64,000 bases of DNA from Thozetella sp. PMI_491 (taxonomy: Eukaryota; Ascomycota; Sordariomycetes; Chaetosphaeriales; Chaetosphaeriaceae), in the NCBI GenBank assembly GCA_021432635.1, contig MU270029.1:1032844-1096843 (forward strand). The letters are read 5' to 3'. Under the pieces are notes generated by a model. That model made no database searches. It was not told the DNA's origin and saw nothing but the letters and a program-made list of their open reading frames with translations. The translations under genes were made by a program, and so were the position numbers. This document shows, piece by piece, positions 1 through 64,000 of this stretch (within the stretch, counting starts at the first letter, position 1; each line of letters opens with the position of its first letter).

Positions 1-172
1 CCTTGACGGAGTGTTCCGGAATATCATTTTCCTTTCGCATCAGCTCGAACAGCTGATCTTTGCACGCGTCCAGATCCTGGACGAGCCCCGCATTCTCCTT
101 TCGTAGCCGAATGATTTCTTGGAGCGCATCATTAATATTTGGACCCTCCGGGCTCTCCGGCGGTGAGGCCAT
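1..172 (-). CDS. Coiled-coil protein, 5' end only
   Basis: The first 57 codons of a minus-strand gene are open from an ATG at 172-170 to the window edge. The peptide begins MASPPESPEGP, then changes into a heptad-like stretch rich in Leu, Glu, Lys and Asp (for example LQEIIRLRKENAGL and KDQLFELMRKEN), which suggests a coiled coil or leucine zipper, perhaps for dimerisation. No catalytic motif is visible in this fragment and the rest of the protein lies outside the window. The ATG is preceded by AT-rich sequence and by stops in frame. It could be the N terminus of a bZIP-like or structural protein; I cannot choose between these. Confidence 0.55.
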   Translation of the reverse strand, partial: MASPPESPEGPNINDALQEIIRLRKENAGLVQDLDACKDQLFELMRKENDIPEHSVK

Positions 173-922
173 GGTTGCGAGAGAAAATAAAGAACTGATG
201 GAAACCTCAATGTATCGCTTTAGCTGAAGGTACAGTCGAGAGCCTACGTGAAGGGGCAGTTGGGTAGCAATATCTGCTAATGAACATCCTCTCTTCAAAC
301 GAAACGGGGTTCCGCGCGATCCAACCTTTAGCCAAGTAGGGCGGTAAGTTAGGCGACCAGGTGATGAGGGTGAACCTAAAGCTGCCGCAAGCCGACAATG
401 AAAAGTGCAGAAAAAAATTGCAGTGGCGGTCAGTCTACGTGGCAGTGTAGCGTCGCTGATGACACAACATGCGGCACTTTCGCCCACACCGAATGTGTTC
501 CGACCTACCAGTTTCCTGCTTCGCGCGGTTCCTCGAGTTTCAGGGGGGGTGCTTGCATGAAATATTGGTGCCCGAGAAAGAAGAGGAGCAGGACGTGACC
601 GGATGATTGGGCCGTTGCATTGTGCAATCCTCGGCGAATGCCAGGTGTAGAGGGGACAGCGACGCCACACGGGCTAGCTCTCGCAGCTTTAGCCTTCCTG
701 GTAAGTGCTACCTTCACAGCCTCGTCCTCGCGGAAGAGAACGCTTATAACCCCCGGGCGAGACGAAAGAGGGGTGCTCGTCCATCCAAATTTATTGATCA
801 CCATGGTGGGGCAAATGGGATCTTGCTCTCGTGCCCAATCGACCCAGCAAGAAGCCTAAGCTTGCGGTCCCGTGCGATTAACTGTTGGTTATCGAGAGAA
901 AGACGTCAGAGAGAAGCAAGCC
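173..922. other. Intergenic region between divergent genes
   Basis: About 750 bases separate the minus-strand coiled-coil gene and the plus-strand HSP70-like gene, so this stretch must hold both promoters. Short ORFs on either strand have no recognisable similarity, no continuation across splice sites and no signal peptide. I see no repeat or RNA gene. Confidence 0.4.
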
Positions 923-3358
923 ATGGCTACGTCTAAGCCCATGTCCAGCTTGGAGATCGCGCTGGCCCGCATGAACGTGGACAGCACCCGGACCTCCAAT
1001 ACCAGGAAGTTTCTCGTCGCTGTGGACTTCGGTGGGCGCATTTTCACCCGAAGCGCGAGATGCGAATGCTAATATGAGTCCAATCAATAGGAACCACGTA
1101 CTCTGCCGTTGCTTGGGTCCAGGTTGGATCGGTGAGTGATTTGTTCCTATCCGGCATAGCCAACACCCGCACCTGGCGACCATGACTGCGTCGCCTATCG
1201 CAACACTCCATATTGACCAGAGGAACAATATAGAATATTTCATCTGCTCCGGAACAACAGCCCCGAATCAACATAATTCAAGAATGGCCGGAGAAGAACG
1301 ATACTCAGGATAAAGTGCCGACGTAAGTGACGACTTCCTTCAAGTAGTCTTTTTTCTTTTCTTAAAAATCGTGCCCTGGTAACATTTCCATCTTTTCTCT
1401 AGCTGGCTCAAGTACGAAGATGGGGAGACGAAATGGGGCTTCGACGTCGACGGCTTCGAGCGACGGCATGAGTGGTTCAAACTCGAGCAGGACCCTTCGT
1501 ATACGAAGGACGAGCTGCTTCGAAAGTACCCATCCACCACGATTGTTCCGAAAAACGCGGAAGAAGTCGAGAAGCTCATCACAGACTACTTGACACTCAT
1601 TCGGCAACACGCTGAGAACAAGATCCGAGCATCGTTCGAGCTCGAGCGTATCACTTCCGAGTTCCTTCTAAGGGACTTCGTATGGGAGTACATCATCACT
1701 GTGCCGGCCATGTGGCCGCCATCTGCACAAAACATCACCGAACGATGCGCGAAGAAAGCTGGCATGGCACCGAGCCGGTCAGTGAAGATCATTGCCGAGC
1801 CCGAAGCTGCCGGAATCTATGCCCTGAACGAAATGTGCCAAGACATGAATCTTCGAACCGGGGACACGTTTGTCATCTGCGATGCTGGCGGCGGGTGCGT
1901 CATCTCAAATATGCCACGCCTGGAATGCACTCGGGCTAACATAAATGCTCTAGAACGGTGGACCTGATCTCGTACACAATCAGCCAGCTAAAGCCCACTC
2001 CAGTGCTTGACGAGTCAGCACAGGGGAGCGGTGGTCTTTGTGGTTCGTCTTTCCTAGACCGCGAGTTTGACCAGTGGCTGCGCAACCACTTCCGGAACTC
2101 TACCAAATGGAACGATATCTTCCAAGCAGACGCCCTTAGTTGGTGGGAGAAGGAGACGAAGCGCAACTTCAAGGGAGACATCGCAAAGAATTATTCGATC
2201 CCTACCCGAGGAATGGCTGACAATATTGGCCTCGGCATCCGAGGCAGGAAGCTTGAGATTCCTGGAGAGACAATCCGAGAAATCTTCGAGCCCGTGGTCT
2301 CAAAAATCCTGAAACTAGTCCTGAAGCAAGTCGAAGACACACGCGCGAAGGACAAGAGAGTGAACGCAGTCCTCTTAGCTGGCGGGTTTGGAAGAAATGA
2401 CTATTTGAAGGAGAGGATACAGAAAGCTGTTGGGCGTAATGTGAAAGTGGATCGCATGAAAGAATGGTAAGTGCCACCATCGCAAGCGACGAGTTTTTCC
2501 CGGGTGCAGGGCGAGCGCTGATTACTGTGTCTTAGCAACACCGCGATTGTGCGAGGAGCATTGATTAGAGCACTCGCAGATCGACCGACGCCCGTGGGTC
2601 AACCGACCATACCCTCTGTCAAGTCGCGAATCTCTTGGCGACACATTGGCACCAAGGCGTTCAAGAAGTTTGACCCAAAGAAGCATGATCCGACAAGAGA
2701 AAGGTGCGACTTGTTGTCTACTGTGAGCCTTTGATGTTCAGTCCGACTGACTTGTTTTCTAAACTAGAGTTCCGGGCGGGGTCGACGGAGGGGAACGAAT
2801 CGATGTCATGACATGGTTCATCGAAAAGGTACGCCTCTCGCCCCAAAACATAGCGCAACATTAGTGCTGAAATTCGACATCAGGGTTCCAGAATCGTAGA
2901 TGAAAAACCGAATGACTTCGACTTTTACTATGATCAGCTCGTGAGTAGCGCCGAGCAAAATGGAGGCAAATTAGACGAGATAAAGTTGCCGATATTCTCG
3001 TCCGTAGAGGAGAAGGCCCCGGAATATCCCGATTCGCCCTATCACTGGATACAAGAGAAGAGCAAGTGTGCCTCAAAAGATATATAACATGCCAAGAGCT
3101 AACAGATACTCTCTAGAAACATGTACACAATTGGTAGTGTTGACAGCCGATCTTAACGACATCCCGAAGGAAGACCTGAAGCGGGAGAAGGGGGCCGACA
3201 ACCAGTTGTACTACAAGATCTGGTTCAAGATCGAGATGATTTGCCATTTGGCCAACATCACTTTCAACCTGGTATACGAACGAAGCAAGGCGAACGGCCA
3301 GGTTGAGCGGGTTAAGTGCGGGACATGCCACGCGCGCTGGGATAAGGGATCGGTGTAG
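923..3358 (+). CDS. HSP70-like (HSPA12-type) actin-fold ATPase
   Basis: Proposed exons are 923-1031, 1091-1131, 1261-1322, 1403-1894, 1954-2466, 2536-2703, 2768-2828, 2884-3065 and 3106-3358, giving 626 residues. The N-terminal phosphate-1 motif is VAVDFGTTYS (residues 32-41), and the second phosphate motif of the actin/HSP70 ATPase fold is CDAGGGTVDL (residues 230-239), preceded by AEPEAAGIYAL. These are characteristic of the fungal HSP70-like family related to HSPA12, which has the nucleotide-binding domain but lacks a canonical substrate-binding domain. Such proteins are numerous in filamentous fungi and mostly uncharacterised; a cytosolic role is likely. The start ATG is the first one in frame before the phosphate motif. 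The weakest junction is the last intron, only 40 bases if the acceptor is the AG at 3104-3105; the nearby TAG acceptor at 3114-3116 breaks the frame. Confidence 0.88.
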
Positions 3359-4750
3359 GCATGTAAGTAATGGGTGGAAGTAATGGCGGTGATTCCCGCG
3401 CGTAAGGATAGACAAGGAGTACTGTTTAGCTGCACGTCAGGCTACCTGTCTTGTTTTTCTCTCTTCACCCACATCCGCCCTGGCACCCGGGTGCGAACAG
3501 TGAGGTCACCGGCACTCGGCATGGACTCAGCTGAAAACTCCGCGCCACCAAGGCTATGTACTGCATGCAATACAGGACGCCCCCGGCTCCCCCCAACCCC
3601 CCTTAATCTCAGCGATTCCGTCTAAATCATCGCTCTGATCATACCCAGGTGTGCGTGACCACCAAGGTGATGCCTATGATGCCACTCCATTGATGCCGAT
3701 CGGCGTGCTCGCTACGCGTTGGCGGGGTGGTAGCATCCAGAAGACCCTTGGTGCGGTGCTTCCCACGTCGTAGCCGCCGCCGCAGCCTCTTATCTGACCA
3801 GGCTAAGCACCAGCCATTCGCCAATATTGGGTGACATGCATACAGGCCATCCTGCATGAAGCACGCCATCCTTGTTCGTCCATCCGTCGTCATAAAGTGG
3901 CGTCAAGCCGTATGGCGACACGCCAATCCTCTTCCAGTCCCTTTTTTCGCGCGTACTTGTACCCAGCCCGTTTCTCTCGAGGAAATGCGCAGAGTCTCGC
4001 AGCCTTGTGGTCAATTATTGGCTGATCTTCTGGTGTGTGTGGGTCGCCACCCCCTTCAGCCCCTTCGCTGCCTCCCTTTTGGGAGTTGGTGCGAAAATAC
4101 GACTGAAGAGACTGTTTGTTTACCTTGTAGACCGAGGCCGCCGTTTAGGGCACGCAATGGCAGCAGAGATCATGTATGTCAACAAATGCCACCGAGATGT
4201 CGGATCTCGGATTTTCCTTCTCGGCCTTGGCTCCCATGTTCTGCAACCTGACAACCTGTGTGGCACTCCTCCCGTTGAGCAGCAAGGGCATGCCTTCATT
4301 CATCTTCCACTGTTCAGAAGCTCAGAAGCACAGTCCCGAAGCATAAGCAAGGTGTCCGCGGACGTCAGATTCGTTCTTAGTGCCGCCCAGTTCGCGAATC
4401 CTTCGTTCTCGGCTTGCTCGAGATACAGACGACCGTGCAGCAACCGTCTCGCAGCATCCCAGGTCGAGGACTTGGAGTCGAAATCCTGGGTGATCTCCCC
4501 TCCTATGAGCTTTGAGAAGTGGCTATCTCTAGTCGTATGGCCGACAAGTCAAAAGCTGATATTCGGTAGCGGGATCCTGACGCTTAGCCGGCTTTGCCGT
4601 CACCCATGATACACCGGAACCCTAAAATCTCGCCACTATAGCGCTGGGCGACTACAAGATACCAGAAGAACCTCGAAAGAACTTCTAGCGACCGAAGTGG
4701 CACAGAGCCGTCCTCTTGTCTAGTACAGAACCGATGCGCTCCGACTGGCC
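3359..4750. other. Gene-poor stretch, no convincing gene
   Basis: About 1.4 kb without a gene I can support. A 200-codon plus-strand ORF at 4007-4609 is open, but its composition is rich in Arg, Ser, Cys and Leu, without domain-like blocks, and it overlaps other open frames, as chance ORFs in GC-balanced DNA do. Nothing repetitive was seen. Confidence 0.4.
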
Positions 4751-5224
4751 ATGGTCAAGCCCAATGACGCCATCGCTCTGGTCCTGGCCCTCATTATCGC
4801 TATCGTCCTTGTTTTCACGTGGGGTATCACCCGGATGTTGCGCTTGAATCTGGGAAGCAGCACCACAAGCACGTCCTACAAGACATGGACAGAGTCGATC
4901 GACTCGGATGGCCCACCCCCACCGCGACCACCTGGGTGGAGGCCCCCGGCGCCAGGGTTCGTGAACATACCTCCACGCCCGCCACCTCCACGTGTCGAGG
5001 TTGTTGCAGGAGGCGGTGGAGCGGTGAACGTTGGGGGTGGACAAGGAGGTAACGGGAGGGTGAATGTGGTGAATGTTGGGGGCGGGCCAGGAGGAGGTAA
5101 CGGGAGGGTGAATGTGGTGAATGTTGGGGGTGGACAAGGAGGAGGTAACGGGAGGGTGAATGTGGTGAACGTAGCCCCGGTACCGGGGCCTGGGGCAGGC
5201 GGGAGAGTGAATATACCGGGATGA
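4751..5224 (+). CDS. Signal-anchored Pro-rich and Gly/Asn tandem-repeat protein
   Basis: An uninterrupted 157-codon gene starts at ATG 4751. Residues 7-28 form a hydrophobic segment (AIALVLALIIAIVLVFTWGI) that fits a signal anchor or uncleaved signal peptide, so the rest is probably outside the cell or in the secretory lumen. A short Ser/Thr linker is followed by a proline-rich segment (PPPPRPPGW, PPRPPPPR) and then a glycine-rich tail built from repeats of the type GNGRVNVVNVGGGPGG, 16 residues long. The DNA repeat period is 48 bases. I do not recognise a named family. Low-complexity fungal wall or surface proteins look like this, but function is unknown. The repeat makes copy-number variation between strains likely. 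Confidence 0.65.
   Translation: MVKPNDAIALVLALIIAIVLVFTWGITRMLRLNLGSSTTSTSYKTWTESIDSDGPPPPRPPGWRPPAPGFVNIPPRPPPPRVEVVAGGGGAVNVGGGQGGNGRVNVVNVGGGPGGGNGRVNVVNVGGGQGGGNGRVNVVNVAPVPGPGAGGRVNIPG
5048..5191 (+). repeat. 48-bp in-frame tandem minisatellite
   Basis: The sequence GGTAACGGGAGGGTGAATGT starts at 5048, 5096 and 5144, exactly 48 bases apart. The copies are nearly identical, which suggests recent expansion or concerted evolution. Each copy encodes one 16-residue GNGRVNVVNV-type unit of the host protein. The third copy is only partial before the C-terminal tail. Confidence 0.9.
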
Positions 5225-5695
5225 TCTTGTGGTTTGCTAGCAGTGGGTATATCTCAACGCACAAGATTCGTATGACTGTTAGGCATGGCGGCTAGAATCG
5301 TTACGTTTTGCCCATTGCTCGGTGTGGGTATTCTTGTGGCCAACCGAGTATTTCATGTTGCTAGGCGTGCTCTTTGACATATCCCGCATGCACCTGCAAA
5401 ACTCGTGTACGAGATTCTCTCATCTCGCTGCGGATGCTCTCATAGGCTGCCCAGACGCCTAGCTCGCCACAATGTACTGTACCTACCTAGCTTTCTTCAC
5501 ATTTGGGTGGTTGGGGCTTGTAGCTCCCTGCATGCGATGCCCCCAAAAGCGGGGAAGTCTTGCGTCGGAATGAGCTGAGGCCCACTGTTGAAGTAGTACA
5601 TAAAGTAGTGTTATTCCCAAATCTTTTAGTTAGTTCTGGCTAGTTTGGCTGTTTTGTCAAAATCCCATACTATCCGCAAGACCTCCCTGAAAAGG
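5225..5695. other. Intergenic region
   Basis: About 470 bases between two plus-strand genes. It holds the 3' region of the repeat protein and the promoter of the next gene. No ORF or repeat worth naming was seen. Confidence 0.4.
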
Positions 5696-6462
5696 ATGTC
5701 GTCTCATGCGGAACGCGTGGGGAGGCACGCGCGCCAATATAAAGACGACGACAACATGGGTCCCCAGCTACCAACGAGCACTCCGAGTACCAAGAAATCG
5801 AAGGAGAGCTCAACTAAACAAGATGCGATAGACCACTACAACGAGCTTATCACCACCTTCCTGACTGGCATCGTTCTGCCGATTCTGCTTGGTGTTTTTA
5901 CGATTCCCTCGTTGATGCTTGCGGCTGCCGCGAACGACCAGTCACAGATTGCGAACCAGATCTCACTCATGTCTTTGTGTGCTGCTGTCAATGAGGTAAG
6001 GCGAAAATGGCCAACTTGGGCCGGTACTGCAAATTCTCTGCTGCTGACAAAAAGAACAAGACAAACGGAGTCTGCGCCGACATCCTTGCTCAGGCCGATG
6101 ACCTCCTCCCTGAAATCGCAAACGCCGCTTTCGCTATACCCTCCCCGTCCGGGAAGATTCTCCTCTTGCCCAGCACTTGGGGTCAGGCAGTGACAAGCCC
6201 AGTTACCTATGTATTGTATGCGGTGTGTGGATTCACTCTACTCATCACCGTGGTCCTACTAGTAGTCAGAGGCCGTAGGCTGAGGAGCACTTTGCTTCAG
6301 CAGAAGAGAAGAAGAAAAGCCGAGAAAGCAGCCATGAATATCGAAGAAGCCGAATTGACAGGAGAGAAAGGGAAGCAGAGAGATATGCAGGAACTACGGG
6401 ACCCAGAGGACTCGTGGCGCTCAGCAAGAGACGCCTTGCGGCAAGCGAAGCGGAGTCGCTAA
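5696..6462 (+). CDS. Two-span membrane protein of unknown function
   Basis: Exons 5696-5995 and 6055-6462 join in phase 0 through a GTAAGG...AAG intron of 59 bases, giving 235 residues. The open frame extends upstream to a TTG, but the first ATG in frame is at 5696 (MSSHAERVGRHARQ), so I start there. The N terminus is basic and Ser/Lys-rich. A first hydrophobic segment lies at about residues 53-79 (TFLTGIVLPILLGVFTIPSL) and a second at about 152-172 (YVLYAVCGFTLLITVVLLVV). Between them is a short loop containing NKTNG, a possible N-glycosylation site, and one Cys. The C terminus is charged and helical with many Arg, Lys and Glu (QQKRRRKAEKAAM). Both termini are probably cytosolic. I know no family for it. 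Confidence 0.68.
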
Positions 6463-6938
6463 ACGCTTGACAAGTTCTCCTCGAGAGTTTTGTATATAAG
6501 CTTATGCTTTCAACTGTGCTTCTGTCGGTATTATACTAGCTTATAGCAAAAGATTTCTATTTAGAAGATATTCTTCTAAGAGGGAATAGAGCTATAGGGT
6601 ATTATGAAGGGATGTATAGATGGACGAGAGGATCTTAGATTAGAATCTATAATTTATAGTGTTCAATTCTCCCTAGATCGTAGGAGATAAGAGTAATGGC
6701 GGCTATTGTCTCTTAGACTCTTCCCACTGATGTAGTGAACAGGTGTCGGAGGGATAGCCACGTTTACCGGGCTACTCAGTAGTGCTGTATAGCTCACGAT
6801 TTGATAGTAGCCAAGATAACTTGCACTAGAGCAATGTATCTTAGCTAATTCGTCTTCTAGAGTATGAAAGCAAGGATACCGGTGCTGCGATCCTATTATG
6901 TTTGAGCGCCTATTTCAGCTCTTGATTCCGTCATGCTT
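6463..6938. other. AT-rich intergenic tract, probable decayed repeat
   Basis: This tract is markedly AT-rich compared with its flanks, with many TATA/TAGA words (for example at 6535-6665) and no sustained ORF. That composition is what repeat-induced point mutation leaves behind in ascomycete repeats, but no transposon protein can be recognised. Confidence 0.35.
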
Positions 6939-8543
6939 CTAGTTATCCGTATTTACCGAGCCCAAAGTCTCACTAGACGAAGCATTCCAGTCGTTTATAG
7001 ACGCTGCAACCTCCAGGAACTGTCTCCTTCTCCGCGTCTTGAGATCACCCACTCCAGGGAAAGCCCCGGTCACCCTGGCCGGCAACACATCCCGATCTTC
7101 CCTGTCATGGCTGAAACTGTCAGCCATTTGGCTATACAAGTCGTCCACCGGATCTTTTAAGGTGCTCTCCGTCTCCGACCAGCGTAATTGTTGTCGCTGA
7201 GGTTTCCCGGCATATTTCGGGCCCAGAAACCTGAGGATAGCAGCCAACATGCGCAAGATGCCCAGTATCGCCGGTACCTGTAACAGCACAGGAATCATGT
7301 CTTCTTTTTCTTCTTTTTCTTTTCCTACGGCTGGATACTCCTCTTCCTGTTTGGCGATGGGATTCGCGACTCGTTCTCTATCCCGGACCCGTCTTCGCGT
7401 TAGAGGCACAGGTGCTGGTATATTCGCAAGTGTAGACGAATGCGCAGGTGCGAATTGCCCGTCATATGCCCCAGATCCCAGCTGGCCAACGAGATATTCA
7501 ATGACAGGGTCAGACGTGGCAGTCTCTTCCGTTGTCTCTTCAGCCAGCAAAGGCGAGTCGTCGGCAGGTGCTGTCGGGGCTGACTCGGAGACAAACGTCG
7601 CCGGCAACGTATCTGGTATCTCCAAGGGCATATCCCTATAATTCTCCTGCTGCATGGCCATATCCAGTCCCGCAGCAATCTCATCAAGCCGCTTGAACAG
7701 CCCAAGGTCTTGGGTAATCTGTATCTCAGTGATTGTGGAATTGTCCTTGCTTCCTATGCTCGAAGAGAAGCGGAGCATCTGGTGCTTAATGTCGCGGGTC
7801 TTGCTCCTCAGGCGGCCCTGGACTTGGACGCGCATAAACACCGGCCGCTTGCTGTGCTCGAATGCGAAGGCGGTATGGTACACATGGCTGTGGGTTTGCT
7901 GCTGATCCAGGTGGTTCTCGCTGAGCTCCCACTCCAGCGTCCGAAATCCGTCGCCGTCCTTTGCTCTGAGCACTGTGCCTCGAAAGCTCCAGCGGGCAAC
8001 CTCTTGGCGGTAGGAGCTTGACTTCATGCCGACTCCTCCGACCTGGAAGCCCATAGCCCCGACGGAGGGGGTAAAGTTATGCGTCTTCGTCGTCGGGACA
8101 ACTGTTTTGGCGCCGGCGAGGAAATGAGGACCAAAGTACTCGGTCATCTGGACGGCGTAGGCCGAGCGAAGTGAGCTGCGCGACTGCTTCTTGTGGCGGG
8201 AATGTTTCCCAGGCCGTGTCGGGTCATTGTCGCTCAGCGTAATTATTACGGTTGCCGAGTCCAGCTTGTAGCCGGTGGGCTGCTTGAACGAGAGATCCAT
8301 GTAGACAGTGCCCGCAGGGTTTCTGTCCGGGCCTAGGACGCCCCATTGAGTCTTCCTCCAGTTGTATCGACAGTCAACTTCGACTTTGCCAATGTCGGCT
8401 GAGCCCACGCAGACGTGCGAGCCTCGCGCCGACTCTTCGTCGAACTTCTCAAAATCGTTCCAGCCGTATCGCCGAATCTTAAGCCCGGGCCGCCGAGGCT
8501 GGACGAGGCGCTCGATCGGCTCGAGAACCGCGGTGTTGGCCAT
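6939..8543 (-). CDS. Conserved-looking fungal protein of unknown function
   Basis: A single-exon minus-strand gene encodes 534 residues from ATG 8543 (MANTAVLEPIERLVQPRRPG). The frame opens upstream only with GTG, so the ATG is preferred. The first 300 residues look globular, with alternating hydrophobic beta-like segments (GTVYMDLSF, SATVIITLSDND, RPVFMRVQVQGRL). Then comes an acidic Ser/Thr/Glu-rich linker, and near residue 430 a hydrophobic, possibly membrane-associating stretch (MIPVLLQVPAILGILRMLAA). The C terminus is charged and carries the basic run KTRRRRQF. No enzyme motif is visible. It shares a 442-base divergent promoter region with the plus-strand gene starting at 8986, so the two may be co-regulated. 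Confidence 0.72.
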   Translation of the reverse strand: MANTAVLEPIERLVQPRRPGLKIRRYGWNDFEKFDEESARGSHVCVGSADIGKVEVDCRYNWRKTQWGVLGPDRNPAGTVYMDLSFKQPTGYKLDSATVIITLSDNDPTRPGKHSRHKKQSRSSLRSAYAVQMTEYFGPHFLAGAKTVVPTTKTHNFTPSVGAMGFQVGGVGMKSSSYRQEVARWSFRGTVLRAKDGDGFRTLEWELSENHLDQQQTHSHVYHTAFAFEHSKRPVFMRVQVQGRLRSKTRDIKHQMLRFSSSIGSKDNSTITEIQITQDLGLFKRLDEIAAGLDMAMQQENYRDMPLEIPDTLPATFVSESAPTAPADDSPLLAEETTEETATSDPVIEYLVGQLGSGAYDGQFAPAHSSTLANIPAPVPLTRRRVRDRERVANPIAKQEEEYPAVGKEKEEKEDMIPVLLQVPAILGILRMLAAILRFLGPKYAGKPQRQQLRWSETESTLKDPVDDLYSQMADSFSHDREDRDVLPARVTGAFPGVGDLKTRRRRQFLEVAASINDWNASSSETLGSVNTDN

Positions 8544-8985
8544 TTCGTTATTTCTTGGACGGGTACGCGGATGTCGCACAAATACCTGCGCAATTTTTAG
8601 GGGGAGCTGAATTTGTGCAATTGGTGTTCCGGGGCCACTTTATAATATCACGCGCAGCGTAGCACTAGGATGTAAGCCTCGGGGGCGGCTACAGGCAATC
8701 GAATCTCGTTCGATGCATTTGCTACCACCCACCCCTGCCTGTCTCCAATTATGTCGACGCGCTTATGTTGTAGGGTAGGTTGCCTCCGACCAGCCGGATG
8801 AGGCAGTGCTCGTCTAACTATCGGCTGTGTAATCATCAGAGCCTCGCCGGAACTCGCCTCCCCTTCAATTCTTCGTCAACTACGCCGCCACACCGCCTTC
8901 TCCTCTTACTGTACAACTTTGGACTTCTTACCTTTTCGCGGGATATCGCCCAACTGCATTTCTTTCGGCAAAGCGAACATTCACA
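8544..8985. promoter_or_regulatory. Shared divergent promoter region
   Basis: The ATGs of two divergently transcribed genes lie 442 bases apart. Pyrimidine-rich sequence at about 8870-8970 precedes the plus-strand ATG, as is common for fungal transcription starts. No specific operator was identified. Confidence 0.45.
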
Positions 8986-11843
8986 ATGTCGCGGCGTGAC
9001 GTGACGACCGATATGAAAAGCGACGACCAGACCGGCGTCGACCGCTTCCGCAGGCCCACAGCCTACCATGATTCACAAGGCTACGGCTACGGGCCACCTG
9101 TGCCTGCAGGTTGGAAGGATGTTGACCGCACCGTGGTTCAAAAGAGGACCCGGGACCTGGACAATAAACCGAGAGGCGACTACTATTACTCGAGGGCGGT
9201 AGACCGTTCTTCTGCGCAGGCTGAACGAACCGCGGCAACCCCGCCGACAGGCGCCCCTATAATCATTAACAACTTTATATATAACGGGGATTCGGGATCG
9301 GAAGGCTCTAGTGAATTGGATTCCGAAGACTCTGGCTATTCGGATGAGAATGCGCAAAGTCGTGCGCGGCGGGAGCTGTCACCTGAACGGGTTCGGGTGG
9401 TTCAAAACACACGAGAGAGGTTATCGCCTGAAATCCAGAGGGATAGAGCACGATCACCCATGCAGCCCCATGTTATGCCAGCCGCTGCGAGACCAGGCGC
9501 TAGCAACCCACCGATCATCATCAATAATCGCATCTATAACGATCAATCTGATTCCGAGGAAGGGCTAGCTCGAGCTCGTCGAAAGACGAAATCCACGGAG
9601 CGATCTAACAGGTCAGCCGAAGAGATTGAGAAGAATCGCGCCTCACCAAAACGTGACCAGCGTAACGAGCCTCTGACTGTACGTCTGGATCCTCTGTCAG
9701 CTCAGGATGTGACGGTTCACGTGGAACTCGAGAGTGCCGATGATATAGAAGCTCCACTCGAGGAGTTTGCAAGGTTGAGAAGGCTCGGCCATTATCACGA
9801 AGCCATCGAGTACTTCCACGCGCATCTACATCACTTCATCGACAATAGATATGTCTTGATCCAGTACGGCGAGTGTTTGTTTGACATGAAAGACTACAAG
9901 ACGCTTGCGAAACTCTCCGAGACGTACCCAGGCGATCCCCATGGCAACACTGTCCAAATAGCCTGGCACCATCTCCTCTGTCATGCCGCTTTTACCAGCG
10001 GGATGGACATGCCAGGGCTATCAGATATAAGGCACCCCATCGAAGAGATTGTATTTGAACATGAGAACTGGTCTGATATGTCGTCTACGGAAGTATGTTC
10101 TCCTGTATCATTGTTAATAGTTTTGGTGTATATCTAACTTTGTCTAAGATTCAAGCCTTGATTCATGCGGCCAACCTCCGAGAACGCGTGACTAACCCCG
10201 AGCATAAAGTCCAATGGCAGAATCTGCACAAGCGGCTTCTACTAGACGGCAGGATATGGGAGTTGAAGGATGTTCTGTGGAGTTTGGTCCAAAGCTGCGG
10301 AATTAGAGTGGCCCTCAGCCTGGTTTTGGGAGAAGAGTCATGGGAGGCATCCTTCCTGGACATGGTTGAGAGAATACATCAAGATTTGGCCACTGACGAC
10401 CTAGACGAAGTCAACTCGCCAGCCCTGGTTGAGATATTCTCGATCCTTGCGATGGAACTGATGAACGAGAAAAACAACTACAGATCGGCACTGGCGTCTC
10501 TGAAAGTCAGTCATGGGCAGGCACAGAAGCTAGCGCTTCAAGATCCGCGCAATCTCAAGACGCGACCGTACCTCTTATGGTTGATGGCGCAGGCGACATT
10601 TCAGCAATACAAGAACCCGAAACTCAACAGCTACTTCTCGCTCGAGAGTCACCTTGAACAGCTGCCTGGGACGACCACGAGAAGATATCATGGCACCCAG
10701 TTCACGCTCATTTACGCACCCAAGGAAGATGAGTATCCTGGATGGCACCCAGACCCCGCAAATACGTCCAGGAAGGTGGAAGCCACGTTTCAAGCGGTCA
10801 AGATGATCGCAGAAGACTTGGGGGATGTCTCACTCCAGGTCGACTGTCTACAACAGCTGATATACAGCTCTCCACATCCAGAGCAACTTGTTGAGGAACT
10901 TAACGGCCTATGGTCATCCTCGGGGAGCTTTGAGATGTCGTTGGCATTACAGGTGTCTCGTTACATATTTGCGAACACCCCATCGGCGCGGGAGGAACTT
11001 CGCCGAGATCTCCTAATCGCTGGAGATTTTCCGTACCTTGGTTCTCTGAGCTATGCGCATGATATGGTCCTACGGGCACTGTCTACCAGGCCCAACCAGA
11101 AGGCAATATATATGGCGCGTGCGCAGGAGAGGAATTCCCGGGCTGACAGCCCTGCTCCAGCAGCAGAGCCACGAGCAACAGAGTCGTCGAATTACGGCCG
11201 GCCTACTACTATTCAACCTAATACTTCTCCAAGCGCTGCAGTTAGGTATAATCCAAACGATTATCAATCACCAGCGAAGTACGACGAGGAATCCAACCGA
11301 AAGAAACCCGGCGCCAAGAAAACCACGCCGCGGCGAGTCAACTTCTCAGATCCAGTGCAATTCGAAAGAGAAAGGCACGCCATAGAAGCACCCCCAAGCC
11401 CACAGGAATCAAACTTGCACGAAGAAGACCACGAAGAAGAACGCCGCGAGGAAGAATACTATCACATAGTAGACTCGGAGACGCCGGAAGTCGATTCGCG
11501 GCTTAATCGTTCTCCGCTCAGGGAGTGGCTAGATGATCAGCGGGAACCACCAGATACGCCAGCGCTAGACGACGATACCCCCCAAGATCACGACGGAGAC
11601 GTTGGTGAATACCAGGAAAAAGACAACGAGTCTGATGCCTCTGATGTTGAGCAAAACGTGCCTGTCAAGGAAGCTGTTCAGACTCAAGAACCGCCAATAG
11701 AACCTGTTCCTCTCCAGGCCAGAGTGGACAGCGACGAGGGTGGCGAGCAAGAAGTTCGCAGTGGGAAACATGACGAGGGATCTTCAGGCTCGGAGATGGC
11801 AGATCTCCCTGGACGAAGACGGCCATATAGTGACTTTACATAG
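8986..11843 (+). CDS. Large TPR-like protein with disordered ends
   Basis: Exons 8986-10092 and 10149-11843 join in phase 0 (GTATGT...CTAAG, 56 bases) to give 933 residues. Residues 1-235 are polar and probably disordered and contain a hydrophobic/Asn motif twice: PIIINNFIYN at 91-100 and PIIINNRIYN at 176-185, each followed by an acidic Ser/Asp/Glu run. Residues of about 255-700 look alpha-helical, with TPR-like helices (for example RLGHYHEAIEYFHAHL and YGECLFDMKDYKTLAKL). The last 200 residues are again charged and disordered, rich in Glu, Asp, Arg and Pro. The helical core suggests a protein-interaction scaffold. The duplicated motif might be a self-assembly signal, which is inference only. 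It is divergent from the gene at 6939-8543. Confidence 0.75.
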
Positions 11844-12687
11844 TCACCGCTGTTATTCCATGGTGGAGTGCAGCAGGAGGAATGAGATATTGAAGGCATG
11901 CTTCGTTCAAGTCAGCGTAGCGGCCCGGTTCCAACCGAGCCGGTACTGCTCCATCCAGCCATTAGAGTAGCGTAGACGTAATGCGTCAGAAACATCAGGA
12001 AACTCTGATCAAATCCAATGACTACAGGGTATCCACCATACCAGCGCCAGTGACAATTCCCCAAATGTAGAATTTGCTTGCTCTTCCAATGGTGGGAGTG
12101 AGCAGAATTCAAAAGCGAAATACATGACTGCCAAAAGATCTTCCTCTCATAGTCATGCTAACATTTCAGATCCCCAGATCCAATACATTTATGAGCTATT
12201 TTTGGCTAAGCATCTTCGCATATCGGTGTAAAACTAAGATGCTGAAGGATGTGGCGAAGGCCCATACTGAGACCTGAGCGCCCACCCGGAATCGCAAGGG
12301 TGCTCTCCTGGTCTATGTGAAGCATTTCCGTAGTTACGGAAAAAGAAGATTCGGCATGACTCGTGCCCCTGTTGAGATGAACAGCCCGGCGTTCCCGCTG
12401 GAAAGGAGACCCCTGATTTTTCTACTGTCTGCAACCTTGGCGAAAGTTTATTTCTTCGCCCGGCATCGCCGGGCGAGCCTCAGCCTCATTGCCCTGGAAT
12501 TTTTAACAGCAATTTCCATCCGACTCATGGCATGATTTATATAAAAATCCAGGTATGGCTCTTATCTAGATGGTGGTAATGTACAGCATTCCACTCTCCC
12601 TCCATATTCACTCATACGAGGACATTCGCTCGTTTTCCATTCGTCCCTACCCTAGTACTTCTTTTGCAAGCCATAAACAAGTAAATT
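11844..12687. other. Intergenic region upstream of secreted hydrolase
   Basis: About 840 bases with no supportable gene; only short ORFs occur. A TATA-like element lies near its right end and is listed separately. Confidence 0.4.
12536..12548 (+). promoter_or_regulatory. TATA-like element upstream of hydrolase gene
   Basis: The sequence TTTATATAAAAAT begins about 150 bases before the hydrolase ATG at 12688. The spacing fits a TATA box with a leader of roughly 100 bases. Assignment is by motif only. Confidence 0.4.
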
Positions 12688-13560
12688 ATGCATCTAACTG
12701 CTGCTACTACACTGGCCTTGGGTGTCTCTCTCGCTCATGCTTCTCCTCTCTCTAGGCAGTCTATCCCGATCTGGGAGACACTTCCGCCCACTCCAGCTCT
12801 GCCCAGTCCTATCACCAACAACACAACTCCCATCCATGGCGTGAAGTTATGGATGCAGGAGTACAACCAAGAAGCTGGCGGAACGCCTGTTGTGATGATT
12901 GCCGGAGGTCTCGGATACTCCGCTTATTTTGGCGACGTTATTAGCCGGCTTATCGAGAACAAGCACTTTGTCATAGCAGTAGATCGTCGCGGCCACGGCC
13001 GAAGCACCTACAACTTAGGCGATATCTTTACGTATGACATGTTCGCTGGAGACACATTTGACTTGTTGAAAGCCAAGGGCATCGACGAGTTTAATGTTGT
13101 GGGCTGGTCGGACGGCGGCATCACAACTCTTGCTGCCCTTATGAACTCCACGATCAGCCCCTCCATCAAGAAGGCGTTCGTATTTGGCGCGAGCGCGAAG
13201 CCCGACGACACGAACTCGACCTTCTCCAGCACGGCCATCTTCAACACCTTCGTCACGCGGTGCGCCTCCGAGTATGCCACTCTACAGCCGACCGCGAATT
13301 TCACCGACTTCGCCACCAAGGTCAGCACGCTCGAGTCAACTTTGCCTCAGTTCAGCGACGAGAATCTTGCTGGCCTGGATGGGAACAAGATTACTATCGC
13401 AGGCGCAGAGCACGACGAGGCGGTGAACTTGGATGTGGCGGCGATGCTCAACAGCAAGATTAAGGGCAGTAAGTTAGTCACGCTAACTGGTGTGAGCCAC
13501 TTTGCGCCACTCCAGGACCCCGATAGTTTCACCAAGGCTATAGAAGAATCATTAGCTTGA
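12688..13560 (+). CDS. Secreted alpha/beta-fold hydrolase
   Basis: An intronless 290-residue gene. Residues 1-18 form a signal peptide (MHLTAATTLALGVSLAHA), so the enzyme is probably secreted. The alpha/beta-hydrolase core follows: an oxyanion-loop-like segment VVMIAGGLG (68-76), the DRRGHGRS turn (99-106), and the nucleophile elbow GWSDGG (139-144) with Ser141 as likely nucleophile. The catalytic His is probably His271 in GVSHFAPL, and the acid lies near GAEHDE (239-244). Several NxT/NxS sites (NNTT, NST, NFT) are likely N-glycosylated. The arrangement resembles 3-oxoadipate enol-lactonase-like or haloperoxidase-like esterases; the substrate cannot be told from sequence. A secreted form with this fold suggests ester or lactone hydrolysis outside the cell. 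Confidence 0.86.
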   Translation: MHLTAATTLALGVSLAHASPLSRQSIPIWETLPPTPALPSPITNNTTPIHGVKLWMQEYNQEAGGTPVVMIAGGLGYSAYFGDVISRLIENKHFVIAVDRRGHGRSTYNLGDIFTYDMFAGDTFDLLKAKGIDEFNVVGWSDGGITTLAALMNSTISPSIKKAFVFGASAKPDDTNSTFSSTAIFNTFVTRCASEYATLQPTANFTDFATKVSTLESTLPQFSDENLAGLDGNKITIAGAEHDEAVNLDVAAMLNSKIKGSKLVTLTGVSHFAPLQDPDSFTKAIEESLA

Positions 13561-14502
13561 TCGCTATATGTTAAGATCTCGTTTATATATTATCATGAGC
13601 TATTCAAATTTTATTCCCTCCCGTCTTCTTCGTTTCATGCAGCCCGGCAACGTCTCGAGGATGTATATTTTGTGGTTTCTGTTAGTTAAAGTAAGGCAAA
13701 GGAGTAACTGGGCCTTAAATTACCAAGATAGCGAGGGGTACCGAATCGAACGAAAAGACCCAAGCAGTTTTCAACGCCTTTACTATGGAGCGAAACCCTC
13801 CTGGCTTGCGAAGGTCAATTTCAGGCCATCGTCTTGCCACATCATTTCCACATGTGTGGCAGTAAATTCGGGAACTTCTTCTCCTTTCCATTAAGATTAC
13901 AAGAAGGAGGGAAATAAAAGCAGTTTCTGCGGAGACTTGTGCTGGAGGCGGGCGACGAGAGAGTGGACAAGCAGGTGGCCGGAGAATAAAATCAACAACT
14001 GCCTCGTAAATATCTGAGTCAGACGGAAGTACCTTAAATTACAATCTGGGATGCTTTACGCGGATGATAGATGCATGGGTGGATGGATGTGGGTTCAAAG
14101 CCTCGTTCATGCTACATTCGGCCCCCAGCCGCCATTATCCCCATGCAGTCAGCAATATCCTGAGGATGTCGAGCTCACAAGTCTTGGCAGCGACAACAAG
14201 AGATTTGTAGCAGCACAACCATCACTTGATTCTAAGCCTTCAGTACGGCGGAATAGTCACGGTAGACCATTCCAGTCATAGGATGAGTATGAATCTGAAA
14301 GATATCAAGGATCCTGTTTGTCCCTGCAGTCCAGAGGCGCTAAAAGAACCTCGTACTTGCAGCATTTGATGTGGCTTTGGCCCATCAGCGTGCCAAATAT
14401 TCTCCTAAAATGGCCTTGGAACTGACCTGACCTCTTACAGGGTACTCCTGAGAAAATATTATTCTCCTAGAGACAATGAGGCCATGGATATCTCGAGTTG
14501 GG
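13561..14502. other. Intergenic region between convergent genes
   Basis: About 940 bases between the 3' ends of the hydrolase gene and the minus-strand transcription factor gene. Short ORFs only, for example at 13568-13894 and 14051-14281, without recognisable content. Confidence 0.4.
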
Positions 14503-17341
14503 CTATGCTAAGTGCATGGTTGGTATTTCCCCTTGCCCAAGTTGCCCAAAGCTCCTGGCAATCGCATGGCTTATTCCTTTCCATGCGGTTTGGGCACGCA
14601 AAGTCCGCTGCACCTCTCTAAGGAAGCGTATACAGCAGTCGGAACCGTCCAAGACACCAACGCCGGTTAGGTGAACGTCGACATCCGCCCCGGCCCGTAT
14701 CCATTCCTCCACATCCGATCTCTCCTGCAGCTTGTCGAGGCGGACCATGGGCCGTTTGCTGCTGTGTGCCTCATTGTGGTCTTGCTCCTGTGATGTTTGT
14801 GCAGCGGGGGCACGAATTTGGTCGTACACCCAGATGTAGCACGTCGCAAGGCAGAGATTGAGCGTGTCATAGCACGCAAAGTGCCTGGTATTACGCGTAG
14901 TGGCAAAGATGCAGGCAGCGTGCCAGAGGCACTTGCGGGCGATGGGGCCACTCCGGTGAAAGAACACCCTTAGCTTCGCTTTGCATCGCTCGGCTTCGAT
15001 CTCATCGGTTTTCCACCCAGTCGCTGCAAACAATGTTCTCAGTGGGACATGCCTCAGTATTGCGAGTACGTGAACAGTGGTGTCAACCTCCCGGCTTGCT
15101 CCGGAGCTAAATGGTGCCTCAATACCGCGGTATACCATGGAGTTGATGGCTTCGTCTAGCAATGCACTCTCAGCGCCTAGAGAACTGAGGCCTGTGGGCG
15201 GTAAGTCAGCGGATGCTTCCGTTCTAGCATAGTGGGCTATTCCCAGCCTAGATGCAACGAGCGATCTCAGGAGCGGTGAATAGCGCAGCTGGTGCTGGAG
15301 GCGTCTCTCGTCCGCAAATAGCTCTACCACACCTATCTTGTATACAAAGGGTTCGAAGCCCGGTGTATCTGGTTGAGGTGGGCGTGCACTGCGTCCGAGA
15401 GGCTGAACTGAGATGCCAGAAGATGTGCGTTAGTTCGATCGTCTTCGGCGTAAGAGAAATCGGACTTACTAAGGGACGCTTTGCGCTGCAATCTCCATTG
15501 CTCCTCACTAACGCAGCGCCATAGAACGTCTGGACACGGCAGCCTCTGCGAGAGATCTGCGAGGTTGAAGAGAGTCGGCAACTCCATGAATGTCGAACCT
15601 ACACACTCGAACACTATCACAGCAGTCAGCTCCCTTCGAATACCAACAAAATAGGACCGACTAGCATACTGTAAATACAGTGCAGCAAGCGTGTATCTTC
15701 TTCTGCAGACAGCCAACGGTGCCATTCATAGTCATGGTCAAGCTGATTTGGATTAGGCTCGTCTGGGCCTTTCCTAGCTGCCAGATCTCGACACATGGTG
15801 GCTAATATGCTCCGCTCGTATTGTAGTATTGTCTTGTGGTTCTTCGATCCCGAATACATCAAACCGATATGCCGCAATAATAACGCTTGCATCAGTGCCG
15901 GATCAACAATATTGTACCGGGTCGAAATCTGGTGTATTTTTAGCAGGCAAGCCGAATTAGAAAGACCCGAGCAGAGCATACTCTATCGTCTATGGCTCGT
16001 TCAAGAAGTTCATATAATACAGAGCCGTGCGCATGCGCGTTATCGATCTTGGAATACTCGCTTCCAATGGTTGCCATTCCTAGCAGTCGGAGCCAGTCCG
16101 GCTCGGGAGTGTCGACCCGAGTGGGGTGTAGAAATGGAAATTGATGGTCAAAATACTCAAAGTATAGCTCGATAAACGCGTGGAAGACACGCAAGTTAAT
16201 AAAAGAAGAGTGTTCACACTGTCTCTGATCGTCGTAGAAGAGCTGTATGGCCTCAAATGCTACTGTTGGTATGCAATGCACGTGGCCAAACATCTCTGCC
16301 CTTGCCTCCTGGATGTCTTCACGTCGAAGCTGAGGAAACTCAGAGCAAGGTGTATTTTGTCTGCTGCGATGCCTAAAATCATGGCGTGGGCTTGGGCGAG
16401 GGAGGCTATGATGTCCATCTTCTGCCGTTCCGACGGATACTGGCTTACTCGGAATAGGGCATTCTGGCGTCTCGCTATCGATTTGCAAGAAACTCGGGGG
16501 CAGGGCACTAGCCTCGATATCTTCCATCATCGACAAAAACGGAAAGTTGGCCGTCGTTGGCTCGAGTGGGTTAAAAAGCGATAATCCACTCATCTCCTCG
16601 TCTCCACCTCCCATGCCCATGTCCCACAGAGCGTCAACCTGCCAGGTCGCGTGGCTGAACGGAGGCGTGAACGGCTGAGGGGGGCATGTTGTATCGTCTG
16701 GCTCGCTTGCCAAGGGATCGACACCCGCATGCCACGGCAGGCCGTGTACAGACTGCATGGGCGTGGCAAGCTCGGGTGAGGTTGGTGACTGAGCTGTTCT
16801 AACTATATCTCGCGAGGGTGGGCGGCGTGTGCTGAGGGGGTCTGGTTCGAGCGGTGCCGACGCGATGGCTATACTACTGGTGAACGACGCGGTGTCCTCC
16901 TCAGTTTGGGGGGAGATTGGCCCCTTCCGAAATGACTTTGACTCCTTGTATCGACAGGTGGAACGCCTTTGTAGGCACCGCGAACAGGGGCTCCCCCCTT
17001 CGCATCGTTGCTTGAGTCTGGCACAGGGGATACACGCCTGAGGGCAGCGGCGCGTCGGCTCTGGCCCTTGACCATTTTGTTGGTGTAGGGTTCGGTGTCG
17101 TTGGAGTGTATCGCTTTGCGAGGATGTTAGCAGTGACTGCACAAGGAAGCTGGTTACGGGCGGCTAGTCTTGCTAGCCAGGATAGAGACTGTAATTACCT
17201 CCTTGCAAACGTCTTTGAGCACAAGGCACAGCGAAATGGTCTCGATCCGGAATGCCGAAGAAGGTGGCGGTCGCGGTGCTCTCTTCTTTGGAACGTCTTG
17301 CCGCAGTGATGGCAGGAGAGGTTCACTGGCGCATCCTCCAT
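14503..17341 (-). CDS. Transcription factor with C2H2 fingers plus Zn2Cys6 cluster
   Basis: Exons (minus) 17341-17199, 17113-15982, 15928-15670, 15613-15470 and 15407-14503 give 860 residues with every join in frame. Two C2H2 zinc fingers occupy residues 10-30 (C10, C13, H26, H30) and 38-58 (C38, C41, H54, H58; KTFARSDTLQRH). A Zn2Cys6 binuclear cluster follows directly, with C75, C78, C85, C91, C94 and C101. Downstream is the fungal-specific transcription factor middle region, seen in segments such as YFEYFDHQFPFLHP and ALLLRHIGLMYSG. The open frame extends upstream only through GTG, so ATG 17341 is the start; it lies 30 bases before the first finger. Proteins combining both DNA-binding types are a known fungal class. 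It is divergent from the metallo-beta-lactamase gene at 18339 and is a candidate local regulator of that gene and the monooxygenase. Confidence 0.9.
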
Positions 17342-18338
17342 GACGCGCAAGAGAAGGGTATTGCAAGCGAGCCTCCTGTGCCCGTCCCTCGGCCTCGTTA
17401 AAACTAACCACGCCACACTGCGGGTGGCTATGGAAGGGTCCGTCTTGTGGACGTGTACGATGTTATTTCTCCCATGCGCGTGACCGGCCAGCTGACAGGC
17501 CGGAGGAGGGGAGTCGAGGCGTTCGGGGAGGAGCTGCTGGGTCCAAAGTTTGCTTTTCGACGATCAGGTGTCTCCAAATTGGAAACAAACCGCGGGGTCT
17601 GGCGTTTCGACCCACTTAAAGGGCAGCTAAGCTCATAGCTCTCTCCCTAGCCCACTCTCAACTCGATTCTAAGAACCGATCTGACCGCATCTTGGAACTT
17701 TCAACTGCTGAGGTCGCTGTTGGTAATATCGTGCATTGAGGCGCCATGGACGTGGCGTTATGTCTGGCATCATCTGCCGTGCGTGTAGAGAGTGCGGATC
17801 ACACGGCAAACCCGATCTTATTAGCTACCCTGAAAGGGCACGCAAAGGTGAAGTGGTGGTATGATGCTAGCTCTAGCTTATTTTTGGGGCGCACTGTTTT
17901 CTTCGTAGATGTCGCTGCTCTATGCAAGCGCGGACCAACGAGCTATTTACGGAGCCTGCTCTCTACGATCCATCCTGAGTCACCTTTTCGCGCTCAGGTT
18001 TGACTAATTAGAGGCCAACGACATGGAAGCTCAGGTTGACTGCAGACTCAGACCAAACGAAACGGACCAGCGGCGGGGAGCCGAACGGGAACATTAAAGT
18101 CACCCCGCCGGCATCTCGAATTGCTTAGCTCTCCGCAAAAGCCGTGGTGGGGCTATCCCGGCCCCACTCTTCACTAAACGAGAGTATGCCCCAGTTCGGC
18201 CCCTCCTCGTTGGCAGCCCGACTCTATTGCTACCCGTACGTAGAAATATGCAGTACATGGGGAAATCTTATCTTGCATCGATCCCGGAAGATAAAGAGTC
18301 TCTCAAAAGTAATTACATTGAGGAACAGCCTGGTGAAT
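17342..18338. promoter_or_regulatory. Divergent promoter region of regulator and MBL gene
   Basis: About 1 kb separates the ATG of the minus-strand transcription factor from that of the plus-strand metallo-beta-lactamase gene. The spacer has no convincing ORF. A regulator and a putative target sharing a promoter region is a common layout in fungal gene clusters. No binding site could be defined by eye. Confidence 0.4.
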
Positions 18339-19532
18339 ATGGAGGGAACGACTCTGGAATGGTTTGGTTCGTATAATTCCCGGCCGGCAGCTCGATACCT
18401 GCGCTGACCTCGACAGGAGCAACAACTTTCCGGCTCCGAAGCAGAGGGATAACAATATTTCTTGATACTTGGCTTGAGAGACCCTCGGTTATGCCAAAGT
18501 ACCTTTCCATCGACGAAGTGATTGAGGCCGATTACATCTTTATATCTCATGCCCATTTTGACCAGTGCGTTTACCACCACTGCAGAAGGCTTGTGAGGTT
18601 GTAGCGCGGACTAACTATGAGCAGTCTTCCCGGGGCTGACCGTATCGCGATCAAGACCGGTGCCACCGTGATTGCAAATTGTGAGGCTATTAACTGCCTC
18701 CGAAATGCAGGTGTGCCCGAAGATCAGCTTCTGCCGGTAGCAGGTGGCGAGCGAATCCCTCTCTTCACCCGTGAGATCTGGGACAAGGCCCGGCAGGGTG
18801 AAATCCCAACAGCGCCGGGTCCACCAGGCGGTGTCGTATTCCCTGAGCACTCTTTCGCAGCATTCTCGGTACACGTGTGGCCGTCACTGCACTGTTTGAT
18901 GCCACAGGGTCATCCCGAGGTAATCGATACGGGCGAAGTTTACACTGGCGAGGCCCACCCGTATGTGTGCACTTTGGATATCACATTTGGGATGAAGCAC
19001 GGCCTTCTAAAGATAGGCGAGCATATGCCGCCGGAGAAAATGAACGACGGCATACGCTCGTTCGCGAAGTATGTCGGCGACCGAACGCGGAACGTGTTTT
19101 CACACTGCGATGGCGGCCAGCTAATGTTTAATTTTATCTTTGATGGGAAGGCGCTGCTGTGGAGTGCGCACCTTGGTGCCTACGAGGGTATTATGCGAGA
19201 CATGCAGCCGAAGCCCGATATCGCGATTCTGGGGATCGCCGGGCGCGCAAACTTGAATGGCAGACCTTTCGACGGGTCTGCCGCAGAGTTTGCCCTCAAA
19301 GAGGTAGGATGGCTCGGGGAGCCAGGGAACATCATATGGTGCCTGCATGACGAGAGGTAGTCTCTATCGCCCGTACGAATTGGCCATACATCTCACTAAC
19401 TCCGTCATGTCTTACAGTTGCATCCCGCCATATAGAATCGACACCGCTGCTGCAACCGGGTTGGTGGAGAAGGAGACGCGGTCCCGCGTCATGACATTGG
19501 AGCATGCAAAGTTTATTACTTTAGATATCTAG
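18339..19532 (+). CDS. Metallo-beta-lactamase-fold hydrolase
   Basis: Exons 18339-18366, 18417-18564, 18625-19356 and 19418-19532 give 340 residues. The short first exon encodes MEGTTLEWFG and joins to ATTFRLRSRG, an N-terminal beta hairpin typical of UlaG-like members. The metal-binding motif HAHFDH (residues 54-59) is split by intron 2, and LPGADR follows directly. Further His/Asp-containing motifs (HCDGGQ, SAHLGAYE) probably complete the metal site. The superfamily hydrolyses lactones, thioesters, phosphoesters and other bonds; the substrate here is unknown. There is no signal peptide, so it is probably cytosolic. It lies between a divergent transcription factor and a downstream FAD monooxygenase on the same strand, which suggests joint work on an aromatic or lactone compound; that is inference. 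Confidence 0.87.
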
Positions 19533-20138
19533 TTCTTCACTAAGTAGGTAAAGACGCTCGTTTCTCACCAACAGCTAGCCATTCTATAGCATTCTCCAAT
19601 GTCCATAAAAGCTTCGCCAAGTGTGGTGTTCAAAGTAGAGAAAATCGTGCACGGCCCACTGCCATGCCGAGGGAGCATTCTAGCCTACCTGGGCTCTTCA
19701 TGCTGAACCCCACACCCCGCCGGCAACTCTACATTCGGGCGATAGTTACTTCGTATCATCATTCCTTGCTAACATTTCCCGGGTCAGGAGCTCCCGCAAG
19801 GATGCCGCGTTGGTCTTCTCCACAGGAGCCGGAAATTGCTTTCTTTCTCCGTAGAGCCCGCCGGATGCTCTTTTGCTCCATTCAGCTGCTCTAGGCGGCA
19901 TAACCGACGGAGAATCCTGCGTAGGTAACGTCGCGGAGTCTAATTCTTTCGTATCTACCGTAGATAGGCAGGCATCTCAAAAAAACTAAATAAAACGAGC
20001 CTCCGGTGTCTCCCGTGTGTCTACTGGGACCACCCTACCTTTAGCCAATATCGTACAGTATCCTGGGTTTCTCATCATTTTCCAGGCGCTAACCATATCG
20101 ACTCCCAACAAAAGTGGCCGACCCATACAGCCCTCAGG
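19533..20138. other. Intergenic region upstream of monooxygenase
   Basis: About 600 bases between two plus-strand genes, holding the MBL 3' region and the monooxygenase promoter. No ORF could be supported. Confidence 0.4.
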
Positions 20139-21819
20139 ATGACGAAGTTCAAGGTCATCATCATCGGCGGGGGCCTGTCCGGTAGTCTACTAGCCAACGG
20201 CCTACTCAACAACGGGGTGGATTTTGTTCTTTACGAACGCGACTCGGAGGACACCGAACGAAAAGGGTACCAAATCCGCCTTGGAGAAGGTGCCATGACA
20301 GGATTTGCAGGATGCTTGGACGAGAAGCACCTAGAAAAGATTATCCAAAAATTCGGGAAATCCTTTGGGGTTTCCCAAACTGCGCCGTCGCTCTACAACT
20401 CCCGTTTCGAACAGTGTCTCGATCTATCCAAGATACCGTCATACTCAAAGACTGCAGCCATCAACCGGGTGGTGCTTAGAGATATGCTGCTAGAGCCTGT
20501 TAAAGAGAAAGGACACGTGAAATTCGGCAAATCGTTCACAGAATACGAGATGGTTGAAGAAGGCAGCGAAAAAGTCAAGGTGCACTTTCAAGATGGCACC
20601 TCGGACACGTGCGATGTGCTCATCGGCGCCGATGGGAGTAGATCAAAGGTAGAGGCTTATGAATTACTTCTACTGCTGCCCCAAGCTAAAGAGGACCTTA
20701 GATAAATGCTCAGATTGGCTTGAACAATCTTGTACACTTGGACAAGTATTGGTCGTTTATGAGCAAAGGACGCCTGCCGTACGACCGTATGATGGAGATG
20801 CCTGCCCAACTTCGCAGGGGGCCTATCATCATGCTCACCAACAGCTCAGCGCTCTTTTACTCTCGTAAGTCATCGCAATAAGGCTGCAGCGCCTCTGATG
20901 AAACGGCTGACACATATGGTAGTCTATCTACCTCCGGCTCAGGATAACAAAACTTCGGAAGACACCAACTCCATTTCCTACAACGAGGAAGAAGCATCGT
21001 TCTTTTGGGGCTTGAGTATTCCTGCCGCAAAGATTCCTGGCGGAGACGCGACCAAGGTGCAAGACAAGAGACAGCTCTGTCTAGATCACATCAAGAACTG
21101 GGCACCAGAGTAGTGAGTCAGACCCGGCTTTATCAACAGTAGTTACATCCTAACACTATTCACCAATTTGCAGTACACAGATGCTCAGTGCAGGTGCTGG
21201 AGATGACGGCGCCGAAGATATTTATGTTACGCAAGCTCGCGCTAGTATACGGCCCAGTAAGAACTGGCGGCGAACCTGTCAGAAGTCCGGAGATGCCAGG
21301 AAAGGAAACCCCCGCGTATGGCTGGTGGGAGATGCCATGCATTCCATGCAACCAAACCGGTACGTAGCTACCGTTCTCTGGGGCTTAGCCCCAGAAGCAT
21401 TGCCCGCGCCAGGGAGACTGATCCATCTATTACAGGGGACAGGGTGGCAACCAATCTCTCGCCGACTGCGCAGAAGTGCTTCCTAGCTTGGTCAAACTCA
21501 GCTCGATTGCTAAGTCTGGTAAGGTGGTGACGACTTCCGAGGTATTTGCTGCCTGTCAAGTATACGAGGACTTGATGATACCCCGCGCTTTTACCTGGGT
21601 GAAAAAGAGCGGCGGCGCTAAACATATCGTAAGAATATTCTTAGACTGCGGAGGGTTGTATGCAACCTGTTGGTGATGCTGGACTGACCTTTGACTTTCT
21701 TATAGGAGATGAATCTAGACGGGTGGATGGGTACCTTGGTGAAGGTGGTCGGCGGCATGGTTGTCAAGATGATGCAGCTGTATCATCAAATCTTTAAGAA
21801 GGCTTCGGAGAAACCTTAG
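20139..21819 (+). CDS. FAD-dependent aromatic monooxygenase (salicylate hydroxylase-like)
   Basis: Exons 20139-20648, 20714-20864, 20923-21112, 21174-21359, 21436-21628 and 21706-21819 give 447 residues. The N terminus is an FAD Rossmann motif, VIIIGGGLSGS (residues 6-16), followed by VLYERD at the end of the second strand. GADGSRSK (about 163-170) matches the DG motif that contacts FAD and NAD(P)H, and GDAMHSMQPNRGQGGN (336-351) is the third FAD motif of class A flavoprotein monooxygenases, split by intron 4. No signal peptide is present. The family hydroxylates phenols, salicylates or polyketide intermediates with NAD(P)H and oxygen; the substrate is unknown. It lies about 600 bases downstream of the metallo-beta-lactamase gene, and the two plus the divergent regulator could form a small pathway. 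Confidence 0.88.
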
Positions 21820-22330
21820 GGGCACTGTGTCAAACCTTTCGATTATCGCGAGGGGGATTCATCGTAAAACTTAGTAACTGCAGGTGCCGGGAAGTACCTG
21901 TATTCTGTCGCACAATGGGGAAGCAGACAACGCATAGTTGTGAAAGTCTAGTACAGAATGTAATTACGGATATTAGGCCTATAAATTATCTCCTATGTTT
22001 CTATTCGTCGTTTTGCTCATTCTTTCTTTTGAATGATCATATTCTCCGCACGCGGTCACATCATCTTCGAGGCCCGTTTCAGCGGTCGTCCAACAACCTT
22101 ATAGCGAGAGTACAGAGCTATTTTCGCCTGTCTCCTGGGAGCTATCAACGCTGACAAGTTTCTTAGAACGTCAAATATCTCGAATACAGTTTTTTTTCGC
22201 CGGCAACCAGCATAGACAAGGTTATATGAACCGAGAGAAACTCGCATTCGTGACACAAAAGTATATCCCGTCTAGGTAATTCTAATTTATATCTGCCCAA
22301 GATTCTTGAACACAATTATAACCCCGAGTA
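21820..22330. other. Intergenic region between convergent genes
   Basis: About 510 bases, moderately AT-rich, between two 3' ends. Nothing recognisable was seen. Confidence 0.4.
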
Positions 22331-23377
22331 CTATGATAAAAGATTAAGTTGGCCCTCAGACTTGGAATGCTTAGTGTCGTCCACGCAAGCCAAGACCTTG
22401 AACTTGAGGCTGCTGGGGGCAGGTGGTGATGGAGGCTCTCCCCAATCGTGAAATTCAGACCTGTCTTCCGCAATAGTTGACGGGTACTCCTTCTCAAGCC
22501 ACGCAACAAGTTTGTGGACATGAGAAGGCGCAGCCCAGGACTGGTCTTCTGGGCTCGCAACACGGAATGTTTTGCCGATAGCGAAGAAAACCTCCGGCCC
22601 AGCACTCTGGCCTTGCATCCGGGAACTTGGAGGCACATGTTCCCGCCGCGCGATGGAGTAGTCAATAACGTAAAAGCAGTGGAGCTTCGGGAAGTGGAAG
22701 GGCACCCACTTTGGCCCGATCAGTTCTCGCACGACGGCCTCCGGGTCCTCGACACCATCCGCGAATGCGTCGTCCCATGAACGGTTATATTCAATGGCGA
22801 CATGCTCCTGATCTTTGATCATCGGCAAGTAGAACCCATTGCCCCAGAAAGGAGCTATTCCATTCCATCCGACACTGCTGTCGGCGTGCTCGTAGTCACA
22901 AAACTGAAGGCATACAAGGTCCAGTCGCTTGTGCATGTAGAAGCAGCGGATATCGGCACGTTTATCGGCCATCTCTGGGTCCTCCTCATCGTAGGGCACA
23001 ATGACGCCAAAGGATGCCCATGCAGCACCGTCATAGTCCTCAGCACGAAGACGGGAGGCCCTGATTGTGGCTTCTCTAGACTCGTGGCATGTCCCCTTCA
23101 GCGTGTTGTCGACCATGTAAGTCGAGATGTTTCCTTCTATCCAGTCCACGCGCTTCAGAGACTCGTTCCATGGCGCGCCGAGAGCAAAGTTCATGTCCCA
23201 ATAGGGCCCGTCGATAATGTCATTCGTCATTCGGTGGCGCCACGGGTCAAAAAGGCGGAGGAAATGGATCCCTGGCGTCGGCCACGCAAGCTCCCAAATC
23301 CGGTCCCGGATCTCCTTAGGGAAGTTAGGGAAGAGATGGTACTCTTCCATCGCTGGAGAGACGTTTGAACCGCTCAT
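22331..23377 (-). CDS. 2EXR domain protein
   Basis: A single-exon gene of 348 residues starting at ATG 23377. Residues 13-42 (YHLFPNFPKEIRDRIWELAW and following) match the start of the fungal 2EXR motif, an F-box-like sequence of aromatic and Arg-Xaa-Xaa-Ile/Leu-Trp residues. A later CHESREATIRAS segment (about residues 95-106) is also typical of this family. The remainder is acidic and aromatic with no enzyme motif. 2EXR proteins are very numerous in Pezizomycotina and mostly uncharacterised; links to protein turnover are guesses based on resemblance to F-box proteins. Probably soluble and intracellular. Confidence 0.82.
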   Translation of the reverse strand: MSGSNVSPAMEEYHLFPNFPKEIRDRIWELAWPTPGIHFLRLFDPWRHRMTNDIIDGPYWDMNFALGAPWNESLKRVDWIEGNISTYMVDNTLKGTCHESREATIRASRLRAEDYDGAAWASFGVIVPYDEEDPEMADKRADIRCFYMHKRLDLVCLQFCDYEHADSSVGWNGIAPFWGNGFYLPMIKDQEHVAIEYNRSWDDAFADGVEDPEAVVRELIGPKWVPFHFPKLHCFYVIDYSIARREHVPPSSRMQGQSAGPEVFFAIGKTFRVASPEDQSWAAPSHVHKLVAWLEKEYPSTIAEDRSEFHDWGEPPSPPAPSSLKFKVLACVDDTKHSKSEGQLNLLS

Positions 23378-23699
23378 GCTGTCTCACGTTCGTTTTCTGG
23401 GAGGGGCAATTAGAAAAATCCCGTACGCGTTTATCAAGGAGGGGAGACGTGATGCAGCGATTTCCATGCCACCGCCCCCGCTTTGTGGTGCGAGCTGAGA
23501 AGAGAGAGCTGAGAAGGGCTGAGACGGGTTGGACGAATAAAGCTAGCGCGAAGCTAAGACTTGGTAGTCTGTACATTTGGGCTACATTATATCTGGGAGT
23601 GCTAGACTACATCTTGCAGAAGGTATATTTGAGTTGTGAAAGTTTTCTTGGTCTTGACTAAGATTGAAATCTACTCCCAGTTTCCTGAGATATGGCTAG
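23378..23699. other. Intergenic region upstream of 2EXR gene
   Basis: About 320 bases holding the promoter of the minus-strand 2EXR gene and the 3' region of the next minus-strand gene. No gene seen. Confidence 0.35.
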
Positions 23700-24335
23700 T
23701 TAGAATGAGGCGCCTGAGGGGAGATAATATACTATACCGGTCTCGGCATTGTAGCCGGCCTCCGCCCACAAATCTGCGCGGCCAAATGTTGCGATAAAAT
23801 AATTGACAAATTGTTGAGTGGCATTTGGAACCTCGCTCTGAGTTGGGGCCATGCCATTCCTAGCACACCAACGTAGGAGAAACATAATGTCTGTGGCGTC
23901 TGTCCGCTTCTTCTCTTCGCTGGCTCTACCGAGAATGGATCCGCATTTCGCATTTAAGATCAGAGTCGGTTTTAAGACTCGGACGTTGTTAACTATGATG
24001 GTTGGTGTAGAGGTAGAGAATTCTTCCTTAAACAAAGCCGGCGGAGCAAGAATTTCAATCTCAACGGGCGGGTTACTCTTATATTCCGTGTGGTTTGTTC
24101 TTTTTTCCACGTGAAAGACATCGGGGTTGCTTCTTAGCAAAGACCTCGCTGCTTTAGTTTCTCCTTTAGGAACGACGAAGTGCAGGTCAGCTGTCTGACG
24201 AGTGGATCCAAGAAGCACACAAGCTGCACCGCCCTCGACGGCGTAGAATTGACCCCCGCTCATGGTCGACGCTACGTTTGTGGCAGCAGTGACGATCTGC
24301 TCCGGAGATGGATCGGAAACAGCCGAAGAAGACAT
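23700..24335 (-). CDS. Nucleotidyltransferase-fold-like protein
   Basis: A single-exon gene of 211 residues starting at ATG 24335. The segment AVEGGAACVLLGSTRQTADLHFVV (about residues 32-55, listed here as its parts GGAACVLLGS and RQTADLHFVV) has the pattern of nucleotidyltransferase-fold proteins in which a Gly-Gly helix precedes a strand carrying an Asp-x-Asp pair. Here the pair reads Asp-Leu-His, so the second acidic residue is missing and activity is doubtful. The middle section contains a strand with KPTLILNAKCGSIL and the helix TDATDIMFLLRWC, also usual in this fold. Fungal genomes carry many such proteins without known function. A TATA-like site lies about 125 bases upstream. Confidence 0.68.
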   Translation of the reverse strand: MSSSAVSDPSPEQIVTAATNVASTMSGGQFYAVEGGAACVLLGSTRQTADLHFVVPKGETKAARSLLRSNPDVFHVEKRTNHTEYKSNPPVEIEILAPPALFKEEFSTSTPTIIVNNVRVLKPTLILNAKCGSILGRASEEKKRTDATDIMFLLRWCARNGMAPTQSEVPNATQQFVNYFIATFGRADLWAEAGYNAETGIVYYLPSGASF

Positions 24336-25222
24336 CTTGGAACAAACACAGTTTTAGGGGAAGGGAGGGAAGGGCAACTAAGAGGAAACAACTATAAGAC
24401 AGATGTAAAATTGTCTAAGCTGAAGTCTAGACTGGCAAATAAGAATGGACCTGCCCTTTTTATAGAGCCAGCTGGGCCATAGCCATCTAGAGTTTTCCAT
24501 TAAGGACCACGCTCTTAGGCAGATTACCAGGGGCTTATATCACTCTCCTGCTACCAACATCAAGCCCCCTATAGAGGCCAAGTAACCTAAGATAGCAGCC
24601 AATCACGTGTGGAGAATCGAGCAATTAACGCCAGAATGACAATCGATACCCCGCCAAGTCGGAGATAGAAACCAATCATAGCGGGATGGAGTCGACAGTT
24701 GCTTACAGCCTTCGGGCTAAAAATGTCTACAACAATTGGCCAAGTTAGCGCCAAGCATGGGCAGCGTCCTCCTTTGCGCGCGCCTGCAAGCCTTCTGGGC
24801 GGTCGGGACAGGTAAAGTCAGATCTAGGGTTGTCGCTAGCGAGACAAGCCTCCTTTTCTACCCTCTAATGCATGCATGCACTTCCAAGGCGACCATGAAA
24901 GAAAACCTCATTCTAGCTTTTTGGATGAGGTGTAAAAGCGATTCTCCCTGATATACTAGCGGCACCTCTAGTATCTTGATGGCTCTAGCGGTATCCTCGG
25001 CGATATAAAAGCCGAATGCTTTGCGATGCTAGCAACAGCCGCATCGATAAGTAACTGCTTGCCGCGCGATCTCTAGTAGTACGACTCAGACGAGAACCAT
25101 GTACTTCACTAGTGAAGAGAGTATATCCTCCTATTAACACCATTCCTATACCCCTACCTCGTCCCTGCTCCGGCGCATTTCGTCTCTGCTCCGACGCTCT
25201 TCGTTTATAAAAGGTACTGTCC
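24336..25222. other. Intergenic region between two minus-strand genes
   Basis: About 890 bases. Besides the TATA-like element there is no sustained ORF. A/T-rich words are common at 24940-25060. Nothing else was recognised. Confidence 0.4.
24456..24464 (-). promoter_or_regulatory. TATA-like box for the nucleotidyltransferase-like gene
   Basis: On the minus strand the sequence reads TATAAAAAG, about 125 bases upstream of ATG 24335. Match is by motif and spacing only. Confidence 0.4.
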
Positions 25223-25834
25223 CTAGGCCGGGCTTGGAAAGAGCATTGCAGTGAAACTGCCGGTTTTCAGGTCCCAACCGGTTCGCAAAATCTGGACTTT
25301 GAAGCGCTTTACAGTTGCCATATATATAGCACACTTGAGTAAGTTAGCTAAATGATCTCGGAGGTTAGAATCTGGCGGTGAATCGAGTAAGCTTTCGATC
25401 AAGGCATCCACCAGAATCTCGAGAGGAGGGGTGAAGTTATCTGGAGAGGACGGCCGTAGCTTCTCGACAGGGACGTTCCAGGCGGCTGCCGGAAGGATAA
25501 TAGTAGTCGTTGGGCCACGCGAGTCCTTTGAAGGTTCGAGAGGCAAGTTGGAAAAGTCAATGGGTTTATAACCTGGGGGGGTCAAGCGATGATGCAAGAT
25601 AGACGGATACCTGTTCAGAAGATGGAAGGTCTTCCGGTCAAATGGTGGCGCATCTGTCCAGCCTTGGCTTTTTAGCAAGCGAGCGGCTTCGTCAATATCC
25701 GGAACGAGGAGCCACAGGTCGAAAACGACAGTAAGCACGCCGTACTGTGCTATGGCGTCTTCAAACCAGAAAAGACAAGGGATGCCTTGATCGCGCAGCA
25801 GCACGCAGGGCTCATGCCTTGAGCGACCCGTCAT
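25223..25834 (-). CDS. Fungal nucleotidyltransferase-like protein
   Basis: A single-exon gene of 203 residues. The frame opens further upstream only with TTG; I use ATG 25834 (MTGRSRHEPCVLLRD). The start LRDQGIPCLFWFEDAIAQYG followed by VVFDLWLLVPD is the signature of a fungal family annotated as nucleotidyltransferase-like: an ED pair in the first helix and a hydrophobic strand ending in VPDIDEAARLL. The C-terminal part (LEILVDALIESLLDSP) is helical. No direct active-site proof is visible and the biochemical role is unknown. It lies about 0.9 kb upstream of another nucleotidyltransferase-fold-like gene on the same strand, but the two proteins are not close in sequence. Confidence 0.68.
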   Translation of the reverse strand: MTGRSRHEPCVLLRDQGIPCLFWFEDAIAQYGVLTVVFDLWLLVPDIDEAARLLKSQGWTDAPPFDRKTFHLLNRYPSILHHRLTPPGYKPIDFSNLPLEPSKDSRGPTTTIILPAAAWNVPVEKLRPSSPDNFTPPLEILVDALIESLLDSPPDSNLRDHLANLLKCAIYMATVKRFKVQILRTGWDLKTGSFTAMLFPSPA

Positions 25835-26941
25835 GGTTGGCGAGGCTGATGTCAAATGTAGTAGGTAGGGCGGGGAAGTTTGGGGAAAGAGGGAAATTTT
25901 GTAAGAACCAACGCTAAGAGATGGGTGAAAGAAGACTGCAGCCTAGCACAAACGCATTGGGTGGCGGGGTGCCTGTGCCTGTGACTTAGCTGCCGACATT
26001 GGCAAAAATTTCGCTTGCAGCCAGTATTTGGCCAGATTTGCTTCCCCTTCGGAGTGTGGGATGTTAGGTACTTTTTGTGACCTATCTTATCGGAGAAAGC
26101 ATCCTGCTCGTCCTTCGTGAATTTCTTTAAGGTAGTTAGTGTTTTGTTTGTAGACTTGCTCTGCTCGACAAAGCCATGCTTTGGTCGCCACTCAGTTCGC
26201 CCAGCATCCTGACGCTCGAATAAACCCCTTCCGTCCAGCTCCGACCCTTGGGCACTTTCAGCCGCGTAGTCTTTGGCTGTTGCTTAATGTAGCATACGCG
26301 AGGCTTGGAGCTTAATGGAAAGCAGGTACGCCAAGCTTGAGAGGTTTTTTTTCTTGTGTAGCTGGCAGCCCGAGTTCTGGTTGTGGCCGCTCCGAAGGGA
26401 TGGTGGGCGTACCGATCAGGCATCGTGAACGCCAAGCGGCATATCCAACATATACTGAACAAAAGTGGTAGGGACTGCTGTAAGCTGCAGCTCCAGGCCA
26501 GCCGAAATCGGCAGTCTAAACATGCTGTGTTTGTGGAACTTACCGCTGCAGACCAACTGGTCGCGTTCTGGGGACCTTGTGCAGCGTCATACCTGGAGGG
26601 GCTGTCATCATGGGCTGTCATCATTGGCTGGATTTTACGAAGTTCTTTTCGCGAGTCTGAGATTTACTGTGAGACTAGGGCACGTCTGACAGCAACTGTG
26701 CTCTGACCACTGATTCTCGTTTCAAGTCTTTCTGTGCACCCCCCCTCCACTTTGTTAATTCTACCCCAGCTTCCCACTCGAATGCCAGATGAGGCTCTGC
26801 TCCCGCCAGGAACAAGCTGCTTACTTCGAACAAAATTTCACCTCAGTCAACCGCTCCACGGCCATGTTTTGCTGTGCATGTTCCCGCACCGACAAATAAG
26901 CCTTACTTGAATGACACATTGGGGTGGTATCTTAGCAAACA
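25835..26941. other. Intergenic region upstream of the large AAA gene
   Basis: About 1.1 kb. A minus-strand ORF of 162 codons at 26136-26624 and plus-strand ORFs at 26383-26706 overlap each other and look like chance frames. Pyrimidine-rich sequence at 26700-26770 probably belongs to the promoter or leader of the AAA ATPase gene. Confidence 0.4.
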
Positions 26942-29900
26942 ATGTCGGCTACTTCGGGCGAGAGCGACGAACTCCCGCCGGGCCAACAGGAGGGGGTTGC
27001 TGGAGAGCTTGAAGCTGCAAACACCCCAGCAGTAACGCGGCTAGAGAACCCAGAGGTCCAGGCGGAGGCTGGGACCGCAGATTTATCACAACCGCCAAAT
27101 GCCCCGAACGAAAGAGACGCTTCAACCCAGGCAAGCAACGTTTCGAAAGATGCAGCGGGGGACACCCTACCACCCAAGTCTCGTGATGTCAGTCAGAATG
27201 ATCGGCCGCGCAGTCCGCCAGAGGAGCCCAAGCGCCTGTATCCGGGAGCAGGAGAGCACGATGGCAAGGCGCCCAGTGAGGAGAAGCTGGCGGAGAGCAA
27301 GGCTCTGGATCCTGCAGCACCAGACCTGACGCAGAGGTCGAGTTCCGGCCTTAGATCAGATGCAGTGACACAACCACACTCACCGAGAGATGCCGACACA
27401 CCTGAAACGTCAGACTCCGAATCGGACTCAGGCTTGGTCACATCCTCTCTGGATGCCCATCCGCCGAACGGTGAGAAACAAGAGCAGCCTACTACTCAGA
27501 AGTTCCGGCCACAGGATGAATCCGTAGCTGGAGACAAATCGGTAGCCGAAGAAGAGTCTGCGGCGAAAGAAGAGCCAACGGCCAAGGACGAGCCTGCAAC
27601 ACAGGGCAAGCCCGCAGTCAAGGAAGAATCCGCGGTCAAGGATGAGTCTGCTCCCAATGATGAGTCTGCTCCCAATGATGAGTCTGCAGTCAAGGAGGAA
27701 TCCGCAGCCGAGGAGGAGTCCGCGGCCAAGGACGATTCCACGGCCAAAGAGGAGCCGGTCGTCAAGGATGAGTCTACACCCAAGGAGAAATCTACGGCCA
27801 AGGAAGATTCCGCAGCGGGCGACACCACTGAGACACAAGACAAGGCCCAGTCAGATGACGGCTCGGAGGCCAAGGACAATCAAGAGGCCGAGGAAGACAC
27901 CGAAAATGAAGAAAATGAGGAACCGCGCCAGTACGATCCCTTCTCTTTGCGCAATGAGTCATCGGATGATGAGAGTGACGAAGAAGGGGACGAAAGCGGA
28001 GAGGAGAAAGAAGGAGAAAAAGAAGGAGAAGACGACAACGATGACGACGATGATAACGATGACAATGATGACGGTGACGGCGAATCAACTGTTGGAAGCT
28101 TCACCCTGCGACTGTTACCAAAGCTTGAGAATGAGGACCAGTTAGGAGAGTCCACCGCCCAGAAGGTGTGGGAGCGCCAGAAAGAATTGGGCGAGAAGAG
28201 CAAACCGTTGGATAAGCTCATGAGCATGGTGGGGTTGGAGAATGTAAAAGAAGAGTTCCTCAAGGTGAAAGCGACCATCGAAGCGGCACGAAAACGCAAG
28301 GGCTACCTGAGACGTCAGGATCTGAACTTGGGTCTCCTAGGAAATCACGGTACCGGTATGTTCCTTGTCCCTTTTCTCCTGCATAGCAGTGCGGCTTAAG
28401 TAGGCTCCGTGGGATGTTCTTGGGTGTCAAGCGGGAACACCTTGATCTCAATGCTGACGGCTTCATTCCTTAGGCAAGTCGACAATCGCAACGATTTATC
28501 GGGACTTCCTTCGAGACTGCGGCGTGTGGTCCGACCCGAACGACGTCGCATTTGAAACTGTTTCGGGATTCTCCCTTCTCGTGCGGGACAACTTCTATGA
28601 CCTGAACGCGAAGGTTCATGATTTGTGCTCCTCCTCAAACGAAGGCGTTGTACGTAGTACATTTGCCATCTTCTCCAAATTAATTCCCTCCGAATTGCTA
28701 ACCCGTCGGCCCGTGCGTTAGTTTCTTTTCCTCGACGACATCGACCACTCCGAAATAGACTACCACGATTATCTCGTTCGCATGCTGTCACGCCATGCCG
28801 AAAAGCTAGTAGTTGTCATCGCCGGCAGCATCAACGGCACCACTAGCGTGTTAGGGAGTCTTCCGCATGGGCGGTGGCACTGCTGGCGAAGGCTCCAGCT
28901 CAAGGACTTTGACGATGCGCAGCTCAGAATCATCCTTCTTCGTCTCATTAGCCGTAACCGCCTGAAGGTCGACGGCGGAAACGATAGCCCTTACCCCCAG
29001 ATAGCGGCCAAACGTGTGGGGAGAGGCCGAGATTCGACTGGGTTTGGGAATATTCACGACCTGCAGCTTGCTTTTGAGAAGATGCTTGAGCGTCAGGCTT
29101 ATCGACTAGAGCGAGAGCGCTTGGCCCAAGAAGGTAGCGAAGCCAAAGTCAACGTGGAAGGCCTACCTAAAGAGGACATTAAAGCCGGCAGCGGAGGCGA
29201 GAAGGCACGCAAGGATGGCGCAACCGAGAGCAGCAGAATGACTGAGGAAGTCACAAAGCCCGAGGAAGCTCAAAACTCAGTCGTCGAAAAGCCAGTCGTC
29301 GAAAACCGAGAAGCCGAAACCGCAGAAGTCAAAAAACTCGACGAAGCCCCAAACTCACAAGAAGCCTTAAAGACGGAAGAGGCTGAACAGGCTGAAGAAA
29401 TGGCAGAGGCGGGAGGATGCAAACAAGCCGAAGATTCTGAAAATACCGAAGCACTCAAGAAGCCGGAGCCTGGGCTACCATCTGGAGAACGCGAGGCGGG
29501 CAAATCTGGCGAATCGAGTGATAAACCTGCCGACGGGAGCAAGGCAGATGACAAATCTGGCACCATCAATGAAGACAAGGGGGTTACCAAAGATAACGAG
29601 GAAGTCGAAAAACTTGAGGAGGCCAAAAAGCTCGAGGAAGCCAAAAAGCTCGAGGAAGCCAAAAAGCTCGAGGAAGCCGAAAAGCTCAAGTATGCCACCC
29701 TGACAATGGAGGACATTGTCGGGCCTGAGCCCGGAGACATTCGCTCAGAAAGCCAGGCGTGGAAAGACCTTGAGAAGATGGCTGGTCTGAAGGATGTCAA
29801 GAAGGCCATAGGCGCCCTGTTAAACCGCGCAAGAGCCAACTACCGCAGGGAGATCAATGGAAAGGAGCCACTCCAGACCTCTTTAAACCGTGTGTTCCTC

Positions 29901-31580
29901 GGCCCTCCGGGAACGGGGAAGACGACAGTGGCGAAGCTTTACGGAAAAATCGTGGCCGAGCTGGGGCTCTTATCGACAAAAGAGGTTGTCTTCACCACTC
30001 CTGGCGACTACATTGGACAGTATATTGGCGAGTCCGAGGTCAAAACTGCTGCCATACTGAATTCGACGGTTGGCAAGGTTCTCGTAATAGACGACGCTCA
30101 CATGTTCTACAATGGCAAGGACACGGACGAATTTCGGCTAGGCTGCATCGACGTCCTCATATCACGCATTCACAACAAGCCCGGAGAGGACCGCTGCGTC
30201 ATTCTCATCGGGTACCCCGACAATATGGAAGAGATGTTTCAGAAATGCAACCCAGGTCTGAAAAGAAGGTTTCCTCTTGAAGAGGCTTTCCGCTTCCAGG
30301 ACTATAATGACGACCAGCTGAACGAGATACTGATGCTCAAGATGGCTAAAGAGGAGATCACCGCTGATAAGCAGGCCATGGGTGTTGCTGCTGAAGTCCT
30401 GAGTCGTGCACGGGATCGCCCCAACTTTGGGAATGGCGGTGAGGTTGACAACCTGTTGAACCAAGCCAAGGCCCGATTTCGAGAGAGGATGCTCAAAAAG
30501 GACAAAAAAGACAACGATGACGAAAAGGCCCCGGAGGACAACGAAGACAGCCAACCTAGAGAAGATATCTACGACGATGAAGCGCCACATGTCGTCCTCG
30601 AGCCTGAAGACTTTGATCCAGAGTGGGATCGAGGTGCCAAGGCGGGCAGCAAATCATCGCTATTCTCGGGGCTCTTGGGGTTCGAAGATATCACCAAACG
30701 ATTCGAAGAGTACCAGGTGACGGCTGCGAATATGCGGCGATTTGGAAAGGATCCCAAGCAGAATATTCCGTTCACCTTTGTTTTCAAGGGCCCGCCAGGA
30801 ACGGGAAAAACTCATACAGCCCGCATCATTGGCCAAATATTTTATCGGCTGGGGTTCCTTTCGACCGACGAAGTTATCGAATGCTCTGCCAGTCACCTCA
30901 TCGGCCAGTACATGGGCCAGACAGCCCCAAAAGTGATCGACCTGTTTGACCGTGCTCTGGGCAAGGTTCTCTTCATCGACGAGGCGTACCGGTTAGCAGG
31001 GGGCGCTGGGTCAATACGAGGCGGCCAAAGCTACGAAGACGAGGCGATTGGAGAGCTGGTAGATTGCATGACCAAGCCTAGGTACATGCGGAAAATGGTT
31101 ATCGTCTTGGCTGGCTACGACCGGGACATGGACAAGTTACTAAGAGCGAACGCGGGGCTGAGGGGACGCTTTCCAAACGAGATCACCTTCCCGCCGCTGG
31201 ATCCTGAGCGTTGTCGAGAACACTTGGTGAACCTACTCCTGAAGCAGGACATTGAAATCCGCGACGAGACTACACCCAGCATCGATGAGCTCGAAAAAGT
31301 CCTGCGGTTATTCGACAAGCTGAGGATGACAACCGGCTGGTCCAATGGCCGAGACGTGAGATCTCTGGCGGAAACCATCACAGCATATGTCTACAAGAGT
31401 ATTGACCTGCCCGAGGACGACAATGGCAAGAATAAGAGCGTTGGGAAAGCCGTTACGGTGCGGAGCGTAAAGGGCGAAAGCGATGGGAAGACGGCTCAGT
31501 TTGGCATATCTACCCCGAAATTAATCGGGTTCCTAAAGGATCTGCTACGGCAGAGAATTAAGGGAGGAGGACCTAAGTAG
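26942..31580 (+). CDS. Triple-AAA CbbX/SpoVK-like ATPase
   Basis: Exons 26942-28355, 28474-28649 and 28722-31580 give 1482 residues. Residues 1-410 are acidic and disordered with degenerate hexad repeats of the type ESAVKD/ESAPND. Three CbbX-type AAA modules follow. The first has Walker A GNHGTGKST (467-475, split by intron 1) and Walker B FLFLDDID (531-538). The second has GPPGTGKTT (924-932) and VLVIDDAH (983-990). The third has GPPGTGKTH (1220-1228), VLFIDEAY (1279-1286) and the arginine-finger-like LRGRFP (1343-1348). Modules one and two carry Asp-Asp rather than Asp-Glu in Walker B, so only the third looks fully canonical for hydrolysis. The linker between modules one and two contains several KKLEEA repeats, likely a charged helix. 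Such multi-AAA proteins are common in filamentous fungi; substrate remodelling is likely but unproven. Confidence 0.9.
27540..27835 (+). repeat. Degenerate hexad repeat in AAA protein N terminus
   Basis: Imperfect 18-bp units encode hexapeptides of the form ESAxKD/E (ESAVKD, ESAPND, ESAAEE, STAKEE). One unit is duplicated exactly (AATGATGAGTCTGCTCCC, twice around 27655-27690). The array lies in the disordered acidic region. Confidence 0.75.
29608..29690 (+). repeat. 18-bp tandem repeat encoding KKLEEA
   Basis: The sequence GCCAAAAAGCTCGAGGAA recurs at least three times in tandem with an 18-base period, encoding AKKLEE units that should form a single charged alpha helix in the linker before the second AAA module. 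Confidence 0.85.
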
Positions 31581-32988
31581 CTGAAGGGGGAGACTTTGTC
31601 TACTCGTCGGTCCCCAGGAGCTGGTATGGCAGAGTATCTGGCCTGAACGTCGGCCAAGATAGGAAACTTGATGGCCAGAGGTGGATGAGCCAAGATGAGA
31701 TGAGAGAGCTGGTGTACACCCACTCCGCGCTTTCCTATCGACCTACCTGATGACCCACTTCGGACTGCATAAATAAGTGTACTACTAGGCACTTCTAAAG
31801 GAGTGAAATTGAATGCTGCGTATAATGGCCCGACTTTTGCTGCTTACTTCCAGGCATTGTTTGACCTCTACCCCTATCTGTGGTTGTTCCAACTAATCTC
31901 GGGACTTGTATAACAGCTGCTTAATCACTGGCCTGGGACGACGTCGGACGGTCTGACGCTTACTAGATCACGACGGAAAGAATGTAAAGACTTGAAGAGA
32001 GTATTTAAGCACGGTATAGAAGAGAACTACCTAGGTGCTTGTATCAAGGATCCAGTCTCGCAGCTTTGGGCTTGGTATCAAATTCCCTGCCCGTGGATGC
32101 AACCGTCGGAAAAGGTTGCCGGGAACTTTCATGATATTTCAGAACGAACTAGGGCTATGCAAATAGCTCAATTAGCGGCCTCAGAGTCGCGGAAAAAGCT
32201 ACCGGTAGTTCAGATGGGCAAGGTTTTTAGATGCTCTGTATGCTGTAAACAATACTTGGCTGTCATTTTTAGTCCCTTTGATCAAAAAGCCGAAACAAGC
32301 GGGGGCGATCCAAACCATGGGTCGTCCAAATGTTTATTGGGGTGGCTCTTTTCCAGCATCCTTGTCATGAGTAGGGCAATCAAAACGGAATAGGAGCTTG
32401 TCGTCCCTTTGGTTATCAGAGGCACCATGGGTAGCGGACTTGTGGCTGGCTTACTCTGTGCTGGCGATATGGTCGATACACTAGGTAGTTGCTGTAGATG
32501 AAATTTTGATATTGCGATGTTCCGTTTTATACATTATTCCTTGCTCGGAATGATCCCATATTCCGTATGCAGCTTCTTGAAATACACACTTGTGGTCACT
32601 GTCACTATCTTTTATGAGGTATATCAAGCAAAGAGGAACGATTATTGAAAAAGGCAATTGTCTGGTCTAAAGGTGGCCATAGTGTATGGGCATCGTTAGT
32701 AATTATGATGTAAGGAGTTTCAAGAGGTCACGCAACGAAGAATACGGAAGTACGCGCTTGGTGTGAAATTTATATTTTAAAGGTCGAAAACTATACGAGA
32801 TTTACATGAGCTACATGTGTACATGTGTCTTGTCCAGTGATTAAACCCGAAGCCCATTCCCACAGTAGTGGCTCATAGGAAGTTCTCACAAGGATCTTTA
32901 CACATACATTGAAGTCTAAAGCATATGCACCACGACTCATGTTCAATATAAACCGCTACGATTCGGGCATGCTGCTATCAACTGCATA
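31581..32988. other. AT-rich gene-free stretch
   Basis: About 1.4 kb between convergent genes. An ORF at 31992-32393 starts with TTG and has no recognisable content. The part from about 32480 to 32980 is AT-rich and may be a decayed repeat. Confidence 0.4.
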
Positions 32989-33571
32989 CTAATCGTAGCA
33001 GCACTGAATGTTGTCGCCGCCAGGGCACTTGCCGCTGGACGGGAAAGTCTAGGTTAGCAGAATATCTCATAAATAACATGCTACACCGGCTGTAGTCTTG
33101 CATCACAAGGCGGAAGAGCGAATCGCACCTAATATGCATGGAGCCAACAGCATTGCAGTGCGCAACTGTTGTGCAATACCCATTCCAACCGGTCTTGGCT
33201 ACACATGTGCGTTTAATGCAGCACTTATTGTTGTCTCCGCCTAAAAGTATTAACACGTGTAAGAAGCCATAACAGCTTGTGAAAAACGCATTCATCCTGC
33301 TATCTGAGTCGACAGCGCAATGGGAAGTGAATTTATACTTGCCTGAGCATTGATTATCTACCACGTAGCCTTCATTATCGTCGCACGTCTGTGGGTTCCC
33401 GCACGTCCCATAAACGTTCTGAAATCTGTGTCAGCGAGGTTGAACCTATTTCCTGAAATAAACATAGAAAACAAGGCCTACACCGTATTTTGCGGAGTCA
33501 TAGTAGTGACAGCTCTCAACGGCAAATGCCACCGGAAGAAGAGAGAAAAATACGGCGGTAAATAGCTTCAT
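32989..33571 (-). CDS. Small secreted protein with two Gly-Cys-Cys modules
   Basis: Exons (minus) 33571-33482, 33418-33343, 33240-33129 and 33034-32989 give 107 residues. Residues 1-17 are a signal peptide (MKLFTAVFFSLLPVAFA). The mature part is cysteine-rich and has two similar modules: one ending CSGGDNNKCC and one ending GKCPGGDNIQCCYD at the C terminus. The pattern C...C...GxCxGGxNxxCC is familiar from short modules preceding lysozyme-like or NlpC/P60 domains in secreted fungal proteins, but no catalytic domain follows here. Intron 2 uses a GC donor (GCAAGT), a known minor class; the other introns are GT-AG. The tiny last exon is chosen because it restores the second module in frame. Candidate wall-binding or effector-like protein. 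Confidence 0.72.
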
Positions 33572-34605
33572 GGCGGAAGTTCGGTGTTGGTACGATGGCT
33601 TAACGCTTCCTGGTGCAGATGGTTTAAACGCGTTCTAGACGTCAGGCGCGTCGCTGTGCGGTTTATATTCTAATCGAGGCTTTGCAATTTCCTTCAATGG
33701 CCCTTTCAAGCCGTCTTACTCTTGGTATTAATAAAAGGTTAGGACCTACTCGAACTCAGTCGTTCGTTGCCAAATCATTACCCAGAGAAAGGCCCGTAGC
33801 CCCTCTCAGTGACCTCTTTTTAGGATTAGATCTTATATACTCGGTCAATCTAAATTGCCGGTGCAACCTCTCTAGCCATTATAAGCAGGCAGCATATACG
33901 TAGGCGGCATTAGAATGGCTCGCCTAGCATGCATTGTTCAGCTCAATTCAGCTCAAGTGGATGTTGCTGCTTATTCTTTGTCGGATGAATTTCTGCTCCG
34001 GAGAAATTGAGTTTAAACATTGCCATAATCCCCACTGCCATTACATGACCACAGCAACATTGCAACCTCAACAAGTCACAGAAGGCAAAATACACACTCT
34101 GAGCCAAATAGTATAATAGAGAAATTGCAGTAGTGTACAACTCACGTGTATTTTATTATATATTAGGAAAAAGGTAGAGAATAGAGGCAAGAGTAAGCAA
34201 CGATGGCGTGTGGACACATTTCCCATGCTTAGCAAAGACTTCGGCTTGAACATTTGTTGCTTCAGAGAAGCTAGCCGGTATGGATTTTCTATAGAGCATA
34301 ATGCAACCTCGTCATAAATTACCTAGTGACTAACCCTAGTATTGCGACACTCTTACGACGGGAATAGCCGTCTTCGGTCCCGGCAACATAATTCAAGAAG
34401 AAATCGACTATTGAAAAAGGGCTGAGTCGAGTTTCACATAAGACAAAAAAGCGCGATATTGGACAAGAGCTAGTATACAGTATAGAGGTAAGAAGATGTA
34501 AATTACGCTGAATTTGTAGTATCTCCTCTTGAATAGTGTATTTGATAAGACTGTCTAGACTGCAACCTAAGATACTCTCTGAGCCACGGTAGAGTATCTA
34601 GATGC
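33572..34605. other. AT-rich intergenic region
   Basis: About 1 kb, AT-rich especially at 34080-34560, with only short ORFs. It includes the promoter of the cysteine-rich protein gene. No transposon protein is visible. Confidence 0.4.
33660..33672 (-). promoter_or_regulatory. TATA-like element for the cysteine-rich protein gene
   Basis: Minus-strand sequence reads GAATATAAACCG about 95 bases upstream of ATG 33571. Motif-based only. Confidence 0.3.
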
Positions 34606-36212
34606 TTACTCCTCGTCCTCCTCCTGATGTCCTCGGCCGTTTTCCTGCTTAACTTCCTCCTTGCCAAACTTCTTGAATTCATTCTTCATCGTGCTATTCA
34701 GCGTGGTCGGCCGGATAGTCTCCATGGCCTTTTTGAAATGCTCCCATTTTAACGTTCGCACGTCGGTATCCTCCAGCTGGTCATCGACACAGAGAGTCGC
34801 AGCCGTGACGCAGAGATTCTTCAAGTCGGAGCCGGTGTACTTGTTGGTGTACTTGGCTAGTAGGACAGGCTCGCAGCTTCGCTCCAGCTTCTCCCCTCTC
34901 AACAGCAGCTCGAGAATCCCTTGTCTCTCGCTCTGGGTGGGGATATCGAGCTTGATCTGTACGGGAGCGCGCCGGAGAACAGCGGGGTCTAGATCGAACG
35001 GCCGATTCGTGGCGAGGAGCACGAAGGGTGAATTCATGCCGCTCATGAGGCCGTCCCAGTCTAGGAGGAATTGATTCAGCATGGAGCGCAAGTGGCGCTT
35101 CTCGCCGGCTTTGCGAGCGCCAAGCATAGCATCGGCCTCGTCCACGAAAATGATGCAGGGATGTAGTTTGCGGCCCATGGCGAAGACTGCCTTGATCACC
35201 TTCTCGTCTTCACCGTGGCACTTCTGCCAGAGCTCGGCCGTGGAGATAGAGAGCATATTGCAGCCGGACTGTCTAGCGAGCCCTTTGGCTAGCAAAGATT
35301 TGCCTGTACCCGGAGGGCCCCAGAGTATGGCGCCGGTGACACGGTTTCCCTTGAGCACGCCATGGCTGAATGCTCTTTTTCGTTCCAGCGAAAGCCTGGT
35401 GACGCGCTCTAACTGTCGAATTATCCCTGGATCTACGAATATGTTTTCATAGTTGGGAGGAATGTTGTCTTTGTAACGAGAGCTATGTTAGAGAAGTGTA
35501 CTGAGCCGCGGAAAGGACCCTGGGGATGCGTACCTATATTCACAATGCACTCTAGCAACATGTTTTCAAACCGGTTTGTTGCCAGAGACCGCCACTTCCA
35601 CATCTTCTTGGCATGTTCTCTAGTGGGACGAACCCCTTCACGAGACGCGTGGGAGTCTAAATCACTATCATATGCCTCCGCGTCTTCGCCTTGGGCGACC
35701 TTGTCACTTTTGTCCGAGTTAGAGCCATTCCCAGGCTGTCGACGCCAGCTGCGTGAAGCGTAACGGGACCGATTCGCCCTGAAGCGCGACGACGCCTCTG
35801 AGTATGCGTCATCAGCCTCTTTGTTGATCTGAAGATTCTGCTCGTTGTTCTGTGATGTGCTGCCCCTGGTGATGTCGTCAAAGGAGCTGGGGGGCTCAGG
35901 ATCCAGGTCGGGGCGCCAGGGAGTGATTAGGTTCCCTTGAGGATCGTGTATCTCGAATGATGGGCCGGAAGGGATGCCTGGCGGCTGTGGCTTAGTGTCT
36001 CCTACCCCGTTGACCTGAAGGTCTGTCTCTGTGCTGAGAGCCCCGTGGACAAGTGTCGGGTCTACTAATTCATCCTCCAGCCCATCTAACTGGTCTGGCG
36101 CATTGTCTAGGTCGAGAATGACGACTCCTCGGGATAGCCGAAACGCTTTTTGATACGCCTCGAAGCCGTGGCCATCATCTCGGTTGGCTGTCTCTGCTTC
36201 GCGATCGACCAT
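34606..36212 (-). CDS. AAA ATPase, MSP1/ATAD1-like
   Basis: Exons (minus) 36212-35534 and 35468-34606 give 513 residues, starting at ATG 36212 (MVDREAETANRDD). Residues 1-220 are polar and mostly disordered. The AAA module begins near IDNIPPNYENI; Walker A is GPPGTGKS (277-284), Walker B is CIIFVDEAD (331-339), and sensor-1 and arginine-finger regions are LLATNRPFDLDPAVLRRAP. The closest known relatives by motif are the MSP1/ATAD1 and fungal AAA proteins that extract membrane proteins, though no transmembrane anchor is evident here. The C terminus is highly charged (KQENGRGHQEEDEE). The gene is divergent from an 866-residue membrane protein gene 446 bases away, which suggests co-expression. 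Confidence 0.87.
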
Positions 36213-36658
36213 GATCTGGTTAATGAGCTAGGTTTTATCCTCACCTGAGGGTATTGATGGGCGATGCGATCGTGGTCGTAAGAACTATGCAGTGGCTTGT
36301 GATTGAGACCTCCTCAGGTCGCTGCGAATTTCGTGGTTCAGGAGCCTGATCGGCCCTTTTGGTGAGATTTTCATAGTCTTACACCACCGTGCGGTTACAT
36401 CTGCGGCAAGGCGGTTGATGCATCCGCTCCTGGTACGTGAGCGGTCACAGCCGCAATCCCCCTGCAGCACATCTAGGTACTTACGGGATAGGCACCCCCG
36501 GTCTCACCGTAGTCAGCTCTCAGCCTGATCACAAAGAAAAAAATGTCAGCTTTATCTGCTCGCACTTGGTAAAGCAGATACAAGGAACACTCCACGGAGA
36601 ACGACACAAGGTACACTTTTTCCTGCCTATAACCGTACACGCGCGGGTTTCTGTCGCC
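36213..36658. promoter_or_regulatory. Divergent promoter region
   Basis: About 450 bases between the ATGs of the AAA ATPase (minus) and the membrane protein (plus). The plus-strand frame remains open through this region from a GTG at 36437, but no ATG precedes 36659 in that frame. Confidence 0.45.
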
Positions 36659-39335
36659 ATGGCTGGCGGCCAGGACACAAGCTCGTCGATGGCGTCGGCG
36701 GAGTCCAAGCCGTCGCCGCACGCCCCGGCACCTAAGGAGTTTGAACCCACTATTCTCGCGCGCGCCTTTACGCGCCCTGCAATGCTAGATAGGAGATCCT
36801 CGACTGCCGGCCGGAACTGGGGTTGGCGACCGCGCGGCCGCTCCAAGCGGTCTCAGCCAGTAGACCCAGCTCTTCGTGGCATTGAGAACAACCCGTCTCT
36901 GTCGCCCAACCAGACAGCCTTGCCGAGAAGAGGGGCCAAGAACCTATGCAAGCTTGAGTCTATCCTTGACAAGTTAACGCCAGGAGCCAGGTTTGGCGAA
37001 GACGGCCCGGAGTTTGACAGCCTAGCGCCATATAGAGTCGAGCCAGAAATCGCCAACGAGCTGCGCCAGGCAGAGGCGAGGAGGCTCGTTGAAATCATTA
37101 ACGACCCTACCAAGCCCCTGGCCCTAAAGTCATCGGAATTTCTGGAAGGCAAAGGTGATGCCGCGGGGTACAAACGCGTCTCGGCGATATCACAGGATAT
37201 CTCCACGGCGCTCACGCTGTGCCTCCTTGACAACGAGTGTGTCAATGTGAACTTCTGCACCCGCATTGCGAACCGCGAGCGCCTCCAGAAGATGATACGA
37301 CAGGCTCGCGTGGCTGCGAAAGTAGCAGCCACCGTAGCTGCAAACGAGGCCGCTGATCCCCGGAACGACCCTGCACTGGCTCTCGAGCAACAGAGAGCCC
37401 AGCTCATGGCCATCTTTAATATCGTCGATTACATTTCCGCCATCCTCGCCAGACTGATCAGCCAGACAGCGTCCGGCCCGCTGTGGTTGGAGAATGTCGT
37501 CGCAGCGTTGGTCTGCCGGATCGCGAAGATCAAGTTTCTTCTCGTCGATATCGTCTCCAACGCGGTCGTGGCGGCGGACACCGGGCAAGAAACACTGGAG
37601 ACAAGCCAAGACAGGGAGTTTTCTGCGTCTGCCATGGACCAAGAAGAGGAGGAGTGCGAGGAGGCCCTCCGAATCATCGATGCTAACAAGAAGGACGGTC
37701 TCACGTCCGAAGAGGAGGCAGATATAGCGTCGTTCTGCGTTAACCAGAACAAGTATCGCTCCGGGATCAACACAGCTTTGAAGTACATCCTTGGTTCTTT
37801 ACGGATCATGAATGTGTCTGGACTGCCGTCTACCACTTATGAGGTGTGTGTGGTTGTATACGAGATCGGCTTCGAAGGCTTCAAGGTGAGACCCCGTTTG
37901 TTACAATATACCCTGAACCCTGTGGCTGGGCGGACAGCTTACTGAAACTATCACCTACTAGACAGTTCTCTTTCAGGACAAGGACCTAGAGTACTCGGCA
38001 TCGTCGTCCCGCGATGTTCTCAACACGGCGCAGGCTGCGCTAACCATTCTGGACCAAGTGCTCGGGAATATGAAGAAGCACCAGAAGCCGGCGAAAGGGC
38101 CGGGCAACACTGCACCCGACGAACTACGCACAACCGTCCAATGGGCATACCGCGAACTGAGCGACCCATTGGGTACTGTGGATTACGCAAAGCTCTCCAA
38201 TGACATTAAGTCGATAGAATTGAACACTCTGGGGGACATTATCACCGCCATGGTGCCTCTCATCACTACAAGCCCCATCATGCTGGCGGGCTTTACCAAC
38301 TTCCGCACCATGATAGCGCTCACCGGTGGCGTACGGGACGTGGTCAAGCCCTTCCGGGACGGCCAATTCGGAGCCTTCTGCCGGCTCTACACCAATGAAT
38401 TCGACAAGGAAGCCAAGAGCAGGGAGATTCTCCGGCTCTCTAAGGCGTTCAAGGACCAGAGCCTGTCACGATGCAGGCTGCTCACGCACGGCAAAGGGCG
38501 GTGGGGCGCGAAGATATGGGACAGCAACACGAGCTCCGAAGGAGACCTCAGCTGTGAGGTGTTGGAGAGGCTGGGCGAGCATTCCGAAGAGATGGACCAG
38601 TGGGTCATCGACGAGAAATCCGTGACGATATCTTGTCGGTTCTACGTGATAAGCGTCATGGCATTTGCGCTGACCCTCGGCTGCGGCGGACTGGCCATCG
38701 GCTTCACGTTGGGGCAGCGGATCGACGGCGTTGACCCTTTCAACCTAGCCTCGTACACCTGGGTGCTCGCGGCATTCGTCCTGCTCATCTGCAAGAGCAT
38801 CCTCGTGGAGAACTGGAATTGGAGCGACTTCCTCCGCCTGCGCGTGCGCTGCCGCTCCGTCTCCGAGCTGGCGGCCACGACAGGGGTCAACGAGCAGCTC
38901 ATCATCGCCAAGCTCCTGCACGACGACTGCGGTGACGGCATCCTGCTCACCCGAGGCCCGTTCAACTCGGTCTTCCGCCGGCAGACCGATGACAGCAACG
39001 GCTTCTCCATCGACCGACCCGTCAGCGCCGGCACGCTCATGCTCAGCGGGCTCGCACTCCTCAAGGTCGTCACCCCTCGCGGCCATGCCATCGCGTGTCT
39101 GGACTACCGCCGGGGCACCTTTCTGACCGTGGTGGAGCACCAAGGAAAGCACGAAAAGTCGCGCCTCATCTGCGACGACGTGAACCGACTGAATAAGGAC
39201 AATACCAGTAAGCGGTGGAGGAGCTGGCGGGGGCCCGAGCCGGTCAGGCTGCACCTGGGCAAAGCCGAGGACTTTATGTGGAAGCGAGTACAGGGGCTCT
39301 ATGATTTTAATGGCGCGGATGTTGTCTTCACATAA
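36659..39335 (+). CDS. Large fungal protein with two transmembrane segments, unknown function
   Basis: Exons 36659-37885 and 37962-39335 join in phase 0 (76-base intron) to give 866 residues. The start is ATG 36659 (MAGGQDTSSS); the frame upstream lacks another ATG. The N-terminal half is helical and contains an Ala-rich stretch (VAAKVAATVAANEAAD). Two hydrophobic segments lie at about 636-660 (FYVISVMAFALTLGCGG) and 674-691 (YTWVLAAFVLLICKSILV). The region after them (DFLRLRVRCRSVSELAATTG, GPFNSVF, FSIDRP) is the best conserved part of a family I have seen repeatedly in filamentous fungal genomes without an assigned function. It is divergent from an AAA ATPase gene. Membrane location with a cytosolic C-terminal domain is likely. 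Confidence 0.8.
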
Positions 39336-39968
39336 TAGCTAGGGAAACCACCCATTCTGATCCAAGTTGGAACCGAATGAGGCCCTTGACCACCTGTACT
39401 GCCGCTGTTAGACGATGAATCCCTCTTGAATAGTTGACTACCCACTCAAGTTCTGGTATCGCTGCTTCTGCTCCGGGGTGACCCAAACCTCGCATTCTGT
39501 ATACTTTACCCGTCGTGTAACTGGTCTAACGCGGGAGCTAGGGAGGCATGCATCAGTCATGGAGCCTGGGCCTCGGCCGAGTCCTGCAACGAGTATAGTA
39601 ATCAAGGGCCGAGCGACCAAGCAGGCGGTGATTTGCGGGGCCGTGGCAGCGTCGGCGTCTAAGTCCTGGAAGTTAGGCAACGCTTTCATGCAGTAGCTTT
39701 AGGGCACTGCTTCTATTCTAATGGCATTCATTACTAGGACTTACCTACCTAGGTAGACAACAGTCTATCCACGGGGATCATAGATTCCCATGACCTCCGT
39801 AGTATTCACAAGAAAAAAACTAGCGACGTCGTGCTCGGCCAATCTCTGTGAGCCTACATATGTCCATACATATCTACCAAGTGGCCCTGCGTCCCAGCGC
39901 GCCGTATATCTCGTGGCTTAACACTTCATCCCGCCCCCAAGGATTTGCTCCCTTGACTCCGCGTTGCT
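39336..39968. other. Intergenic region between convergent genes
   Basis: About 630 bases; overlapping ORFs at 39438-39696 on both strands are chance frames. Nothing recognised. Confidence 0.4.
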
Positions 39969-40448
39969 CTAAATATTCAACATACTGTTCGGATTGGGGT
40001 CTCTCGCAGGGGTTGATTCGCTAGGCTTGCTCGCATGTGTCGGGGATGGCCGTTCGACATGGTCAACTTGATACTCCTTTTGGCCCCGTTCGTCTGAGAC
40101 GTCCTTGTGCGTCTTGTCGATCGACGACTTCTCCGGGGGTGTATGCGCTCGGGGTGGCTCCTGAATATCCACGGTCCGATAATCCATATCGCTTGCTTTG
40201 CCAGCGGTGCCCTTCTCCATCTTGTCGGCCTTTGACCTGCGCATGTTTCCGCGAATTCGCCTCCAGGCTGCCCCCCAACCACCCAGCCGAGGGCCGCTTG
40301 CTCGAAAGGTGAACCACCAACAATAAGCCAGCAATCCTAGACCCGCCACGATGATGACCACTGCAACTCGCTGGAGATACCACGACGAATCATGGCCAGT
40401 TTCGGCGCTCCCGAAAACACCAATATCGCTATCTGAGCTGCCAGCCAT
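39969..40448 (-). CDS. Small single-span membrane protein
   Basis: A single-exon gene of 159 residues from ATG 40448. A polar N terminus of about 25 residues is followed by one transmembrane segment (VAVVIIVAGLGLLAYCWWF, residues 28-46) and an Arg-rich stretch (WRRIRGNMRRSKADK), which by the positive-inside rule places the C terminus in the cytosol. The remainder is highly polar and disordered. There is no cleavable signal peptide. No family recognised; the clean start, topology and codon usage support a real gene. Confidence 0.58.
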   Translation of the reverse strand: MAGSSDSDIGVFGSAETGHDSSWYLQRVAVVIIVAGLGLLAYCWWFTFRASGPRLGGWGAAWRRIRGNMRRSKADKMEKGTAGKASDMDYRTVDIQEPPRAHTPPEKSSIDKTHKDVSDERGQKEYQVDHVERPSPTHASKPSESTPARDPNPNSMLNI

Positions 40449-42091
40449 TTTGTTTACACTTTTTAGATCATAGAGAAAAATGGCAGCCAGTTGCTAGCGT
40501 ATGCCCTCGGGCGAGATTAGAGAATTGTGGCAGATGATCCTTGTAGTACTGTGTGAAATTTGTCGTATTTGGCGACAGGATGCTTGGAAGGCAGATGCCT
40601 GTCTCGCCAAGGGTCTAGTGAATGCAGCGCACCGACCTCGTGTTTTATGGGGTAAACCCATCGACGCGGTGCTTTGAGGCTCTGCTGTTACTCCTAGCCC
40701 AAGTTCTCCTCGTGACGTTCGTCTTGATCTTGATGGGGCAAGGGATCTACACCAAACAACTCTGTCAAGGCTCACTTATGGTCCGGCTGTGCAGCCATCC
40801 CCCGCACCGGGCAAAACACCGGCAGGTGGCCGGCAGCCAAATGCGTCATGATTTATGCCGCGCAACGTCATATAAGGCAGCTACCACCACTGGTATCTTG
40901 AGCAGCAACGGCATGAGATCTGGTTATCGGCGAAATGACAATTTCTTAGGAAACACAAGGCTGCGATAGTCCGGGACTTTAATCTCGTTGTTGATTGATG
41001 GTTGAGCGAGACGCCGGTTTTCACAGCGATTATTATCCTGATTCACGCCAACCCATGTTGAACGGTTGGGAAGCCATAACAATGGGCGGGGATATCCACA
41101 TGATGCTAGCAGTGGTAGTTTGGAGCAAACTCTCCGCCTCTAAACCCTATCCACGCGATCCTCTCCAGTCCTAGACAAAAGCTCTCGTGTAGCCTCTCAG
41201 AAATACTTGACATTAAATAAGAACGGTAGATGCCGTAGCCCCCAATCTTGTCCTTCCTTCCTGAATTAAAGCTTGATACACTGTCTGTCTCAATATCTGT
41301 GCTGAGTCTGTGAAAATCCTACGACTTGGTTGCCTAACTTATACGCCCTAGATTGTGCTACCTGAAGTGAGACTGCAAAGCCGTAGCGTTGCTTCTCGTG
41401 AATACTCTTTAGCAAGTCGCGTACTAAACATCTCTTCCAGTTTTCTATACTAGTATCTAGCCAAACTCCTACGCTATTTATAATGAAATCAATCGCAAAT
41501 GAACCAAGTCTCGCCAATGGACCATCTCAACACAGTTAGGTTCTATCGATACTTAATGATGTATAGTAGAGTGTTCTTTAATTGCAAGATATTATCAACA
41601 CGCAAGCTAATTTCACTCATTGCAACAATGTCTCGTAAGATGCGACTCCATCAACAAGGAAAGGCTCGCAAAGACCAATAGCGTTTGCAGATTCTACGCT
41701 GAAAAATATATTGACTCTCGCCTCGAATCCCCCAGCCAATCCTAATTTCGCCATTTCAGAAGCGGTTCGCCCCCATTTACTCCTTACCGCCAATCAGGGT
41801 TTGTTATTTCCGTAGCTGCATCACCGATATGCCATGGAGGATGACTATGCTGATATTGCGATTCCTTCCAAGGGAGCGCAGTAGCAGCCGAGGTTGATGA
41901 TCACCGAGCTGAACCTCAGCCTTCTCCTGGGAATAAAGTATAAATGAAGGCTTCTTCCTGTCGTAAACTTGTATGCTGTCCATCCGAAGCAGAACCTCCG
42001 AACCAACATCCTACTCCTATCTTTGCTTAATCACCCACCTACCCGTGCCTTTAGCCGACAAACAAGCCGGCCCACTTCCAAGCAAGCCAAA
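40449..42091. other. Gene-free region, partly AT-rich
   Basis: About 1.6 kb. A 115-codon ORF at 40622-40969 begins with ATG and has a hydrophobic run, but its second half is low-quality. Sequence at 41200-41700 is AT-rich with broken short frames on both strands and is probably old repeat debris. The promoter of the effector-like gene lies at the right end. Confidence 0.4.
41938..41947 (+). promoter_or_regulatory. TATA-like element for effector-like gene
   Basis: GTATAAATGA lies about 150 bases upstream of ATG 42092 and is followed by a C/T-rich and A-rich leader. Motif and spacing only. Confidence 0.4.
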
Positions 42092-42554
42092 ATGCGATCG
42101 GCATTCCTCCTTCTAGGCTCTACTATCCTGCCTTTCGCCATCGCCTTCCCGGCCAAGGAACCAAGCGTCGAAAATGCCCTGGAAGAAAGAGCTACTGTGA
42201 AACTTAACCAATACAGGACCTTTGCGGACTGGTAAGTTGTCATATTGTTGCATCTCTACACCACCACGGGCTGACTTCCCACAGTTCGAGGGACAAGGAT
42301 ATTCTTTATCATGCGGCGCCTGTCTCGGGGAGATGCTACAATCTAGATGATAAAACTGGAGCATACTTCCTTAATACTGGAGGTTACCTCTACTGCAAAA
42401 GTATACATGACAGCGCTCTTATCTCGAAGGAAACAACACTAATATCTTATTAGGCTATAGTAACAAAGATTGTACTGGCCAGACGAGGGGATATGAACCA
42501 CAGTCTGGCAACTGCTACGATAAGGGCATCTATCGTTCCGTGAAGTGTTCTTGA
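42092..42554 (+). CDS. Small secreted cysteine-rich effector-like protein
   Basis: Exons 42092-42231, 42285-42400 and 42454-42554 (two 53-base introns) give 118 residues. Residues 1-19 form a signal peptide (MRSAFLLLGSTILPFAIAF). A short propeptide-like stretch ends with LEERA, a possible processing site. The mature part is basic, rich in Tyr, Gly, Asn and Lys, and contains six cysteines that could form three disulfides (FADCS, SGRCY, YLYCKS, NKDCTG, SGNCYD, VKCS). No catalytic domain is visible. Size, export signal and cysteine content fit secreted effectors, antimicrobial peptides or similar small proteins; sequence alone cannot choose. A downstream AT-rich spacer and repeat debris upstream are typical surroundings for such genes. 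Confidence 0.78.
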
Positions 42555-42916
42555 GAGCCCAAGCTAAGAATGACTACGAATCTGTCTTGCTAGCAATAGA
42601 GCTTAAAGGGTAGAATTAATATACTTGCTACCATAGCCTCTTTATTGCATTTGCAACGTCTCTTTTAAATTTGGTGAAAGGTCAGTGGCTCATACTTTGA
42701 TTGCATTTCTCGGAATATGTGGCATATAGAACAGTGAGTCTGTAGAGGTGAATGATATCAGAAAAGAGCGATTTCGGAGGCCGGTGAGCATTATTCTCAT
42801 GCTTGCTCATCAACTACCTAGGTACAGGTTACAATATCTCATACATACTCTATACTTGTGAGGCTTATTCCGCATTATATTTCGCACTTAGTTCCGCGTT
42901 TTTATTTCAAGCGCCA
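42555..42916. other. Short intergenic region
   Basis: About 360 AT-rich bases between convergent genes. No feature seen. Confidence 0.35.
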
Positions 42917-44570
42917 TTAACTCCGTAAACCTCCCCCGCCAAGGAGACCAAAGATGGACGGATGCGATGCTTCGAGTCCCTTGGCTGCTGGACGGGTATG
43001 GCCGGATGGTGATCTCTTGCGCAGGGGCCAGGCCAAACTTTCGTCATCCTTCGCACGTACTTCAACAGCATGAAAGTCAAATTTGAACCCTTCGATCTCC
43101 CTGCTGTCAAACGAGCGTGGCCGCGCACCTCGAGGCCGACCTCGGAGCGGCACTTCTGGCCCTGATATCTCAATACAAGGAGTTGAGCCTTGCATCTTGG
43201 TAGCAGGCTTTTCGACTTCTATCGCCTGGTTCATAACTCGGAGACTGTTTGTTCGGGATATCTTGAGGTTTCCGATTTTGGTCGTTATTGCTTTCAACTC
43301 CTCTTCAAGTTGGTCCTCGTCATCCTCATCATAGAGTTGTGGGAATCGATTCTTCCATGCCGCGATCAAGTCCGAAATGGCGCTTGGGAATTCGGTAGCC
43401 GCCCATGTTAAAACATTAGTGCAGATCATGCTCAACTCTTGAATGTCGCGGACTTCGGTCATGTCTCCCTTCCAGATACAGCTCATTGTCTAAGCGGAGG
43501 CATGGTTAGCGAACGAATATATTGCATCATTATGGACTAGAGAACGCACACAGAGGCTCCAGTAGTCGAGTCGATAGGCAATCCAGACTCGTACATGCTG
43601 TCCGCAAAATGTCATAGACACCACTGGCGGTAGCAGGGGGAGGGGAGCATGCACGATTGGCTGTATCTCATCCTGTCCAGTAGCAATCTCTGCAAGTCGT
43701 TGAAAAATATATAGAGCCGCACCGCATACTGTACCCGCGCCTAGGCCAGCTGCGGGCAGAGGGCTAGACGACTTGCCCTTGGAATGTTCGTCCGCGGAGT
43801 CGTGGTCAACAATGAAGAATGGGAATCCAACAGCCCCAAAATTTGCGCCATCCTTAGGGGTGGCAGGATCTGGGTCGCTCTCCAAAGCGTCACATTCGAA
43901 GCCTAGCTTAGCCAAATGTTCTTCAACAACACTGGAAAATGTCTCGAAAATGCTCGCTCGAAGGACGTGTTCCCAAGACTCGATCTCAGATTCGTCGAAA
44001 CCCTTAAAGACGGGTAGGTCGGCGGCGGAGAGCCAAAGGAAAGGGCATGTGTTCGAAGTAGTGTCGTTCTTGGTATTCTTTGCACGCTGTTTGAAGAGGT
44101 GGGATGCAGAATCATCGAGGCTTTTTACTATGTCAGAATCACTCGTCGGCATCATCACCACTCGAATGCGTAATACTTACAATGGCCAGCATTCCAACTC
44201 GGCAGATGCTTTGCTTGCACTTGGAGTCCTTGATACAGGTCAGTTTTAGCTACAACGTCTATTTTTTGCGGGCAGAGACAAACATGTTGCCATCTTGCTT
44301 AGCCCCAGCTGACGCCTGAAGGTCGTTGATAAAATTAGCAGCGTAGAAGGCACGCCATTCGTGATGCCTGTCGTGAGCCGCTGAGAGAGCCAATGACTTC
44401 GCCCAGTCTCTGGCTTTCTCACAGCCTTTATCTAGGGCGGTATTACTAAAATCCAAGAGGCGATTCTTGAACGTGGTGATGTGGGCAGGGCTCGTCGGGC
44501 CCCAGCTTGGTTCATTGTGGAAAATAACGGCGTTTCCCGCCTGGCGGTCTCGATCGATGTTGGTAGTCAT
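42917..44570 (-). CDS. Fungal protein of unknown function, 5' part of model tentative
   Basis: Two exons are well supported on the minus strand: 44127-43550 and 43489-42917, joined by a 60-base intron so that DYWSLC runs into TMSCIWKGDM, and a 53-base intron (44180-44128) lies upstream of them. Further upstream the frame continues through PSWNAGH. My best full model adds 44228-44181 and 44570-44354 (start MTTNIDRDRQAG), giving 471 residues, but the first donor (GTGCCT) is weak. Alternatively 44259-44570 is a separate 103-residue ORF. The product is soluble-looking, with CGQHVRVWIAYRLDYW and a polar C terminus ending in LLGGGGLRS. I do not know its function. Confidence 0.5.
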
Positions 44571-46051
44571 ATTTAGTAGGCGCGAATGATGGCCGCAATA
44601 AAACGGTAGAGATATCTGTTTGTACGGTACGAAACAGAGTAAATCGAGGGATAAAGGGTCCGTCAAATATAACGTACTGCTCCCAGCCTGGGTCCCAACC
44701 CCCTGAATATTAACCTGCTACGCACCTGCTACCAACATGCATTAGGGGTGTTCTGGCTAATCCATTTTCGTACGATGCCCAGTAAGTTTGTCAATAGTCC
44801 TCTCATAGTGGTGGTAAATGATTGGTCGAGATGGTTTGGCACCGACCATGCCACAAAATCAATCAGGGTAACATTCGGTGAATTGTCGGAGGCAGGCCTC
44901 TATCTGGCATTTACCTAAATAGATGGCTAGGTAGTCGCTCTCTAGTTACGACTAAAGCGAGCGACTCTCAATTGAAGCCTGGAATTGGCTGCCAGTTTAA
45001 GCTGGAACGCTTCCTAAAGGGGAATTTGGTACTTTTTCATACAGTGATATTGAGAACGGGGAGCAGGAAGCAGAGCACGTACCGAACAACCCACACACAA
45101 CACCACCACCACACACTCCGTAGCCTAGTAGCCACAGCGCGGAACCAAAACCACGACCTTGCGGTCCAGTTCGTAGGTAGGGCCGTTGAAGCAGCGTAAG
45201 CCTAGTGGTACGTGGGAGAGGGCATACCTATGTGAGGACCAACGAGTGCTGGGCTCCGACCAGAGCAAGATGAACGTGTAGGAATGGCGCGAAGCCCCGT
45301 AATGGTCGTACAAAGTGGTCTTGTGGTTGGTCTTGTCTAGGGAAGCGAATGTATGAAGTTGATTGCTAGATGGATAGACAGATAATTGATGATGCCCCCC
45401 CCTGAGGTAGGATGGCATCCCTCAGCTACTTATACAAATCAGGCTGTATGGTCTGATCAGACCAGGGTCTAGATCCACCATACCGCTCTTCTAGTACCAG
45501 CGCCACACTGGGCCAAAAGAAAAATCCACTGATTACCCCCAGCTCAATATTAAGCTTAAATGAGACCATATCTACCACGTTATCGAGAGTATATCTTTTA
45601 AGGTCAGTATTGCAGTTCCTTTCGCCGCCTTGTTTTGTTACACCGCATGACTATAGAGAATCAACTAAAAGCTAGACAGGCGACTCGTTCGACTGCTCCC
45701 CTCATCCTCGTCTCTCCTTAGCGGCCATTTGCTTCCAAACGATCCACCGACTTATACAGTGAGAGCCGACTGAACTCTTGGTTCAGCTAGTTATTATGTA
45801 GATCGGGCGTTCTAGAAGCTCAGGATGATTCGCTCCAACGGTCTCCCCGTGCTTGACAAGTCTGGTGCCCGTGAGGAGGGTAGAAACCCTAGTATTATAT
45901 GGTGTATATAGCCTGGGTGATAAGCCTATCCCTCTCCAAAGCCCTAACTGGTCTTTCATCCATATCTACGAGGTGAACACCACTTTGTCGGAAAACCTCA
46001 CGCCAGGCGAGACGTGTATCGGGACTTGCTTGCATCTAAAATAATGTACCT
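44571..46051. other. Gene-poor region
   Basis: About 1.5 kb. A CA/CCA-rich simple repeat lies at 45090-45118. A 97-codon minus-strand ORF at 45125-45418 starts with ATG, but it has no signal peptide or domain and I do not call it. The rest shows nothing. Confidence 0.4.
45090..45118 (+). repeat. CA/CCA-rich simple repeat
   Basis: A short run of ACACAACACCACCACCACAC-type sequence. It is a low-complexity microsatellite-like tract without coding context. Confidence 0.6.
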
Positions 46052-47997
46052 TCATTGCACGTGCTCTTTCTCCTCGGCCCTCGGGATTCGCACCATAGTG
46101 GCAGTGATGAGAGCTCCAACTAAGGCAGCCCCAAGGCCAAACCACCATATGGCCCGGAGACCGTTCAATCCAATCTCTCCACTAGGGAGTGGGTCGATCC
46201 TGGCCCCAATCGATTCACTTATAGACGTCATGACGGCGATGGTGAGATTTTGGACCGTCACCAGCAGGCTCCCAGCGGAGCCTTGGTAGGATCTCGGCAC
46301 ACTTGAAGTGATGAAGATAGCCGCAGCAGCAAAACTCAGGTCCGGGCCAAAGGTGGCAAGAGCGACGCCCGGCATCGAGAGTGCCCAATAGTTCGAGTCG
46401 GGGGTCTGTGGAAGGAAGAAGACTGAGCCCATGGCAAAACACACCATGCTTGTGGTTAGGATCCAGTGGCCCGGCACCAGGTGCAAAGTCCTGGATACGA
46501 TCCAGGCGGCAAGCACGCCAACAATGGCGTTGGGCAGAATGTAGAGTGCCGTGGTGAGAGGGCTCGCTCCTTGATATCGCTGCCAGAACTGGATGGCGTA
46601 AAATTGCCACGCGCCACCTAGAAGCAAAATCTTAGTCCACCGATTCTACGGTTCAAAGAATACGCAACCGAAGACTTACAATAGCCCCCCAAGCCGAGGA
46701 AGTAGGAGACCAGAAGGGCAGCGAACCCCGGCGTCTTCCACAGTCCATTCGGAATAAGTGGGCGGGGGACCCGCTGCTCTACATAGTAGAACAGCAATAG
46801 CAGCGCAAACCCTAGGATGATGGTGACATATGTATACGGACTCCAGTTAGCCGATGATCCTTGGGTGAGTCCAAAAAGAATCAAGGAGCAGCCCAGAGAT
46901 GATAGGACAGCACCCGGATAATCGAACTGGCGCATTGATGGCGCCTCGGCGTGGATGTTGTCCTTAGCTGGTGCCAGAGTAGGGATAGTGAGATAGGCAG
47001 CAAGGGCACAAACACCAAGAAAAATGGCTGTACTGCCAAAGATCCAGGGGAGATGCGCGCCGAGCGCCGCGCCCTGGACGCATCCGATCCAGAAGCCGAA
47101 CGGCGCACCGGCCGCCATCATGGAGAAAACGCGTGTCTTCCGGATGCCGGGATTATACACTCGCCCGAGAATGCTCATCGAAGACGACACGAGGACGCCG
47201 ACAGCCAGGCCCTGCATGGCGCGCGCGACGAAGAAGAGAATGGTGCGATCTGGGGTCACAGCCACGGCCGTGACTGCGTTCCAGACAGCCTCCCACAGAA
47301 ACGCCCCAACCATGAGGGGCTTCGGGGGGGCGAGGTCGGCCAACGAGCCCGAGATGATGACGGACAGGCCACTGGCCAGGACGGACGACCCGGTGATCCA
47401 GGGGGTCTGGGTCGAGGGGATGGCGAGCGCCTCTCGAAAGAGTGTCTGAGTGACGAGCACATGCCCCAGGGTAAGCGAGAATATGACCTGGCCGGCTGTG
47501 CAAGTGAGGACAAAGATGATCTCGGCAAGGAAATTCTTGAGCTCCGGGGGAACCCCCTGCGACACGGGGAGCCGCGGACTTCCATGCTCCTCCGCCAGAC
47601 CAGCATGAGATGGACGACGGACGGAAGCGGTCTCAGTCTGCCTGCTCCTCACCCTGACTAGCTCGAGTATGGGGTTGGCTAGCGTCTCCTCGACTGTGGT
47701 GATGTCCCGACTGTGGGCGAGTGCTTGCGCGAGGGCCTTGCGGTCGATACCCGTTGTAGTAGGTGGCTGAAGGAGCGGGGCGGGAGACGCTGCTCCGGAG
47801 GGAAAGTCGAACGGGGTTGTGGGATTGGAGTCATCTCGTCCCAGAGGCGTCTGCACTGAAATATCCTTGGTCTTGCCGTCATCCGAGCAACCTTCGTACT
47901 CTTCGTTTGGGACGATCCAGATACCGGCGGCATGCATCAGTTGCATCGGAATTGGTTCCCTGCTTGCGCCGAACGACGGCCGCGATCCTGTCGCCAT
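46052..47997 (-). CDS. MFS transporter, drug:H+ antiporter type
   Basis: Exons (minus) 47997-46680 and 46617-46052 give 627 residues. The frame upstream opens with TTG only, so ATG 47997 (MATGSRPSFG) is used. The first 155 residues are cytosolic and polar. They are followed by about 12-14 hydrophobic segments, starting at FLAEIIFVLTCTAGQVIFSL, with the MFS loop LADLAPPKPLMVGAFLWEAV and FVARAMQGLAVG typical of the DHA2 or related subfamily. The intron interrupts a segment reading LGLGGYCGAWQFYAIQFW. The protein is expected in the plasma or vacuolar membrane and to export or import small molecules. It lies about 4.4 kb from the putative RiPP precursor gene, so export of the product or self-protection is a possible role; this is not shown by sequence. 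Confidence 0.88.
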
Positions 47998-49786
47998 TTT
48001 TGCCTCGAGGTGTTGTGCGCACAACTGGGGAGTCGAATTTTCGTTCGGTGCCGGTTGGCTTCCTTGCGAGAATGGAGACGATAAGATATCTAGATACCTA
48101 AGAAACCCAACGATCCACAGTCGGTGAGATTTTTCACTACCTCACACCCTATCATCGGATGACGCCAATGGTGCGAGATAGGTGGGGTACCTTTCCGATT
48201 CAGGGCCAGTTTGTGCGCCGCTAACCTGTTTTTAGTTGCAGTATCACTAATCGCGGCGCGAAATGTCGGCGCGGATATCTCCTAGTCACGCATGTGCTGT
48301 CCACGGCTCCTCCCTAGCCTCAAGGGTGTGGGGGGCTTGTTGCATTCTGAGTGGGTAAAACGACAGCGAGGTTACATACAGGCTGTTCCGTCGGGCTCAG
48401 TGCAAGCAGCTACAACTGCTCGATAGAAATTTTATCGGCCAAAGCTAAGTGGCGGCTGGATGGAGCAAAACTTGGAAGAATACAATGCAATGAACAGGTC
48501 GGCCAGATGTTGTCTCCCTTCCGAGAACGCCAAATCGAGCGCTTCGAGGTTAGTTTCGAATATGCAGCTAGAAGCGTCTATGCGAAGTACGGAGACCCTC
48601 TCCTAAAAGGCTCCACAGGTCGTCCCGGAGAACACCCAGCGCCACAAATGCAACTCTTGGGTCTCTAACCCTGCTAGTATTAGGAGCTCTCTTGGAGCCC
48701 TGATTGTAAATAAGATGTTAGGTCTAGATAGATTCGCGCCACGTTGGCCAGAAATAGAGCGCGACATGCTACTAGGCAGTCAAACAAGAAATGAGGCCTA
48801 TATGTCTTCCACGTTGATATATCTAATTGATCACAGATTCTCTTATTCGATCCTATAACTTGGCCTGGTTGTCCGAATGCTCAAGTTACGATTGTTTGCT
48901 CACTGTAGCGAAGCCACGAAGCCTACACATTTTATTCAACCTTAGATAATTGTAACTAGGATGAGGGTAGTTATTTAGCATTGCCCGGTTTTAACCTCGT
49001 AATAGTGCCTATTTCTAAATCAATTAACATATGAAAAAAAACGGCCTTGAATGCGAGACGTGCTGGACACGATAGCAGCGTTGGGTTACAAGGCCCAACA
49101 TAGAGACGGACGAGTGCAACGGATCTAGAGCATCCGCTATCTATTGATATGCCATCCTATTTTAAGGAATTGTAGCATAGATGGTGTTTGAAACGATGTA
49201 AACGATGGCGAGCGACAGCTAGCAGCCAGGGGGCAAATTGCCCAAGATCTAATAGCCAAGTATCACCACACTCACAACAACCCAGTTCAAGCTCGGTCTT
49301 TTGATGAATTAATACTACAATAAAAAATCAACACGCAGTAGGAGGTCATGGAGGGTAGACACGATTGAGCCCCTGATCTCTTACAAGGCGAAAATAACTG
49401 TAACCTTGTGATATCGGTGTTTACACCATTGCGTGCGGCTGAAGTCTGAGCGAGGCCAGCGCCAGAACAGCCAATCAAATACCAATAAAGTGATCCCTTC
49501 ATGTAACAATGCCAATTCAGCACCCGAGTCCTTCTTGGCGGGATTGGCTAGGCTATGAGATTGCCTGACATGCATTGGATAAGACGGGGGGAATGCCCGC
49601 CGCCTTCGCTCGATACGAAGGTGTCGCACCCTGTACCATCATTTAACGCCATATCCACGACCCCTGCATGCCTTTGGTCCTGAACATCTGGGCTCAGAGG
49701 CGAGTGGGCGACTTTTCCTACAACAAACATGTAGCTTGGGTTTGAGCCTTGACATCGACATTCAACCAGAAAGGCAGGCGCTTGAG
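47998..49786. other. Gene-free, partly AT-rich region
   Basis: About 1.8 kb. The first part is the MFS promoter. The part from 48680 to 49330 is AT-rich with no sustained ORF and looks like mutated repeat. A 105-codon ORF at 48351-48668 lacks recognisable content. Confidence 0.4.
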
Positions 49787-50860
49787 ATGGCGGCCTCTAT
49801 TCCAACTAATGCGCCGGAAACCCACGATGGTATCACGACTTCATGGTTACCTATGTCCACCGCCTGGCCCTCTGTTTCAGGATGCGACGCTGCGATGTGG
49901 AAATTTGTCTCTACTGCACTGGTTGCGTGGGACCCGGGGTATGGACTCTCAGTGGAGCCAAGCCTCGTATGCCACCCGCCGCAGGTCACCTCGTGGTGGG
50001 ATGCCGATCGCATGGGAGTCAATACCAAGGCCACGGCCTACAGCCTAGGGCCGGTAGTCTGCCCTGTAGCATACTCTACTGTGTCGATTAGCGAAAACGG
50101 CGCTGGAAGCACGATGGTGGCGTGCTGCCCGACCGGCTATACCTTTTCTTCCCTTGGCGGCTTCAAGAGCGCAGGTTTGGTTGGGGAGTGCATCTCGAGG
50201 TTGTCCCAGGGACAAGTGGTATCTTTTGCAACAAGAGTGGACAACGACTGGGTCAAGACGACCTCGACAGTACAAACAGGCTCCGCAGCCTATGCAGTCC
50301 AAGTTAACGGCTGGCTGATTCCGGCGGTGACTCCCAGTCCCACTGCTATTCCAAAATCTTTGGTCTCGTCTTCGACGGATAGCACAAGAGCAACAGTCGA
50401 CTCACACCCTGTGGACGGCTCGCAATCGCCGGGCAGTTCACACTCGTCGTCCGGCCTAGGCGGTCAAGCAGCCACAGGGGGCGCGGTGTCGAGCTCGGGC
50501 TCAAGCACAGGAACGGTTCCTGGAGCCACAAATGGAGCTGGAAGCAATGTAGGGGCGGCTGTTGAGACAACAGGCGACTCGAGCACAGGGCTATCAACGG
50601 GAGCTAAGATCGGCATTGGTGTCGGCGTGCCTATCGGCTTACTAGCCATTGCAGCCATTTTCTTTGGGCTCTGGCTTTCCCGACAGAATAAGAGAAAGAA
50701 TACAGTAGCGCCCATAATGGCGACACCGCCTTATGAAGTGCATGGCGACCACAAATTCCCGGTGTTTCCGAAGAAGGTGGAGGAGCTTGAGGTGCCGCCG
50801 GCACAACTCCCTACTCCCTACAATACCGCAGAACTTCCCGCACAACACTGGCCTCGATAA
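49787..50860 (+). CDS. Ser/Thr-rich single-span cell-surface protein
   Basis: A single-exon gene of 357 residues. The frame starts upstream with TTG; I use ATG 49787 (MAASIPTNAPE). The N-terminal half has Cys and Trp residues in a fungal pattern (TSWLPMSTAWPSVSGC, VVCPVAYSTVSI, ACCPTGYTF, GECISRL) and is followed by a Ser/Thr/Gly-rich low-complexity stretch that is probably O-glycosylated. One transmembrane segment (IGIGVGVPIGLLAIAAIFFG, about residues 288-307) is followed by the basic cluster SRQNKRKN and a Pro-rich cytosolic tail. This is the layout of Mid2/Wsc-like sensors and similar surface proteins, although no WSC domain is seen. A classical N-terminal signal peptide is not evident, so the 5' end may be incomplete. 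Confidence 0.72.
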   Translation: MAASIPTNAPETHDGITTSWLPMSTAWPSVSGCDAAMWKFVSTALVAWDPGYGLSVEPSLVCHPPQVTSWWDADRMGVNTKATAYSLGPVVCPVAYSTVSISENGAGSTMVACCPTGYTFSSLGGFKSAGLVGECISRLSQGQVVSFATRVDNDWVKTTSTVQTGSAAYAVQVNGWLIPAVTPSPTAIPKSLVSSSTDSTRATVDSHPVDGSQSPGSSHSSSGLGGQAATGGAVSSSGSSTGTVPGATNGAGSNVGAAVETTGDSSTGLSTGAKIGIGVGVPIGLLAIAAIFFGLWLSRQNKRKNTVAPIMATPPYEVHGDHKFPVFPKKVEELEVPPAQLPTPYNTAELPAQHWPR

Positions 50861-52389
50861 TATTACCACGGCTAATTGCTCTTTTATGCTACAATGATGA
50901 GCTGTAATATTTATAACAGTGGGGTATATCGGTCCATGCAGCTGTATGTTACGATATTCTCTAAATAATCTTTCCACGCGTTCCAACAACACTTGGGCAC
51001 TATAGTCACCAACATAGGACAATAGATATAGCCAAGAGCAGGAACAGGGCATCTATAATCTGAGTACACAAATAAAATTTCCCGTCTTCCACGGGGCGGG
51101 CATTGTTCGCTTCTATTCTACCCCTGGAATGCATAACTTAACATGTTCTCTATATCAGTTCTCAACTTCACTTTGCACGATCTGTCAACCAAATAGTATC
51201 GTACAGCTTCCCATGCACCCGACACGGGGTCTGGGTATTTTAGTCATCAGGTGCGATAATCACAAAGTCAGCAGCCCCAGTTCATGTCTGTCTTCTGGTA
51301 GTAAACGACGTTGCCTGGCCGGACTAGTCTCCTCAGGACAGTTTCTCAGGAACGCAGAGGCGGCCACGAGTGTGCCGACTCTGAGAAGGCTCTATCGCGC
51401 GACCCCTGAGGAGGGGCAAATGTCTGGTCAAGTTTCCCTACATGAATCATTGCAGGGCTGCTTACGTTTGACAAGATCAATAGCGGGCGCCTCATTCTCG
51501 CCTCCCCGCACCTGCAAGCTTATGCGCATTCGTTAGTCGCACTAGAATGTTCTGTAAAATACGAAGAGATCGCCAATGGCCCATAATGGTGCCAGCCGTA
51601 GATTCGCATGGCTCGGGGAGTAGGTAGGAACCGCCGACCTGCCCCTCTTGAGAAATATTCTCTATGAGACAAGCATGTTATGCCCAATTTTAGGTATGTT
51701 ACTTCATCGGAATGCAGCTGACTAGCAAAAGGAAACCTAATTGCGAGCCCCGCAGTAACCTTATATTGCCTAGAAGAAGAGGACACGCGTATTGCTTTTA
51801 CAGCTGTCTTCAGGACGAATAGGAGCATTAGCTGCTACACCCTCGGTGTTTATTCCAGAAGCCACCGCTCCTCATAACTCCACCGTTCCCCGCGTGACTA
51901 TCAGCTACTAGGATTGTGCGAGTACTTTTACTAACCAGTCACGAGGAAATGAACCGCAGATGACACGAGGCGTATTTTGCCAACTGGTATTATTTCTAAA
52001 CTTCTAGGCAGGTGTATTCGTAAGCCACCTCGGATTCTATTATGCAAATGATATTATTCGTTCTCCCAATACGACGTGATGCACGTAGTATTGCTCCATT
52101 CGGACGGTAATGATGTCATTGATTATCACTATTACTGGAACTAGTATGAAAAGAGTGTGTTTTGCTATTTGAGGCAATACCAAATATCTATCCCATACGT
52201 GCTTCCTGCAGGTGGACACCCTCTCTTACTACTGGATAACTTGGACCAAAGGTAGAGTTTTTGGGATACAGCTAGAGGGCCAAACGTGCAGGACAGGCAA
52301 CCGAGACGAGATACTCCTATCAGCTCAGCGCTCTGCTAGGTCGAAGGTTAGGCTAGTAGGAAGTCAGCGCGTTCCCTCACAATTTCGCT
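50861..52389. other. Intergenic region downstream of the RiPP precursor
   Basis: About 1.5 kb between convergent genes. Scattered short ORFs (for example 51129-51536) have no recognisable content; the left flank at 50880-51000 is AT-rich. No further precursor-like repeats were found here. Confidence 0.4.
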
Positions 52390-52955
52390 TTAACTGATTT
52401 GAATATGACCTTTGTTCTTCTCTTCGACGACATCGTAATTGAGAATCAAGGCCCCTAAGCACAGTTCAATATCAAGGTACTTCGTCGATTTCAGGCATAT
52501 GGCTCACCTCCAGCGCCAACATAGCCTGCTTCGACCTCGCGCTTTGCCTTCTCTTCCACAACATCATAGTTGAGGATGAGTGCGCCTCCACAAGACTTAG
52601 CAAAATCAAGCTAGATGATGGGAGGGGGAGTAGTTTTACCTCCGGCGCCCACATAGCCTGCCTCGACCTCCCGCTTGTCCTTTTCCGCCACAACATCGTA
52701 GTTAAGGATAAGTGCTCCTGCATCGAGCTTAGTAGAAGCGACCGTGAGCTGAAAAAAGGGTCTCCCGCCTCACCTCCAGCGCCAGTATAGCCGGCCTCGA
52801 CTTCTCCACGGGGAGCTAAGAGAGAATTCAGATTGGTTCTTGCGCTTCGTCCTGTTAATATACGTACCGGCGGCATTATCAATAGGTGTAGGGAGAGCAG
52901 CGACGAGAACGACTGCAAAAGCAGAAGCTGAGAGCATCAAATGACCGAACTGCAT
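52390..52955 (-). CDS. Kex2-processed repeat precursor, candidate dikaritin-type RiPP
   Basis: Exons (minus) 52955-52868, 52815-52774, 52717-52640, 52585-52508 and 52454-52390 give 116 residues. Residues 1-20 are a signal peptide (MQFGHLMLSASAFAVVLVAA). From residue 34 a 26-residue unit is repeated three times: each begins EVEAGY(T/V)GAGG, runs through GALILNYDVV, and the first two end KDKR (56-59) and KAKR (82-85), Kex2 sites. The third ends in KNKGHIQIS. Each internal exon is exactly one unit, and all four introns are phase 1, three of them at the same Gly-Gly point. This is the hallmark of secreted repeat precursors of fungal RiPPs such as ustiloxin and phomopsin, and it lies divergent from a UstYa-family gene. 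The core peptide is unassigned: the invariant YDVV or Y(T/V)GAG are candidates. The repeated exons also make gene-finder failure likely. Confidence 0.82.
52508..52717 (-). repeat. Tandem exon-intron duplication within precursor gene
   Basis: Exons 52717-52640 and 52585-52508 are both 78 bases and highly similar; the shorter exons 52815-52774 and 52454-52390 match their 3' and 5' parts. The exon-plus-intron period is about 132 bases, so whole units were duplicated in the genome, introns included, rather than by slippage in coding sequence alone. Confidence 0.85.
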
Positions 52956-53836
52956 TTTGAGGAGAAAGTAGCGGATGAATAACTAGTGGAAGAGAAAATC
53001 TTTAGCTGTGAATACGACAACTTGGTGATCAGAGCTATCATGTTAGTATATTTGGGCTTGCTACCTCTTAAGTACGAAGTGAGGAAGCCTGTCTCGATGA
53101 TAGTGCAAGTACATCGCTCGGCTAGGCTAATGTGTCGATTATGCCATCCATGCGTGTGACTAACCTCCAGACGCTCTTCGAAGCGTGCGGAGCCTATCAC
53201 ACGAAATTCGAATTTCGAAATGATACCAAAATGAGTTAGATTTCCTAAGGCGGTCTCATGAACGGGGAGCTCGGCTACCTGCTTCACGGCTGGGCCGGTT
53301 TGTCTGCATATGCAACCCAATCAACCTTCGCCTCGTGCGACTTCGTGGCTATAGAAGGGGTAGTCTTACAGCCAAAGAACGGCGGCGAAATGGCTACCCC
53401 CTCACGCTCTCTGCATGAAAGGATTCAATATTGACCTTGAATGGAGTTGAGACATGTGTTACGAATGCTCTTGTGACGATCGGCATTGGATAAAAGACGA
53501 GCCAGAACGGAAATTCGGCAAGTTTGGAGGCGTATGGTGTGCTTGGCGCTTGGCGATGAGCCTGTCCCGGCGAGCAGGCAGCGGATGACTCGCTAGCACT
53601 TCTTGATATGGACGGTCAGTGGGTCCTTGTCCTTGCGATGTGGCTGACAATTCATTTTCAATGGCGTTAATGCTATGACGGTAATGAGCCTCGGGTGGTC
53701 ATATCTATTCCCTAGATCCCGGATAGACTGACGGATAATTCCAAAGCCTTCTCAGAGGTAGCTCGCTCCGTAGCCACAGAACCCTCGCCCTCCGTCTCTC
53801 ACTCGAACGGAATCTTCAGCTTCGTTGAGATTTACA
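52956..53836. promoter_or_regulatory. Divergent promoter region of precursor and UstYa genes
   Basis: About 880 bases lie between the ATG of the precursor (minus, 52955) and that of the UstYa-family gene (plus, 53837). No ORF here is convincing. In known dikaritin clusters precursor and oxidase genes are co-expressed, so shared control is likely. No specific binding site was identified. Confidence 0.5.
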
Positions 53837-54804
53837 ATGTATCCCAAGCTATACCGAGATTATTCTCCGATCAAGAGCTCTACAGATGATGATCGAGAGA
53901 GCGATTCATTTCTTCCTCGGGATGCCACTGGCCGTGGGGACGACGACCGTTCTTCGCGGTTTAGGACACTGCGGGGGTATCTCTGGCCTCTGTTCTTTAC
54001 CTCCATCAATATTCTTCTCACCGCCACGACGGCTGGGTTGCTAGTCGCTAGAAATCTGGGCTGTGACTGTAGCGAGAAGGCACTAAACACTTATTGTAAG
54101 GACACTTGCTATCTCATTTATCGCCCGCATGGTTACCGACCTGACTTCGAAACATCTTTATAGCACCGGTGTACGACAAAATCGATATTAGCATGCATGA
54201 AGTACACTTTAACAACACGTTCTGGGTGGATGCTGTCCCGTCCATCTACCAGAAGCGACCTAGCCCAGAGGTAGATATGGCATGGGGGCGCATATCTGAT
54301 ACACACGGCCTTCGACTTACGGAAGAAGAACTTATCAAGATGGGAAAAGACCCTGAGAGCGTCTGGCCTTGGCCCGCTGGGACAGATGGCTATCAAGGAG
54401 CGGAACCTACATATGCCGGCTTGATCGATGTCTTTCACCAAACCCACTGCTTGGACATGCTTCGACGCACGGCCTGGCCGGAGTACTACGGCGACCTCAA
54501 GGCCATATATAGCAACATGACGTTCCCGTTCGAAGACCATCTCTTGCACTGCCAATACCTTCTTCTCAACGTTATAACCTGCCACGCCGACGTGGAGGTA
54601 GCGACCTTTCACAAGATCAAGGGTTTCAAGGGCCCGTTTGTGAACTTTGAGATGGACCGGAAGTGTAGAAGCTTCAGCGATATCCTTTCTTGGAAAGAGG
54701 AAAATCAGGTTGAGCCAGATGACCGGTTCTTTGAGACCCCTGAAGGAATTGTGCAGCTAGAGGCTGTAGGGCTAGCTCTGCCTTACCCTCAACAGAAAGT
54801 TTAG
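53837..54804 (+). CDS. UstYa-family (DUF3328) oxidase
   Basis: Exons 53837-54095 and 54164-54804 (68-base intron) give 299 residues. The upstream frame opens with TTG, so ATG 53837 (MYPKLYRDY) is the start. One transmembrane segment lies at about residues 49-71 (LWPLFFTSINILLTATTAGL), preceded by Arg residues, so the rest faces the secretory lumen. The two diagnostic HxxHC motifs are present: HQTHC (178-182) and HLLHC (212-216), the latter followed by QYLLLNVITCHAD. In ustiloxin and related pathways such proteins catalyse oxidative cyclisation of peptide side chains in the secretory pathway, and genome mining treats them as markers of fungal RiPP clusters, although some act in other clusters. 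Divergent orientation beside a repeat precursor is strong context. One NxT site (SNMT) may be glycosylated. Confidence 0.93.
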
Positions 54805-54854
54805 CAAGGTTTGGGGGGGTGGTTGCACTGCTTATTCGACAATAACTGTTAAAG

Positions 54855-54872
54855 AGAGAGAGAGAGAAAGGC
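54855..54872 (+). repeat. GA microsatellite
   Basis: A short (GA)n tract, AGAGAGAGAGAGAGAAAG-like, lies in the 3' region of the UstYa gene. No function inferred. Confidence 0.75.
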
Positions 54873-55081
54873 TGCTTGACGGAAATTTCTTAGTAGTTAA
54901 ACATGGGATGTCCGTGGTGTATACTTGGCTTGAGCTGGGCACGAGATAAACTTTTTCAACAATGAAACTCCTGGAAGATCTAAGACGCCCAACTGTCCAG
55001 TCTCAATAGATGGCACTCAAAGGATGAAATGACCTCGTCTAGTAATTTATTTTGTGAGTGCATCAAAGACCATGCTCCTAC

Positions 55082-56773
55082 TCAAGCTCCAAGTTTGAAA
55101 CCTCCGGTGTTGAGCAACGTAAAGACTCCATCCGGGTCGTAGGCTGTGCGAATCTCCTTCGCTCTCGCGACATTGTCCTGGTTCATGCCGGCAAATGGAT
55201 CTTGCCATTCCCCAGCATCGCCCATATAAATAAAGTCATTTGCGAGGCCCTTTAGCTGGTTGAACTCGTGCATACGGGTAATGAGGTTCTGGGACCAGGA
55301 GGTAACGCGAGCATCGTCAGCCTCGTTGGCCCAGCCCGTTGAGAGTTGGAAGACTAGGGACTTTGTTAGCAGACAGAAGAAGTGTTAGCGGATGGGTTCT
55401 TACTAATTAGATTTTCACTGTCATCGAGTCCCCACATGTTACCGATACCGTTGGTCTTGGCGACGTGGGCGGCGCTCGCGGGAGCAGCGTTCAGGACGAA
55501 GCTAGGAAAGAGGCCCTCGACATCGGCAATCTCTTCGAGGCAGGTCTTCCAGATCTGAAAAAACTGGAAGATCTGATCGGCATCTAGCTTCATGGTCTTG
55601 TGGCTGAACATAACACTATTCCATCAAGTTAGACTCTTGGCTTGTGGAGCTTTACGTCATCAACGGATACGGGGCCCAGATAGAGCTCACCGGAACATCT
55701 GGTTTGGTGTGTCGAACTGATTGTGCCAATCCGTCGTGTTCATGATCCTGTTCAAAGCGAGGGTGCTTGGTAGTGCTGTGAAGTTTTCGAAGCGGGCTGG
55801 GGGCGAAACCTCGCTCTGCTCTGTACCCCAGAGGCTAGCCGAAGCCTCTTTGGTAGTGAGGTTATATCCGATGTTGAAAACAGCACCAGCGGCAATATCG
55901 GATGTCGTGCTCGAGATAAAGTCACAAACGGCTTTGATATAACCTTGAATTTGATCCTCGGCAAAGTTCTGGATGGTGGTTGACATGGGCCCCTGGTCGA
56001 ATGCTTGGAATTTGAAGTTGGTGACTACGCCAAAGTTATTGGCTCCGCCCTTCAGTGCCCAGAACAGATCTCGGTTGGTTGAGTTGTCGGCAACGACCCG
56101 GGTACCGTTTCCGAGAACGACATCGTAGCTGAGGACGGTGTCTATAACGTAGCCGTACTTGTTGTTCCAGTAATGCCAGCCGCCAATCAGACTCAAACCG
56201 GGTACGCCGATGGTTTTCAGCCGACCGCCAACGCAGTACAAACCGTAGGGTTGTAGGGCGCCGTAAACGTCAGCCCACCGCGCACCTGGGCCAACATCAA
56301 TCGTCTTGCTGCTGGTGTCGACATCAAGCTGTACAATTCCGTTCAGAGCAAGGAGGACGCCGTTGTCTATGTTGTTCGAGCCGGGGAACTTGCGCCACAG
56401 TTAGTATTTTTTGACGCAAAGTAGAGCGCGGGAGCAATTCCGGGAAACTGGTTACATTCATATGGCCTCCTCCCCTGACAGCAAATGGGGTTTGGGTATC
56501 ATGGATGATTTTGAGAGCAGTGGCGACTTGGCTAGCCTCGGTAGGTAAGAAAATACAGGCAGGGCTTTGGTCGCTTCGGACATCCCAGTACTCGATTCGC
56601 TCGGCGCTGTAATTCCCAGAGTCCGGAGTCAGAACCAACTCCCCGAACTCAGACCCTAGCTGGGTGCAAGCCGCCTGAACAGATTCTGCAGTGCAATTCG
56701 TCTGTCGTGTGTGCGGCGTTGATGCTGACACTAGGCCTGCGGTAACAACCGAGGAGAGGAACTGAGTGCGCAT
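55082..56773 (-). CDS. Secreted FAD-linked oxidase, berberine-bridge type
   Basis: Exons (minus) 56773-56456, 56388-55691, 55615-55404 and 55353-55082 give 499 residues. The frame upstream opens only with TTG; ATG 56773 begins a signal peptide (MRTQFLSSVVTAGLVSA). The PCMH-type FAD domain has the RGGGHMN motif with His104, the usual covalent FAD attachment residue, and continues FPGSNN, VGPGARW, GLSLIGG and GNGTRVV. The C terminus has the BBE domain signature: NQDNVARAKEIR followed by YDPDGVF. Several NxT/NxS sites suggest glycosylation. Such enzymes oxidise sugars, alcohols, amines or natural-product intermediates outside the cell or in the secretory lumen. It is convergent with and only about 280 bases from the UstYa gene, so it could oxidise the same peptide; that is inference. 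Confidence 0.92.
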
Positions 56774-59409
56774 TTTTGGAGGACACGATGTCAAAGTGTC
56801 TGAACCGCGGGTTGAGAGTTAGAAGACGAAGAGCAGGAGACCTGAGCAGGTAAAAACACTCCAATATATAATATCACGACTAGGGCTAGCGTGCCTAGTC
56901 TGTTGCTGCCCTACAATATCACCAACGTTGGGTGGAGAAAATGCAGCGCAGCACAGCCCTATACACCGGGTAGCAGACCATAGCCTCGGAACGTGCAGCG
57001 ATACGGCATCATGAGGATTTAAGCGGGGCACGGCCGATCTGTAATCTCTCCGATCGCAAGAAGCTCCTTGCCTTGTGGGTCGGCGCTTGGTTTACTGGGT
57101 TCTTTGCGGGAACCATGAAGGTTACATTACAGTCCCCTAAGCTTATGCTACAGCCGTACCAACCTCAACCTCTTTGCTTCGTCAGAAAAGAGTGTTTGTG
57201 ACTCGAATATGTCGCAAGAGTAGATATTCAGAGGCTACTACGCATCCAGCGCAATGGCCAAATTGACGTGATCATAATTATTGGGTAGCCGTCATCCCTT
57301 GATTGACAGACGAACTACATCTACGTGTTTGTGCAAGCCACAGCTAGTCTCGTCTTGGGCTGGCCGCGGAAGCTTCGGGGTCGTGTTCGGTGCCGTCCAC
57401 GCAAGGTATGGGGTGGAAGTAACCGGGGTGCATGCTGTGTGGTCGGTGAATACCATCAGAACCCTGGACGGGAAGCACGGGTCATATTCCACCAACGAGA
57501 GCGAATGGGAACGCGTGAATAGGAAGGGGGCTTCAAGTGGTGACGCAATTTAGGTGAAGCGGCTTTTCGACGGGCTCCGAGAAGGGGGCAGTATAGACGA
57601 GCCACGCCAACGGGAGAGCGAGAGCGAGAGCGAGTGCGGGTAACACCGCGACTCATTGCCGCGTGTGAAGTGTCTTGGCAGGGGGTTGCCCGGCATGGGC
57701 ATGGCAATACGACCTCCACCAGTCGCAAGTTTTCAGAGATATAAAATGTGTAACAGAGCTGATAGAAATCTATCAATCAATGGGATATTCGGACATTAGG
57801 ACAATTCGCAGTTTACCTTTACCTCGGCTATTGTAGCATAGGATAGAGAATTGTAATGCTTGTGGTGCTCGGATTGCTACATGTGACACCAAAACTAAAC
57901 TGCAAATCGAATAAAAAAGGGTTATGTAGGACATATGGAAACAGAAAGATAATTAAATGATATAAGTCACGCATCCTCTGGCCGAAGATTACTGATGACT
58001 TTCCTGACATTGACCATAGCCGCTCAAGCAGCGACCTGGATCTAGGCTTTATAGTGTCGGATTCTGCTCATCTGTAGAGGCTCCACCCCCAACAAGTCGA
58101 TCGATGTCCGTGCATTTCCATGGATTTAACCCACTTCGTAAAAGGTCCCTAGGTACGAATACGGACTACGGCAGTGTGGAGTTGTCTAAGGTACCTTGCC
58201 AGTATGCCGGGGTCTCGGCAAACAACAAACCCAGAGTGGTTGTTGCATGTCTCTGGGATGTGAGGCAGACCCCTCTACTCCCAATTGCTGCAGGTATTTT
58301 CAATGCCTGACTCCCCTCTTTCAATGAGGTCTCCAGCGAGCCAGGACCCGCTAGCAAAGAGAGACGGCGTCGATTAAGAAAATATTTTTACTCAGCGAAA
58401 CCTTTGCTCAGTCCCGTGTTATCATTAGATGTAGTAATGAGGACCTGTCGGTTACGGATCTGGACACGATACAGGCTATCCCTGCGCGGTAGGGCAGGCT
58501 CTGAAATATAACCTTACCATCCCTCGGAATTTCCCGACATGTGACTTGAGGATCTCCATTTGGCCGTGCTGTTAGTTCTTTGCAGTCCTTGTCTATGTAA
58601 CCACCGTGACCCAGATTGATGGAAATTAAGTCATAAAAATGCATGATACAGGTTACTCGGGTAGAATTCACAACAAGGATGGCAAGTGCTGTAGCACGGC
58701 TCAACGACTTGTTAGAGATGAATGAAAGTCGGCTTCAAGGAAAGTAGGCACCTTACCTATGGAGGAAGGCTGTCTGTGCAGCCAAAGCAGCGGAGTTATC
58801 GCCACATATTATGGCGAACCTGCTACCTTGTTCGTAGTTCCAAAGTACTCAGAGGGAGACCTGCTAGATTACTTTGAGTTATATAAACTTCCAGCACAGA
58901 CTTGAAAAGCGGAAGCTGGCCTACTACGATATGGATGAGAGAGGGAGGTGACTAGCCTAATGTAAAAGGAACGTCGCCTGCGGGGTCGGATGCAGACGGA
59001 TGCACTGCAACTCGCGTTACGGGCATCTTACAGGAAAACGCCTATCTAAATGCATCGCATCCCGTTTTAGGAGCCATAATACTACCGCGAATACTGCAGG
59101 GCTGCCGTATAGACGACTAGTGAACGCTAAAAAGTGTCTCGGGTATGCACAATATAGACTAGCGCTTACAGAAACGGAGCTATCTAGAGAGGCATTCGCC
59201 AGCGAGCCGAAAGATGCAGGATGCGTCGTATAAAGAGCCACTTGCGAGTATCGCAGGTCAAAGACTAGTGCCCAATTTTGCCACGCGGCCAGCATGTACA
59301 GCCCAGAGCGCCTTACTCTTCAGTCATTTTTATGAAGCAGCAGAAAGGCGAAGTCGACTGCTTTGTAAAGGGACTCAGTCAAAAAATAAAAAAAAAAAAT
59401 AAAAAAAAA
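56774..59409. other. Gene-free region of 2.6 kb
   Basis: No gene could be supported on either strand. A TATA-like run at 56861-56873 is suitable for the FAD oxidase. An irregular GAGAGC-rich tract is at 57610-57632. Minus-strand ORFs near 58408-58760 have cysteines but no start ATG or clear splice structure. Stretches near 57820-57960 and 58990-59200 are AT-rich. Confidence 0.4.
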
Positions 59410-59410
59410 A
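59386..59410 (+). repeat. Poly-A tract
   Basis: A run of nine As, a T and ten As directly before the ATG at 59410. It makes the local frame prone to length variation and explains the Lys-rich reading upstream of that ATG. Confidence 0.85.
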
Positions 59411-60183
59411 TGATCACCAGCTTGGAACTACCATCCGACGGTTACGAAAATGTCTTTTTCGCAGCTATATTTGTCTTGCTCGCCTTACGCTTGGGAACGC
59501 ATCTTGCCAGATTGATCCTCACGAAAGCCGCGCCGAGGCTTCTGAAGCAGCCACATGACCGCCAGCTCCAATTTTGCACAGTAATACCTCTATTCTTCCT
59601 TCGGATGACCATCGCTGTCCTACTGGCGGAGAATGAGTTTGCCAGCCTCGACCAAAGCGGGAGGATAAAGACCACCGCAGAGCTGGACTACCAACTTCAG
59701 CTCTGCTACGGAGTCGCTATGGGATATCTGTTTGAACTTCTCATCGTCCGACTGCCCTTTGTCAGGGTAATTCACCACCTGCTGGCAATTGGCGTGATCT
59801 ACGCATTCCATGAGAAACGACGGACGTGGAGCTGCCAGGCGAGAACCAATTTACACTACATTCCCGCGCTCATGAGCATTTACGGCCAAGGACCTTTTGA
59901 CATTGGAATGGAAGGTGTTCGACTATTATACTACGGATCAGGCCACGAAAAGGGTCCGATGAGTCGTAACCTGATGAAGTTGCTGATTGGTTTGGCGTGG
60001 GTCAGTATGGCTCTGCAGTGGTCCTCGGCATCCATACATGTCATAAGAAACCACGCATCAATATTCGAGCCGTTGACAGCTATAGAGAGGGTCGCGTACC
60101 CATGCATTCTGCTCTACTGGGGTTGCATGGAATGGATTGCTACTAGTTATATCACCGGCCTGTCTCGTAAATATTTACGATAA
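59410..60183 (+). CDS. Multi-span membrane protein, TLC-domain-like
   Basis: A single-exon gene of 257 residues from ATG 59410 (MITSLELPSDGYENVFF). The frame is open further upstream to an earlier ATG at 59332, but that would add a run of Lys encoded by a poly-A tract, so I prefer the later start. At least five hydrophobic segments are seen (NVFFAAIFVLLALRLG, FCTVIPLFFLRMTIAVLL, LCYGVAMGYLFELLIV, LLAIGVIYAF, and MKLLIGLAWVSMALQW with CILLYWGCMEWIA). A conserved-looking His-His pair in RVIHHLLAIG resembles the motif of TLC (TRAM-LAG1-CLN8) proteins, but the ceramide synthase signature is not complete. It lies between the FAD oxidase and the Zn2Cys6 regulator and could belong to the RiPP cluster; this is uncertain. 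Confidence 0.62.
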   Translation: MITSLELPSDGYENVFFAAIFVLLALRLGTHLARLILTKAAPRLLKQPHDRQLQFCTVIPLFFLRMTIAVLLAENEFASLDQSGRIKTTAELDYQLQLCYGVAMGYLFELLIVRLPFVRVIHHLLAIGVIYAFHEKRRTWSCQARTNLHYIPALMSIYGQGPFDIGMEGVRLLYYGSGHEKGPMSRNLMKLLIGLAWVSMALQWSSASIHVIRNHASIFEPLTAIERVAYPCILLYWGCMEWIATSYITGLSRKYLR

Positions 60184-60480
60184 GTCGAAAAGGATGATTC
60201 GCAAGTATACATGGAGAGTGACTAATGGGCTGGGAGCTGGGGGCGGCTCGCAAGATAGATGCCCACCATACCTTAGAAACTACCATAAACCTTGCCTGTA
60301 TCTCGCTTAAAATGGAGTATTCACCCTGCACTGGCCGTGTGTAATGCCGTGCAGGCATTTTCCGAAACAAGCTCTAAGCTTACGCGAGATGACGTTTACA
60401 AGACTGACGTGCAGCATGCCCAGAAGGTAAGAACCGGGCTTCTCTACTTCGTCGGCAAAAAATCCGCAGTCGAGTAAGCA

Positions 60481-62934
60481 TCAGAGATGCTCTATACCGT
60501 ACATATTTGCCTCCTGGATGAAACCCCCACTAGCGTCTGAGATGTACCAGTCCAGCCAGGATGAGGGTAAGATGTTAACACCACCATCCAGCTCCGTCGC
60601 AGGAGTGATTAACCCAGGCTCCAAGGTGGAGGTAGAGGGAATCGCGCCCTGAGATGAGCGGATATCTGGTGCGCCTATGTGCGCATCTCGTGATAAATCG
60701 GAACTCAGATTCGTAACAAGTCCGCCGGCCGCGCCGCCTTCCAGGAGCTCTGTTATAGTCATTGGCCGCAGCCCGTGTGCCTCTCTAGCCCTGGTATCCT
60801 CCGGAACCGCCAGTTGTTGCTCGTGATCTAAATCGCTCGCGGTTTGCGCGTCAAGTTGTGCTTTAATTATATCCCTGCTTCGACGTATACCCGGCGTCTG
60901 AGAGCATTCAACCTCCATCATCTTCAGCGTCGTTGCTAGCCGCTCGATAGCGGCAGCAGACACTTGAGGGTCGGGATGTCGAACCTGCTGCACCTCGATC
61001 GTGGCTGCAGTATAGACGCAGTAAGATGTCAAATAGGTTTGGTTGCGGAACCAGAATGTGCGGCCATAGGCACGGAAGAATGCATTCACCTTGATAGCTT
61101 CTTCCGTACACACTTTGTACGCGAGGTGGAAAAGGGCGTCCTCGGGAGCACCAGTGGAAATTACTGAAGGGATGCGAAAGAAGGGCCGATAAAGAAGGAT
61201 CAGGGACGTATGGTACAGAATGCTGTGCGTGGTCAGCGGGATTTCCATGCAAATGAGGGTAGTCGGAGCGTACTTGAGTGAGAAAACATGAGGCGGTGGA
61301 CAGGAGGGCAATGAGTCGATATCATCCACGCGGATGTAGCTCGGTAGGCCTTGATGAAACGATCTGAACTTCTTTTCCAGTGCCGATACCGTCTCCGTAT
61401 CGAGATTCACGACCCTTCGATTGTATATGGTGTTATACATTTCGTGGATCAACTTGTAACTATTAGCGAACACAATGAAAACACCACTCGGACTCAGTAT
61501 CACTCACCTTGGATTGTTCACCAAAGTGTGAGAACGTGGTTGTATTGTAGCTTGGTGTTGGTGGATAGTGAGTCTCTGGGTCCTTTTCCAAGTAAAATGG
61601 GAACCAATCCTCCAAGTCGTCAGAATTATCGACTATAGAGTCAGAAACGATATCTTGTCATCGTGCATAGAAAGGGCTACTAACATAATGACAAAGGAGA
61701 GTAGGGTATGTCAGTCAACGTTGGTGGACGACCAAGGGTTAAACTAATTGACCTAAACCTCTGTTAGCCTGTAGATCGTTAGTTGAGTTGCGAGTTGGTT
61801 CCTACTTGTCCCAGGCATAGGCAGATATGTAGAGCCGCTTCCGGACCTCCAAGTCGTCGGGCTCCAACTTTTCAAGCAATTCAACTCCGGCCTTAGGTAG
61901 GTGGAAGCCCAAATGCTGTAGCATTCGGATAGCCTGGCGAACAGGTTAGACATAAAGACTCATAGCACTAAAATCCAATCTCACCATCCCTGTGTATAGC
62001 CATCCCTGGCTGTTCTTTCCGAGCGCGCACTGACGACCTCCTAGAATGAGGAGCCCTTGAATGGTAGGAATCTGAGGCCTCTCAAGCTCTATCTCTTTGA
62101 GAAGCAGCAGCTTGGCCTTCTGGAGGAAGAACTCGCCGCGATCAAACATTGCAAACCTGGGGTCGTCTTGTCGCGTGTGCCGGCAAGCGTGGGCGTATAT
62201 AACGTTTAGGAGAAAAGGGGAGAAGTAAGGGCCACCAAGGACCATGTCTCGAGTGAAGCCTGGCGAGAAATCAGGACTGAGAATTCAATTGGAAGGGAAT
62301 GCACCTACAGCGGCGATAAACGCAGTTGTGCAGAGGAGCTTGCCAAGTCCAGTATATCTGAAGCAGTGTCGATGCACTATCTGCATCTAGCTCGGTACTA
62401 GAGCGCAGATTCGCATAGATGGCTCGGTCCCAGGATTTCTGGAACCTTGCATTGGAGAGCAGCCATTTTCGATGGTATGCTTCATTGGCTGTGGCTTTGG
62501 AAGCCGCCTCTTGAGTTTCCTGCGTCTGGGATGGAGCAACATGGAATCTCGAGGTCGCGCCGTAGTATTGCACCTACTCCAGGAATCGGTAAGCAGATGA
62601 ATGATGATGGACGGGAAGGACATACACTCCCATTCTCGTCCACACTCAGGCTCGGCGTCGTTCCCTCCGTCTCCGGGGCCAAAGCCACTGTATGGTCAAT
62701 GGAGTTCTGGCGGTCTCTAGCCGAGGCCCGTAATGCCTCCTGCAGCTCGGCCACCCTTGCTTCGGATCGCCCCAAGGCGTTGGATAGACGGGAAAGAGAT
62801 GCATCCGGCGCCGCGTAGGAGCAGGTCTCACGGCATCGCTTGCAGGCGTCGCATGTCGGCTTCTTTCCGTCACATCGCACCTTTCGCCTTCGGCAAACAA
62901 GGCACGACAACCCGTACTTCCGGCTCGTGCTCAT
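60481..62934 (-). CDS. Zn2Cys6 transcription factor
   Basis: Exons (minus) 62934-62626, 62573-62309, 62259-61985, 61933-61806, 61752-61685, 61632-61508 and 61452-60481 give 713 residues with all joins in frame. The binuclear cluster uses C11, C14, C21, C28, C31 and C38 and is followed by a coiled-coil-like stretch (SEARVAELQEALRAS). The fungal-specific transcription factor domain follows, recognised by VQYYGATSRFH, GGPYFSPFLLN, YAHACRH, GWLYTGMA, AWDKSISLTLGRPP and IPYSPLSL. The start is the ATG right before the zinc cluster. It lies at the right end of the candidate RiPP region and may be the pathway regulator, though Zn2Cys6 genes are common. The seven exons include a 68-base one. Confidence 0.92.
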
Positions 62935-63868
62935 CGTCCTCTTCCACTCATTGTTGTCGTCGGTAAGATGCCGAGGGGAAGTGGGAACGGGGGCGTCAGA
63001 CTAAAAATATGCCCGAACTATTGCCGCGTCTTACGGTCTCGCTAGCCTGTCCGCGTAGGGGGATAACAGGCTTTCGGTCCTCGCCCTTCTACGCACAGGC
63101 CATTACTTCTTAGCGCTGACAGGCCAGGCACCTTACAAAACAAGCAGCTTGCTTTTAAGGACGTTAAGGTACAGTGCATATATATTACGGAGCTGTTTCA
63201 AGTTCCATGGGTTATTAGACACTATCAAATACGGCTGTGACGGTGTCGGTAAAGTCAAATTCGAAAGCCGCAGTTATCATATTTTAAATAGCGTAATGCT
63301 TCTGCGTCAGACATTTTAAGGTAAAGTCTCTGTCTCCTGAAACACTACGCTGGGTTTGCTATCTTCTATAAAGGCTGATACATCTACGAAGCCCTAGGAG
63401 CCCTTAATAGAGCATTTACCTGGAGCTTATGTTATATTCCTCACAGGCTGATCACAAAGAATCAGACTCTACAATTTCCGGCTATGTAGAGTATTTTTGA
63501 AAAACTAGCTAGTCATAGGGATCGTAAGAAGGCCATCGATTCACCTAAATAATCCTACAGAACTTTAACAGCCTACACTGCGGCCCGTTTTTTCGCCCTA
63601 AAAGGCTAGCCTGGAGCTTGTACATATATTAGACCATTAGCTAAGAGAATATTCTTCCAAGCTCTGACATCTGCATTAGACCATGCAGCTTATAGACGAT
63701 TTACGAATTTAACAGTAGCACCACGAGACGTGCCGATTGAGTCTGACAAATCGCCATGTTCGCGGAAAATTAGATAATCCACCCACATTTAAATTTTATA
63801 ACCTTGCAGACCACCTGGAAGGTGTATATAACAGTACATATATAATAGGAGGGGGGGTGGGGAGGCGG
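62935..63868. other. AT-rich tract, probably decayed repeat
   Basis: The first 100 bases are the regulator promoter. From about 63100 to 63860 the sequence is AT-rich, rich in TATA and TAGA words, and has only one 63-codon ORF without content. This is the composition expected of repeats altered by repeat-induced point mutation. Confidence 0.45.
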
Positions 63869-64000
63869 CTAAAGATGAAATTGCAGCTGCTTCACCACCG
63901 CCTCATGCCCTCGCCCGGCAGCATATAAAAGCGCCGTCCATCCATTGTTATCCTTTGTGTCTGGGTCGACCCGGCCGGTATCAAGCAGCTGCTTCACCAC
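63869..64000 (-). CDS. Ankyrin-repeat protein, 3' end only
   Basis: Forty-four codons, open from the window edge to TAG at 63871-63869, read ankyrin repeats: VVKQLLDTGRVDPDTKDNNG, then WTALLYAAGRGHEAVVKQL, then QFHL and stop. The DxxDNxGWTALxxAAxxGHxxVVKxLL pattern is textbook ankyrin. The reading ends only three or four residues after the VVKQL helix, where a next repeat would be expected, so the gene may be truncated or the array may have been cut by the adjacent AT-rich tract. In filamentous fungi such arrays often sit at the C terminus of NACHT or patatin-like proteins, but the N-terminal part is outside the window. Confidence 0.75.
   Translation of the reverse strand: MVKQLLDTGRVDPDTKDNNGWTALLYAAGRGHEAVVKQLQFHL

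Follow-up and report, generated by a model that had tools for sequence, protein, structure and literature searches.

A candidate Kex2-processed repeat precursor with introns between its repeats beside a UstYa-type oxidase gene in Thozetella sp. PMI_491

A divergent precursor and UstYa gene pair

The analysed window comprises 64,000 nucleotides of contig MU270029.1 from Thozetella sp. PMI_491 and contains a pair of divergent genes (Table 1). The minus-strand gene (52955-52390) was modelled by splicing of the window sequence. The model consists of five exons, all open and in phase, and four phase-1 introns of 52, 56, 54 and 53 nt, and yields a secreted-looking protein of 116 residues. The N-terminal part MQFGHLMLSASAFAVVLVAALPTPIDNAAAPRG is hydrophobic, with a top 12-residue mean of 2.6 in an analysis of hydropathy only. 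It is followed by three near-identical units, EVEAGYTGAGGALILNYDVVAEKDKR, EVEAGYVGAGGALILNYDVVEEKAKR and EVEAGYVGAGGALILNYDVVEEKNKGHIQIS, with the consensus EVEAGY(T/V)GAGGALILNYDVVxEKx. The hydrophobic core, GAGGALILNYDVV, is rich in Gly. Each unit contains two Tyr, so that a cross-linkable residue is present in the core, and Trp is absent from the precursor. Kex2-type dibasic sites (KR) were found at the joints between units 1 and 2 and between units 2 and 3. No dibasic site is present ahead of unit 1 (APRG) or behind unit 3 (KNKG). Consequently, of the three repeats unit 2 alone lies between two KR sites; the criterion for Kex2-processed repeat proteins (KEPs) as given in PMC7329392 is at least three repeats of at least eight residues between Kex2 sites. 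The three-unit, secreted-looking precursor with two Lys-Arg joints that the original prediction had described was thus reproduced.

Introns 2-4 split the three units at the identical codon (GAG|G), so that the inner exons are two symmetric pieces of 78 nt. Intron 3 (52639-52586) ends in an unusual, weak GAG acceptor. The window also encodes an annotated protein, hypothetical protein GQ53DRAFT_763115 of Thozetella sp. PMI_491 (P0001). The window yields P0001 letter for letter when intron 1 is retained as coding sequence and 52801-52718 is removed as the second intron; the last two introns are the same as in the five-exon model, including the GAG acceptor of 52639-52586. Due to the different reading of the first two introns P0001 lacks the N-terminal half of unit 1. 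In the annotated model (52718-52867 of the window) the read-through of intron 1 and the donor at 52801 leave the first repeat hidden in the public entry. P0001 therefore supports exons 1 and 3-5 of the five exons originally predicted and disagrees on exon 2. We favour the five-exon reading of exon 2 because the EVEAGYxGAG repeat recurs in it.

Table 1. Features of the window around the precursor and UstYa genes. Positions count from the first letter of the window.
Feature	Position	Strand	Basis
Precursor exon 1, signal-like N-terminus	52868..52955	-	Spliced model; annotated P0001 agrees
Precursor exon 2, N-terminal part of unit 1 (EVEAGYTGAG)	52774..52815	-	Spliced model; missing from annotated P0001
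Precursor exon 3 (78 nt), C-terminal part of unit 1 with KR, N-terminal part of unit 2	52640..52717	-	Model and P0001
Precursor exon 4 (78 nt), C-terminal part of unit 2 with KR, N-terminal part of unit 3	52508..52585	-	Model and P0001
Precursor exon 5, C-terminal part of unit 3 with stop codon	52390..52454	-	Model and P0001
Intergenic region of 881 bp separating the divergent start codons; may be a shared promoter	52956..53836	.	Position
UstYa exon 1, N-terminal part including the hydrophobic segment	53837..54095	+	Frame translation
UstYa exon 2, domain including both motifs (HQTHC, HLLHC)	54164..54804	+	PF11807, 138.6 bits
FAD-linked oxidase (BBE/EncM-like), intron-containing, convergent with UstYa	55082..56773	-	PF01565; PDB relatives PpBBE-like 1 and EncM
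MFS transporter	46055..48141	-	MFS_1, 55.6 bits; second piece 26.5 bits, below cut-off
Zn2Cys6 protein	near 62482-63000		Pfam

The plus-strand gene (53837-54804) is intact and encodes a 299-residue UstYa protein that has a single hydrophobic segment. The motif HQTHC was located at residue 178 and HLLHC at residue 212, in agreement with the predicted divergent UstYa/DUF3328 gene with both HxxHC motifs. The intergenic region may serve as a shared promoter of both genes. Structure prediction of the UstYa domain from a 7-row alignment gave a mean pLDDT of 51.8, and a sequence search of the PDB with UstYa revealed no convincing relative, one match lying at E 0.46.

The FAD-linked oxidase is a possible tailoring enzyme, a guess from its position, and the MFS transporter is possibly an exporter and a candidate member of the cluster. 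No tyrosinase, NRPS or PKS domains were detected in the 28 ORF stretches of the window scanned with Pfam, out of 61 that are 110 aa or longer. The precursor itself gave no Pfam match to a pheromone family domain at E 0.01; Gsf2 alone appeared, below the cut-off. A repeat scan of the window also recorded a Gly-rich tandem repeat at 5027-5167 (VNVGGGQGGNGRVN...), which is not precursor-like. A long open frame at 49583-50857 has no Pfam match; it looks like a membrane-anchored surface protein, being rich in Ser, Thr and Gly over one stretch and hydrophobic in a segment close to its C-terminal end.

Conservation of the repeat unit and of its UstYa partner

Comparison of the unit pairs over 24 shared codons gave 15, 18 and 15 base differences (11, 13 and 12 in third positions) and 3, 3 and 1 amino-acid changes. 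For these few codons dN amounted to 0.091, 0.097 and 0.067, and dS to 1.14, a saturated and not computable value, and 1.68. The units appear to be old copies held alike at the protein level under purifying selection, the direction of which is clear. A chance repeat was set aside because third-position changes dominate and dN is at most 0.10 with dS above 1 among the units, a pattern that speaks for genuine coding exons. Introns 2-4 show weak similarity to one another, with 4, 6 and 0 of 200 composition shuffles reaching an equal score; joint duplication of each exon with its intron would be expected to leave such a trace.

In the genome of Thozetella itself the precursor unit matched three exon stretches, all inside the window. 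The same search with the Trichodelitschia units described below gave no match and missed even the window's own exons. The DNA motif GGNTAYNNNGGNGCNGGNG had 39 matches compared with 28 for the reversed control, and three of the 39 are the window's own units. The precursor gave 17 pattern matches to viral contigs, none of them confirmed, and its first 29 residues had no relative among plasmids, both collections being poor places for fungal genes.

The search for the 26-residue unit suggested in the original prediction revealed relatives in Trichodelitschia, probably in Aspergillus hancockii, and in metagenomes. Three proteins were found by single-sequence search and ten, those three included, at E ≤ 10 by profile search. 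P0002 from Trichodelitschia bisporula (Dothideomycetes) contains the units EEGYTGAGGTLIVTYDSKLEKVKR and KEGYTGAGGALILNYDAALEKR. P0008 from A. hancockii (E 0.0086), with the units GYTGAGGVAILNGIELPASKR and GYTGAGGVAILNGVDLPASK, is probably a relative of the precursor unit; KR sites are present in both proteins. The matches P0009 (E 0.056) and P0010 (E 0.07) are less strong. Thozetella belongs to the Sordariomycetes and Aspergillus to the Eurotiomycetes.

P0003-P0007 are metagenome proteins with a precursor-like unit. Judged from the proteins only, they resemble exons with translated intron sequence on either side, at the position also found in the window gene (GAGG then K; before GALILNYD). In P0004-P0007 acidic-Ala runs, i.e. 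dipeptide spacers, extend from KR to GYTGAGG. They resemble the STE13-trimmed spacers of alpha-type pheromones described in PMC6339444, and EVEA of the window precursor is a weaker version of such a spacer. A Tyr ahead of xGAGG was observed in P0002-P0010 and in all units seen (GY; EY once, in P0009). The second Tyr (NY) is replaced by Gly in A. hancockii. These few sequences suggest that the first Tyr is the required one.

The UstYa protein search yielded seven proteins, including the window's own fragment P0011. Both the precursor relative P0002 and the UstYa relative P0014 are found in Trichodelitschia, apparently in one genome as judged by an indirect match, not a map. When P0014 was searched against the Thozetella genome the window UstYa was the best match with 262 bits, followed by 122 bits for the next; for P0012 from Apiospora the values were 259 and 108 bits. 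A 34-row tree placed the window UstYa, P0012-P0015 and P0017 in one group (100/100), which stands apart from 28 UstYa stretches of the Thozetella genome that represent 19 of its 20 fetched UstYa regions. The rows comprise the window, the search relatives and the own genome, with no characterised UstYa among them; two pairs of own-genome stretches overlap, L047 has no row, and P0016, nearly identical to P0017, was left out. The clade includes proteins from Apiospora, Zalerion and Talaromyces. The Talaromyces protein P0015 bears the automatic name 'Cyclochlorotine biosy...', which refers to a non-ribosomal pathway; this is a database label and not functional evidence, and it counts against a purely RiPP clade. 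Precursor and UstYa seem to be co-inherited between fungal classes, since P0002 and P0014 both occur in Trichodelitschia and the reciprocal bit scores point to the window UstYa.

Further repeat precursors in the Thozetella genome

At least 149 UstYa-matching stretches were counted in the genome (150 of 203 candidates scored; exons counted separately). With so many UstYa genes the adjacency of a UstYa gene alone is weak evidence. Twenty UstYa regions of 9.9 kb each were fetched and scanned for repeated peptide words near dibasic pairs. Repeat precursors were visible by eye in 12 of them, giving 14 secreted-looking repeat proteins (two each in L032 and L040, one each in L033, L034, L037, L038, L041, L042, L043, L046, L049 and L050). 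None was seen in the other eight regions (L035, L036, L039, L044, L045, L047, L048 and L051). The cores of the 14 precursors differ, as illustrated by EANNVDVVLKAENWGTKR, SEAQSPDILYNNPAGWGKR and ENWNAAAWSNFVKSYVDG. Apparently, the Thozetella genome is rich in loci combining UstYa with a repeat precursor. Two of 17 control stretches of 3 kb (L017 and L019) contained repeats, which were not precursor-like by eye; this comparison is rough because the control stretches were shorter and chosen by the DNA motif GGNTAYNNNGGNGCNGGNG.

The joints are mostly monobasic in L034 (KGR), L038 (KPR/KAR) and L041 (KER), and these are therefore not strict KEPs. In L041 (2500-3200, minus strand) a Cys-containing repeat (TPEPCQGSLCKADTAYAILKER) with monobasic, not dibasic, joints adjoins a UstYa gene. 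Two precursors on the minus strand of L040 (500-1300 and 7500-8400) have an intron between successive repeats. For the precursor AGSAYEDIADAIGARRDVAEEVVTRPPLR phase-0 introns of 50 nt were picked among several possible GT-AG pairs, and the precursor WYATGPNEDAVGKRDVESS has a 57-nt exon and phase-1 introns of 55 and 64 nt. Thus, the design of the window gene is not unique in this genome. The introns between repeats in the window and in the two L040 precursors help to explain the misannotation of such genes.

Proposed pathway and comparison with known systems

We regard it as probable, at roughly 70%, that the locus encodes a Kex2-processed repeat precursor whose trimmed peptides UstYa cross-links in the manner of the dikaritins. 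Such a compact RiPP locus would consist of two, perhaps three, genes. The precursor would enter the secretory pathway, where Kex2 would cleave after Lys-Arg at the unit joints. A carboxypeptidase, probably together with a dipeptidyl-peptidase, would then trim the fragments to a Gly-Tyr-x-Gly-Ala-Gly-Gly...Ile-Leu-Asn-Tyr-Asp peptide. The membrane-anchored UstYa would cross-link this peptide oxidatively, most likely via the conserved Tyr of the GY motif, and the neighbouring FAD oxidase may act after UstYa. The computed linear [M+H]+ of unit 2 is 2466.240 without KR and 2038.049 when EVEA is also removed; for GYVGAGGALILNYDVV it is 1580.832. Each cross-link would shift these masses by -2.016. 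The originally predicted class, a Kex2-type repeat precursor combined with a UstYa oxidase, is supported by the anatomy of the locus, the purifying selection and the apparent co-inheritance in Trichodelitschia; the cyclised product is what we infer from it. In the survey of Umemura 2020 UstYa genes are most frequent right beside KEP genes across fungi (PMC7329392).

A considerably less probable explanation is that linear, unmodified, pheromone- or hormone-like signalling peptides are secreted and that UstYa is an unrelated neighbour. The core is unusually conserved between classes, as for a receptor ligand, the STE13-like spacers of P0004-P0007 resemble those of alpha-type pheromones (PMC6339444), and in the survey of Umemura 2020 a DUF3328 gene was nearby in only 1758 of 7878 KEPs (PMC7329392). 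Nevertheless, no pheromone family was matched at E 0.01, the precursor contains no Trp, and its relatives recur together with those of UstYa in Trichodelitschia. Moreover, the same survey describes mating-factor genes as almost never adjoining DUF3328 genes (PMC7329392).

It is unlikely that UstYa and the FAD oxidase serve another, non-ribosomal or polyketide product and that the precursor is adjacent by chance. UstYa proteins do act outside RiPP pathways, in polyketide and non-ribosomal ones, according to a lichen survey (2025, PMC12048977), and both the cyclochlorotine name of P0015 and the many UstYa genes of the genome would agree with such a role. The 28 scanned ORF stretches (of 61) were, however, devoid of NRPS and PKS domains, and the precursor-UstYa pairing is seen again in Trichodelitschia. 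Less likely still are surface-active or structural peptides, repellent-like and self-assembling, which UstYa would cross-link or hydroxylate in order to stabilise the assemblies. The Gly-rich, hydrophobic core GAGGALILNYDVV would suit them, and Kex2-released peptides acting on the fungal cell wall are mentioned in PMC6339444, yet the precursor has just three units and assembly is without direct evidence. A relic or gene-model artefact, with exons never spliced into protein, is hardly credible given dN ≤ 0.10 with dS above 1 among the units, open exons in phase throughout and relatives in other fungi, despite the weak GAG acceptor of intron 3, the lack of outer dibasic sites at the first and last units and the different annotation of the first part.

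Dikaritins and DUF3328-linked KEPs are a known kind of pathway (PMC7329392, PMC6339444, PMC12048977, PMC9233826, PMC9769878), and the intron-per-repeat build is the newest aspect of the locus. The core strings were not found in the main texts of the open-access papers searched, in line with the original remark that the unit was not recognised as a described core; supplementary tables lay outside this search and may list the protein. Among the papers listed for the NYDVV and GYTGAGG-type letters the titles were unrelated to fungi. The main text of PMC7329392 contains none of the terms Thozetella, Trichodelitschia, hancockii and 'intron', and no paper came up in a literature search that combined Kex2 with intron, exon and repeat-unit terms.

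Tentatively, and at somewhat less than even odds, we propose a broader reading, an undescribed UstYa-modified peptide family whose long, glycine-rich core (GYxGAGGxxILNY) is conserved in Sordariomycetes, Dothideomycetes and probably Eurotiomycetes. Precursors of this family would be built from one symmetric phase-1 exon per repeat; being intron-split they would be misannotated and missed by protein-based KEP screens, which may partly explain UstYa clusters seemingly lacking a precursor. If this holds, symmetric exons would let the unit number change by in-frame exon skipping or duplication, and introns between repeats would be a concrete reason for overlooking precursors beside UstYa genes. 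A core family of this kind, apparently inherited together with a UstYa clade of its own in more than one class of fungi, would differ from most KEP repeat types, which are confined to one genus according to PMC7329392.

Among the known systems ustiloxin and phomopsin have a signal-bearing repeat precursor, to which the Thozetella precursor with its signal-like N-terminus would correspond, and they share Kex2 sites, UstYa-type oxidases and a core Tyr with it (PMC7329392, PMC9233826). They have two and five DUF3328 proteins, respectively, and a tyrosinase (PMC7329392), and their core (EDYXI, PMC6339444) differs from that of Thozetella. In contrast, the Thozetella locus has one UstYa and no tyrosinase in the 28 scanned ORF stretches. 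The repeats of gigA are 27 residues long, close to the 26 of Thozetella, and the epichloecyclin core is unrelated to the Thozetella core. The asperipin-2a core, FYYTGY, is likewise unrelated to GYxGAGGALILNYD. The epichloecyclins also derive from a multi-core Kex2 precursor, and Tyr-Ile cross-links are described for them (PMC9233826). Asperipin-2a resembles the Thozetella system in its repeat precursor and Kex2-type sites and needs no tyrosinase; it likewise has a single UstYa/DUF3328 protein (PMC7329392). Its accessory gene encodes a reductase (PMC12048977), whereas a FAD-linked oxidase is found at the Thozetella locus. The general class is shared with the DUF3328-neighboured Kex2-processed repeat proteins (Umemura 2020, PMC7329392; Le Marquer 2019, PMC6339444). 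The survey of Umemura 2020 starts, as described there, from annotated proteins (PMC7329392), whereas in Thozetella the annotation misreads the repeat gene.
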